From: Elainella saxicola E1
GTDB lineage: Bacteria > Cyanobacteriota > Cyanobacteriia > Elainellales > Elainellaceae
Assembly (NCBI GenBank): GCA_002796835.1
Contig: LUGL01000035.1
Coordinates: 1 to 43,603, forward strand
Reading direction: 5' to 3'
DNA: 43,603 nucleotides
Shown here: positions 1 to 43,603 of the stretch, in pieces
Position numbering within the stretch: the stretch's first letter is position 1
Layout: every line of letters begins with the position of its first letter
The notes under the pieces: model-generated
Seen by the model: only the letters and a program-made list of their open reading frames with translations
Databases searched by the model: none
Told to the model about the DNA's origin: nothing
Translations under genes and position numbers: made by a program

Positions 1-400
1 ACGCAAACTTTGTAGCCGTTGGCAAGAGAGCATTGACCCCGAAGCGATGCCTATCCATGAACAGATCTTCATTCGTCTCCAGCATGAGCTAATCAATGGC
101 ATTGATGCACTGTTCGTGTTTGTCGCCAACCCCCAAGTTGAACCCACCAATAATCGCTCTGAGCGCAATTTGCGCCACGAAGCTGAAGTTCGTAAAGGGG
201 GGCGTACCAGTAAAACACAAGCTGGTGCTGAGCGTCGCAGCATTATCATGAGTGTCCTCGCCACCCTCAACACTCGCTTTGAGGGGTTTACGTTGGAGCA
301 TCTCCTTGAGGAATTAGCGCAGTGGACGCAACTCGGACTCTCCCGATTTCAAATAGAACTGGCAGGTATGACTCAAACCAATGCGTTGTCGAGTGCCTAA
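1..400 (+). pseudogene. IS66-family transposase, C-terminal part (left end off window)
   Basis: The reading frame is open from base 2 and runs to TAA at 398-400, so the gene starts outside the window. The visible ~132 residues carry the IS66-type C-terminal signature: a P-x-NN-x-SERNLR stretch, then a K-x-GG-x-TS-x-AG-x-ER-x-I-S-V-L-T block, where the last catalytic acidic residue of the DDE domain (E in SERN) lies. Known of the family: IS66 transposases are about 500 residues and normally sit beside two small accessory ORFs. None of those can be judged here. The following 300 bases are non-coding and then another insertion-sequence remnant begins, so this is probably part of a degraded element, but an intact gene upstream cannot be excluded. 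Confidence 0.75.
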
Positions 401-745
401 ACTCCAATCAAGCTACTCCAAATCCTGAATATTGGCTTCGCTATCGGTGAAGCTACGTTTCGTTTTGAAAATAGACACTTACGGCTCAAGCCCTGTGATT
501 GAAAGGCGATCGCTGTCTTTGCTATAGACTGCATTTGAGGTGAGTTCAACCTTTAAGAGGAACTAGAGGAGACGCGATCGCGATGATTGCAGTGATGGAT
601 AAAACTCCGGTGTCATTCGATCGTTTTTTTGATTGATAGTCAGATATCGCCAATTCAAATCTGAAGTGCAACACCTCTAAAAAGCTTCCACAGAGGGGCT
701 CAAGAGGGTAACCTGATGTTTACCACAACCGCAGGAGCAACCCTC
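401..745. other. Gene-free stretch between two IS remnants
   Basis: I see no supported gene here. It contains two HIP1-like GCGATCGC sites (about 507 and 573). The last ~90 bases, from about 655, probably include the left end of the IS30 element: the string GAAGTGCAAC at about 663 resembles the GTGCAAC-type ends of IS30 elements, but no matching right end is visible. A Shine-Dalgarno-like AGGAG lies at 733-737 just before the transposase ATG at 746. Confidence 0.4.
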
Positions 746-1479
746 ATGAGCTACACCCACCTTAGCGCAGATGAGCGTTTGGAGCTCTATCAATTACAGC
801 AAAAACAACTCTCTATACGATCGATTGCTCGACATCTGGGACGCTCAGCCAGCACAATCTGTCGAGAACTGCAACGTAACCAGACCGTTGAAGGGATCTA
901 CCTGCCGGATACGGCTCAACACCAGATGCAAACAAGACGGCAGGGTGCAAAGAACCAGTTTGAGCAGATTTCTCTCACCACTGTGAGCCAAGTCAAACTC
1001 AGTCTCAAACAGTATCACAGTCCCGAACAAATTGCTGGACGGCTCAAACGAGAAGGACAACCAACGGTGAGTCATGAAACCATTTACCGGATGATTTACC
1101 ACAACTACGAAGGTATGGGAGCTTATGTTCAATATTTGCGACAGTCACACATTCGACGACGGAAACGGAAATCCCAACGCAGTAAACGAGGATTGATTGC
1201 CAATCGAGTTGGGATTGAGATGCGACCGAGTATTGCCGAAGAAAAGAGACAGATTGGGCATTGGGAAGGAGATACGATCGTTGGGGGTAATCATCTTGGC
1301 GCAATTGCAACCCATGTAGACAAAGCGTCAAAGATCTGGTAGCCCGACTAATGAAAGACCGCACAGCAGCGCAGATGAACCAAGTCAGTATTGAGGCATT
1401 CAACGAGATTCCTGCTGACAAACGACGCACCTTTACCTTTGACAATGGTAAGGAATTTAGTGCGCATCAACAGCCCTAG
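746..1479 (+). pseudogene. IS30-family transposase, frameshifted and truncated
   Basis: The N-terminal IS30 helix-turn-helix (SYTHLSADERLELYQL, then SIRSIARHLGRSASTICREL) and the start of the DDE domain (GHWEGDTIVG) are clear. I prefer ATG 746 because AGGAG precedes it by 8 nt and family proteins start MSYTHL. The frame ends at TAG 1340-1342, while the -1 frame continues from about 1330 as KDLVARLMKDRTAAQM and on to FTFDNGKEF, the second catalytic D, then stops at TAG 1477-1479. The usual C-terminal third (HPYSSWERGTNENTNG-type block with the final catalytic E) is absent. The gene therefore has one frameshift plus loss of the 3' end and should be inactive. A programmed -1 frameshift is unlikely because the C-terminus is also missing. 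Confidence 0.85.
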
Positions 1480-1511
1480 TACGGGACAAAACTTACAAAA
1501 GATTGTAAGGC

Positions 1512-1552
1512 AGGGTTTCATGAGAATTACCACATTCAACCAATGAAACCCT
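1512..1552. repeat. 10-bp inverted repeat at the IS30/IS4 junction
   Basis: AGGGTTTCAT (1512-1521) and ATGAAACCCT (1543-1552) are perfect inverted copies separated by 21 bases, just ahead of the IS4-type transposase scrap. The position suits an insertion-sequence end or the transposase promoter/operator region. A family assignment of this terminus is inference. Confidence 0.5.
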
Positions 1553-1675
1553 ATGCATCAGGTTACTCTAATTCGTCAAACTTTGCAGCCTTACCTCAAC
1601 TGGCATGGAGCCCGAATCGCCTTCCTTGCGCTGTTTCTGGTTGCCCTCTTTCGGACCAGAACCATCAATTTTGGG
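1553..1675 (+). pseudogene. N-terminal scrap of an IS4-type transposase
   Basis: From ATG 1553 the protein reads MHQVTLIRQTLQPYLNWHGA and then a hydrophobic LALFLVALF run. This matches the start of cyanobacterial IS4-type transposases (family knowledge: RQTLQPYL-x-WHGAR followed by LFL-ALLR-x-KTVNL). The match stops after about 38-40 codons, where the frame continues directly into a REP-associated transposase. No DDE residues remain. This is a relic that now forms the 5' end of a chimeric ORF. Confidence 0.65.
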
Positions 1676-2196
1676 CTCAAGGGCTACGACTATGCTTCAT
1701 CCGGTGCCTATTTCATTACCCTTTGCACCCATCAAAGACAATGCCTATTCGGTGACATTATTGCAGGCGAAATGCAATTGAATCTTTTGGGAGAAATTGT
1801 GGCAGAGGAATGGCAGCGAACCCCAGAAATCCGCCCCAATTTTGCGATCGATTGTTGGATTGTGATGCCTAATCATTTTCATGGAATCGTGATTATCGAT
1901 CATCCTGATCGATCGCCATCTTGTCAAAAAACGTACGACGGTGTGCCCCACGGAATCAATTGCATCGTCAACCACGATCGTTAGCGTCTTTTGTGGCGGG
2001 CTTCAAATCCATTACAACCAAACGGATGAACACCATTCGCAATGCAACCGGAACATCAATCTGGGAGCGCAATTATTACGAACACATTATTCGCGATCAA
2101 GATTCCGCCACAAAAATTCGGCAGTACATTCAAAACAATCCGATCGTTTGGGAACAAGACCAATTACGCCCAAATAACCACCATCTCATTCCATAA
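1670..2196 (+). pseudogene. REP-associated tyrosine (Y1/HUH) transposase, 5'-replaced and frameshifted
   Basis: Residues encoded from about 1672 (GLKGYDYASSGAYFITLCTH, then CLFGDI, EMQLN, GEIVAEEWQRTPEIRPN, IVMPNHFHGIV) are the core of a RAYT/TnpA-REP transposase of the Y1 superfamily. The HUH metal motif (NHFHG) is intact. The frame fails shortly after 1905: the 1553 frame stops at 1982-1984, while another frame carries the family C-terminus (PRSLASFVAGFKS, WERNYYEHIIRD, then YIQNNPIVWE) to 2196. Known role: RAYT proteins cut and move single-stranded REP palindromes. This copy has lost its own N-terminus to an IS4 scrap and has a frameshift, so it should be inactive. Its 3' end is duplicated in the adjacent tandem repeat that carries REP-like palindromes. 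Confidence 0.8.
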
Positions 2197-2241
2197 ACCA
2201 TTCCCCTCTCCCGTACGGGCTGCTGTGCGCCCCAACCAATC
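2147..2241. repeat. Direct repeat unit A (RAYT 3' end plus REP-like palindrome)
   Basis: The unit starts inside the transposase C-terminal codons (TTTGGGAACAAGACC) and ends CCCCAACCAATC. It contains the 10-bp palindrome CCCGTACGGG at 2210-2219, followed by TGCTGTGCGCCCC. Compared with unit B at 2252 it lacks GCAC after the palindrome and differs by one T/C change, so the two units are almost identical with a period of 105 bp. Confidence 0.9.
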
Positions 2242-2251
2242 GCTCCCACCA

Positions 2252-2350
2252 TTTGGGAACAAGACCAATTACGCCCAAACAACCACCATCTCATTCCATA
2301 AACCATTCCCCTCTCCCGTACGGGCGCACTGCTGTGCGCCCCAACCAATC
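2252..2350. repeat. Direct repeat unit B with complete REP-like hairpin
   Basis: Second copy of the unit at 2147, shifted by 105 bp. It holds the palindrome CCCGTACGGG (2315-2324), overlapped by a perfect hairpin GGGCGCAC (2322-2329) / GTGCGCCC (2334-2341) with a TGCT loop. Lying directly behind a RAYT remnant, this is the expected place for the element's REP sequence. The arrangement is seen; mobility is inferred. Confidence 0.85.
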
Positions 2351-2589
2351 ACCCCTTTCACACAGATCGCCTCCATTTCCTCAAGCAACCGATCAATCGC
2401 TCTACCACACGACAATCAATCGATCGCCCAAATCGGAAAACGCTCATTACTAAAGTCAGCAAACGTTAAGCCTTGAGAAACTTTCTCAGTCATGCATCCC
2501 AGCGCAGGTAGAATGGCATTACCTCAAAATACCCAAGTTCCAATTAAGCGGGCTACGGCAACCATCCTTCACAACAGAGCAGTTTTGAC

Positions 2590-3381
2590 ATGGCAGAGTG
2601 GAATGCGAGTGGATACCAAGCAATTTCTGGACTTCAGGAAGCGATCGCCACAGAGCAATTATCGCGTTTAACCTTGGCAGCACAGGACCGCATCTTAGAT
2701 ATTGGTTGCGGCAATGGCAAAATTACAGCAGCGATCGCATCCCGTATTCCTCAAGGTTCCGTAGTCGGTGTTGATGCATCTCAAAATATGATCAGCTTTG
2801 CCCAAACGAACTATGGTGCCCCCATTCATCCCAATCTCCATTTTGAGGTTGGTGATGCGCGTCATCTAACTTATCAGCATGAGTTTGATCAAATCGTCTC
2901 TTTTAATGCATTGCACTGGGTTCCAGAACAAGAGGCCGTTCTCCACTCCATCCATGCCGCCCTAAAACCCAGAGGTCAGGCACTGCTGCGTTTTGTACCA
3001 GAGGGAAGCCGCCAATCGATCGAAGATGTGATTGAAGCAGTTTGTCAACTCCCCCATTGGCGACCCTATTTTCAGCATCATACCAAACCCTATTTCCACC
3101 CTGTTCCTGAAGCCTATCAAGCCCTTGTCGAGCATCATGGATTCAAGGTATTAAGCATGCAAGTAGAAGATAAATCCTGGAATTTCCAAACCCGTCAAGC
3201 ATTTTTTGCATATTGCCAGGTGACATTAGCAGAATGGACAAGATTCTTGCCAGAGCAGGAATGGCCCGCATTCATTACAACCATCCTGGATCGATATCAG
3301 CAAGTTGCAGCCGAGAATCCAGCAGAAAACCATACTTTCAAGTTCTATCAAATGGAAATTGTGATTGCGCCGATCGATTAA
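2590..3381 (+). CDS. Class I SAM-dependent methyltransferase (trans-aconitate methyltransferase-like)
   Basis: A 263-residue Rossmann-fold methyltransferase. Motif I is ILDIGCGNGKITAAIA (about residues 35-50), the acidic end of strand 2 is VVGVDAS, and the later DQIVSFNALHWV and alternating hydrophobic strands fit a small-molecule methyltransferase of the Methyltransf_11/25 type. The N-terminal MAEWNASGYQ-x-I-S-x-LQ resembles the trans-aconitate 2-methyltransferase/biotin-pathway BioC-like group, in which the methyl acceptor varies. The substrate cannot be read from the sequence. It stands alone: degraded insertion sequences lie upstream and the minus-strand DUF2330 gene converges on it downstream. 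It is probably cytoplasmic, with no signal peptide or membrane segment. Start chosen at ATG 2590, which gives full family length. Confidence 0.8.
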   Translation: MAEWNASGYQAISGLQEAIATEQLSRLTLAAQDRILDIGCGNGKITAAIASRIPQGSVVGVDASQNMISFAQTNYGAPIHPNLHFEVGDARHLTYQHEFDQIVSFNALHWVPEQEAVLHSIHAALKPRGQALLRFVPEGSRQSIEDVIEAVCQLPHWRPYFQHHTKPYFHPVPEAYQALVEHHGFKVLSMQVEDKSWNFQTRQAFFAYCQVTLAEWTRFLPEQEWPAFITTILDRYQQVAAENPAENHTFKFYQMEIVIAPID

Positions 3382-3505
3382 TTTCACTCAAGTATTTCAA
3401 CGAAAATTGAGGGAGGAATATTTTGAACACTAAATAAAACAACAGCGCGATCGTCTAAATCGGCCTGATATCGGCCAAGCTCGAGTTCACAAACAGCCAT
3501 CCTAT

Positions 3506-3536
3506 TCAAAAACCCTTCTCCAGCCGAAGAAGGGTT
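3506..3536 (-). terminator. Rho-independent terminator of the DUF2330 gene
   Basis: AACCCTTCT (3511-3519) and AGAAGGGTT (3528-3536) form a perfect 9-bp stem with an 8-nt loop. Read on the minus strand the hairpin is followed immediately by a TTTTT run, placed about 40 nt after the DUF2330 stop codon. Confidence 0.8.
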
Positions 3537-3573
3537 GCAATTACAGCCAAATTCAAGGGTCACGATCAGAGAT

Positions 3574-4932
3574 TCATCCAATCCACTGGCCCGTTAACGC
3601 CGACCAAACCCATTGCCATAAGGAAAACGACTGGATCTGAATTTTGGGCAACTGAGGCCGAATCTCTTCCAGTTTCCAGCCTGTCAGCCTTGCTAAAGTG
3701 CGAGCCTGCTGCTCAAATTGCTGCGGTAGCTGACGCTGATACCGTTGTCCAGCCTCACAGGACACCTCTTCCGTAAACGGATGACGCAAAATATAGCGGC
3801 CCTGGAAAAAGCTGCGGTTATTGGTAGCCTGGAACATCAGATCTTCGGGAAAGCGATCGCGCGTATAGCGAACATGCAATCTGGTGAGAAACACATTCAC
3901 CGGACGCACCCAGGGATTAGCAACCGACTCGCCAGAGAGCCAGAATACACCGGCTTGCCGCATCTCATCGGGAGTCAACGGTTCAGCTGAGCAAGGATCA
4001 CACCCGGCCATATCCCAGGCATATTCCAGAAATGCTACATTTTTGCCTTCCTGCTCATAGGACCTATTGAACATCGCCTGATAAAAGTCGCCAAATTTTT
4101 CCTCAACGAACAGCGGAATTTCAGCATCCGAAGGAACTTTAACCGTGCGGTAATTTGTCACCTCCGCCTGCCCTTCCGGCGACAGAATATAGACAATCAA
4201 ATCCTGTGCGGCAGAAGCATTCACCATGCCCAGACGAATTGGCAACATAAAACGCGGCGACTCATATTGAATTTGCAGAGGCCGCAACCGCTGATAGCCT
4301 GCTGATTCATATTCACCCAAATTAACTTTGGCGACGAAAAACTTGAGTCCCTGCCGAATATAGGGCTGCAATAGCTGATTTGCGCCGCGTGGAATCCGGT
4401 AGCCGTTTTGCGTCAACCAGGTTGCCAATCCGCGTGACTCACGCGCACTCAAAATCAAAATGTCATATTCACCCACGGTAAATTGCGATTCGATCGTCAC
4501 CCCCAACGCCTGATTGCTAGATTGACCCACTGCTGCTCGTTCCGCAGAAGGTGCTGCCGGAGCCAGACTCATGTCACTTTCCCACATCGGCGCACAGGGA
4601 TCGGGATCAAAATATTCCACTAAACGCGGCGCACTGAAGGCATCCAATCGCTCAATAATCGCCGGATTCGCCACCTGCACCTGCTCTTGTTGCAGCACCA
4701 CGGGCACGGGCACCACGATCGCAAAATCCTTCACTTCTCCCTGATAGTCATTCGCCATCGTCAGCACGGTTCGATTACCGCTGCGTGCGATCGCCACCTG
4801 CGATGCCTGGTTATATAGCTTTGAGTCTGCCTTTGCCACATAAAAGCCACAAAATGCCCAGGTTGGCGCTGCCAGGGTGAAACTCAGCCCCAAAATCAAG
4901 AGGAAAGATAGAAAAATCCGTATCAATTTCAT
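3574..4932 (-). CDS. DUF2330 family secreted protein
   Basis: The frame is open upstream to 5037, but I start at ATG 4932. From there a classical signal peptide begins (MKLIRIFLSFLLILGLSF, cleavage expected after TWA-26, before FCGFYV), and GGAAG lies upstream. The mature protein matches DUF2330: FCGFYVAKAD, then a QVAIAR-x-GNRTVLTM segment, KDFAIVVPVPV, the FDPDPC block and a central WLTQNGY segment. Several cysteines (for example in CDPCSAEP) could pair in the periplasm. About 452 residues, full length for the family. Function is unknown. In other bacteria and cyanobacteria DUF2330 genes often accompany an RnfD/NqrB-like membrane protein, as here, which suggests an exported partner in a membrane redox process (inference). 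A terminator follows at 3506. Confidence 0.85.
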   Translation of the reverse strand: MKLIRIFLSFLLILGLSFTLAAPTWAFCGFYVAKADSKLYNQASQVAIARSGNRTVLTMANDYQGEVKDFAIVVPVPVVLQQEQVQVANPAIIERLDAFSAPRLVEYFDPDPCAPMWESDMSLAPAAPSAERAAVGQSSNQALGVTIESQFTVGEYDILILSARESRGLATWLTQNGYRIPRGANQLLQPYIRQGLKFFVAKVNLGEYESAGYQRLRPLQIQYESPRFMLPIRLGMVNASAAQDLIVYILSPEGQAEVTNYRTVKVPSDAEIPLFVEEKFGDFYQAMFNRSYEQEGKNVAFLEYAWDMAGCDPCSAEPLTPDEMRQAGVFWLSGESVANPWVRPVNVFLTRLHVRYTRDRFPEDLMFQATNNRSFFQGRYILRHPFTEEVSCEAGQRYQRQLPQQFEQQARTLARLTGWKLEEIRPQLPKIQIQSFSLWQWVWSALTGQWIG

Positions 4933-5037
4933 AGATTGAACTTCCAATGTGAATGAAAATGCTGACCTGCACCCTGAACTTCCAGATGAATTCGATCGCA
5001 AGCAAGGTGTTTGCACCTCACATTCCTTACCCCACAA

Positions 5038-5970
5038 TCAGCAATCAGCAATCAGCGCTTCTGTTGGCTTTGGAGCCGTCTCAGCCCAGTCAAACCGATC
5101 GGCAGGAAATAGCCAGTCGAGCAGCACGCTGAAGGGAGCCAGCACAAAGAGCGCCCAAAACGGAGCGGTGGAAATGAACCAGACATTTCGCAGGTAAAAG
5201 GTGAGGAGAGCGATCGCACCCGCCCAGACCAGTCGAGCGCCGCGAGCATCTGGAATCGTGCGGGGATCGGTAATCATAAACAGGGCAAACAGCCAGAGCG
5301 AACCGCTGCTGAGCCGATGCAGCCACACATCCCATGTCCAGCCCAGCCAGCCATTCCGAACGGCTTCCAGTCCGGCATAGGTGAGGAGAAAGGCGATCGA
5401 GGTATCCCAGCGGCCTACCTGCTTCAGCACAAAGCCACCCGTCGCCACAAATACGAGGACATACCATTGCTCTTCGCCCCATTGGCCAGGAGATACCCAG
5501 GCATCGGGAGCGAGCAGCAGCGCTGTAATGATGCCAAAGTTGCCCGGATTAAATAAATGCTTGCCGTTGAGCCGCAGCAGAAACTTACTGCCGATCGCCG
5601 CAGTGCCAGCCAGCACCAAAGTTGTCCAATCGTCGGCCCGCAGCAGCAGACTTAAACCCAAGCTCGTAATCAAGGCGCTAGGCAAGCCGGACAGCAGGGG
5701 TTTCAGTTTTGCCGCATCGGTCAACCCTTCAGGCCATGCAGGCCATACTGCCCCTGAAGAGGGAGCGATCGCCCCACTTCGCCATGCCCCGATCAATTGC
5801 ACAGTCAGGCAGGTTAAAATGATCCAGCCAATGTGGGGAGCGGATAATGTCCAATCGCGTGAAATAACCCCTAGAATAAGAAATAGCGTTAGGCAAAGAA
5901 GTTGGTAAAGACGAGCATCAATCAACCCAATCTTGTTCATGTCACGAGCTATCCACTGAGTTGGAGACAT
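5038..5970 (-). CDS. RnfD/NqrB-like integral membrane protein
   Basis: A 310-residue polytopic protein with about 8-10 hydrophobic segments. The segment NGKHLFNPGNFGI (about 135-147) corresponds to the NP-x-x-x-G motif of NqrB/RnfD, and SLWLFALFMITDPRT (about 224-238) is the conserved DPRT/DPVT region of this family. Known of RnfD and NqrB: they carry a covalent FMN on Thr in an SGAT motif. I do not see an SGAT here (the nearest string is SSGSL), so covalent FMN is doubtful. No other Rnf/Nqr subunits are in the window. It is an orphan member, upstream of and co-directional with DUF2330, with 105 nt between its stop and the DUF2330 ATG, so the two are probably one transcript. Met-11 is an alternative start. 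Confidence 0.8.
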   Translation of the reverse strand: MSPTQWIARDMNKIGLIDARLYQLLCLTLFLILGVISRDWTLSAPHIGWIILTCLTVQLIGAWRSGAIAPSSGAVWPAWPEGLTDAAKLKPLLSGLPSALITSLGLSLLLRADDWTTLVLAGTAAIGSKFLLRLNGKHLFNPGNFGIITALLLAPDAWVSPGQWGEEQWYVLVFVATGGFVLKQVGRWDTSIAFLLTYAGLEAVRNGWLGWTWDVWLHRLSSGSLWLFALFMITDPRTIPDARGARLVWAGAIALLTFYLRNVWFISTAPFWALFVLAPFSVLLDWLFPADRFDWAETAPKPTEALIADC

Positions 5971-6353
5971 TATCGCCTTTTGAGTTGAGGCGAATTTTCG
6001 CCGTTACAGTTTGAGCAACAGGCTGTAATTGGTGGCTCTAGGATGCTTACAAACGGCTGAATACTGGATGATTCAGATCGAGATGCTCAGCGTTTTGAGG
6101 TCAGCCCTTGCATCGAGATCTTTGAACAGCGATGCCAATTGCTGAGTACGGGATTAACGGAGAATCCAGACGCTTGACATGTCGCTCAAGTCAAGTGGGA
6201 ATTCAGTGTTATCTTCCAAAAATTGTAAAAATTAATTACGATAAGATCCCGTAAGCGGGGTTTAGCGATTGGTAGAAGGGTGACTGGTTCACCCCACTTT
6301 TTGAGTGAAAGGCACGGTAGAAACGTAAAAATTACTGCTCTCAGGAGGTGATA
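5971..6353. other. Divergent intergenic region with structured leader of the polyamine operon
   Basis: This separates the minus-strand RnfD-like gene from the polyamine operon. On the plus side I see an inverted CTTGAC/GTCAAG pair (6173-6195) and three successive hairpins between 6246 and 6337, described separately. No ORF is supported. Confidence 0.5.
6246..6337 (+). promoter_or_regulatory. Three-hairpin 5' leader of the polyamine operon
   Basis: Hairpin 1: ATCCCG (6246-6251)/CGGGGT (6256-6261), TAAG loop. Hairpin 2: GGGTGA (6278-6283)/TCACCC (6289-6294), CTGGT loop. Hairpin 3: CGGTA (6315-6319)/TACTG (6333-6337) with an A-rich loop. No T-tract follows any of them, and the last ends 5 nt before the Shine-Dalgarno AGGAGG (6343-6348). 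The layout would suit translation-level control, but none matches a riboswitch class that I can confirm. Confidence 0.4.
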
Positions 6354-7571
6354 ATGGCACGAGTAATGATTGTTGGCGCGGGTGGTGTTGGAAATGTTGT
6401 TGCTCACAAATGTGCTGCCCAGGAAGAATTCTCAGACATTCTGCTGGCAAGCCGATCGGTTGAGAAATGTCACCAGATTGCCCAACGGATTTCCTCTCCT
6501 AAACTGAAAATCGCAGAATTGGATGCGAATCACGTCAGTCATACCGTTAAACTGCTGAAAGATTTTCAGCCCGATATCCTCATTAACGTGGCGCTGCCAT
6601 ACCAGGATTTGTTTTTAATGGAAGCCTGTCTGGAGGCTGGGGTTCATTATCTCGATACGGCCAACTATGAGCCACCTCATGAAGCCAAGTTTGAATATGG
6701 CTGGCAATGGGCTTACCACGATCGCTTTCGGCAGGCAGGCATTACAGCAATTCTGGGCTGCGGCTTTGATCCGGGCGTCACGGGTGTATTCACAGCCTAT
6801 GGACTGAAGCATTACTTTGACGAAATCCACTATCTCGATATTGTGGACTGCAATGCCGGAAATCATGGCCGAGCGTTTGCCACGAACTTCAACCCTGAAA
6901 TCAACATTCGCGAAATCACTCAAGAAGGCCGATATTACGAGGATGGTAAGTGGATTAGCGTGCCGCCGCTGTCGATTCACCGTTCGATTCCCTACCCCGA
7001 AATTGGCGATCGAGAATCCTATTTGCTATACCACGAAGAGCTGGAATCTCTGGCCAAGCATATTCCAACGCTCAAGCGAGCCCGCTTTTGGATGACGTTC
7101 TCAGAAAGTTATCTGACCCATCTCCGGGTTCTGGAAAATTTGGGCCTGACGCGGATTGATCCGATCGACTATGAAGGCCAGGAGATTGTGCCGTTGAAGT
7201 TCCTGAAAGCCTTGCTGCCCGAACCAGCATCGTTGGCAGAGAACTATGTAGGCCAAACCTCGATCGGCTGCTATCTGCAAGGGATTAAAGCAGGCAGACC
7301 CCACAGCTATTACGTCTATAACAACTGCGATCATGCGCTCGCCTATCAAGAAGTCGGTTCCCAGGCGATTTCCTATACCACGGGCGTGCCTGCGGTGATT
7401 GGAGCTTTGATGGTCGTCAGAGGGATTTGGCAACAACCTGGCGTCTTTAATGTGGAGCAATGCGATCCCGATCCATTTATGAAATTGCTAGGACCGTTGG
7501 GCTTACCCTGGCATGAAGTGATCGATGGAGCCTCTCCATTTCAAGACCAGCTTGTCGAGGAAGTCGCATGA
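6354..7571 (+). CDS. Carboxynorspermidine synthase (saccharopine dehydrogenase family)
   Basis: A 405-residue protein starting with a Rossmann motif, MARVMIVGAGGVGNVVAHKC, followed by LLASRSVEKC, VNVALPYQDL, YLDTANYE and GCGFDPGVTGVF. These are the hallmarks of carboxynorspermidine dehydrogenase (CANSDH, Lys1/LYS9-like). The enzyme condenses L-aspartate semialdehyde with diaminopropane or putrescine using NADPH to give carboxynorspermidine or carboxyspermidine. I choose ATG 6354 over the in-frame GTG 6348 because AGGAGG (6343-6348) lies 5 nt upstream of it and overlaps that GTG. The next gene encodes the partner decarboxylase and overlaps by 4 bp (ATGA), so the two are translationally coupled. 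Cytoplasmic. Identification is strong. Whether the product is spermidine or norspermidine cannot be told from sequence. Confidence 0.92.
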   Translation: MARVMIVGAGGVGNVVAHKCAAQEEFSDILLASRSVEKCHQIAQRISSPKLKIAELDANHVSHTVKLLKDFQPDILINVALPYQDLFLMEACLEAGVHYLDTANYEPPHEAKFEYGWQWAYHDRFRQAGITAILGCGFDPGVTGVFTAYGLKHYFDEIHYLDIVDCNAGNHGRAFATNFNPEINIREITQEGRYYEDGKWISVPPLSIHRSIPYPEIGDRESYLLYHEELESLAKHIPTLKRARFWMTFSESYLTHLRVLENLGLTRIDPIDYEGQEIVPLKFLKALLPEPASLAENYVGQTSIGCYLQGIKAGRPHSYYVYNNCDHALAYQEVGSQAISYTTGVPAVIGALMVVRGIWQQPGVFNVEQCDPDPFMKLLGPLGLPWHEVIDGASPFQDQLVEEVA

Positions 7572-8722
7572 CCGAACTGCATCCTTCTGCGTTAGCGGCG
7601 ATTCCGTCGCCCTGTTTTGTGCTGGAAGAAACGTGCCTGCGGCAAAATCTCGCCATTTTTGAACGAGTTCAGCAAGCAGCACCAGTGCAAATTTTGTTGG
7701 CGCTCAAAGCCTTTGCGCTGTTCCATAGTTTTCCGCTGATTCGCCAGACCTTACCGGGTGCATCGGCCAGTTCAGTTTGGGAAGCTCAGCTCGCTGCGGA
7801 AGAATTTGGCGGTGAACTGCATGTCTATTCTCCAGCCTATCGGGATGAAGATGTGCCCCAGATTTTGAATCTGGCCTCTCATCTGACGTTTAACTCGATC
7901 GGCCAATGGGAGCGGTTTCGTCCTATGTTGGATCATTCCCCTAACCGTCCCTCGATCGGTCTACGTATCAATCCCGAATATTCGCCCGTTCAAACCACGC
8001 TTTATAATCCCTGCCAACCCGGTTCACGATTAGGGGTACGGTCGGAGCAGTTGGGCGATCGGTTACCGCCCGGAGTGGAAGGCTTCCTCTGCCATAACCT
8101 TTGCGAGAGTGATTCTAAGGCGCTGGAAAAAACCCTGTCGCAAATCGAAGCGCTGTTTGGCCAGTTTCTGCCGCAAATGCGGTGGCTGAATCTGGGGGGC
8201 GGTCATTTGATGACGCGAGAGGGGTATGACCTGGACCATCTGATTGCCATTCTCAACGCCTTTCACGATCGATATCCCCACATTTCCCTGATCTTGGAAC
8301 CCGGTTCTGCGATCGTCTGGCAAACCGGCTTTTTGCTGAGCACCGTTCAAGATATTATTCCGACGCCGGACCTCACCCATGTGTTGCTGGATGTTTCCTT
8401 CACGGCTCATATGCCAGATTGCCTGGAAATGCCCTATCAGCCTGTGATTCGCGGAGGTCATCCGGTCCAAACCGGAGAATATCCCTATCGCATGGGCGGA
8501 TCGAGTTGTCTAGCGGGTGATTTCATGGGAGATTACGCCTTCCCTCAACCGTTGGCAATCGGCGATCGGCTCATCTTCGAGGATATGATGCATTACACCA
8601 TGGTGAAGACGACGATGTTTAATGGCGTGACTCATCCGGCGATCGGCACGCTGAAGCAAACGGGAGAATTTGAACTCTGGCGACAGTTCTCTTACGACGA
8701 TTACCGGACAAGGATGGGTTAA
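7568..8722 (+). CDS. nspC: Carboxynorspermidine decarboxylase
   Basis: A 384-residue fold-III PLP decarboxylase. Lys-47 in LLALKAFALF is the expected Schiff-base lysine. Other signatures are SSVWEAQLA, GLRINPEYSPV, GSRLGVR, LNLGGGHLMTREGYD, LEPGSAIVW, PDCLEMPYQPVIRGG and MGGSSCLAGDFMGDY. The Cys in SCLAGD corresponds to the active-site cysteine of ornithine/diaminopimelate-type decarboxylases. It decarboxylates carboxynorspermidine or carboxyspermidine to norspermidine or spermidine, completing the S-adenosylmethionine-independent triamine route begun by the preceding gene. The start ATG 7568 overlaps the upstream stop. The downstream methyltransferase begins 3 nt after this stop, so the three genes form one operon. 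Confidence 0.93.
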   Translation: MTELHPSALAAIPSPCFVLEETCLRQNLAIFERVQQAAPVQILLALKAFALFHSFPLIRQTLPGASASSVWEAQLAAEEFGGELHVYSPAYRDEDVPQILNLASHLTFNSIGQWERFRPMLDHSPNRPSIGLRINPEYSPVQTTLYNPCQPGSRLGVRSEQLGDRLPPGVEGFLCHNLCESDSKALEKTLSQIEALFGQFLPQMRWLNLGGGHLMTREGYDLDHLIAILNAFHDRYPHISLILEPGSAIVWQTGFLLSTVQDIIPTPDLTHVLLDVSFTAHMPDCLEMPYQPVIRGGHPVQTGEYPYRMGGSSCLAGDFMGDYAFPQPLAIGDRLIFEDMMHYTMVKTTMFNGVTHPAIGTLKQTGEFELWRQFSYDDYRTRMG

Positions 8723-8724
8723 TC

Positions 8725-9384
8725 ATGTCTAACAAAACCTTCATAGACGATCGTCTCTATGACTACCTGCTGTCGGTTTCTTTGCGAGAGCCGGAAATTT
8801 TGCAGCAGTTACGGCAGGAAACGGCAGCCCATCCCATGAGCCAGATGCAAATTGCGCCAGAACAGGGGCAATTCATGGCCTTTTTGGTGCAGTTGATGGG
8901 AGCCAGGAAAGCGTTGGAGGTCGGCGTTTTTACCGGATACAGTGCTCTTTCGGTCGCTCTGGCATTACCGGCGGATGGGTTACTGATGGCCTGCGATGTC
9001 AGCGAAGAATATACGGCCATTGCTCGCCGCTATTGGGAACAGGCCGGTGTTTCAGCCAAAATCGATTTGCGAATTGCGCCTGCTTTGGAGACGCTCGAGC
9101 AGTTATTGGCCACAGGTCATGCCAATACATTCGATTTTGCATTTATTGATGCAGATAAAAGTAATTACCCCAATTACTACAAACTTGTCTTGCAGCTCAT
9201 ACGGCCTGGGGGCTTGATCGCCATTGATAATGTGCTGTGGTCCGGTCAAGTAGCCGATCCACAAGTGACTGATAACCGCACTGAAAAGATTCGATCGTTC
9301 AACCAGATGCTGTATCAGGACGATCGGATTACGCTCAGCCTGTTGCCGATCGCTGATGGGCTGACGTTGGCTCTGAAGAAATGA
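8725..9384 (+). CDS. Class I O-methyltransferase, cation-dependent (caffeoyl-CoA OMT family)
   Basis: A 219-residue protein of the Methyltransf_3 family. Motif I is ALEVGVFTGYSALSVALAL, followed by ACDVSEEY, and the metal-binding segments FIDADKSNYPNYY and AIDNVLWSGQV are intact (Asp of DADK and the DN pair). Known of cyanobacterial members such as the Synechocystis Slr0095 type: they methylate catechol-like substrates with a divalent cation. It sits 3 nt after nspC and is almost certainly co-transcribed with the polyamine genes. A catechol methyltransferase has no obvious step in triamine synthesis, so its role there is open. The gene ends 17 nt before the convergent CorC-type gene. Confidence 0.88.
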   Translation: MSNKTFIDDRLYDYLLSVSLREPEILQQLRQETAAHPMSQMQIAPEQGQFMAFLVQLMGARKALEVGVFTGYSALSVALALPADGLLMACDVSEEYTAIARRYWEQAGVSAKIDLRIAPALETLEQLLATGHANTFDFAFIDADKSNYPNYYKLVLQLIRPGGLIAIDNVLWSGQVADPQVTDNRTEKIRSFNQMLYQDDRITLSLLPIADGLTLALKK

Positions 9385-9401
9385 TTGGGACGATCATCGG
9401 A

Positions 9402-10727
9402 CTAGATGCCGCTGCCTGATTGTTCAGTTGTAGGAAGCTGTTGAGGCACCACCAATACCTTATCGACTCGATTTCCATCCATATCTACTACTTCGAACCG
9501 AAACCCTTCCCATTCAAACGCATCAGCAGATTTAGGGATATGTCCCAGTTGGGTAATGATTAACCCCCCCAGCGTTTGGTAATTACCAAGCCGCTCACCC
9601 GGTAATTCATCTACGTCCAGCAGTTCTTTCACTTCGTCGATCAACAACATGCCATCCAGCAACCAGGAGCCATCTTCTCGTCGAATCACATCTTCTTCAT
9701 GGGGCTGATCGGCAAAAGGAATGTCGCCAATAATCACCTCCATCACATCATTCAGAGTAACTACGCCTTGAATCACGCCATATTCATCGACAATCATGGC
9801 GATATGTGTGCCTGATTGTTTGAACAACTCCAAAACCTTGAATGCAGAGGTGCTCTCTGGAATCACTAAGGGTTGCCGCAACAGCGCAGTCAGATCGATC
9901 GGTTCACCCACCAGGCTGCGCGTCAAAATATCCGTGACATACACCACGCCCAGCACGTTATCCAACGTCTCCTGACAAACTGGGAAGCGGCTGTGGCGAC
10001 TTTCAACCATCTTACGGCGGTTGATTTCAGCAGAATCATTCAGATCTAACCACACAACCTCCAGCCGAGGCGTCATTAAAGCACTGGCCTGCTGATCGCC
10101 CAGCCGAAACACCCGTTCCACCATATCCTGCTCAGCCGACTCAAACATGCCAGCTTCGGCCCCTTGCCGCACCAAAACCTTGATTTCTTCTTCAGTCACC
10201 AGGGGTTCATCAGAGGCGCGATCGGCCCTTAACAGCTTGAGTACACCTTCGGTTGAAATGCTGAGCAGATGGACGATCGGACTGGTAAGGCGAGCAATCA
10301 GGCGCATTGGGACTGCAACTGTGGTCGCGATTCGTTCAGGACTGCTGAGCGCCAACCGTTTGGGCACGAGTTCCCCAATCACCAGCGATAAATAAGTAAT
10401 GATGATTACAACGATGGCAAAGGCAATCGCTTCACTGGACTGCTTCAATGCTGGAATTAGCGCAATGTAAGGGGAAAGAGAGCTAGAAAGGGCCGCTCCA
10501 CCAAATGCACCAGTCAGGATGCCAATCAGAGTAATGCCGACCTGTACGGTGGAGAGAAATCGATTGGGCGAATTAGCCAGATCCAGCGCCACCTGGGCTT
10601 TATCATTCCCTTGCTCCACCAATTCCTGGAGCCTTGCCCGACGAGCTGAGACGATCGCCATTTCCGACATTGAAAATAAGCCGTTGGCGATAATGAGCAA
10701 GAAAATAACCAGGATTTCAGAGGACAT
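9402..10727 (-). CDS. CNNM/CBS-domain CorC-HlyC family membrane protein
   Basis: A 441-residue protein with the standard three-part layout. The N-terminal CNNM (DUF21) domain has three to four membrane helices (ILVIFLLIIANGLFSMSEMA, then AFAIVVIIITYLSLVIGELV) and the SARRARLQEL segment. Two CBS domains lie in the middle (LMTPRLEVVWLD, SRFPVC, VVYVTDIL, then IAMIVDEYGVIQGVVTLND). The C-terminal CorC_HlyC domain reads WLLDGMLLIDEV-x-E-LL and GERLGNYQTLGGLI. Known roles are in magnesium/cobalt export or membrane-associated transport regulation; the old hemolysin label is historical. Full length. It converges on the O-methyltransferase gene and is divergent from mfd. Confidence 0.9.
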   Translation of the reverse strand: MSSEILVIFLLIIANGLFSMSEMAIVSARRARLQELVEQGNDKAQVALDLANSPNRFLSTVQVGITLIGILTGAFGGAALSSSLSPYIALIPALKQSSEAIAFAIVVIIITYLSLVIGELVPKRLALSSPERIATTVAVPMRLIARLTSPIVHLLSISTEGVLKLLRADRASDEPLVTEEEIKVLVRQGAEAGMFESAEQDMVERVFRLGDQQASALMTPRLEVVWLDLNDSAEINRRKMVESRHSRFPVCQETLDNVLGVVYVTDILTRSLVGEPIDLTALLRQPLVIPESTSAFKVLELFKQSGTHIAMIVDEYGVIQGVVTLNDVMEVIIGDIPFADQPHEEDVIRREDGSWLLDGMLLIDEVKELLDVDELPGERLGNYQTLGGLIITQLGHIPKSADAFEWEGFRFEVVDMDGNRVDKVLVVPQQLPTTEQSGSGI

Positions 10728-11070
10728 GGAAGCAATCTAACGCCTATTGTAAAAAGACTTGTGATTCAGAGTGAGCGGTTGACAACCCAAACCCATCCAA
10801 GGATGACCTGAAATTGCAGCCCTCGCTCTAGAAAGGTAGCATCCTCATTGTAAAGAGGAACTGATTTTGTTTTATGGGTTGGTTCAGAACAAGTGTGGTC
10901 TAACTCAACGACAAGGCACACTCCAACCTCAAATGATCAGTCAGCCTTTTGTCCCAAACTGTCGCCAAACTACGATAAAATCAGCCTTTTTAAGCCTGCC
11001 TTTTTAGAATAGAAAAGGTTGGTTCATCGCGATCGCGGTGGTTTTCGGTTCCTTCTCATCTCCAGAGTTT
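10728..11070. other. Divergent intergenic region between CorC-type gene and mfd
   Basis: No gene seen. A weak plus-strand promoter candidate for mfd is TTGTCC (10949-10954), 16 nt, TACGAT (10971-10976). A pair of short near-repeats (AGCCTTTTTAAGCC and GCCTGCCTTTTTAG) lies at about 10983-11008 just before the mfd start region. Confidence 0.3.
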
Positions 11071-14000
11071 ATGGCTTTTTCTTCGATTACGCGGGCTTTG
11101 GGGCGATCGCCTCTTACCAACGAACTCATCACTAAACTCGCTCAACAGCAGGTTTTGCATCTCAACGGCATTGCGCGCTTGCCCAAGGGACTGATTTCCT
11201 CGGCCTTAGCTCAGAGTCAGCAGCGGAGTTTGCTGGTCGTGACGGCCACGCTGGAAGAAGCCGGACGGTGGGCCGTGCAGCTGGAGGCGATGGGCTGGCA
11301 GACGATGCATTTTTACCCCACTTCTGAGGCATCCCCCTATGAGCCGTTTGATCCAGAGTCGGAGATGACCTGGGGCCAGATGCAGGTGCTGGCAGATTTG
11401 GTGAAGCAGATTGCCCATCCCAAAGCAACCGCGATCGTCACGACTGAACGGGCGCTGCAACCTCATTTGCCACCGATCGAAGCCTTTCAGCCCTATTGCG
11501 TCACGTTATCAAGAGGCATGGAGCTGGATTTGGAAGCGCTGAGCCAACAGTTGGCTAATTTGGGCTATGAGCGGGTAGCGCTGGTAGAAACAGAAGGGCA
11601 ATGGAGTCGTCGCGGTGACATTATTGATGTGTTTCCGGTGGCTTCAGAGCTGCCCGTGCGGCTAGAGCTGTTTGGGGATGAGCTGGATCATCTGCGGGAA
11701 TTCGATCCGGCAACCCAACGATCGCTCGATAAGATCGATCGGCTGATTCTGACGGCAACTTCCTTTAGCCCGATCATTCTGGAAGGACTGAAGATTGCAG
11801 GCAGTGATGAATTGAGGTCAGAAGTGAAGGCAGCTTTTACGGCGGAAGAGCTGGAACAGATTCAAACTGGCCAGGTGCCTGATGGCATGCGGCGTTTTTT
11901 GGGACTGGCCTTTGCCCAACCTGCTTCTCTGCTGGATTATTTGCCAGAAGATACGCTAATTGCGCTGGATGAGCTGGAACAGTGCCGGGCCCATAGCGAT
12001 CGCTGGTTTGAACATGCCGAAGAGCAGTGGCAAGAAATGAGCCTGGGCGGCAGTTCAGACGAGGCAGCAGCACGAGCCATTGCTGTACCTAAAATTCATC
12101 GCTCTTTCTCCGACTCTCTGGCCACGATCGAATCATTTGAGCAGCTACACTTGTCTGAATTAGCCGAAGCTGAGCAGGGGTTGAATTTAGCGAGCCGTCC
12201 GGTTCCGGCCACACCTCACCAATTTGGCAAGCTTGCAGAAACCTTGCGGCAGGAGCGCGATCGCGGCTTTTCGATTTGGTTGGTGTCGGCTCAGCCTTCT
12301 CGATCGGTCTCTTTGCTGCAAGAGCATGACTGTTCGGCCCAGTTTGTGCCAAATCCGCGTGACTATCTGGCGATCGACAAGCTGCAAACCCAGCATGTGC
12401 CTGTGGCCGTGAAATACTCGGGGCTGGCGGAACTGGAAGGGTTTATTCTGCCGACATTCCGATTGGTGGTGGTGACCGATCGCGAATTTTTCGGACAGCA
12501 TTCTCTGGCCACACCCAGCTACATTCGCAAGCGCCGACAGGCCACTTCTAAGCAGGTCGATCCGAACAAATTGCAGCTCGGCGACTATGTGGTGCATCGC
12601 AATCATGGGGTCGGACGCTTTTTGAAACTGGAAAGTCTGACGATTAACCAGGAAACCCGGGAATATCTGGTGCTGCAATATGCAGATGGCCTGCTGCGCG
12701 TCGCTGCTGATCAGCTCAATGCCCTGTCGCGGTTCCGAGGTGCAGCAGATAAAGCGCCAGAACTGAATAAGATGGCGGGCAAAGCCTGGGAAAAAACCAA
12801 GAGCAAGGTGCGCAAGGCGATCAAAAAAGTGGCGATCGACCTGCTCCAACTCTATGCCCAGCGGACCCAGCAACAAGGATTTGCCTATCCCAGCGATACG
12901 CCCTGGCAGCAAGAAATGGAGGAGTCTTTCCCCTATCAGCCGACACCCGATCAGCTGAAGGCGGTGCAGGATGTGAAGCGCGATATGGAAGATGTGCGTC
13001 CCATGGATCGACTGGTCTGTGGCGATGTGGGCTTCGGTAAAACCGAGGTGGCCATTCGGGCAATTTTTAAGGCAGTGACTGCTGGCAAACAGGTGGCTCT
13101 GCTGGCCCCGACGACGATTCTGACGCAACAGCATTACCATACGCTGAAGGAACGCTTTGCCCCCTATCCGCTCCAGGTGGGTTTGCTGAATCGGTTCCGC
13201 ACAGCTGAAGAGCGGCGAGATATCCAGCAGCGCTTAGCTACCGGCGAACTGGATATTGTCGTGGGCACCCATCAGCTTTTAGGCAAAGGCGTACAGTTTA
13301 AAGATCTGGGCCTGCTGGTGGTGGATGAAGAACAGCGGTTTGGCGTGAATCAGAAAGAGAAGATTAAATCCCTCAAAACCCAGGTGGATGTGTTGACCCT
13401 CAGCGCCACGCCAATTCCTCGTACACTTTATATGTCACTATCGGGCGTGCGCGAAATGAGCCTGATTACGACACCACCCCCCTCTCGCCGTCCGATCAAA
13501 ACCCATTTGTCGCCCTACAATCCGGAAGCAATTCGGACGGCAATTCGGCAAGAGCTCGATCGGGGTGGTCAGATTTTCTATGTGGTGCCGCGCGTCGAAG
13601 GAATTGAGGAAATTTCGGCCCAGTTGCGCGAGATGATTCCGGGTGCACGCATTGCGATCGCCCATGGCCAGATGCAGGAAGGCGAACTGGAAGCGACGAT
13701 GCTGACCTTTAGTAATGGGGAAGCGGACATTTTGGTCTGCACCACCATTATTGAGTCGGGTCTGGATATTCCGCGCGTCAACACAATTTTGATCGAAGAT
13801 GCTCAGAAGTTCGGCCTCTCCCAGCTTTACCAGTTGCGGGGCCGAGTCGGACGGGCGGGAATTCAGGCCCATGCCTGGTTGTTCTATCCTAAGCAAAGTC
13901 AGCTCACGGACACGGCTCGTCAGCGGTTGCGGGCCATCCAGGAATTTGCCCAGCTTGGCTCAGGCTATCAGTTGGCGGTGCGCGACATGGAAATTCGCGG

Positions 14001-14589
14001 CGTCGGCAATTTGTTAGGCGCTGAACAGTCCGGCCAAATGGATGCGATCGGCTTTGATCTCTACATGGAAATGCTGGAAGAGGCGATCAAGGAGATTCGT
14101 GGCCAGGAAATTCCCCAGGTGGACGACACTCAAATCGATCTCAACCTGACGGCCTTTATTCCGGCGGACTATATTCCCGACCTCGATCAGAAGATGAGTG
14201 CCTATCGTGCCGTTGCCTCAGCCCAGTCCAAGAAAGAGCTAGCCGAAATCGCGGCAGATTGGAACGATCGCTATGGCGCATTACCCCCAGCAGCCAGTCA
14301 GCTATTGCGGGTGATGGAGCTAAAACAAATTGCCAAGTCCCTAGGCTTCAGCCGCATTAAGCCCGAAGGCAAGCAGCATGTCCTGCTGGAAACGCCAATG
14401 GAGGAACCGGCCTGGAACCTGCTGAAGGAAAATTTACCTTCCCATCTGCAAACCCGGTTTGTCTACACTCCTGGCAAAGTCACAGTGCGAGGATTGGGAG
14501 TCCTTAAGGCCGATCTGCAACTCGAAAATCTGATCGATTACCTCAGCCGTATGAAAGGTGGATTACCAGAAACGGCGATCGCCTCCTAG
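11071..14589 (+). CDS. mfd: Transcription-repair coupling factor Mfd
   Basis: About 1172 residues, normal length. I start at ATG 11071 ([20 protein letters not shown]), the form seen in cyanobacterial Mfd, rather than the in-frame GTG 11038. In order: the UvrB-like N-terminal module ([25 protein letters not shown]), the RNA polymerase-interacting RID/CarD-like domain ([17 protein letters not shown]), the RecG-like translocase with Walker [12 protein letters not shown] (around residue 650), DEEQRFG, the [13 protein letters not shown] motif, [17 protein letters not shown] and QLRGRVGR, then the C-terminal TRCF domain. Mfd removes RNA polymerase stalled at lesions and recruits UvrA to the transcribed strand. 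It stands alone, and a REP-like palindrome follows its stop. Confidence 0.97.
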
Positions 14590-14624
14590 GCATAGCAATT
14601 TAATCACTTGCAAAATTTAATCTT

Positions 14625-14655
14625 CCGTACGGGCACGGCATGCTGTGTCCCAACC
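14625..14655. repeat. Solitary REP-like palindrome after mfd
   Basis: CCGTACGGGCAC (14625-14636), GGCATGCT, then GTGTCCCAACC (14644-14654). It shares the CCGTACGGG core, the TGCTGTG block and the CCCAACC end with the two units at 2210-2240 and 2315-2346 next to the RAYT remnant. The arms can pair with one bulge. It lies 36 nt after the mfd stop, typical for REP elements. Confidence 0.7.
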
Positions 14656-14858
14656 TATTTCGGAGCGATTTGAATTCACTCAGAATCTTCAACAACTACA
14701 GATGTTGATCGCAATCCACAATTTGCATTGCTTTTGATGAACCTGCCGATCTTTCTGCTCAGAATCAAAGATATTCTGATCGATCACACTCGCCTGCCTA
14801 TTTTAGGTGAAACGCTGCGAGCGGAGTGCTGAATTCGGGTGGTTGAATGTTGAGTTGA

Positions 14859-17105
14859 ATGCTGAATTTTAGGAGCGGGTTCGGAGTGACTCCTGCGAAA
14901 TGTAAAACCACATCTTTGCAGTTGTCGTTTGCACACCATACAAAACATCTCCGGCGGGTTGCGATCGGCCTGATTCTAACGCTCTGGCTTCTGGTTGGAT
15001 CACTGATGGTCGTACAACCTGCCCATGCCGCAGTCGCTTTACCGGAACGCAAACCCCTGACGCTAGAGTTGTTGCAGGCAAGATTGAAGACTCCCATTCA
15101 AAATGAGGGCGTCCGATCGATCGATCTGCGGCAGTTCGTGATTGATTTGCGACCCGAAAATGCGGCCTTTCGCGATCAGTTTTACCGCCTGATCCAGGCT
15201 CAAATTCAGCGATCGCCGGTACCGTTAGGTCTAGATCTAAGCTATTCGAGCATCCAAGGGGATTTCCAAATTGCCAACCTGGGGGTAATTACGCCACTGT
15301 ACGGCCAATCTTCGCCCACTTTTAGTGCAGCAGAACAGGCCCAGTTAGCGCGCGATCGGCGACGGTTGTCCCAGTTGACGCAGTTATCGCGATCGTTGCT
15401 AGTGCAATCTCAAACCACCCCGTTGCAAATTACGGTGTTGCGCGCCCCTTTGAATCTGGTGCAAACTCGCTTCGAAGGTTTCGTCAATTTCAGCAACACG
15501 TTCTTTCTAGATCGGGTGGAAGCTCAAGGCGCAACCTTTACCCAGGAAGTTGACTGGTCGGAAACCCGGTTTAGCCAATCTGCGAATTTTGCCAACGCTA
15601 TCTTTCAACGCAGCGTGCGATTTCGCAGCGCCATCTTCTTTGATCGAGCTCGGTTTAATCAAACCCAATTCCAGAATGCAATCAACTTTCAGGGCAGCGA
15701 GTTTCAAGCTGCCGCCACCTTCAATCAGGCTATTTTCCAGAACATTGCCAATCTGACTCGCATTCTCTGGCGCGATACCGCCGATTTTTCTCAAACCCGC
15801 TGGCAAGAGGCCGTGCTGTTCGATCGCGGCAAATTTCTTCAGTCTCTGTTTCTGAGTCAGGCAGTGTTTGAAAAAGTCGTCAGTTTTCGCCAGGTCCAGT
15901 TTCGTCAGTCGGTGAACCTGCGTGGCGCAACCATTTTGGATCAAGCCGATTTTGCTGACGCCAGTTTTGCCGATCGGGCCTATCTGAATGTGCCGAATCT
16001 CCAGTTTGATCCGCGACAAGCCAGAATTCTGGGGAATCCGGGCCAAATTGGTAGAGTCATCTCAGTGCCTACCCTGCAAGGCAACGAAACGCTGCTGCGT
16101 AACTTTGTCCAAAATTTCCGGCTGCTACAGGCGGTGGCTGACGCCAATCAGATTCAATACACAACTGAAAAACTGCGGTTGCGTGAATTCCAGCAGCACC
16201 TATTGGGCACTGATCTGAATCTGGCGACCGCTCAACAACTGGAGCAGGTTGGATTTTCTGCCAAACAAATCAGTACGATCCTGAAAGCTCGCTCGGACCA
16301 GTCATTCCGCACAGTCAGCGATGTTTTGGGCCTGGATACCATCGATTTCGCCACCTATGTCAAAGTGCGCGATCGCCTCACAGTGGGCAAAGCCACCTCC
16401 GTTTCGAGCTGGATTCTGGACGGTCTGCGCTGGGTTGGCCTTAATTTGCTGCTGCTGCTGACGCGCTACGGCACAAGTTTCTGGCTAGTGTTTGGCGTTG
16501 GCATGATTGCGGTAGCCCATTTTGGCGTGTTGTTCTGGCTGGTCGATCGATTCCGCAGACTCCATCCTCAAGCGATCGTGCCATCATCTACTGAAGCTTT
16601 TTGGGTCGCAGGGGGATTTAGTGTGCTCACCTTTGCCGGACTGGCTGCCATTTTTCGCACGGGCGAGTTTCCCTGGCTGACGCTGGCTTATCTGGAACTC
16701 GTGATTGTGCCAGTTCCAACAGTCTTGCTGTTGCTGATTTACGGACGCGGACGCTATCACGATCTGATGAATCTCAGCTATTTTGTCGAAGATGGCAGCA
16801 TGCGGCAACTCCGATTTCTGATCGGTCGCTTACCCAACATTCCGGCCTATCCCAACTTTCGAGAACGCTACAACCCAATCCTGTGGGATCGACGCTGGAG
16901 TTGGCTCAATTATTTTGATTTCAGCCTTAACAATTTGCTGCGCTTTGGCTTCAACGATATTCGGCTACGCGATCAACATGTTCCAGGGCTGATCACAGCA
17001 CTGGTCTGGTATCAATGGAGCCTCGGAATTTTGTATTTCGCATTGCTGCTCTGGACACTCTCTCGCACCATTCCTGGCTTAAATCTATTGATCTATTTCA
17101 AGTAG
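14859..17105 (+). CDS. Pentapeptide-repeat membrane protein with secreted N-terminus
   Basis: 748 residues. An N-terminal signal peptide (VAIGLILTLWLLVGSLMVV, probable cleavage after AHA-57) leads into a domain starting LPERKPLTLELLQARL. From about residue 205 to 380 runs a pentapeptide-repeat-like solenoid with F/A at every fifth position (for example FVNFSNTFF, ANFANAIFQ, AINFQGSEF, VNLRGATIL, ADFADASF). A helix-hairpin-helix-like pair follows (LATAQQLEQVGFSAKQISTI and a second half to about 500), then about five membrane segments (for example LNLLLLLTRYGTSFWLVF, ELVIVPVPTVLLLLIYG, SLGILYFALLLWTLS). The repeat part should be outside the cytoplasm, anchored by the C-terminal helices. I do not know its function. 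It is probably a single-gene unit between mfd and a convergent hypothetical gene. Confidence 0.8.
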   Translation: MLNFRSGFGVTPAKCKTTSLQLSFAHHTKHLRRVAIGLILTLWLLVGSLMVVQPAHAAVALPERKPLTLELLQARLKTPIQNEGVRSIDLRQFVIDLRPENAAFRDQFYRLIQAQIQRSPVPLGLDLSYSSIQGDFQIANLGVITPLYGQSSPTFSAAEQAQLARDRRRLSQLTQLSRSLLVQSQTTPLQITVLRAPLNLVQTRFEGFVNFSNTFFLDRVEAQGATFTQEVDWSETRFSQSANFANAIFQRSVRFRSAIFFDRARFNQTQFQNAINFQGSEFQAAATFNQAIFQNIANLTRILWRDTADFSQTRWQEAVLFDRGKFLQSLFLSQAVFEKVVSFRQVQFRQSVNLRGATILDQADFADASFADRAYLNVPNLQFDPRQARILGNPGQIGRVISVPTLQGNETLLRNFVQNFRLLQAVADANQIQYTTEKLRLREFQQHLLGTDLNLATAQQLEQVGFSAKQISTILKARSDQSFRTVSDVLGLDTIDFATYVKVRDRLTVGKATSVSSWILDGLRWVGLNLLLLLTRYGTSFWLVFGVGMIAVAHFGVLFWLVDRFRRLHPQAIVPSSTEAFWVAGGFSVLTFAGLAAIFRTGEFPWLTLAYLELVIVPVPTVLLLLIYGRGRYHDLMNLSYFVEDGSMRQLRFLIGRLPNIPAYPNFRERYNPILWDRRWSWLNYFDFSLNNLLRFGFNDIRLRDQHVPGLITALVWYQWSLGILYFALLLWTLSRTIPGLNLLIYFK

Positions 17106-17178
17106 CCAACCTTCAAAGTGACTCCTACCCTCTTCACTCCTTCACCTCGGCCACTCCACCACCATCTCACTCACCCCT

Positions 17179-17772
17179 TCACGCCTGCTTCATCACCTCC
17201 AACAGCGCCGACAAAGCCCGATCTTCCGCCGCATTCACTTGCCGATCGAGCAAAGCAATCCCCACTGCTTTCGAGAGGGCGATCGCTGCTACATCTGCAT
17301 CCAAATCTTCCGTCAAATGATCGAGGGATTGGGGCACTTTCAGAGCCGATCGAATGCCAGCCAACATCGATTCATCAAATCCTAAACCCTGCAATTGGGG
17401 TTCCAGGCTGTCCCATTCCACCGTACCGTTTGGATTGCCCACCTGAATCACATAGGCAAGCAATCGCTGTAACTTGCGTTCCTGAGGTGGTGGCAACTTG
17501 GCGCTAGATTCACTGATCACAGAAGTGCTGCTGCGATCGAGGTTGCCTAAAATCTTGGCCCAGTCACTGTCATCACAGGCTTCCGGTTTGCCCACGGTCA
17601 GGGAAAGTTGAATCCGATCGGCATGGGTCTGAAGTTGGGTGACCTTCGCCTGAACTCCCAAAAAGCCCAACCATTGAGCGATCGTTGTGACTAGGGTCGA
17701 ATAGGTTGCCTGACTGTTGGCTAACAGCCGAATTTGGGTCCGGACCATAGGACGCACAATTTGTGACAGCAT
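17179..17772 (-). CDS. Conserved cyanobacterial-type hypothetical protein (197 aa)
   Basis: The N-terminal ~80 residues form a mixed fold without signal peptide or membrane segment. After a PPPQERKLQRLLAYVIQVG linker, the C-terminal half is helical and acidic (LDHLTEDLDADVAAIALSKA, then LLDRQVNAAEDRALSALLEV). The last part loosely recalls TerB-like helical domains, but I cannot assign a family. It converges with the pentapeptide gene 73 nt away. The long gene-free stretch upstream, before pilB, presumably carries its promoter. Function unknown. Confidence 0.65.
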   Translation of the reverse strand: MLSQIVRPMVRTQIRLLANSQATYSTLVTTIAQWLGFLGVQAKVTQLQTHADRIQLSLTVGKPEACDDSDWAKILGNLDRSSTSVISESSAKLPPPQERKLQRLLAYVIQVGNPNGTVEWDSLEPQLQGLGFDESMLAGIRSALKVPQSLDHLTEDLDADVAAIALSKAVGIALLDRQVNAAEDRALSALLEVMKQA

Positions 17773-18570
17773 AACCTGCTTGATCTAGAGAACAGCGTTA
17801 CTAGCAATATGTGATCGTCCTTTCCGAATAGTCAACCGTTTCTTGCATCTATCTCAGCATCACGCTGAACAACCAAGGCACAGGGGCTGGTAATGAAGGT
17901 TATTTAAACTGCTGCACTCCCCTCGGACATCCACTACATTGGATCAGAGTAGAATTGCCTCAGGGTATCCATTGTTAGGAGATGCCGTCTCTCAAAGAAT
18001 TGGACCCGGCTGAACGCTGGTCTGCTCTCAACCATGAACAGCCATTTTGTAGGACGGAGTGATTGCTGTAACAAAACTACTCCAGATTCATCAAGATTTT
18101 ACTGCTGACTCTACAGTCATAACCTTGCTAAAGTTGGCGATCGAACCTGTCCTCTACTCAAGTTCTATCTTTATCTCTATGGCAACGGGTTACCTCGCCA
18201 ATTGATACTTCGATCCATTTACATTTCAACTTATCAACTGCTCAATTTATTCCTAGTTCAGGGACAACCTACCCCATGAATCTGAAAAATCGTTACTCCC
18301 TTACATTCACTCAGTTTGGTCCACCTGGGCAAAATTCTTGGTTCAGACCCAGTTTGATTCAGCACTCGCGATCGGTGACATCCGGTAGTATTCAATAAAA
18401 ATAGGCACCCGCCTTCCTCATTCGTCATCGATCGTAAAACCTCATCGCAAAAGATTGAGTCAGCAAGAGCATTCTGGCTGTGAATCCCTGCTCCAGACCC
18501 AACACAGCAGATCGATTCAACAGCAATTTATGGGAACACTGATTTTGTAAGGAACCTATCTGCAGCAGCT
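17773..18570. other. 800-bp gene-free region upstream of pilB
   Basis: This divergent intergenic region serves the minus-strand hypothetical gene and pilB. The only notable reading frame is a 40-codon one from ATG 18276 to TAA 18398 (MNLKNRYSLTFTQFGP...), which I do not recognise and which has no clear Shine-Dalgarno. No tRNA or terminator is seen. A long 5' leader for the pilus operon or an unrecognised small RNA is possible. Confidence 0.35.
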
Positions 18571-20574
18571 ATGGCTAATCCCTCGTCGCAGCGACGCGCC
18601 CTGATCGTTCAAAACAATCTTTCTCCTTTCGCTAATAAACTGGTTCAGACTGGCTATGCCAACAATGAACAGGTGCAGCAAGCCTTGGTTGAGAGCCGCA
18701 AGACGGGTCGGCCTTTGACCGATTCACTGGCGCTGATCACGGGACAACAATTGCCGCCCGATTTGTTGCGTCAGTATAAGAAACAGCAGCTTTTTGAACT
18801 CAAAATTCTCTATGGGGTTGAGTCGCTCGATCCAGAAATTAATCAGATCAACACGAGCCAGCTGACTCAACTGATCGAAACGCTGATTCCAGTAGACATC
18901 TGCCGCCGCTATCGACTGATTCCCCTATCCCGTACAGAGACCGATCCTCCGTCTGTCCTGGTTGCGATGGTGAATCCAGATGATCTAGCTGCTCAGGATG
19001 ATTTGAATCGCATTTTGCGGCCTCAAGGTTTAACCCTGCAGCGCATGGTGATCACGGCTGAAGACTATCAGCGCCTGATCTCGCAATACCTGGATGAGCA
19101 GGTCGAGCGGCAAAAGCAGCTAGAGTTTCAATCAAAGGTAGACGTTAAGTCCGACATTGAAAACCTGGATTACCTGGATCTAGAAGAGCCGACTGATGAT
19201 GCAGACGTTAACCTGGATGCAGCCCTGGAAGATGCAGATGCGGCACCTATCATCACGCTGGCTAACAAAATTTTGGCGAGAGCACTCCAGGAAGGCATTT
19301 CCGATATTCATATCGAACCCCAAGAAGAATATTTGCGGATTCGTTTCCGCAAGGATGGCGTATTGCGCCAAGGTTTGGAATCTTTGCCCAAAAAGATTAT
19401 TCCAGCCGTCACGGCCCGCTTCAAGATTATGGCCAACCTGGATATTTCTGAACGACGGGTTCCTCAGGACGGTCGCATTCGCCGCTTGTTTGATGGACGT
19501 AAGGTGGACTTCCGGGTTAACACATTGCCAAGCCGCTATGGCGAAAAGGTGGTGCTGCGGATTCTCGACAACTCGGCCACTCAGTTGGGTCTGGATAAGC
19601 TGATTACGGATGAAGAAACCTTACATATTGTTCAGGAAATGGTTTCCCGTCCTTTTGGTTTGATTCTGGTAACGGGTCCAACGGGTTCCGGTAAAACAAC
19701 AACGCTATACTCTGCCCTGGCCGAACGCAACGATCCCGGCATCAACATCAGCACCGCAGAAGACCCGATCGAATATTCGCTACCCGGTCTGACTCAGGTG
19801 CAGGTGATCCGGGAAAAAGGTATGGACTTTGCCTCGATTCTGAGAGCCTTTCTGCGGCAAGACCCGGATGTGATTCTGGTAGGTGAGACACGCGACAAAG
19901 AGACGGCAAAAACAGCGATCGAAGCCGCTCTCACCGGACACCTTGTGTTAACCACCCTGCACACCAATGACGCCGCTAGCGCGATCGCCCGTCTAGAGGA
20001 AATGGGGGTTGAGTCCTTCATGGTCTCTAGCTCACTGATTGGAGTTCTGGCTCAGCGTTTGATGCGGCGGGTTTGCTCAGAGTGCCGCGTTCCTTACAAT
20101 CCCACCCCTGAAGAGTTAGCCAGATTTGGCCTTTCAGCCTCTCGGGAAGCCGATATCACCTTCTATCACGCCAACACGCTGTCTAATGAAGAGGTGCAGC
20201 AGGCCGCAGAAGCAGGAACGCTCTGTCCCGCCTGTAAGGGCTCAGGCTATAAAGGACGCTGTGGGGTGTATGAAGTCATGCGCGTCACAGAACGAGTGCA
20301 AACCCTGATTACCGAAGGAGCACCCACCGAGCGCATTAAAGAAGCAGCGGTCGAAGAAGGGATGAAAACTCTGTTGGCCTACAGTCTGAATCTGGTGCGT
20401 CAGGGAGCAACGACGCTGGAAGAAGTGGAACGGGTAACCTTTACCGACACTGGTCTAGAGGCAGAACTCAAGGCGAAACGGAAAACCTCGCTCACCTGTC
20501 GAGGCTGTGGCGCAGAGCTGAAACAAGAATGGCTCGATTGCCCCTATTGCACAACACCACGCTTCCACGATTAA
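18571..20574 (+). CDS. pilB: Type IV pilus extension ATPase PilB
   Basis: A 667-residue GspE/PulE-type ATPase. N-terminal MshEN-like domain (NKLVQTGYANNEQVQQALVE, GRPLTDSLALITGQQLPP), then the hexameric ATPase with SDIHIEPQ, Walker A GPTGSGKTT (about 369-377), Asp box/Walker B DPDVILVGETRD (about 431) and His box TGHLVLTTLHTNDA. The tetracysteine zinc motif is C-x2-C (about 503-506) with CPACKGSGYKGRC (about 552-564). The last ~30 residues add a second C-x2-C pair set (CRGCGAEL, CPYCTTPRF), a zinc-ribbon-like tail. It powers pilin polymerisation on the cytoplasmic face of the pilus machine. First gene of pilB-pilT-pilC, 127 nt before pilT. Confidence 0.95.
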   Translation: MANPSSQRRALIVQNNLSPFANKLVQTGYANNEQVQQALVESRKTGRPLTDSLALITGQQLPPDLLRQYKKQQLFELKILYGVESLDPEINQINTSQLTQLIETLIPVDICRRYRLIPLSRTETDPPSVLVAMVNPDDLAAQDDLNRILRPQGLTLQRMVITAEDYQRLISQYLDEQVERQKQLEFQSKVDVKSDIENLDYLDLEEPTDDADVNLDAALEDADAAPIITLANKILARALQEGISDIHIEPQEEYLRIRFRKDGVLRQGLESLPKKIIPAVTARFKIMANLDISERRVPQDGRIRRLFDGRKVDFRVNTLPSRYGEKVVLRILDNSATQLGLDKLITDEETLHIVQEMVSRPFGLILVTGPTGSGKTTTLYSALAERNDPGINISTAEDPIEYSLPGLTQVQVIREKGMDFASILRAFLRQDPDVILVGETRDKETAKTAIEAALTGHLVLTTLHTNDAASAIARLEEMGVESFMVSSSLIGVLAQRLMRRVCSECRVPYNPTPEELARFGLSASREADITFYHANTLSNEEVQQAAEAGTLCPACKGSGYKGRCGVYEVMRVTERVQTLITEGAPTERIKEAAVEEGMKTLLAYSLNLVRQGATTLEEVERVTFTDTGLEAELKAKRKTSLTCRGCGAELKQEWLDCPYCTTPRFHD

Positions 20575-20701
20575 CGTTCGCGATCGACATAATGATCGGA
20601 TTTCCAGCTTGATTGGGCACAATTGTCCACATTAGTGACGCATCAGTGACTCACACTTTGACAAGGTACGCTATCTATTTCCCTGCGCAAGGAGAAAAAA
20701 C

Positions 20702-21820
20702 ATGGAGTTAATGATCGAAGATTTAATGGAACAGCTGATCGAAATGGGAGGATCCGACATGCATTTGTCGGCAGGTTTACCGCCCTATTTCCGTCTCAGT
20801 GGGAAATTGACTCCGATCGGAGATGAGCCAATGACGGCTGAACAGTGCCAGCGCCTCATCTTCAGCATGCTCAACAACACGCAGCGGAAAAACCTGGAAC
20901 AAAACTGGGAGTTGGACTGCTCCTATGGCGTTAAGGGATTGGCCCGGTTCCGGGTCAACGTTTACAAAGATCGCGGCACCTATGCGGCCTGTTTGCGGGC
21001 ATTGAGCTCTAAAATCCCCAGCTTTGACAAACTCGGTCTGCCAGATGTCGTGCGAGAAATGTCGGAAAAGCCAAGAGGCTTAATTTTGGTGACAGGTCCA
21101 ACGGGTTCCGGTAAAACCACGACGTTGGCGGCCATGATCGATCTGATCAACCGCACTAGAGCTGAGCACATTCTGACTATCGAAGACCCGATCGAATTTG
21201 TTTACGAGCCAATCAAGAGTCTGATTCACCAGCGGCAGTTAGGCGAAGATACCAAGAGCTTTTCTAATGCGCTGCGGGCTGCCCTGCGGGAAGACCCCGA
21301 TATCATTCTGGTGGGTGAAATGCGGGACTTGGAAACTATTTCGTTGGCCATCTCGGCGGCGGAAACAGGCCACTTGGTCTTTGCCACCCTGCACACCAGT
21401 TCTGCAGCACAAACCGTAGACCGGATGATCGACGTATTTCCTTCGGAACGGCAGCAGCAGGTGCGGGTACAGCTCTCAAACTCACTGGTTGCCGTATTTA
21501 GTCAAACGCTGGTCTCGCGCAAGAATGTGAAACCTGGTGAATTTGGTCGAGTCATGGCCCAAGAGATCATGATCGTGACCCCTGCGATCGCTAACCTAAT
21601 CCGGGAAGGTAAAACCTCTCAAGTTTACTCGGCCATTCAAACAGGCGGTAAGTTAGGCATGGTGACGTTGGAGAAAGTCCTGGCTGATCTCTATAAAGCA
21701 GGCACTATCTCCTTCGAGTCGGCGATGGCAAAAACCTCGCGTCCGGATGAATTGCAGCGATTAATTGGTGCTGCCCCCACTGCGGGTGCGAAACCTGGTG
21801 CCTCAGCCGTAGCTCGATAA
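20702..21820 (+). CDS. pilT: Type IV pilus retraction ATPase PilT
   Basis: A 372-residue retraction ATPase: SDMHLSAGLPPYFRLSG, Walker A GPTGSGKTTT (about 132-141), Asp box TIEDPIEFV, Walker B DPDIILVGEMRDLETI, His box TGHLVFATLHTSSA and the PilT-specific AIANLIREGKTSQVYSAIQT segment. AAGGAG lies about 6 nt before ATG 20702 and supports the start. It depolymerises pili for twitching motility and phototaxis, and contributes to DNA uptake. The position between pilB and pilC matches the usual cyanobacterial order. Confidence 0.96.
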   Translation: MELMIEDLMEQLIEMGGSDMHLSAGLPPYFRLSGKLTPIGDEPMTAEQCQRLIFSMLNNTQRKNLEQNWELDCSYGVKGLARFRVNVYKDRGTYAACLRALSSKIPSFDKLGLPDVVREMSEKPRGLILVTGPTGSGKTTTLAAMIDLINRTRAEHILTIEDPIEFVYEPIKSLIHQRQLGEDTKSFSNALRAALREDPDIILVGEMRDLETISLAISAAETGHLVFATLHTSSAAQTVDRMIDVFPSERQQQVRVQLSNSLVAVFSQTLVSRKNVKPGEFGRVMAQEIMIVTPAIANLIREGKTSQVYSAIQTGGKLGMVTLEKVLADLYKAGTISFESAMAKTSRPDELQRLIGAAPTAGAKPGASAVAR

Positions 21821-21966
21821 TGGGCCGATCGTCCACAACCTTACAGCGGCATACTAAATTTCAAGAAAGAAAAATAATCGTTCATTCTCCAAAAAATGGA
21901 TCTAGGATGAACGAGAAATAAGCAGAGCGGTTCATGCTGGTTTCGTCACTTTGATGGTTGTAAGCT

Positions 21967-23199
21967 ATGCCTACCTACGTCGTTCGAGCGAGAGACTCCA
22001 AAGGAAATCCTAGACGGGAAAAAATTACGGCTAATTCTCCTACCGAAGCGCGGACAGCTTTGCGGGAGAAGGGGCTGTTTGTTCAAGAACTTACGGAAGA
22101 TCGGGGCTTAGTTGAAAAGCTGAGTACTTTTGACCTGAATGATGTCCAAACGGCTCTCACCAGTGTCACTGTCAAGGATAAGGCGGTTTTCTCACGGCAG
22201 TTTGCTGTGCTGATTAATGCCGGGGTTGCTTTAGTACGGGGGCTTGGCGTTCTTTCCGATCAGTGTCCTAACCCAAAACTCAAAAAGGCGTTGCAGTCCA
22301 TTAGCGCTGATGTGCAGCAAGGCACCAACCTTTCTGATGCGATGCGCAAGCACCCTCAATGTTTTGATGGGCTCTATGTCAGCATGGTGCAGGCCGGAGA
22401 GGTGGGTGGTGTTCTCGACGAAGTGATGAACCGTTTGGCTAAGCTGCTGGAAGATGTGGCCCGTCTGCAAAACCAGATTAAGTCAGCCATGACCTATCCG
22501 ATTGCAGTTGGCATCATTGCAGTACTGATCTTCCTGGGGATGTGCATGTTCTTGCTCCCCATTTTTGCCAACATTTTCGACGAGCTAGATGCGAAATTGC
22601 CGCCTTTCACCGCGTTCATGATTGGCATTAGTAATTTTCTGCGAAGTCCCTATGTGCTGATCTTGGTCGTCGCCCTGATCGTTTTTGTCTTTGCCTATCG
22701 CCAGTACTACAAAACCCGGGTGGGACGCGAAACGATGGACCGCTTTTTCCTGCGGATGCCTTTGTTTGGGGATCTGATCCAGAAAACTGCAACCGCTCGT
22801 TTTTGTCGCACCTTTGGCGCATTATCCCGATCGGGCGTTCCGATTCTCACAGCGCTAGAGATTGTGCGGGATACAGCAGGAAATCAGGTGATTGCCAACG
22901 CGGTGGATGAAGCCCGGAAAGAAGTGCAAACCGGGGGCATGATCAGTCTGGCCTTGCAGCGGGAAAAGGTCTTCCCAACCATGGCCATTCAAATGATTAG
23001 CATTGGGGAGGAAACAGGGGAAATCGACACGATGTTGATGAAGGTGGCTGACTTCTATGAGGATGAAGTCGAACAAGCTGTTAAAGCCCTGACCAGTATT
23101 ATGGAACCGATCATGATCGTGGTTCTGGGTGGCATGGTTGGATCAATTCTGGTTGCGATGTATCTGCCGATCTTCGGCATCATGGATGCGATCAAGTAG
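21967..23199 (+). CDS. pilC: Type IV pilus inner-membrane platform protein PilC
   Basis: A 410-residue GspF/PilC protein: an N-terminal lead (YVVRARDSKGNPRREKI), then two T2SF domains (SRQFAVLINAGVALVRGLGV to MTYPIAVGIIAVLIFL, and RFCRTFGALSRSGVPILTAL to the C-terminus). Three membrane spans are visible (about 175-205, 222-245 and 375-400). It is the inner-membrane platform on which PilB and PilT act. Last gene of the pilus motor operon, followed 28 nt later by a strong terminator. Confidence 0.96.
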   Translation: MPTYVVRARDSKGNPRREKITANSPTEARTALREKGLFVQELTEDRGLVEKLSTFDLNDVQTALTSVTVKDKAVFSRQFAVLINAGVALVRGLGVLSDQCPNPKLKKALQSISADVQQGTNLSDAMRKHPQCFDGLYVSMVQAGEVGGVLDEVMNRLAKLLEDVARLQNQIKSAMTYPIAVGIIAVLIFLGMCMFLLPIFANIFDELDAKLPPFTAFMIGISNFLRSPYVLILVVALIVFVFAYRQYYKTRVGRETMDRFFLRMPLFGDLIQKTATARFCRTFGALSRSGVPILTALEIVRDTAGNQVIANAVDEARKEVQTGGMISLALQREKVFPTMAIQMISIGEETGEIDTMLMKVADFYEDEVEQAVKALTSIMEPIMIVVLGGMVGSILVAMYLPIFGIMDAIK

Positions 23200-23226
23200 C
23201 CTTTTCAACTCAATTACGACTGACCT

Positions 23227-23252
23227 ACCCCCGCTCAGTTCGGGGGTTTTTA
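23227..23252 (+). terminator. Rho-independent terminator after pilC
   Basis: ACCCCCG (23227-23233) and CGGGGGT (23241-23247) form a 7-bp GC-rich stem with a CTCAGTT loop, followed by TTTTTATTT. It ends the pilB-pilT-pilC transcript. Confidence 0.9.
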
Positions 23253-23473
23253 TTTAATCATTTTTTATTTAATCCAGTTTCTATTGGCTCCAAACAGCCA
23301 TTCAAGCCTGAATCTGAATTCTCGCTAGAATCCAAACAGAAGTTCTTTCCCCCGCATTGCATGACGAAGGACCGATCGAGGTATTTATCCCTTGAGCAAT
23401 TGAGCAACTAGCAGACTCCCTCTCGTTTGAAAGCCGATATCTCTATCCATCCTGGCTCAAGCCCTGAAAACCG

Positions 23474-24058
23474 ATGTCAGTTAAAAAAATCCAATACGAA
23501 GAAGTTTTAGCAGAATGCAGTGATTATCGCGGCACACTAGCTCTGTTAAAGCAATATCGTCCCTATCTAGAACTCATTCCCAGCATGCGTCGCCCTCAAG
23601 AAAGCGTGCTGACCATTCCCTTACCTCTGATTCGCCTGCGATCTTCGGGTCAAACCAGTTCGGCGATCGACTCTATGGGAAGCATGATCCGGCTGCCGGC
23701 TGATCTGGCAATTCTGATGTGTGACCCCGAGTGGAAGATTAAAACCGGGGTTGAAATTTTTGTCTTTATCCATCGACCCCAAGAAGATTTCTCAGATTTG
23801 CTAGAGCGTTGGCGGCAGACGCAAATCTGTTTAAGTCAAGGCTATGAGTGGGTGATGCCAAAACGACAGCAGCACCTCTTTGCAGAAGGGGCGGATGAAA
23901 CCCATCCCTTATTTGTATTATTTCCAGAAACCTCTGAACGGATTAGACGGGGTTTGCGGGGAACGGGCCTGCCCTTTGTGGTTCAAACTGTTTATGCGAT
24001 CGATGATGATGATTTTCTAGCAAGTCCTACCTCTGAAGCGATCGAGGCAGAAGATTAA
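23474..24058 (+). CDS. Hypothetical protein (194 aa)
   Basis: A soluble-looking protein without signal peptide or membrane helix. It begins MSVKKIQYEEVLAECSDYRG, has a central segment predicted as strands and helices (LPADLAILMCDPEWKIKTGV, EIFVFIHRPQEDFSDLLERW) and an acidic tail (AIDDDDFLASPTSEAIEAED). I do not recognise a family. It lies between the pilC terminator and the DUF2997-ycf35 cluster with more than 270 nt on either side, so it is probably its own transcription unit. The coding assignment rests on length, sensible composition and HIP1-containing codons like those of its neighbours. Confidence 0.65.
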   Translation: MSVKKIQYEEVLAECSDYRGTLALLKQYRPYLELIPSMRRPQESVLTIPLPLIRLRSSGQTSSAIDSMGSMIRLPADLAILMCDPEWKIKTGVEIFVFIHRPQEDFSDLLERWRQTQICLSQGYEWVMPKRQQHLFAEGADETHPLFVLFPETSERIRRGLRGTGLPFVVQTVYAIDDDDFLASPTSEAIEAED

Positions 24059-24391
24059 TTACCAAGACACATAGAAATTCCTCTATCGCTCTCCCTAAAG
24101 ATTGATTCAACAAAAGCCGCCTTTCTGTCCTTAGGCTGCCTTGACGGCATCGGGGAGTTGCGCGAAACTAACTTAAGAACTGAAGTATAGCCTCATCAAT
24201 CTGCTAACTTTTTTTGCGTTTTGACTCAGGCTAAGTCAATTGGTCAGAGTTTGTTAATATTCACTTCGTTTGTTGCTCTGGTTTCCCATTAATTTGACTG
24301 GAGAACCAAGGGAAACAGGAAGTTGGTAGGTCAACGACCAATCAGGGTAACTCAGTTGTTGTGGTTCGGTTCCTGAGGGCAAGTTGAGAAG
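24059..24391. other. Gene-free stretch before the DUF2997 gene
   Basis: No ORF supported. It contains an AT-rich -10-like TTAATATT at about 24256 without a convincing -35, and a small inverted GGTC/GACC near 24329, which may be part of the promoter region of the downstream cluster. Confidence 0.3.
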
Positions 24392-24601
24392 ATGGAAACG
24401 CTAGAATTCATCATTTATCCAGACGGTCGAGTGCAGGAAAAAGTCACTGGTATCATTGGCGCATCCTGTGCTGAAGTCACTGCGGCAATTGAAGCCAAGC
24501 TTGGTCGGGTACTGACTCAAGAAACAACCTCTGAGTTCTTTTCACAGCCCGTTCAGCAGACTGTGACGGCTCAAACTCAAACTACTTGTAGCGAGTGGTG
24601 A
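24392..24601 (+). CDS. DUF2997 family small protein (69 aa)
   Basis: METLEFIIYPDGRVQEKVTG followed by IGASCAEVTAAIEAKLG is the DUF2997 signature: a short strand pair, then a helix with a conserved Cys. The family is found in cyanobacteria next to ycf35. Small, soluble, unknown function. A GAGAAG sequence precedes the ATG. It ends 56 nt before the Ycf35 start, so the pair is likely co-transcribed with the ferredoxin gene downstream. Confidence 0.8.
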   Translation: METLEFIIYPDGRVQEKVTGIIGASCAEVTAAIEAKLGRVLTQETTSEFFSQPVQQTVTAQTQTTCSEW

Positions 24602-24657
24602 AGAGTGGTAAGGGTTCCGTTCAATCTTTAGTCCAAGTTCGTATAACGAAATCTCCC

Positions 24658-25044
24658 ATGTCACACTTTAGCCAAATTAAAACTCAGATTCGAGATCTTA
24701 GCTCTTTAGAAGCAGCCTTAACAGATCTAGGAATGGCTTGGAAAACTGGGCCTCAGCCTGTGCGCGGTTACCGGGGACAAACTCAAACTGCTGAGGTCGT
24801 GATCGAGCAAGACAACGGTTACGATATTGGCTTTAGCCGGAACCAAGATCAGTATGAGCTAGTCGCTGACCTCCAGTACTGGCAACAATCACTTTCAGTC
24901 GAAGGTTTCCTGAAGCAAGTGACTCAACGCTATGCTTATCACACGGTGGTCAAGGAAACTGCAAAGCAGGGGTTTGAACTGACTGAACAGCAACAGAACC
25001 AGGATGGATCGATTCGTTTGGTTGTGCAGCGCTGGAGCTCCTGA
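24658..25044 (+). CDS. ycf35: Ycf35 (DUF1257) family protein
   Basis: From ATG 24658 the protein begins MSHFSQIKTQIRDLSSLEAA, the standard Ycf35 start, so I reject the in-frame start at 24595. The 128 residues continue with AEVVIEQDNGYDIGFSRN, YELVADLQYW and FLKQVTQRYAYHTV as in chloroplast and cyanobacterial Ycf35. Its biochemical role is not established. The conserved linkage with a DUF2997 protein and a 4Fe-4S ferredoxin suggests an iron-sulfur or redox task (inference). Soluble, no signal peptide. Confidence 0.9.
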   Translation: MSHFSQIKTQIRDLSSLEAALTDLGMAWKTGPQPVRGYRGQTQTAEVVIEQDNGYDIGFSRNQDQYELVADLQYWQQSLSVEGFLKQVTQRYAYHTVVKETAKQGFELTEQQQNQDGSIRLVVQRWSS

Positions 25045-25226
25045 AGCTTTTAGTTGCGAGGTCCAATCGAGCTTTTTGGAAATTAAACCATTGTTTTTTG
25101 CCAGTAAGGAGTGTGGGGAAAATTTCCTGCACTCCATTGTTTAGCTATCTAGTTGAGTGACCCGTTATTTGCGTTCTGCAATGAACGATTCGCTGTGTTG
25201 TAGAGAATTGGGGACGAGAATCGAAT

Positions 25227-25700
25227 ATGGACGAATTTCTCTCGCCGATCAGCCAGTCTGATGAAGCAGTCAGTCCTGCGGCAACCAATGAAGCTGTGAT
25301 GAGTGGCTTGGCCCCTGAACTGGGCGGACAACTGCGAGAAGCCCCTGAACGAACTGGATTTGAACCAGAACTGGGGGGAATCGTGCGCCAGAAAGGCGTA
25401 TATGTTGATGAAGTCACCTGCATTGGCTGCAAACACTGTGCCCATGTTGCGCGGAACACATTCTATATCGAGCCTGACTACGGACGATCGCGCGTGATCC
25501 GCCAGGATGCTGATTCAGAAGAAGTGATTCAAGAAGCAATTGACACCTGCCCGGTAGACTGCATTCATTGGGTGGACTATACCGAACTGAAGCGGCTGGA
25601 AGAAGAGCGCAAATATCAGGTGATTCCTGTTGCTGGTTTTCCGGTCGATCGCGCCATGATTGCCGTTCATCAGCGCCGACGCAAGTTAAAGAAAAATTAA
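25227..25700 (+). CDS. 4Fe-4S ferredoxin of the ycf35 cluster
   Basis: 157 residues. The first ~55 are a low-complexity acidic extension with a doubled PELGG motif. Then comes one [4Fe-4S] domain, with Cys-65, Cys-68 and Cys-71 in CIGCKHCAH and Cys-108 in TCPVDCIHW; a further Cys-112 follows. The tail (LKRLEEERKYQVIPVAGFPV, then basic RRRKLKKN) is typical of the plant/cyanobacterial DnaJ-linked type of 4Fe-4S protein. It is a small electron carrier, cytoplasmic or stromal-like. It converges on priA 56 nt away. The electron partner is not known. Confidence 0.88.
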   Translation: MDEFLSPISQSDEAVSPAATNEAVMSGLAPELGGQLREAPERTGFEPELGGIVRQKGVYVDEVTCIGCKHCAHVARNTFYIEPDYGRSRVIRQDADSEEVIQEAIDTCPVDCIHWVDYTELKRLEEERKYQVIPVAGFPVDRAMIAVHQRRRKLKKN

Positions 25701-25756
25701 ATTCCTCGCTCAACCCGATTGAAGTCGCCAAAATCCTCTGATCGCTGTCTGAGCTG

Positions 25757-28321
25757 CTAGAGGAGATGCAGTGGGTCAATATCGATCGTTAAACTGACGC
25801 TAGCTGGACAATGCGATCGCAAAACGGGCAGTGACGGCAGTTCCAAACTTTCTGTAGCCCAATGTTTCAGCAGAATTTGGTAGCGATATCGTCCTGCCAC
25901 ACGCGGAATTGCGGCGGCAGTTGGACCTAGCAATTCAAAATCGACTTGTGCTGCCAAGCTTTGCTTTAAGAATTGGGCGAGCTGTTCAGCCGTTTGATGC
26001 ACCGTTTGTTGATCGAGACTACTGAGCCGCAACAAGATCAAGCGCCCATAGGGTGGGTAATTCAGGGCCGATCGCTGCTGGAGTTCGGTGGCTGCAAAAG
26101 TGGCATAGTTCTGATGACCAATCGCCTCAATCACCGGGTGATATGGAGAGTAGGTTTGCAGAATTACCCGTCCCGGATTTTCGCCTCGGCCAGCCCGACC
26201 TGCTACCTGAGTCAGAGTTTGAAAAGCTCGTTCTCCAGCCCGATAGTCTGACAAATGCAGCAACCCATCGGCAGCTACTACACCAACCAGCGTCACTTGC
26301 GGCAGATCAATGCCCTTCGTTAACATCTGCGTTCCTACTAACAGATCGGCTTCTGCCTGAGCAAACTGATTCAACAGCGTCCGGTGTGCCCCTTTTGTTC
26401 GGGTTGTATCGCTATCAAACCGGATGCAGCGAATCTCAGGAATCAGACGATTCAGTTCCTGAATAATCCGCTGGGTACCGCTGCCAAAGTGTTTGAGATA
26501 GGGAGAACCGCAGGCCGGACAATGGGGCGGGTGGTTTTGCCGATAGCCGCAGTAATGACAGTGCAACGACTCATAGCCACCTTCGCGAGGTTGGTGATAG
26601 GTGAGCGACACATCACAATGCGGACATTCCATCACATGACCACAGCTGCGACAAGACACAAAGGTGCTGTGGCCACGCCGGTGAATAAACAGAATCCCCT
26701 GCTCCCCGCGAGACTTCAGCGTTTGCAGTGCCTCCTGGAGCGATCGACTAAAAATAGAGCGATTGCCTTGGCGCAATTCCTGTCGCATATCCACAACTTC
26801 AATTGGCGGCAAGGGTCTAGCCTGAACCCGTTCAGGCAGAGAGAGATAAAGCCAGTCAGAAGGATTAGGGTGGGTTGAGGGACAATCGGGCTGAACCTGG
26901 GACCAAGTTTCGAGAGCCGGAGTCGCTGAACCCAGCACCAGAGGACAGTTTGCTAATTCGGCGCGCCATTGAGCTACAGTTCGGGCATGGTAACAAGGGG
27001 CAGGCTGATCCTGCTTAAAGCTGGCGTCATGCTCTTCATCCAGAATAATCAGCCCCACGTTAGTGAGAGGTGCAAAGATTGCCGATCGCGTCCCAATCAC
27101 CACCTGCGGCGAACCATCCAGCATTTGTCGCCAAGTGTCATAACGTTCCCCTTCAGACAAACCGCTGTGATAAACGTGGACCTGCTCTCCAAATCGGGCG
27201 CGAAAACGATCGGTCAATTGAGGCGTCAGGCCGATTTCTGGTACGAGTACTAAAGCGGATTGTCCCTGTTGCAACAATGGAGCAATGGCTTGCAAATAAA
27301 TTTCTGTCTTTCCCGATCCGGTAATGCCATGTAGCAAGATGGGTTGGAATGAGCGCAAATGGGTGATGGCGTCTAGGGCTTGCTGCTGAAACAGCGTCAG
27401 GGTTTTAGGGCGATCGGGTTGAGCCGTCCCAAAAACATCCAGGCGCAACACTTCGCGGGCTTGAATTACGATCCATCCATGCTGCACTAATGGCTTCAGA
27501 GTCGAAGAGCTGACATGACAAACTTGCAGCAGTTCTTGCAGCCACATTTCTCCTCCCCGTCGCTTCAGCACCTCCACAATTTCTTGCTGACGCGGACTGA
27601 GGTCTACTGGAGCAGATGGCAGCGTTAATGTCACAGCTCGCCGCTGTTTAGGGCGCACGGGCGTAGGAGATTCGAGATAACTTTCCACCCAGCCTTGTTG
27701 CAGCAATTCTCGCAAGCCTGCGGAGGCATTTCTGACCTGCCGCTGCAAATATTGCCAGGAATAATCCCCCTGTTTTTGAGCCTGCAATAAACCCAAAATC
27801 TGCTGTGCGGATGGATGAGCAGCAGCTTGACCTGCTACTCGATCGACACAAAGCCGAATGCGACGTTGCGATCGCCCTAACAATCCAGGAGGCAATGCCG
27901 CACGAATCACCGAGATTAACGGCGTGTGGTAATAATCAGCAACGTGCTGGAGCAAAGCCCAGTAATTCTCTGGGAAAAAGCGGCGACTAACCACTTCCTC
28001 CACTGAACGGACAACTTTCGGATCCAGATCTTCTGGTAATTGTTGCAGCGGTTGAATCGCGATCGCGCCCACCTGTTGGGCACCAAACGGCACACTTAAA
28101 ATATCACCAGGCTGCACATTTAAGTGAGGTGGCACTGCATAGGTATATAGCCCTTGGGCTCCCGGACAATCCACTAAGGCTTCAATCCATAAATGCTGCA
28201 TCTGAGATTGCATCGCAGACTGATGAGACCAGACCGATCGAAACACCGATCGAGATTCAGCCAATCTAGGCCCAGTCGAAGTGGAAACAGAAATCACAGA
28301 AGGGGAGTCAATAGAGAACAT
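25757..28321 (-). CDS. priA: Primosomal protein N' (replication restart helicase PriA)
   Basis: Up to 854 residues. 3'-DNA-binding domain (LYTYAVPPHLNVQPGDILSV PF), winged helix region, then an SF2 helicase with Walker A GITGSGKTEIYLQA (around residue 335), LVPEIGLTPQL, DEEHDASFKQ, SATPALE, and the zinc-binding insert CRSCGHVMECPHC / CHYCG / CPACGS with eight cysteines. Then TQMLTKGIDLP and QVAGRAGR complete the motor. PriA reloads the replisome at stalled forks. The first ~40 residues (from 28321) are Ser/Arg-rich and not family-like, so Met-37 or Met-41 may be the true start. It converges on the ferredoxin gene. Confidence 0.94.
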   Translation of the reverse strand: MFSIDSPSVISVSTSTGPRLAESRSVFRSVWSHQSAMQSQMQHLWIEALVDCPGAQGLYTYAVPPHLNVQPGDILSVPFGAQQVGAIAIQPLQQLPEDLDPKVVRSVEEVVSRRFFPENYWALLQHVADYYHTPLISVIRAALPPGLLGRSQRRIRLCVDRVAGQAAAHPSAQQILGLLQAQKQGDYSWQYLQRQVRNASAGLRELLQQGWVESYLESPTPVRPKQRRAVTLTLPSAPVDLSPRQQEIVEVLKRRGGEMWLQELLQVCHVSSSTLKPLVQHGWIVIQAREVLRLDVFGTAQPDRPKTLTLFQQQALDAITHLRSFQPILLHGITGSGKTEIYLQAIAPLLQQGQSALVLVPEIGLTPQLTDRFRARFGEQVHVYHSGLSEGERYDTWRQMLDGSPQVVIGTRSAIFAPLTNVGLIILDEEHDASFKQDQPAPCYHARTVAQWRAELANCPLVLGSATPALETWSQVQPDCPSTHPNPSDWLYLSLPERVQARPLPPIEVVDMRQELRQGNRSIFSRSLQEALQTLKSRGEQGILFIHRRGHSTFVSCRSCGHVMECPHCDVSLTYHQPREGGYESLHCHYCGYRQNHPPHCPACGSPYLKHFGSGTQRIIQELNRLIPEIRCIRFDSDTTRTKGAHRTLLNQFAQAEADLLVGTQMLTKGIDLPQVTLVGVVAADGLLHLSDYRAGERAFQTLTQVAGRAGRGENPGRVILQTYSPYHPVIEAIGHQNYATFAATELQQRSALNYPPYGRLILLRLSSLDQQTVHQTAEQLAQFLKQSLAAQVDFELLGPTAAAIPRVAGRYRYQILLKHWATESLELPSLPVLRSHCPASVSLTIDIDPLHLL

Positions 28322-28422
28322 TTATACTATCTAATTTAAGGCTAATTTAAGGCCAATGGTGCCAGAATTCAGAAAAACTCAGTCGATCGAAGATGAATTC
28401 TTGATGTTCATTCCTGTAGTTG

Positions 28423-28456
28423 GTCCCCTAAATCCCATTTAAAGAGGGGCTTTAAG
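28423..28456. repeat. Remnant of a dispersed cyanobacterial CCCCTAAATCCC-type repeat
   Basis: GTCCCCTAAATCCC followed by AAAGAGGGGCTTTAAG, with inverted CCCCT (28425-28429) / AGGGG (28445-28449). Repeats of this CCCCTAAATCCC...GGGGACTTT form are scattered in many filamentous cyanobacterial genomes (family knowledge). This copy is shortened. Confidence 0.5.
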
Positions 28457-28755
28457 TACTAATCCTTTTTTAAGTTGCGCCAGGATTAAACCACAATGCC
28501 TGCCCCCAGCGGTAGAGCTTGAAGATTCTATAAATTGCGTTAGGTTTCTTTGCATTCACAGGACATTGCTCTCTATGGGATTGCAATTCTTAGCAGCATT
28601 GATCTTGCCTCAGCTTGCTATAGCAGCATTCTAGAAGTAATTGACTAGCAGCCATATTCACGCAGAGCAGCCATATTCTGACAGTTAAAGTACAAAATCG
28701 ACAAGGTCGATCGGCATAGTCAATCTAGTTTTTTCAAAAATTTTAGGTTTGGTAC

Positions 28756-28783
28756 TTGATATTAGGCGAGAGCCTGCTATATT
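28756..28783 (+). promoter_or_regulatory. Sigma70-type promoter candidate P1 of sigC
   Basis: TTGATA (28756-28761), 16-nt spacer, TATATT (28778-28783). This is close to consensus and directed towards the sigma factor gene. Confidence 0.5.
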
Positions 28784-28997
28784 AGACTCACTTTCAGCCT
28801 AGACTCCTCAATTCGGGGTGCTTCAAGGCCATTAGGGGGTTCCTTTCGTAGCTGTGAAAGTGCTGTTATCAGCCATTCCAGTCTTCACGATATTCGGTTC
28901 AATTGCATTGAGCCAGCGAATCGTTTAGGTAGCTGTATTTTGGAGGACTGACATCTAAAGACATGATTGGTTTTGGAAAATCTCTCTAAAGTTAGGC

Positions 28998-29025
28998 TTG
29001 ACATCTACAAAAAGTCCTGTAGATT
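28998..29025 (+). promoter_or_regulatory. Sigma70-type promoter candidate P2 of sigC with internal palindrome
   Basis: TTGACA (28998-29003), 16-nt spacer, TAGATT (29020-29025). A perfect inverted repeat ATCTACA (29003-29009) / TGTAGAT (29018-29024) occupies the spacer and overlaps both boxes, as an operator would. Confidence 0.5.
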
Positions 29026-29466
29026 AGCCTTAAATTCAAATGATTTGTTGGGCAGGCAGATTCGATCGTTCAGTAGGGGTATTTAGAGATAATCCAACCC
29101 ATTCTGCTTTAGTCAGTTATCTTCAGCAGCGATAGTTAACAGCCGAATAGATCAGCAAGGTTCCTTTGCAGGTTTTGTAAAGTGGACAGTGTTGATGCAG
29201 GTTTGCGAATATTTCGAGATCGTTTTACTGCGTTAAATCGATCAGAGATTGCTGTTTGCAATTTGTCCTACAGTTGCTAGGTCAGAATTGCAGCTATTTT
29301 GCAACGCCAAGAGGTTTGAGCGTAGAGATATGAATGAGGACGATCGATTGAATTGTAAAGAATATTTGCCAAGCCTTTTAGAAATGATTTTCTAGATTTA
29401 TGAAAGTCTTATTCAAAAAACAGTTTTCAGAGTATCTTTCAGCACTGTTTGCCTAATCAAACCAAT

Positions 29467-30669
29467 ATGACAGCGTTATTCATTCACAACTCACAACAGA
29501 TAATGAGCAATTCCATTCTCGATTCAACCGATCCTATCCGTTTAGGAGCTTTTACTAGCGATTATTTCGGCGAGGCAGAAACGGATGTCCAGTCTATGGA
29601 TATTTCTGAAGCGGCCCGTGTCGTTGAAGGCAACGAAGTCGCCTCAATTATCGGATTTGGCTCAGAAGAAGATTTAGAAGATCTGATGGCCAGCCGTGCT
29701 TCCGGTTATCGGAAAACGGTTTCTGACGATGCAGTTGGTGCGTTCTTCAAAGAAATGGCTCGCTATCCCCTACTCAGACCGGATGAAGAGGTGGAATTAG
29801 CTCGTCGTGTGAAGTTTTTGAGTGAAATCGAAGAGTTACGTGAACGGTTGGCGAAAGAGTTGGATCGTCCACCCACTAAAGCAGATGTGGCTACTCGTTT
29901 AGGCTTGACCGATCGTCAATTAGAACATCGTCTCTACCTAAGCCGCGTTGCTAAGCGTAAAATGATCCGCTCCAATTTGCGGTTGGTCGTATCGATTGCT
30001 AAACGGTATCTGAATCGGGGTGTGCCTTTCCTAGATCTGATTCAGGAAGGGGCTCTGGGGCTGAATCGCGCTACCGAGAAATTTGATCCAGACAAAGGAT
30101 ATAAGTTCTCAACCTACGCCTACTGGTGGATTCGCCAAGGGATTACTCGGACGATCGCGAACGATGCCCGGACAATTCGCTTACCAATTCACATTGTTGA
30201 GAAATTAAATAAGCTGAAGAAAGCCCACCGAGAATTGCGTAAAGAGTTAAATCGCAATCCAACAGAAGCTGAACTGGCTCAAGCATTGGATATGACTGCG
30301 GATCAGCTACGCAATCTGCAACAAGTGCGGCGGCGATCGCTCTCCCTCAACCATCGTGTGGGTAAAGGGGAAGACACAGAACTGATGGAACTACTAGAAG
30401 ATAGCAGCACTCAGTCTCCGGAAGCCCAAATGAGTGAAGCCATGATGCGGCAAGAGATTTATGCCGTCTTAGGCGAAGTTTTAACTGAACGGGAACGGGA
30501 CATTATTGCCTTGCGCTATGGTTTAACGACCGGGGAAACCCATACGCTGGAAGAAGTGGGCGGTATCTTTAATTTATCGCGTGAGCGGGTGCGGCAAATT
30601 CAAACCAAAGCCATGCGGAAATTGCGTCGTCCTCAAGTTGCAGCAAGGTTGAAAAGCTGGTTGCGATGA
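29467..30669 (+). CDS. sigC: Group 2 sigma-70 family RNA polymerase sigma factor, SigC-type
   Basis: About 400 residues. Region 1.2 (DDAVGAFFKEMARYPLLRPD, EEVELARRVKFL), region 2 (NLRLVVSIAKRYLNRG, DLIQEGALGLNRATEKFDP, YAYWWIRQGITR), region 3 (PIHIVEKLNKLKKAHRELRK) and region 4 (ERERDIIALRYGL, TLEEVGGIFNLSRERVRQI) are complete. The FFKEMARYPLL form of region 1.2 and the C-terminal MRKLRRPQVAARLKSWLR match cyanobacterial SigC rather than SigA, which has an EIGRIRLL-type region 1.2. Group 2 factors are non-essential and adjust transcription in stationary phase, heat or carbon/nitrogen stress. I take ATG 29467. TTG 29449 and an internal Met (MSNSILD) are alternatives. The stop region overlaps the next start by 4 bp. 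Confidence 0.9.
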   Translation: MTALFIHNSQQIMSNSILDSTDPIRLGAFTSDYFGEAETDVQSMDISEAARVVEGNEVASIIGFGSEEDLEDLMASRASGYRKTVSDDAVGAFFKEMARYPLLRPDEEVELARRVKFLSEIEELRERLAKELDRPPTKADVATRLGLTDRQLEHRLYLSRVAKRKMIRSNLRLVVSIAKRYLNRGVPFLDLIQEGALGLNRATEKFDPDKGYKFSTYAYWWIRQGITRTIANDARTIRLPIHIVEKLNKLKKAHRELRKELNRNPTEAELAQALDMTADQLRNLQQVRRRSLSLNHRVGKGEDTELMELLEDSSTQSPEAQMSEAMMRQEIYAVLGEVLTERERDIIALRYGLTTGETHTLEEVGGIFNLSRERVRQIQTKAMRKLRRPQVAARLKSWLR

Positions 30670-31670
30670 GTGAGGCCGCATTGATTATCGCCGTTGGCAA
30701 TGTCACCATTCGTCCAGCGATTCCCGCAGATGTCTCAGCTATTTTTCAGCTCATCTCTGCATTAGCTAGCTATGAACGGCTTTCCCATGAAGTGGTAGGC
30801 AGTCCTGAAGCACTACACGATCATCTGTTTAGTGAACAACCTTGTATTCAGACTGTTGTTGCTGAAATAGACCACCAGATTATTGGATTCGCCTTATTCT
30901 TCATCAATTACTCTACCCTGCTGACCTATCCCGGCATTTATCTAGAGGACTTATTTGTTCTGCCAGACTATCGAGGGCAAGGCATCGGTAGATCATTGCT
31001 GATCTATTTGGCTCAGTTGGCGCAAACCGAAGGCTATCGGCGGTTAGAGTGGAGCGTGTTGGATTGGAATGCACCAGCGATCGAGTTTTATCAACGCATT
31101 GGTGCACAGCTGATTGAAGATGTAAGAATTTGTCGGGTGATTGAGCCAGAATTGAATCAGCTTGCAGCGATGCCCAAGGCCAATCTCAGATCGGGATTGC
31201 TGAGCGATGCTGACAAGATATTTGCATTAGTGAAAGCAAATATCGAGTTTGATGGCAATCTCGATTCATTTCAAGGAACCGATGCTGCTCTGACCGATCA
31301 TCTGTTTAACCGAGGCTATGCAGAAACGATCGTGGCTACCCATGCCGAGCAAATAGTTGGGATTGCCCTATTTTGCACCACCTATTCAACATTCCTGACG
31401 AAGCCTGGACTGTATATTGAAGATTTATTTGTCATCCCAGAATTTCGCAGTCAGGGCATTGGTACGATGCTGCTGGCCGATTTAGCGCAACAAGTGATCG
31501 ATCGTCATTACGGACGGTTGGAATGGCGGGTGCGTAACTGGAATCAAAAAGCGATCGAGTTTTATCAACGAATTGGAGCAACTATCCTACCGGACTGGCG
31601 AGTTTGCCGCCTGGATCAAGCCGCGATCGCTCGTTTAGCCCAGTCAGCGTTGACAGTCCAGCCAAATTAG
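30666..31670 (+). CDS. Tandem GNAT acetyltransferase (two SSAT-like domains)
   Basis: 334 residues made of two GNAT domains in a row, about 10-155 and 170-325. Each has the acetyl-CoA loop (YRGQGIGRSLL and FRSQGIGTMLL) and the same flanking motifs: YPGIYLEDLFV / KPGLYIEDLFV, LEWSVLDWNAPAIEFYQRIGA / LEWRVRNWNQKAIEFYQRIGA. The YLEDLFV...LEW-x-V-x-x-WN...FY-x-x-GA pattern is that of spermidine/spermine N1-acetyltransferase-like enzymes (diamine acetyltransferase group), so an amine substrate is plausible but unproven. The second acetyl-CoA loop starts R-S-Q-G rather than R-G-Q-G and may be weaker. It overlaps the sigma factor gene by 4 bp (ATGA), so translation is coupled. Cytoplasmic. Confidence 0.88.
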   Translation: MSEAALIIAVGNVTIRPAIPADVSAIFQLISALASYERLSHEVVGSPEALHDHLFSEQPCIQTVVAEIDHQIIGFALFFINYSTLLTYPGIYLEDLFVLPDYRGQGIGRSLLIYLAQLAQTEGYRRLEWSVLDWNAPAIEFYQRIGAQLIEDVRICRVIEPELNQLAAMPKANLRSGLLSDADKIFALVKANIEFDGNLDSFQGTDAALTDHLFNRGYAETIVATHAEQIVGIALFCTTYSTFLTKPGLYIEDLFVIPEFRSQGIGTMLLADLAQQVIDRHYGRLEWRVRNWNQKAIEFYQRIGATILPDWRVCRLDQAAIARLAQSALTVQPN

Positions 31671-31783
31671 CCAAACCGAATCAAACCCATTCTTGCAATC
31701 GGTCTTATACTCCGGTAAAACCATATTGGATGCTGATCCAAAATCCTGGGCTGAGCAGCCAAAACTATTGGAGGAATTCTATT

Positions 31784-31990
31784 GTGACCATTTGGGTAAA
31801 CGAGCAAATTGACCCCTGCGGTATCATCCGAGCCTGTATTGCTTGCTGCGATGAAAAGCAGGCGCAGGACTGTCATGATTCATTCGAAACCAATCTGACT
31901 CCCGCTCAAAAGCAAGAGGGGTGGGTAGCCCGGATACGCGAAGTGGAAACTTGGGAGGAAGTGCCCGTGAATGCGCTGAAGCTAGATTAA
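31784..31990 (+). CDS. Small cysteine-rich hypothetical protein (68 aa)
   Basis: I start at GTG 31784, preceded by GGAGG at 31770-31774 with normal spacing, although the frame is open further upstream into the acetyltransferase gene. The protein begins MTIWVNEQIDPCGIIRACIA and has five cysteines in the first 30 residues (12, 18, 21, 22, 30: C-x5-C-x2-CC-x7-C), then a charged tail with GWVARIREVETWEEVPV. The cysteine spacing could bind a metal or form disulfides. I do not recognise a family. Its stop lies 8 nt from the convergent TetR gene. It may be the last gene of the sigC-acetyltransferase transcript. Confidence 0.65.
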   Translation: MTIWVNEQIDPCGIIRACIACCDEKQAQDCHDSFETNLTPAQKQEGWVARIREVETWEEVPVNALKLD

Positions 31991-31998
31991 TCTTGCCG

Positions 31999-32652
31999 TC
32001 AGTGGTTGGGGGATTGGATGGCCGATCGTTTGAGCACCAGATCGATCAGTTCGTTCACCACCCGTTCTCCAGTCAACGATGAAATCAGCTTGCCATGCAG
32101 AATTTCTTGGGCCAAACAAAACGAAACCAGCGTTCCGGCAAACACATGGGCCATCGCTTCCGGATCGAGAATGTTAAGTTCTGGATGAGCCTGAAAATAG
32201 CTGGCTAAAATTTGCCGGCCTCTTTGAATCACTGTGCGGTTATAAAGCTCTGCCAGTTCGGGAAAGCGGCCTGATTCCGCCACAATCACCCGCAGCAAGT
32301 TCAGATAATCTTCGCTGCTCATTCGCTCTAGAAAGGCATACGCAACCCGGCGCAGCAGAACCTCTGGTTCTCCACACAGCATTTCAGCCCCCAGTTCCCC
32401 TTGCAATCGGTCAATGGTGACCCGCTCAATTAGCACGGTAAACAGCCCTTCTTTATCCTGAAAGTGGCTATAGATCGTTTGTTTGGAAACCCCTGCGATC
32501 GCCGCCACTCGATCCATACTGGTACCTGCATAGCCATGGGTCAGGAACACCTGCATTGCGCCCTGCAAAATTTGTTCGCGTTTTTCGATCGGACTAGAAT
32601 CATCTTTGAGATTGCGCTTCAGTTTTGTGGTTCCCACAGTTAGCAGCCTCAC
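31999..32652 (-). CDS. TetR/AcrR-family repressor (CecR/YbiH-like position)
   Basis: 217 residues. The N-terminal TetR DNA-binding domain is clear (about 28-75: KREQILQGAMQVFLTHGYAG, then TSMDRVAAIAGVSKQTIYSHF, then DKEGLF). The C-terminal helical ligand-binding domain is of the AcrR_C type (RRGRQILASYFQAH-like segment, VFAGTLVSFCLAQEIL). The start is GTG 32652; a second GTG at 32637 is possible. It is divergent from a four-gene ABC export cassette, with a 25-bp palindrome between them at 32737-32761, so it very likely represses the cassette and itself. Ligand unknown. The arrangement equals E. coli cecR(ybiH)-ybhGFSR. Confidence 0.9.
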   Translation of the reverse strand: MRLLTVGTTKLKRNLKDDSSPIEKREQILQGAMQVFLTHGYAGTSMDRVAAIAGVSKQTIYSHFQDKEGLFTVLIERVTIDRLQGELGAEMLCGEPEVLLRRVAYAFLERMSSEDYLNLLRVIVAESGRFPELAELYNRTVIQRGRQILASYFQAHPELNILDPEAMAHVFAGTLVSFCLAQEILHGKLISSLTGERVVNELIDLVLKRSAIQSPNH

Positions 32653-32736
32653 TTAGCGATAAAAATCAAGTGATGTAAATAATTTGTAGCGTTCTCTTGC
32701 TCTGGAGCAGAGAAAGATCTAGGATCTTCAGCATTC

Positions 32737-32761
32737 ATCATACTAGACGGTCTAGTATGAT
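32737..32761. promoter_or_regulatory. 25-bp palindromic operator, probable TetR-family site
   Basis: ATCATACTAGAC (32737-32748), one central G, GTCTAGTATGAT (32750-32761): perfect 12-bp arms. The core ACTAGAC/GTCTAGT is a form often bound by TetR proteins. It lies 85 bp from the regulator start and 115 bp from the cassette start. Confidence 0.8.
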
Positions 32762-32875
32762 TGAGAACTACTTTTCAGTTTTAACCGATTCTCTTTTCAA
32801 TTCAATGCCCTTAATTCAACGCTCCTAATTCGACACGATTCATGCCAGAGCCATCTACAGCGCTAGCGAGGTGTT

Positions 32876-34162
32876 ATGACGCAATCTGTTCCTGAAATGC
32901 AACCTGTTTCTAACGCAGCATCTGACTCGGCGATCGGTCAAGCCGGATCACTTGAGAAACCAACCCAGCAATCGGCGAAACTGCGGCGAATTCTACCTGC
33001 CCTCGTAGTCCTTGCGGGGATTGGAGTTGCGACCTGGTACTTCCTCTCTCGGCCTCAATCCAATGGGTTGGAATTGAGTGGCCGCATTGAAGGCTATGAA
33101 AGCGATATTGGGGCAAAAGTAGCGGGTCGCGTAGTAGAAGTAACCGTGCGAGAAGGGGCAGAAGTTCATAAAGGCCAACTGCTGGTGCAACTCGACGATA
33201 ACGAAGTTTTGGCTCAGGTTCAAGGCGCGGCAGCTCGCATTCGGGCCGCCAAGCAGCAAGAGCAAAATGCCCGTCTGCAACTCTCTGTGGTCGAGAGTCA
33301 AATCAACGAGGCCCAACTCCGCTGGCAGCAGTCGAAAGGCGACACCGCCGGTCGAGTTTCCCGAGCGGAAGCTGAGGTAGCTACTGCAACAGCCCAACTT
33401 AAACAGGCGGAAGCCCAGGCCATTGAAGCAGAAGCTCGTCTTAAATTGGCTCAGACCAGTCTCGATCGCTATGCCCAACTCGTGCAAGAAGGGGCCGTGA
33501 CCCAGCAAGAATTTGATCAGCGGGAAACCACATTGCAGGCCGCCCAGGCTACCTTAGAAAGCCGCAAAGCCGCTGTAGCCGCCGCCCAACGTCAAGTCAA
33601 CGCCGCCCAGGGCAACTTAACCCAATCTCAGTCCACCAGTCTTAATCCTGACATCAACACGGCCCAGCTTGCCCGCCTCAATACCCAGCTACGTCAAGCC
33701 CAGGCTGAGCTGAGTGCCGCTCAAGCTGAAGTTGCCAATGCCGAGGCCGATCGCAATCGCATCCAGGCTCAACTCAAAGATCTGACGATCAAAAGTCCGA
33801 TCGATGGAGTCGTCACGGCCCGTAGCGTTGAACCGGGGGTCGTTGCTACCGCAGGCAAAACCTTGCTTTCTGTTTTAGACCTGAACACCGTGTATATGCG
33901 AGGCTTCATTCCCGAAGGAGAGATTGGCCAGGTGCGCGTCGGTCAGGCAGCCCAGGTTTTTCTCGATTCTGATCCCGATCGTCCCCTTAAAGCCCGCGTG
34001 ATTGCGATCGATTCAGAAGCTTCCTTTACGCCTGAAAATATTTACTTCAAAAAAGATCGGGTGCAGCAAGTCTTTGGGGTACGGTTGGCGATCGAAGAAC
34101 CAGGGGGGTTTGCCAAGCCGGGAATGCCTGCGGATGGAGAAATTTTGATCGAAGGGAAATGA
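32876..34162 (+). CDS. HlyD-family periplasmic adaptor (YbhG-like)
   Basis: 428 residues: a cytoplasmic N-terminus, one membrane anchor (ILPALVVLAGIGVATWYFLS, about 40-59), a first lipoyl half (GAKVAGRVVEVTVREGAEV, KGQLLVQLDD), a very long Ala/Gln/Glu-rich coiled-coil hairpin (about 105-300), the second lipoyl half (DLTIKSPIDGVVTARSVEPG) and a beta-barrel domain. It bridges the inner-membrane ABC transporter to an outer-membrane channel such as TolC. It is longer than E. coli YbhG, mostly because of the coiled coil. First gene of the cassette, separated by 3 nt from the ATPase gene. No outer-membrane factor is encoded here. Confidence 0.92.
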   Translation: MTQSVPEMQPVSNAASDSAIGQAGSLEKPTQQSAKLRRILPALVVLAGIGVATWYFLSRPQSNGLELSGRIEGYESDIGAKVAGRVVEVTVREGAEVHKGQLLVQLDDNEVLAQVQGAAARIRAAKQQEQNARLQLSVVESQINEAQLRWQQSKGDTAGRVSRAEAEVATATAQLKQAEAQAIEAEARLKLAQTSLDRYAQLVQEGAVTQQEFDQRETTLQAAQATLESRKAAVAAAQRQVNAAQGNLTQSQSTSLNPDINTAQLARLNTQLRQAQAELSAAQAEVANAEADRNRIQAQLKDLTIKSPIDGVVTARSVEPGVVATAGKTLLSVLDLNTVYMRGFIPEGEIGQVRVGQAAQVFLDSDPDRPLKARVIAIDSEASFTPENIYFKKDRVQQVFGVRLAIEEPGGFAKPGMPADGEILIEGK

Positions 34163-34165
34163 GCT

Positions 34166-36133
34166 TTGGCCAGCACTGTGATTCAGGTCAACAATCTACA
34201 CAAGCGCTATGGCAAATTTCCAGCCGTGCGGGGCATTGATCTGACGGTTCAGCAAGGGGAAATTTTTGGATTAATCGGACCCGATGGCGCAGGCAAGACA
34301 ACCACGTTTCAGATTCTGGCAGGAGTTCTGGAAGCGAGCGAAGGGCAGGTGGAAGTGTTGGGCCGATCGCCCCGTCATGCTCGATTAAACATTGGCTATC
34401 TCACCCAGCAGTTTTCACTATATTTAGACTTGAGTATTAACGAGAACATTCGCTATAGCGCTGGCTTACGAGAAGTGTCGCGTCAGCATTTAGCAGAACG
34501 TCGCGATCGCTATCTAAAGCTGATGAACTTGGATCGGTTTGGCGATCGGTTAGCGGGACAGCTTTCAGGGGGGATGAAGCAGAAATTGGCGTTGTGCTGC
34601 GCCCTGGTTGCAGAACCGGATGTGTTGCTGCTAGATGAACCGACGACAGGGGTCGATCCAGTCTCGCGGCGAGAGTTTTGGGATATTTTGGCCAAGCTAG
34701 CCAGTCAAGGGGTGACGATCGTGGTGGCTACTCCCTATTTGGATGAGGCAGAGCGCTGCAACCGGATTGCGTTGATGTATGACGGTAAGATTCAGCAAAC
34801 GGGAACATTGAAGCAGCTCCGCGCCAATCTAGGACTGCATCGATTGGAAGTGCGAGCGCAGCGATTGGCAGAGGTTGAAACTGCTTTATTACAGGCAATT
34901 CAACGGAAAAAGGAACATGATCAAGAACACCAAAAAACATCCTCACTGGTTGATATACAGACCTTTGGCGATCGTTTAGATGTATTGGTGCATGAGCATA
35001 ATGCAGGCACTGCCGCCGTCCAACAAATTCTGCAGAATCAGCGGTTAACCGTCGAAGCGATTGAACCCGTAGAAGCAACGCTGGAAAATGTGTTTGTCAC
35101 CTGCTTAAGGCAGCAAGGAGCCGACCCTCCTTTTATTTCTCTACCGCGTTCTAAGCCTCAGTATTCAACCCGCAGAGCTGCGGATACCGCGATTCAAACC
35201 CAGCACCTGTTTAAAACATTTGGTCACTTTAGGGCAGTTGATGACGTAACGCTGCAAGTTCACTATGGTGAAATTTATGGTTTATTGGGTGCGAATGGCG
35301 CAGGAAAGACCACAACGATCAAAATGCTATGTGGATTATTAGAAGCCAGCGGTGGCCAAATCTCCCTAGCGGGACAAACTCAAGATCTGCGGAGTCCGGA
35401 TCTGCGGCGGCGCATGGGGTATATGAGTCAAAAATTCACGCTGTATGACGATTTGAGCGTGCTGCAAAATCTGGAGTTTTATTGCGGGGTCTATGGTGTA
35501 CCGCGATCGGAACGACGACGCAAAATCGATTGGGTCCTGGAAATTTGCGGATTAGTCGGTCAGGAAGACACGATTACGGGACGATTGCCAGGAGGGTGGA
35601 AACAGCGCATTGCCTTTGGGGCATCCGTAATGCATGAGCCGGAAATTTTATTCTTAGATGAACCGACTTCAGGCGTTGACCCATTGGCACGGCGGCAGTT
35701 CTGGCGATTGATCGAAGATTTTGCTCGACGGGGCACCGCAGTCCTAGTGACGACGCATTATCTAGAAGAAGCAGAACATTGTCATCAGATGGGCTTCATG
35801 GTAGCCGGGACGGTTGTTGCAGAAGGATCTCCCAGTCAGATTAAAGCAGCTCAACCAGGAAAGCTGATGGAAATTGTCACCAATCAAACTCAACTTACCG
35901 CAGATCTGCTGAAAACCCAACTTGATCCCTGGCGCGTTTCGATTTTTGGCGATCGGCTGCATGTGGTGCTCGACCAGCCCGATCGGCAAGTTCCAGAAAT
36001 TCAGGCGTATTTGCAACACTATCGGTTTGAGGATGGATCTCCGCTTATCCTGCAATCATTACGCTCGGTTCCTTTTTCATTAGAAGATGCATTTATTGGC
36101 ATTGTGCAGCGCGCTCAGGAGAAATCGCTATGA
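34166..36133 (+). CDS. ABC transporter, two fused ATPase domains (YbhF-like)
   Basis: 655 residues with two nucleotide-binding domains. Domain 1: Walker A GPDGAGKTTT (about 38-47), signature LSGGMKQKLAL (about 134), Walker B VLLLDEPTTGVDP, but the H-loop reads VATPYLDEAE with Pro where His is usual. Domain 2: Walker A GANGAGKTTT (about 375), Walker B ILFLDEPTSGVDP, normal H-loop VTTHYLEEAEHC, but the signature is LPGGWKQRIAF with Pro for Ser. The composite sites are therefore asymmetric. It energises drug or ion export by the two permeases downstream. The start is TTG 34166, 3 nt after hlyD, with no better in-frame ATG. Its end overlaps the next ATG by 4 bp. Confidence 0.93.
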   Translation: MASTVIQVNNLHKRYGKFPAVRGIDLTVQQGEIFGLIGPDGAGKTTTFQILAGVLEASEGQVEVLGRSPRHARLNIGYLTQQFSLYLDLSINENIRYSAGLREVSRQHLAERRDRYLKLMNLDRFGDRLAGQLSGGMKQKLALCCALVAEPDVLLLDEPTTGVDPVSRREFWDILAKLASQGVTIVVATPYLDEAERCNRIALMYDGKIQQTGTLKQLRANLGLHRLEVRAQRLAEVETALLQAIQRKKEHDQEHQKTSSLVDIQTFGDRLDVLVHEHNAGTAAVQQILQNQRLTVEAIEPVEATLENVFVTCLRQQGADPPFISLPRSKPQYSTRRAADTAIQTQHLFKTFGHFRAVDDVTLQVHYGEIYGLLGANGAGKTTTIKMLCGLLEASGGQISLAGQTQDLRSPDLRRRMGYMSQKFTLYDDLSVLQNLEFYCGVYGVPRSERRRKIDWVLEICGLVGQEDTITGRLPGGWKQRIAFGASVMHEPEILFLDEPTSGVDPLARRQFWRLIEDFARRGTAVLVTTHYLEEAEHCHQMGFMVAGTVVAEGSPSQIKAAQPGKLMEIVTNQTQLTADLLKTQLDPWRVSIFGDRLHVVLDQPDRQVPEIQAYLQHYRFEDGSPLILQSLRSVPFSLEDAFIGIVQRAQEKSL

Positions 36134-37230
36134 GAATCTGGAGTCAATGCATTAAGGAATTAGCCCAATTTCGTCGCGATCGATTAACGGTTGCATTAGC
36201 GTTTATTTTACCGTTACTGACACTGTTTATTTTCGGTGGTGCGATTCGATTAGAGTCAAAAGATATCCCGATCGCCGTACAAGATTTTGACAATAGCCCA
36301 CTCAGCCGTAGTTACATTGAACGGCTTTATTCTACGAATCAACTACAGCCCAGCATTTGGGATGGATTGGGAACTGCTCAAACAGCGATCGATCGAGGTT
36401 TTGCCAAAGCAGCCGTGATCATTCCACCTGATTTTTCGCGTCGAATCAAATCTGAGCAGCCGATTACAGTACAGGTGTTGGTAGATGGCACAGATGTCAA
36501 CAATGCTCGCGTGATTCGCAATAGCATTCAGGCCACCACAAGATTTTTCTTGAAAACAGAAGGATTGGCCGATCAGCCGCTGATCAACGTCCACAGCCGT
36601 ATCTGGTTTAATCCAGGTCGAGAAGAAACTCTATATATTGTGCCAGGAACTTGTGCAGTGATTTTATGGATTTATCCATCCTTGCTGGCAGCGATTGCGA
36701 TGGTACGCGAAAAGGAACAGGGGACGATCGTTCAAGTCTATGCCTCCAGCCTCAGTGCAGTGGAGCTAATTTTAGGCAAAGGTCTGGCCTATCTAATTAT
36801 CGGTTTGGGGATTGCAAGCGTCGTGATTTTAATCAGCATCCTGATCTTTGGCTTGAGATTTGCAGGGGATCCCACGCCTTTACTGGTTGGCACGCCAATC
36901 TTTGTCGGATCTGCAACTCTATTTGGTTTACTGATCGGTACGCGCGTTCCTAACGTCACGACTGCGGTGCAAGCGGTTGCCACCACTGGATTTCTAACTG
37001 CCCTATTGCTCTCTGGATTTATTTATCCTCTCAGCAATATTCCTTTTCCGCTTTCCTTGATTTCCAATATCATTCCTACGCGCTATTTTATTCCGATCAT
37101 TCGGGATGCGTTTGTCCGAGGAACCGGGTGGTTGGGCGTTTGGTTTGGTTTAATCATGCTGGCATTCCTCAGCCTGCTGCTATTTAATGCGGCACGCCGA
37201 AATTTGAGCCGAATGCAATTACCAGATTAA
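36130..37230 (+). CDS. ABC-2 type permease (YbhS-like)
   Basis: A 366-residue ABC2_membrane_3 protein: an N-terminal coupling helix (MRIWSQCIKELAQFRRDR), TM1 (LTVALAFILPLLTLFIFG), a large extracytoplasmic domain (about 45-175, IAVQDFDNSPLSRSYIERL, VQVLVDGTDVNNARVI), then five membrane helices in the C-terminal half with the EKEQGTIVQVYASSLSAVELILGK coupling loop. It pairs with the next gene as a heterodimeric channel. The length fits E. coli YbhS. It overlaps the ATPase gene by 4 bp. Confidence 0.92.
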   Translation: MRIWSQCIKELAQFRRDRLTVALAFILPLLTLFIFGGAIRLESKDIPIAVQDFDNSPLSRSYIERLYSTNQLQPSIWDGLGTAQTAIDRGFAKAAVIIPPDFSRRIKSEQPITVQVLVDGTDVNNARVIRNSIQATTRFFLKTEGLADQPLINVHSRIWFNPGREETLYIVPGTCAVILWIYPSLLAAIAMVREKEQGTIVQVYASSLSAVELILGKGLAYLIIGLGIASVVILISILIFGLRFAGDPTPLLVGTPIFVGSATLFGLLIGTRVPNVTTAVQAVATTGFLTALLLSGFIYPLSNIPFPLSLISNIIPTRYFIPIIRDAFVRGTGWLGVWFGLIMLAFLSLLLFNAARRNLSRMQLPD

Positions 37231-37307
37231 TTCCTCGATCTTCCCTTTCAGAACAACTCAAAATACTCAGTCTGCCGCCATCTTATCAAAACCGAAAATA
37301 TATTCTT

Positions 37308-38438
37308 ATGTTTCATAAGCTAATCGATCGCCTCTTAAACAGCCGCATTTGGGCTTTAGCAGTCAAAGAAATCAATCAAATTTTACGCAATAAGCAATTG
37401 ATCTTTTTATTAGTTTTTCCGCCCACCATTCAGCTATTGGTGTTTGGCTTTGCCCTCAGTCCAGATGTGCAGTTTCTCAAGCTGGGTGTGGTGGATTATG
37501 CCCAGACCCAAACGAGCCGTGAGTTAGTGTCTGCAATGACAGAAAACCAGATTTTCGTGGCGCAGGATCACCTGTTTGATGAAGAGGAGTTAGCGAAGCA
37601 GGTGCAGCTTGGCCAAGTGACTGCTGGAGTCGTGATTCCACCCGATTTCGATCGCCAACTTCAGCAAGGAGAAACCAGCGAGATCCAGGTGTTGATTGAT
37701 GGGACAGATGCGAACACCGCAGGTATTGCCAATGGCTACATGACGCAAATCGTGCAGCAGTTTAGCCACCAACTTCAAGCCAATCCACGTCCGATGTTGA
37801 TTGATCCAGAAGTCGTTTTTCTCTATAACGCTGGTTTGAACACCACCTGGTTTTTCGTTCCAGGAGTTCTGGGTCTTGTGTTGACATTAACCAGCTCTCT
37901 GGTTTCTTCATCGGCAGTTGTCCGCGAGAAAGATGCGGGGACATTAGAGCAACTGTTAATGACCCCCGCCGAGGATTGGGAAATCTTGCTGGCAAAAATT
38001 GTGCCGCTGTTTATCCTGATGCTGGGGGATGTATTTTTAGCGCTCACGGTGGCCAAGTTAGTTTTTCACATTCCATTTCGTGGCAATATGCTAGTTTTTA
38101 CTGCCGTCTCCGCCATTTATCTGTTCGTTGGCATCAGCGTTGGGATTCTACTGGCAACCATTTCTAAAAATCAGCGTCAAGTTGTCCTCACTTCTTTTTT
38201 TATCAACCTGCCGTTGATCCAAACCTCAGGGGCGATCGCTCCGATCGAAAGTATGCCAACCTTTTTCCGCTATCTTTCCCTGCTGAATCCGTTACGACAT
38301 TACGTCACGATCGCGAGAGGTTTCTTGCTCAAAGGCGTGGGCATCATGGAGCTATGGCAGCCGATTTTGGCTCTGATTGTGTTTGCGATCGTTCTATTAA
38401 CCTTCAGCGTCAAAAAGTTCCGTAGCCAGCTCAGCTAA
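37308..38438 (+). CDS. ABC-2 type permease (YbhR-like)
   Basis: 376 residues, paralogous to the preceding permease: TM1 LIFLLVFPPTIQLLVFGFAL, an external domain (LGVVDYAQTQTSRELVSAM, VQVLIDGTDANTAGIANG-like segment), the EKDAGTLEQLLMTPAEDWEI loop and five C-terminal membrane helices (for example FILMLGDVFLALTVAKLV, VFTAVSAIYLFVGISVGILL). Second half of the export channel and last gene of the cassette, 77 nt after its partner. No terminator hairpin is evident before the convergent TauE gene. Confidence 0.92.
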   Translation: MFHKLIDRLLNSRIWALAVKEINQILRNKQLIFLLVFPPTIQLLVFGFALSPDVQFLKLGVVDYAQTQTSRELVSAMTENQIFVAQDHLFDEEELAKQVQLGQVTAGVVIPPDFDRQLQQGETSEIQVLIDGTDANTAGIANGYMTQIVQQFSHQLQANPRPMLIDPEVVFLYNAGLNTTWFFVPGVLGLVLTLTSSLVSSSAVVREKDAGTLEQLLMTPAEDWEILLAKIVPLFILMLGDVFLALTVAKLVFHIPFRGNMLVFTAVSAIYLFVGISVGILLATISKNQRQVVLTSFFINLPLIQTSGAIAPIESMPTFFRYLSLLNPLRHYVTIARGFLLKGVGIMELWQPILALIVFAIVLLTFSVKKFRSQLS

Positions 38439-38561
38439 TCAAATGCCAATCTGCTTATGCCTACCTACTTACCAATGATCGCCTAAAATCCAGGACGACA
38501 AAAATCGCGTCTATATGGCTTCCTCAATCCAAAATCGCAAATCCAAAATGATAGACCTGCT

Positions 38562-39326
38562 CTAGCTCGGCTGCTGCGCTTTCCGTAAGGTAACAGCAGC
38601 CAAAATCGCAATAACCGTCAAATAAATCCGCTGGAGCCAAAGGTTACTCAATTTCAGCGACAGCCGCCCGCCGATCACGCCTCCAACAAACATAGCCAAA
38701 CCCAGCAGCCAACCCAATTCATAGTTGACAATGCCCTGATTCGCAAAAATGAATGTTGCGATCATCGAAGAAAAAATATTGATCAGCTTCGTTGTTGCGA
38801 TCGCTTGAATAAAAGTCATCCGAAATAAGATGACATAAGCTGCCGTCAGCAAGGTCACATAGCCCCCGCTAAAGAAGCCGCCGTAAACACCAAGGATTAA
38901 GGTTGCGGCATAACCCCAGAATACTGCGAGTTGAGAAGGTTCTCCTGCCGCCGGAACCAGACCCGCATCTCGTTTGATCAATGACAAGATGGCAACCACA
39001 GCCATGGCGATCGGAATGATCCACTGGATCGATCGGGCTGGAATCACTAATACCAGCAACGCCCCAACGATTGAACCTACCAGGGTCAAACCGACCAGCC
39101 AGGGCAAGCGCTGGGTATCAATTACGCCTTTACCAATAAAAGGTAGCGTCCCCCCCAAACTCATGAGCGTTAATCCAAACATATTGGTTGCGATCGCAGT
39201 ATGAGGCTCAACCCCAAATACCAACATGGTTGGAACTGTGATCAGAGAAGTACTGCCCGAAATAACGCTAATAATGCTAGCACCTAGAAAAATCACAATC
39301 AGAAGCAGGATTTGCAGCAAGGGCAT
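38562..39326 (-). CDS. TauE/SafE-family permease
   Basis: About 254 residues with eight hydrophobic segments in two homologous halves, including the family patterns SIISVISGSTSLITVPTMLV near the start and GVYGGFFSGGYVTLL in the second half. Known members export sulfite, sulfoacetate or related organosulfur anions. The substrate here is open. The start is ATG 39326; GTG 39329 immediately before it is also possible. It lies downstream of the desaturase gene on the same strand with 155 nt between them, enough for its own promoter. Confidence 0.88.
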   Translation of the reverse strand: MPLLQILLLIVIFLGASIISVISGSTSLITVPTMLVFGVEPHTAIATNMFGLTLMSLGGTLPFIGKGVIDTQRLPWLVGLTLVGSIVGALLVLVIPARSIQWIIPIAMAVVAILSLIKRDAGLVPAAGEPSQLAVFWGYAATLILGVYGGFFSGGYVTLLTAAYVILFRMTFIQAIATTKLINIFSSMIATFIFANQGIVNYELGWLLGLAMFVGGVIGGRLSLKLSNLWLQRIYLTVIAILAAVTLRKAQQPS

Positions 39327-39481
39327 CACTGGAGGATCTAAAACGATAATTGATCGATCGCAAGTTATTTAGCAACGAGTCTAAAATACTTGCTTTAGAT
39401 CCATTGTGTTCCCTTGCTGGATCAACCCTAAACTTCGTAATCTTTTGTAAAATACAAGCGCAATTCAGACGGTGCAGTCGT

Positions 39482-40324
39482 TTAGAGAGCTTGCTGAGGC
39501 GGCATCACTACCTTACGAGCCAAGCCCACCTGCTTCAGCAGCCAAATCACCCACCAAGTCATATCAATTTCCCACCAGCGCCAACCCGCTTTAGCAACAT
39601 TCGGGTAAGCATGATGATTGTTATGCCAGCCCTCGCCATAGGTGAAAATAGCTGCCCACCAGAGGTTACAAGAATTATCTTCTGTGGTGAATGTGCGGTA
39701 TCCCCACATATGAGTGACGGAATTGATCATCCAGGTGGTATGCCAGAGTAAAACAGCCCGCAGTACCACGCCATAGATCACAAATGACCAGCCGCCTAGG
39801 GCATACAGAATCAGCGCCACCGGGAGTTGCAGCAGCAAAAAGTTTCGATTCAGCCAACGATAAAACGGATCGCGCACCAAGTCTGGGGCAAACCGTTTGT
39901 AATCTTCATACTTGAAGAACTCGGAACGGGGATAAAAGATCCAGAGCATATGGCTCCACCAGAATCCGCGACGGGCAGAATAAGGATCTTTGTCTTCATC
40001 TTCCGTGTAGGCATGGTGTAAGCGATGGCCAGCCACCCAAAAAATTGGTCCACCTTGCAGCGCCGCAGCGCCAATCAGAGCGATCAGATATTCCAACCAC
40101 TGGGGCACTTGAAAACTGCGATGGCTTAAAAGCCGATGATAGCCCAGACAAATGCCAATGCTGCCAAACAACCAGTGAAGAAACAGCATTGCCCCCAACG
40201 CGGACCAAGAAAAAAACCAGGGGGCCGACAATGCCAACAAATGCACTGTTGTAAAAAAAACTACGGCAACCCAATCAAGCTTCAACTGGTCTTGGGGCGT
40301 AGTTTGCAGATGATTCGATGTCAT
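39482..40324 (-). CDS. Delta-9-type acyl-lipid/acyl-CoA desaturase (DesC-like)
   Basis: 280 residues with all three histidine boxes of membrane desaturases: HRLLSH (box 1, after GICLGY), HRLHH (box 2, followed by AYTEDEDKDPYS) and HNNHH (box 3, in EGWHNNHHAYP). Membrane segments flank them. These eight-histidine enzymes put the first double bond in acyl chains using oxygen and ferredoxin. Box spacing and the CLGYHRLLSHRSF context are DesC-like. It follows the BchE-like gene by 117 nt on the same strand. In some cyanobacteria a desaturase gene (desF) ends the ChlR-activated low-oxygen operon, so a low-oxygen isozyme is possible (inference). Confidence 0.9.
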   Translation of the reverse strand: MTSNHLQTTPQDQLKLDWVAVVFFTTVHLLALSAPWFFSWSALGAMLFLHWLFGSIGICLGYHRLLSHRSFQVPQWLEYLIALIGAAALQGGPIFWVAGHRLHHAYTEDEDKDPYSARRGFWWSHMLWIFYPRSEFFKYEDYKRFAPDLVRDPFYRWLNRNFLLLQLPVALILYALGGWSFVIYGVVLRAVLLWHTTWMINSVTHMWGYRTFTTEDNSCNLWWAAIFTYGEGWHNNHHAYPNVAKAGWRWWEIDMTWWVIWLLKQVGLARKVVMPPQQAL

Positions 40325-40441
40325 TCAAAAATCCTCAACCACACAAAATGAAAACAAGATTTTGGAGTAATAACCAGGAGGGGAATCGTATTTCTTTCAA
40401 AATTCCAATTCAGATTCCCCATCATCTTCCTGTGTTGTTTT

Positions 40442-42490
40442 TTATCCCATTGGAACAGCAGAAGTCAATACAGAATTAATTGCCGGATCTTGATAACGAC
40501 CGTTGCGATCGGTCAAGCGCACCGCTTCAGCCAGCTGTTGAATGGAGGCATCCTTGAGGCAGACCGCATCGGCTCCAGCAGATAAGATATCAGATGCGTT
40601 CGACTGCTGTTCTGGCGGAATCAACACCAGAATTTTAGAAGGTGTCACATAGGAATTAGCCTGTACTTTGCGGACCATCCGCAGGAACTTAGCAACATCC
40701 ATGTCGGGTAGTGTGCTGTCTACAACCGCGACATCGACATCGATCGACTCCAATAGAACCAGTCCGGTTTCGGCATTCGTTGCTTCACTGGCAACTTCAA
40801 TCCCATCCTGTGCCCTCAAGTTAGCTCGCAAATCCAGGCGCGTCTGCTGCTCATCTTCAACAATCGCAACTTGAATGGTGTTATGAACGAAATTAGGAGC
40901 CGCCTGAGCAGGGAGATGGCTTTCGACTTCTGGCAGATCGTTCGGCCCACCGCAGGCTGAAATCGTGCCGAGAAAGTCAATATCCGCAGGACGTTCCTGA
41001 GTCAGCTGGGCCAATTGTTCAGAAGAAAGAATCCGCGATTCATCAAAGCCAAATTCAATCTCGGTGCGTAAGCCTTTCTGCTTCACCCGCTTCAAGTTAT
41101 AGAAGCGCTTATTCAGTGTGGTCTTCACGAAAGCCTTCAAACAGCCTAACAGATAGCGTCGCTTAAACGGATCAGGCTCAAACCAATATTCAATCGTCTT
41201 ACGCATGTAGAAGCGGGCATAATTCCGCAGCACTCCCTTCAGCAACTCTTCGCGCGTCAGATTATCAGGCTTGAGAATCGGCGTCACAAAGTTGTAGTGG
41301 GAATAGTCCCGAATTTCCACTTTGTCGGCCAGATCTTGAAACAGCTCGGAGAACGGCCAGGGCGTATACATGTTCCAGTTGGTCATGTCGGCCTGCCAGT
41401 CGCGCGTCATTCGATAGGTTTCTTCGATCGTCTCCATCGTTTCGTTGGGCAGTCCCATAATAAACTGCACCTCAGCCACGATGCCATTTTGACGCAAGAG
41501 CTGCACCGCCCGTTTGTTATCAGCGATCGTCGTTTCTTTGCGGAAGACATTCAGGTTTAGCTGCGCCGCTGCTTCCGTTCCCAGCGACACATGCACCAGT
41601 CCAGCTTTGCGGTAGAGCGGCAGTTCTTTCTCATCGCGCAAAATATCGGTGACCCTGGTGTTGATGCCCCAGTGAACATCCAGATTGCGATCGATCAGCT
41701 CATTGCACAGCGCCACAAACCGGGATTTGTTGATTGTCGGTTCCTCGTCCGCCAAAATAAAGAAGCCAACCTTGTGATCCTTGACCAGCCGTTCAATCTC
41801 ATCCACGAAATTTTTGGGAGAACGAGAGCGATACTTACGCCAGAACTTCCATTGCGAACAAAACCGACAGCGGAACGGACAGCCCCGTGAATAGTTGGGA
41901 ACCGCAACCCGAGTATTCAGCGGCGTGTAGATATATTTCTCCCACTCCAATAAGCTCCAGTCAGGCGTCAAGGTATTCAAATCCTTGATCGGTGGATGGG
42001 CGGGTGTTGCGACAATCTTACCAGCTTCCAGGAAAGCAATCCCCAGAATCTCGCGTCGATCGGTCTCATCTGTGCCGTTATCGATCGATCGCAGTAAGTT
42101 GACCGTAATTTCCTCTCCTTCACCGCGAATGATGTAGTCAACCCACGGGGCCTCACTCAATACCTCCCGGTACATATAGGTTGGGTGTACACCACCCATG
42201 ATCGTTTTAGCATTCGGACAGACTGCTCTCACGATTCTGAGCGTCTCTTGCGATTTATAGATCATGGGTGTGATCGCGGTTGCCAGCACCACATCAGGCT
42301 GATAATCCCGAATCAATGCCGCCAGCTGATCGTCAGCGATGTCATTTGTCATCGCATCAATGAATTTAACCTCAGTGAAGCCAGCCGTTTTCAATGCTCC
42401 ACCGACATAGGGAACCCAACTCGGAGGCCAGTTTCCAGCAATCTCCGCTCCGCCAGAGTGATAGTTGGGTTGAATCATCAGGATACGCAT
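40442..42490 (-). CDS. BchE-like B12-binding radical SAM protein with C-terminal receiver-like domain
   Basis: 682 residues. The N-terminal cobalamin-type domain (about 1-140) opens [20 protein letters not shown], followed by [14 protein letters not shown] and FIDAMT, typical of BchE/ChlE, the oxygen-independent Mg-protoporphyrin IX monomethyl ester cyclase. The radical SAM cluster is Cys-204/208/211 in [11 protein letters not shown]. Family proteins end near residue 530. Here about 150 residues more form a receiver-like domain (539-660): acidic pocket EDE 545-547, candidate phospho-Asp 591 ([12 protein letters not shown]) and Lys-646 (CLKDAS), but the switch Thr/Ser is Ile-624. Not every cyanobacterial homologue has cyclase activity, so the reaction is likely rather than certain. 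It starts 20 nt after hemN. Confidence 0.82.
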
Positions 42491-42510
42491 TCTGGGTTGC
42501 TCCTTATGAG

Positions 42511-43603
42511 TTAGATTGCCTTAGAGAAATTGGCTGTGATTTTCTGTCTCAAATAGGCATCAAAGGCAGAGGCAATGTTGCGAATCAACAGCCGCCCAGG
42601 GGGTGTCACTTCAATGTGGTTATGGGAAAGGGTAATCAAACCATCGGCTTCGAGCTTTTTCAGTTCAGACTGTTCGCAGAAAAAATATTCGTCGAAATCC
42701 TGGTCAAAGCTGAGGTGATATTTTTCCTGCAGTGCATCCTTCGACAACTGGAATTGACACATCAGCTCCATGATCACGGTGCGACGAACCACATCATCAT
42801 GATTCAGCGTTACTCCCCGTTCGATCGGCAAAACACCACCATCGATCGCCTGGTAGAAATCCTTCAGCCGCTTGTGGTTCTGCACATAGACATCATGCAG
42901 CATGCTGATCGAAGTGACGCCAAAGCCGATCAGATCTGATTCCGGTTTCGTAGTGTAGCCCTGGAAGTTGCGGTGGAGTTGACCTTCTCGCTGAGCTACC
43001 GCCAATTCATCATTCGGCTTCGCGAAGTGGTCCATGCCAATAAACTGATAGCCGTTCTGGGTCAATTCCTCAATGGACATCCGTAAAATATCCAACTTCT
43101 CCGAAAGTTGTGGCAACGTTTCATGGATGATCTTGCGCTGGATGGGCTTCAGCCAGGGCACATAGGCAAAATTGAAGACCGCAATCCGTTCGGGATCCAA
43201 TTTCAGCGTCTTTTGAATCGTGTCGCGGAAGGTATCTAGCGTCTGATAAGGCAGCCCATAGATCAGATCCACATTGACGCTCTCAAAGCCTGCCTCTTTG
43301 ATCCAATCCATCACGTTGAACAACAAAGCTTCCGGTTGAACGCGATTTACGGCCTCTTGAACTTTGGGGTTAAAGTCCTGAATGCCAAAGCTAATACGGT
43401 TGAATCCCAATTGTTTCAAGAAGAATACATACTCTCGATCGAGATAACGCGGATTCACTTCAATGGAAACTTCTGCATTCGGCTCAAATCGAAAATGTTG
43501 ATTGATTGCATTCCATAACCGTTCGACTTGACTAAGTGATAAATAGTTGGGCGTGCCGCCACCCCAGTGCATTTGGTTCACCGATCGTCGATCGTACTTG
43601 ACT
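42511..43603 (-). CDS. hemN: Oxygen-independent coproporphyrinogen III oxidase HemN (start off window)
   Basis: The frame stays open to the window edge (upstream codons read [10 protein letters not shown]), so the N-terminus with the radical SAM C-x3-C-x2-C cluster lies outside. The visible part has [81 protein letters not shown] and the C-terminal HemN domain ([16 protein letters not shown], then [31 protein letters not shown]). HemN decarboxylates coproporphyrinogen III to protoporphyrinogen IX without oxygen, using two SAM. With the BchE-like gene 20 nt downstream it suggests an operon for tetrapyrrole synthesis at low oxygen. Confidence 0.95.

Follow-up and report, generated by a model that had tools for sequence, protein, structure and literature searches.

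A NarL-type pseudo-receiver fused to the oxygen-independent ring-E cyclase ChlE in cyanobacteria: a putative docking module

Background

Oxygen-independent closure of ring E had, as of a review of 2015, not been reconstituted with purified BchE, and the accessible portions of that review name no partner of the enzyme (PMC4500134). The same source counted bchE in 2 of 37 cyanobacteria, with neither "receiver" nor "response regulator" in its main text, and placed the gene of Cyanothece PCC 7425 directly downstream of chlAII-ho2-hemN. A bchE mutant of Rhodobacter capsulatus was reportedly complemented by orthologues from two Cyanothece strains (PMC4944227). Ycf54 has been described as a small protein without catalytic function that is attached to a ring-E cyclase (PMC7319587). 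Receivers that lack any one of five catalytic residues are defined as pseudo-receivers, and the activation and inactivation of the bacterial ones were called still a mystery (PMC12632262). Cyanobacterial ChlE itself is already known; its fusion to a receiver is apparently undescribed, for among the matches listed no description of a ChlE-receiver fusion was found in the open-access literature.

We analysed a 43,603-nucleotide stretch of the genome of Elainella saxicola E1 (the window), for which an earlier note had proposed a BchE-like radical SAM protein fused to a receiver-like domain.

Results and discussion

Domain organization of the fusion protein

By profile, the 682-residue protein is an oxygen-independent Mg-protoporphyrin monomethyl ester cyclase (ChlE/BchE) of putative activity. 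The BchE equivalog TIGR02026 matched residues 2-495 with 777.1 bits at a cut-off of 481.35, which bears out the BchE-type core of the earlier note. The motif CxxxCxxC of the radical SAM cluster (C204-x3-C208-x2-C211) was invariant in an alignment of 20 sequences. A linker of about 20 variable residues leads from the ISACGGPND motif (510-518) to the start of the receiver at residue 539. An ACGG/ACGA-like motif near the BchE C-terminus recurs from the proteobacteria to the cyanobacteria and is located at the linker in the fusions; its cysteine is missing in L062 and L070. The unfused ChlE of L058 (G079) ends in a tandem repeat of a ISACGAPNDLPEFVES motif.

Table 1 Features of the fusion gene and its neighbours in the window
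Feature	Position	Strand	Remark
hemN (oxygen-independent coproporphyrinogen III oxidase), upstream neighbour	42511..43602	(-)	TIGR00538, 550.6 bits
chlE/bchE-receiver fusion gene	40442..42490	(-)	single unbroken ORF, 682 aa
B12-binding domain, residues 14-132	42095..42451	(-)	PF02310, E 2.8e-23
Radical SAM domain, residues 200-361	41408..41893	(-)	PF04055, E 2.9e-26
BchE C-terminal motif ISACGGPND, residues 510-518, at the tail junction	40937..40963	(-)	conserved in alignments
Pseudo-receiver domain, residues 539-662	40505..40876	(-)	PF00072, model and Foldseek
Frozen block β2-α2-β3, residues 564-591	40718..40801	(-)	last residue is Asp-591 at the phospho-acceptor position
Codon of Ile-624, position of the switch Ser/Thr	40619..40621	(-)	none of 30 members has Ser/Thr
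Fatty acid desaturase, downstream neighbour	39482..40324	(-)	PF00487, E 2.1e-22; 117 bases after chlE

A receiver-like tail had been suggested for residues ~539-660, and the family PF00072 (Response_reg) matched residues 541-658 with an E-value of 6.7e-11 and 42.8 bits, above the gathering score of 30.2. Structure prediction gave the same answer: modelled alone from 22 sequences, the tail adopted a (β-α)5 fold with a mean pLDDT of 91.4 and a pTM of 0.86, and its ten best Foldseek matches in the PDB were all receivers or regulators of the NarL/LuxR family (E 1.3e-9 to 1.3e-8, TM by query 0.71-0.85). The nearest paralogues found belonged to the NarL family, with 37-44 % identity and with the E-D active-site pair and a Cys-x-Lys motif in common. 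The tail is a receiver by profile and fold, and of the NarL type by its nearest kin. The chain stops about 20 residues past α5 and has no C-terminal helix-turn-helix DNA-binding domain. The full-length model, built on 20 similar sequences only, was poor (pLDDT 63.0, pTM 0.52), with the contact between receiver and ChlE core unreadable.

Genomic neighbourhood

The upstream hemN stops 20 bases before chlE on the same strand, its 5' end lying outside the window. In a genome of the same genus (G001, L047), acsF (TIGR02029, 515 bits) and then heme oxygenase stand before hemN and chlE-receiver, which are followed by the desaturase, a radical SAM protein and lastly an NrdG-like protein that scored 114.3, below the cut-off of 126.1. 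This cluster resembles the low-oxygen tetrapyrrole cluster; compare the position of bchE in Cyanothece PCC 7425. In L047, positions 10136-12805 past the desaturase hold, besides the radical SAM and NrdG-like proteins, one that matches FabK far under the cut-off. Among 23 named fusion loci, 10 of the 19 with sufficient contig have hemN as the immediate upstream gene and 12 of 22 have the desaturase as the immediate downstream one, so the fusion is found outside the hemN-desaturase cluster as well. Another genome of the genus (G002) retains only about 30 N-terminal codons of chlE between hemN and the desaturase (L041 about 8640-8745); here chlE is lost by deletion.

Plasmid records contained fusions in Kovacikia minuta and Pseudanabaena ABRG5-3. 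On plasmid pA of K. minuta CCNUW1 (L094 6456-10037), hemN, chlE and receiver form one open frame of 1193 amino acids, either a triple fusion, a lost hemN stop or a sequencing error. The plasmid ABRG53d of Pseudanabaena sp. ABRG5-3 (L095 8001-10046) carries the fusion near psbA and genes annotated as phage tail proteins; the product name of this annotated fusion is simply that of the cyclase.

Distribution of the fusion

The survey of BchE/ChlE homologues proposed in the earlier note revealed a conserved extension, with the fusion intact in 25 other cyanobacterial genomes by count (20 of the 23 named loci L068-L090 plus L094, L095, G041, G012 and G208) and broken in three. These uninterrupted fusions rule out an assembly or frameshift artefact. 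The named loci came from scanning 84,980 named genomes with peptide patterns, which yielded 26 loci: 23 on chlE, three of them broken, one partial match and two unrelated receivers; L042, L043, L045, L046 and L047 were left uncounted because their contigs, judged by length, are those of L077, L071, L072, L083 and L074. The decayed genes comprise an internal deletion in L084 and split frames in L077 and L085, where the breaks may be sequencing errors. The partial receiver match (L091; 59 residues, 49 %) comes from Planktothrix rubescens, where it lies next to the desaturase; no frame for chlE was found there, and the match is taken for the remnant of a chlE-receiver gene.

A set of 60 genomes, comprising that of the window and those of 59 relatives, contained eight fusions, one of them with an in-frame stop (G015), and two unfused ChlE; hits at E 1e-3 came from 59 of the 60, mostly to other radical SAM proteins or receivers. 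Within the window's order, 6 of 36 genomes had ChlE, in all six as fusion, and the same six are part of the 60-genome set. A sample of the phylum with 386 genomes had ChlE in 17 (E up to 1e-100), 4 fused and 13 unfused, and the receiver family (E up to 1e-27) in five, namely the four fusions and G040. The domain is absent from 13 of the 17 cyclase-bearing genomes of this sample and hence not needed for catalysis as such. Four BchE from plasmid records of proteobacteria were without a receiver, and no relative was found among 21 pattern matches in viral contigs.

Loss of the phosphorylation switch

The switch residues were counted in 30 receivers, 29 fused and one separate, with L084 left out and the identical sequences L050 and L078 both included. 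The position of the switch Ser/Thr was occupied by Val (23), Ala (3), Leu (3) or Ile (1) and by Ser/Thr in none of the 30. At the Mg-site Asp, Ala was present in 15, Asp in 14 and Gln in one; at the phospho-Asp, Asp in 28, Gly in one and Ala in one; at the conserved Lys, Lys in 28, Leu in one and Arg in one. The Gly eight residues after the phospho-Asp (D+8) was replaced by Leu in 28 and by Val in two. The two receivers that lack the phospho-Asp are L088 and the separate one of G040. A second count over 29 rows, in which L084 was included but L094 and L095 were not, gave Asp in 15, Ala in 13 and Gln in one at the Mg site and likewise no Ser/Thr (0/29). All 19 NarL paralogues had a complete set of switch residues including the D+8 Gly. 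On the core tree with its 27 fused rows, four changes between Asp and non-Asp are needed at the Mg site.

The window's receiver is among the less degraded copies: of the five residues of a phospho-competent receiver, E545, D546, D591 and K646 are present and only the Thr is replaced, by Ile-624; the D+8 Gly is missing in addition. In this protein D591 may therefore still be phosphorylated. All residues named in the earlier note, E545-D546-E547, D591, I624 and K646 in CLKD, are in place, but its acidic pocket has to be narrowed to the pair E545/D546, which alignment with the NarL paralogues (E-D-H) sets apart from the merely adjacent E547. With a PF00072 match and missing switch residues, all 30 receivers, the window's included, are pseudo-receivers as defined in PMC12632262.

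A phosphorelay input into the cyclase, one suggestion of the earlier note, is not supported by these counts: none of the 30 receivers has the switch Ser/Thr, 16 lack the Mg-site Asp and two the phospho-Asp, and the strongest conservation lies in β2-α2-β3. An altered switch could still depend on phosphorylation, with D591 modified by a histidine kinase or a small phosphodonor and cyclase activity changed without Thr-Tyr coupling. The retention of phospho-Asp and of Lys, each in 28 of 30 receivers, and the four residues kept in the window speak for it; the losses just given, the repeated changes at the Mg site, the missing phospho-Asp of L088 and G040 and a relaxed α4-β5 region make it unlikely. 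The other alternatives of the note, a phospho-independent switch or protein docking, are the better fit.

Shift of conservation to residues 564-591

Pairwise identities along the receiver were compared between 27 of the 29 fused rows (L077 and L085 dropped) and the 19 NarL paralogues. Fused receivers exceeded the paralogues in β2 (1.00 versus 0.73) and α2 (0.92 versus 0.61) and were relaxed in α4 (0.43 versus 0.81) and β5 (0.60 versus 0.95). Since β3 is conserved in the paralogues as well (0.92), the gain is confined to β2 and α2. None of 5000 column shuffles reached the 28-residue conservation peak. With 95 % pairwise identity, residues 564-591 surpass the region of the radical SAM cluster (195-240, 92 %). 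Fourfold synonymous sites differed at 0.61 in the block and 0.64 in the core; this near-equal divergence locates the constraint on the protein and rules out a constraint at the DNA or RNA level.

The named loci had been fetched with peptide patterns from inside the block, which biases them towards conserved copies. Twelve fused rows obtained by whole-protein search alone had identities of 0.97 in the block, 0.45 in α4 and 0.61 in β5, and the 28-residue peak again lay at residue 564, reached by none of 5000 shuffles. Synonymous differences in ten of these rows, without the two plasmid rows, were 0.57 in the block and 0.63 in the core. The block conservation thus holds in rows free of this selection.

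A chance fusion that drifts towards loss without a function would account for the degradation of several key residues and for the broken or remnant copies (L077, L084, L085, the partial match L091 and the remnant in G002). We regard such a passenger as highly improbable: 28 residues are held at 95-97 % pairwise identity over many genera at ordinary synonymous divergence, and the separate copy of G040 retains nearly all of the block.

The pattern is that of a β2-α2-β3 side in contact with something conserved and of a switch no longer needed. The surface α1-β2-α2 has been listed among the regions that possibly gain function in pseudo-receivers (PMC12632262). An almost frozen side together with a broken switch suggests that the domain holds another protein rather than takes a phosphate signal. 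On balance we consider it somewhat more probable than not, from sequence comparison, that the anaerobic cyclase recruited a NarL receiver as a putative docking module independent of phosphorylation. The receiver side β2-α2-β3 would bind one conserved partner, and this binding would keep the cyclase in a complex, be it with itself, its own core or a partner such as its electron donor or an enzyme that acts next to it in the pathway. We infer that the frozen stretch is the putative binding site and that binding took the place of phosphorylation as function. The retention of phospho-Asp and Lys, more than a pure docking module needs, counts against docking and in favour of the phosphorelay reading; however, the phospho-Asp ends the frozen block and may thus be retained on other grounds.

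The tail could instead pair two ChlE chains or protect the cluster, with no outside partner. Many receivers dimerise, and 15 structures of pseudo-receivers were reported as dimeric without phosphorylation (PMC12632262). The NarL/FixJ dimers described there form via α1-α5, and these helices show ordinary conservation in the fused rows (0.69 in α1, 0.56 in α5); such a module would also leave the separate copy of G040 to be explained in some other way. A dimerisation or stability module appears quite improbable.

A thiol-based oxygen sensor is rather unlikely too: a disulfide of C644 formed under oxygen would shut or oligomerise the enzyme, and thioredoxin would reverse it. C644 precedes the conserved Lys by two positions; 27 of the 30 receivers and 18 of the 19 paralogues have a Cys there. 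These NarL paralogues are, as we assume, probably Rre1/Ycf29, with the redox cysteine of Rre1 presumably at the position of C644. Rre1 of Synechocystis, a regulator of the NarL/LuxR type (PMC13421787), has a highly conserved receiver cysteine and was reported to form oxidation-driven oligomers that TrxA returns to monomers (PMC9321951). Against a redox sensor, the cysteine is missing in 3 of 30 receivers, the strongest conservation is elsewhere, in β2-α2, and the cysteine is perhaps merely inherited.

A separate receiver and the history of the fusion

One genome, G040, the sole representative of its order in the sample, encodes an unfused ChlE and a separate 128-residue receiver of the tail family, a form seen in this genome only. 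It was found by whole-protein search and not with the block patterns. The separate receiver shares 61 % overall identity with the window's tail and 25 of the 28 block residues; one of the three differences is the Ala in place of the phospho-Asp. Its gene is far from chlE on the same single contig, between the genes of an ABC-type ATPase and a Pbs27 homologue.

A tree of 45 cyclase cores, from which the separate receiver L038 and three broken loci (L077, L084, L085) had been dropped, united the 27 fused proteins and the unfused G040 in a supported group (99/95). A single clade of all fused proteins was not rejected, with a p-AU of 0.53 for the core and of 0.29 for the tail (tail tree without L084). 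ChlE of G040 ends in KI, as do 4 of 13 other unfused cyanobacterial ChlE read. With the single fused clade not rejected and the terminus KI, we lean towards G040 as a pre-fusion state over a secondary fission. A single fusion with G040 just outside is the simplest reading of a tree in which the basal branches are poorly separated. Most simply, a single event, in an organism ancestral to several lineages of cyanobacteria, would have joined a receiver without its DNA-binding half to the C-terminus of ChlE. Tentatively, and with some doubt, the receiver may have served first as a separate accessory subunit, the state of G040, and later become fused in the lineage of the window; with its frozen β2-α2-β3 side it would dock a partner required by the oxygen-sensitive radical SAM reaction (an electron donor, HemN or the next enzyme) and be for ChlE what Ycf54 is for AcsF.

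Conclusions

A conserved extra domain with a frozen stretch and a natural separate version offers a direct handle for fishing a partner or regulator of the cyclase. The family is also a natural series in which a receiver loses its phosphorylation switch while it gains a newly constrained stretch.

The fusion shares with known BchE/ChlE the B12-binding and radical SAM core, a score over the equivalog cut-off and an adjoining hemN as in Cyanothece PCC 7425; it differs in about 145 extra C-terminal residues that form the receiver, whereas unfused cyclases, 14 cyanobacterial and 4 proteobacterial, are receiver-free frames of 522-571 amino acids. The 19 cyanobacterial NarL/LuxR-type regulators possess a full switch and a C-terminal DNA-binding domain, and the ChlE tail is without both. 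Ycf54, the accessory subunit of the oxygen-dependent cyclase AcsF, serves as an analogy only, considered here by its description and belonging to an unrelated enzyme. In character the tail resembles the bacterial pseudo-receivers or atypical response regulators, for which a function is suspected at α1-β2-α2 (PMC12632262); unlike these, the tail of ChlE is joined to an enzyme of tetrapyrrole biosynthesis and not to a regulatory output domain.
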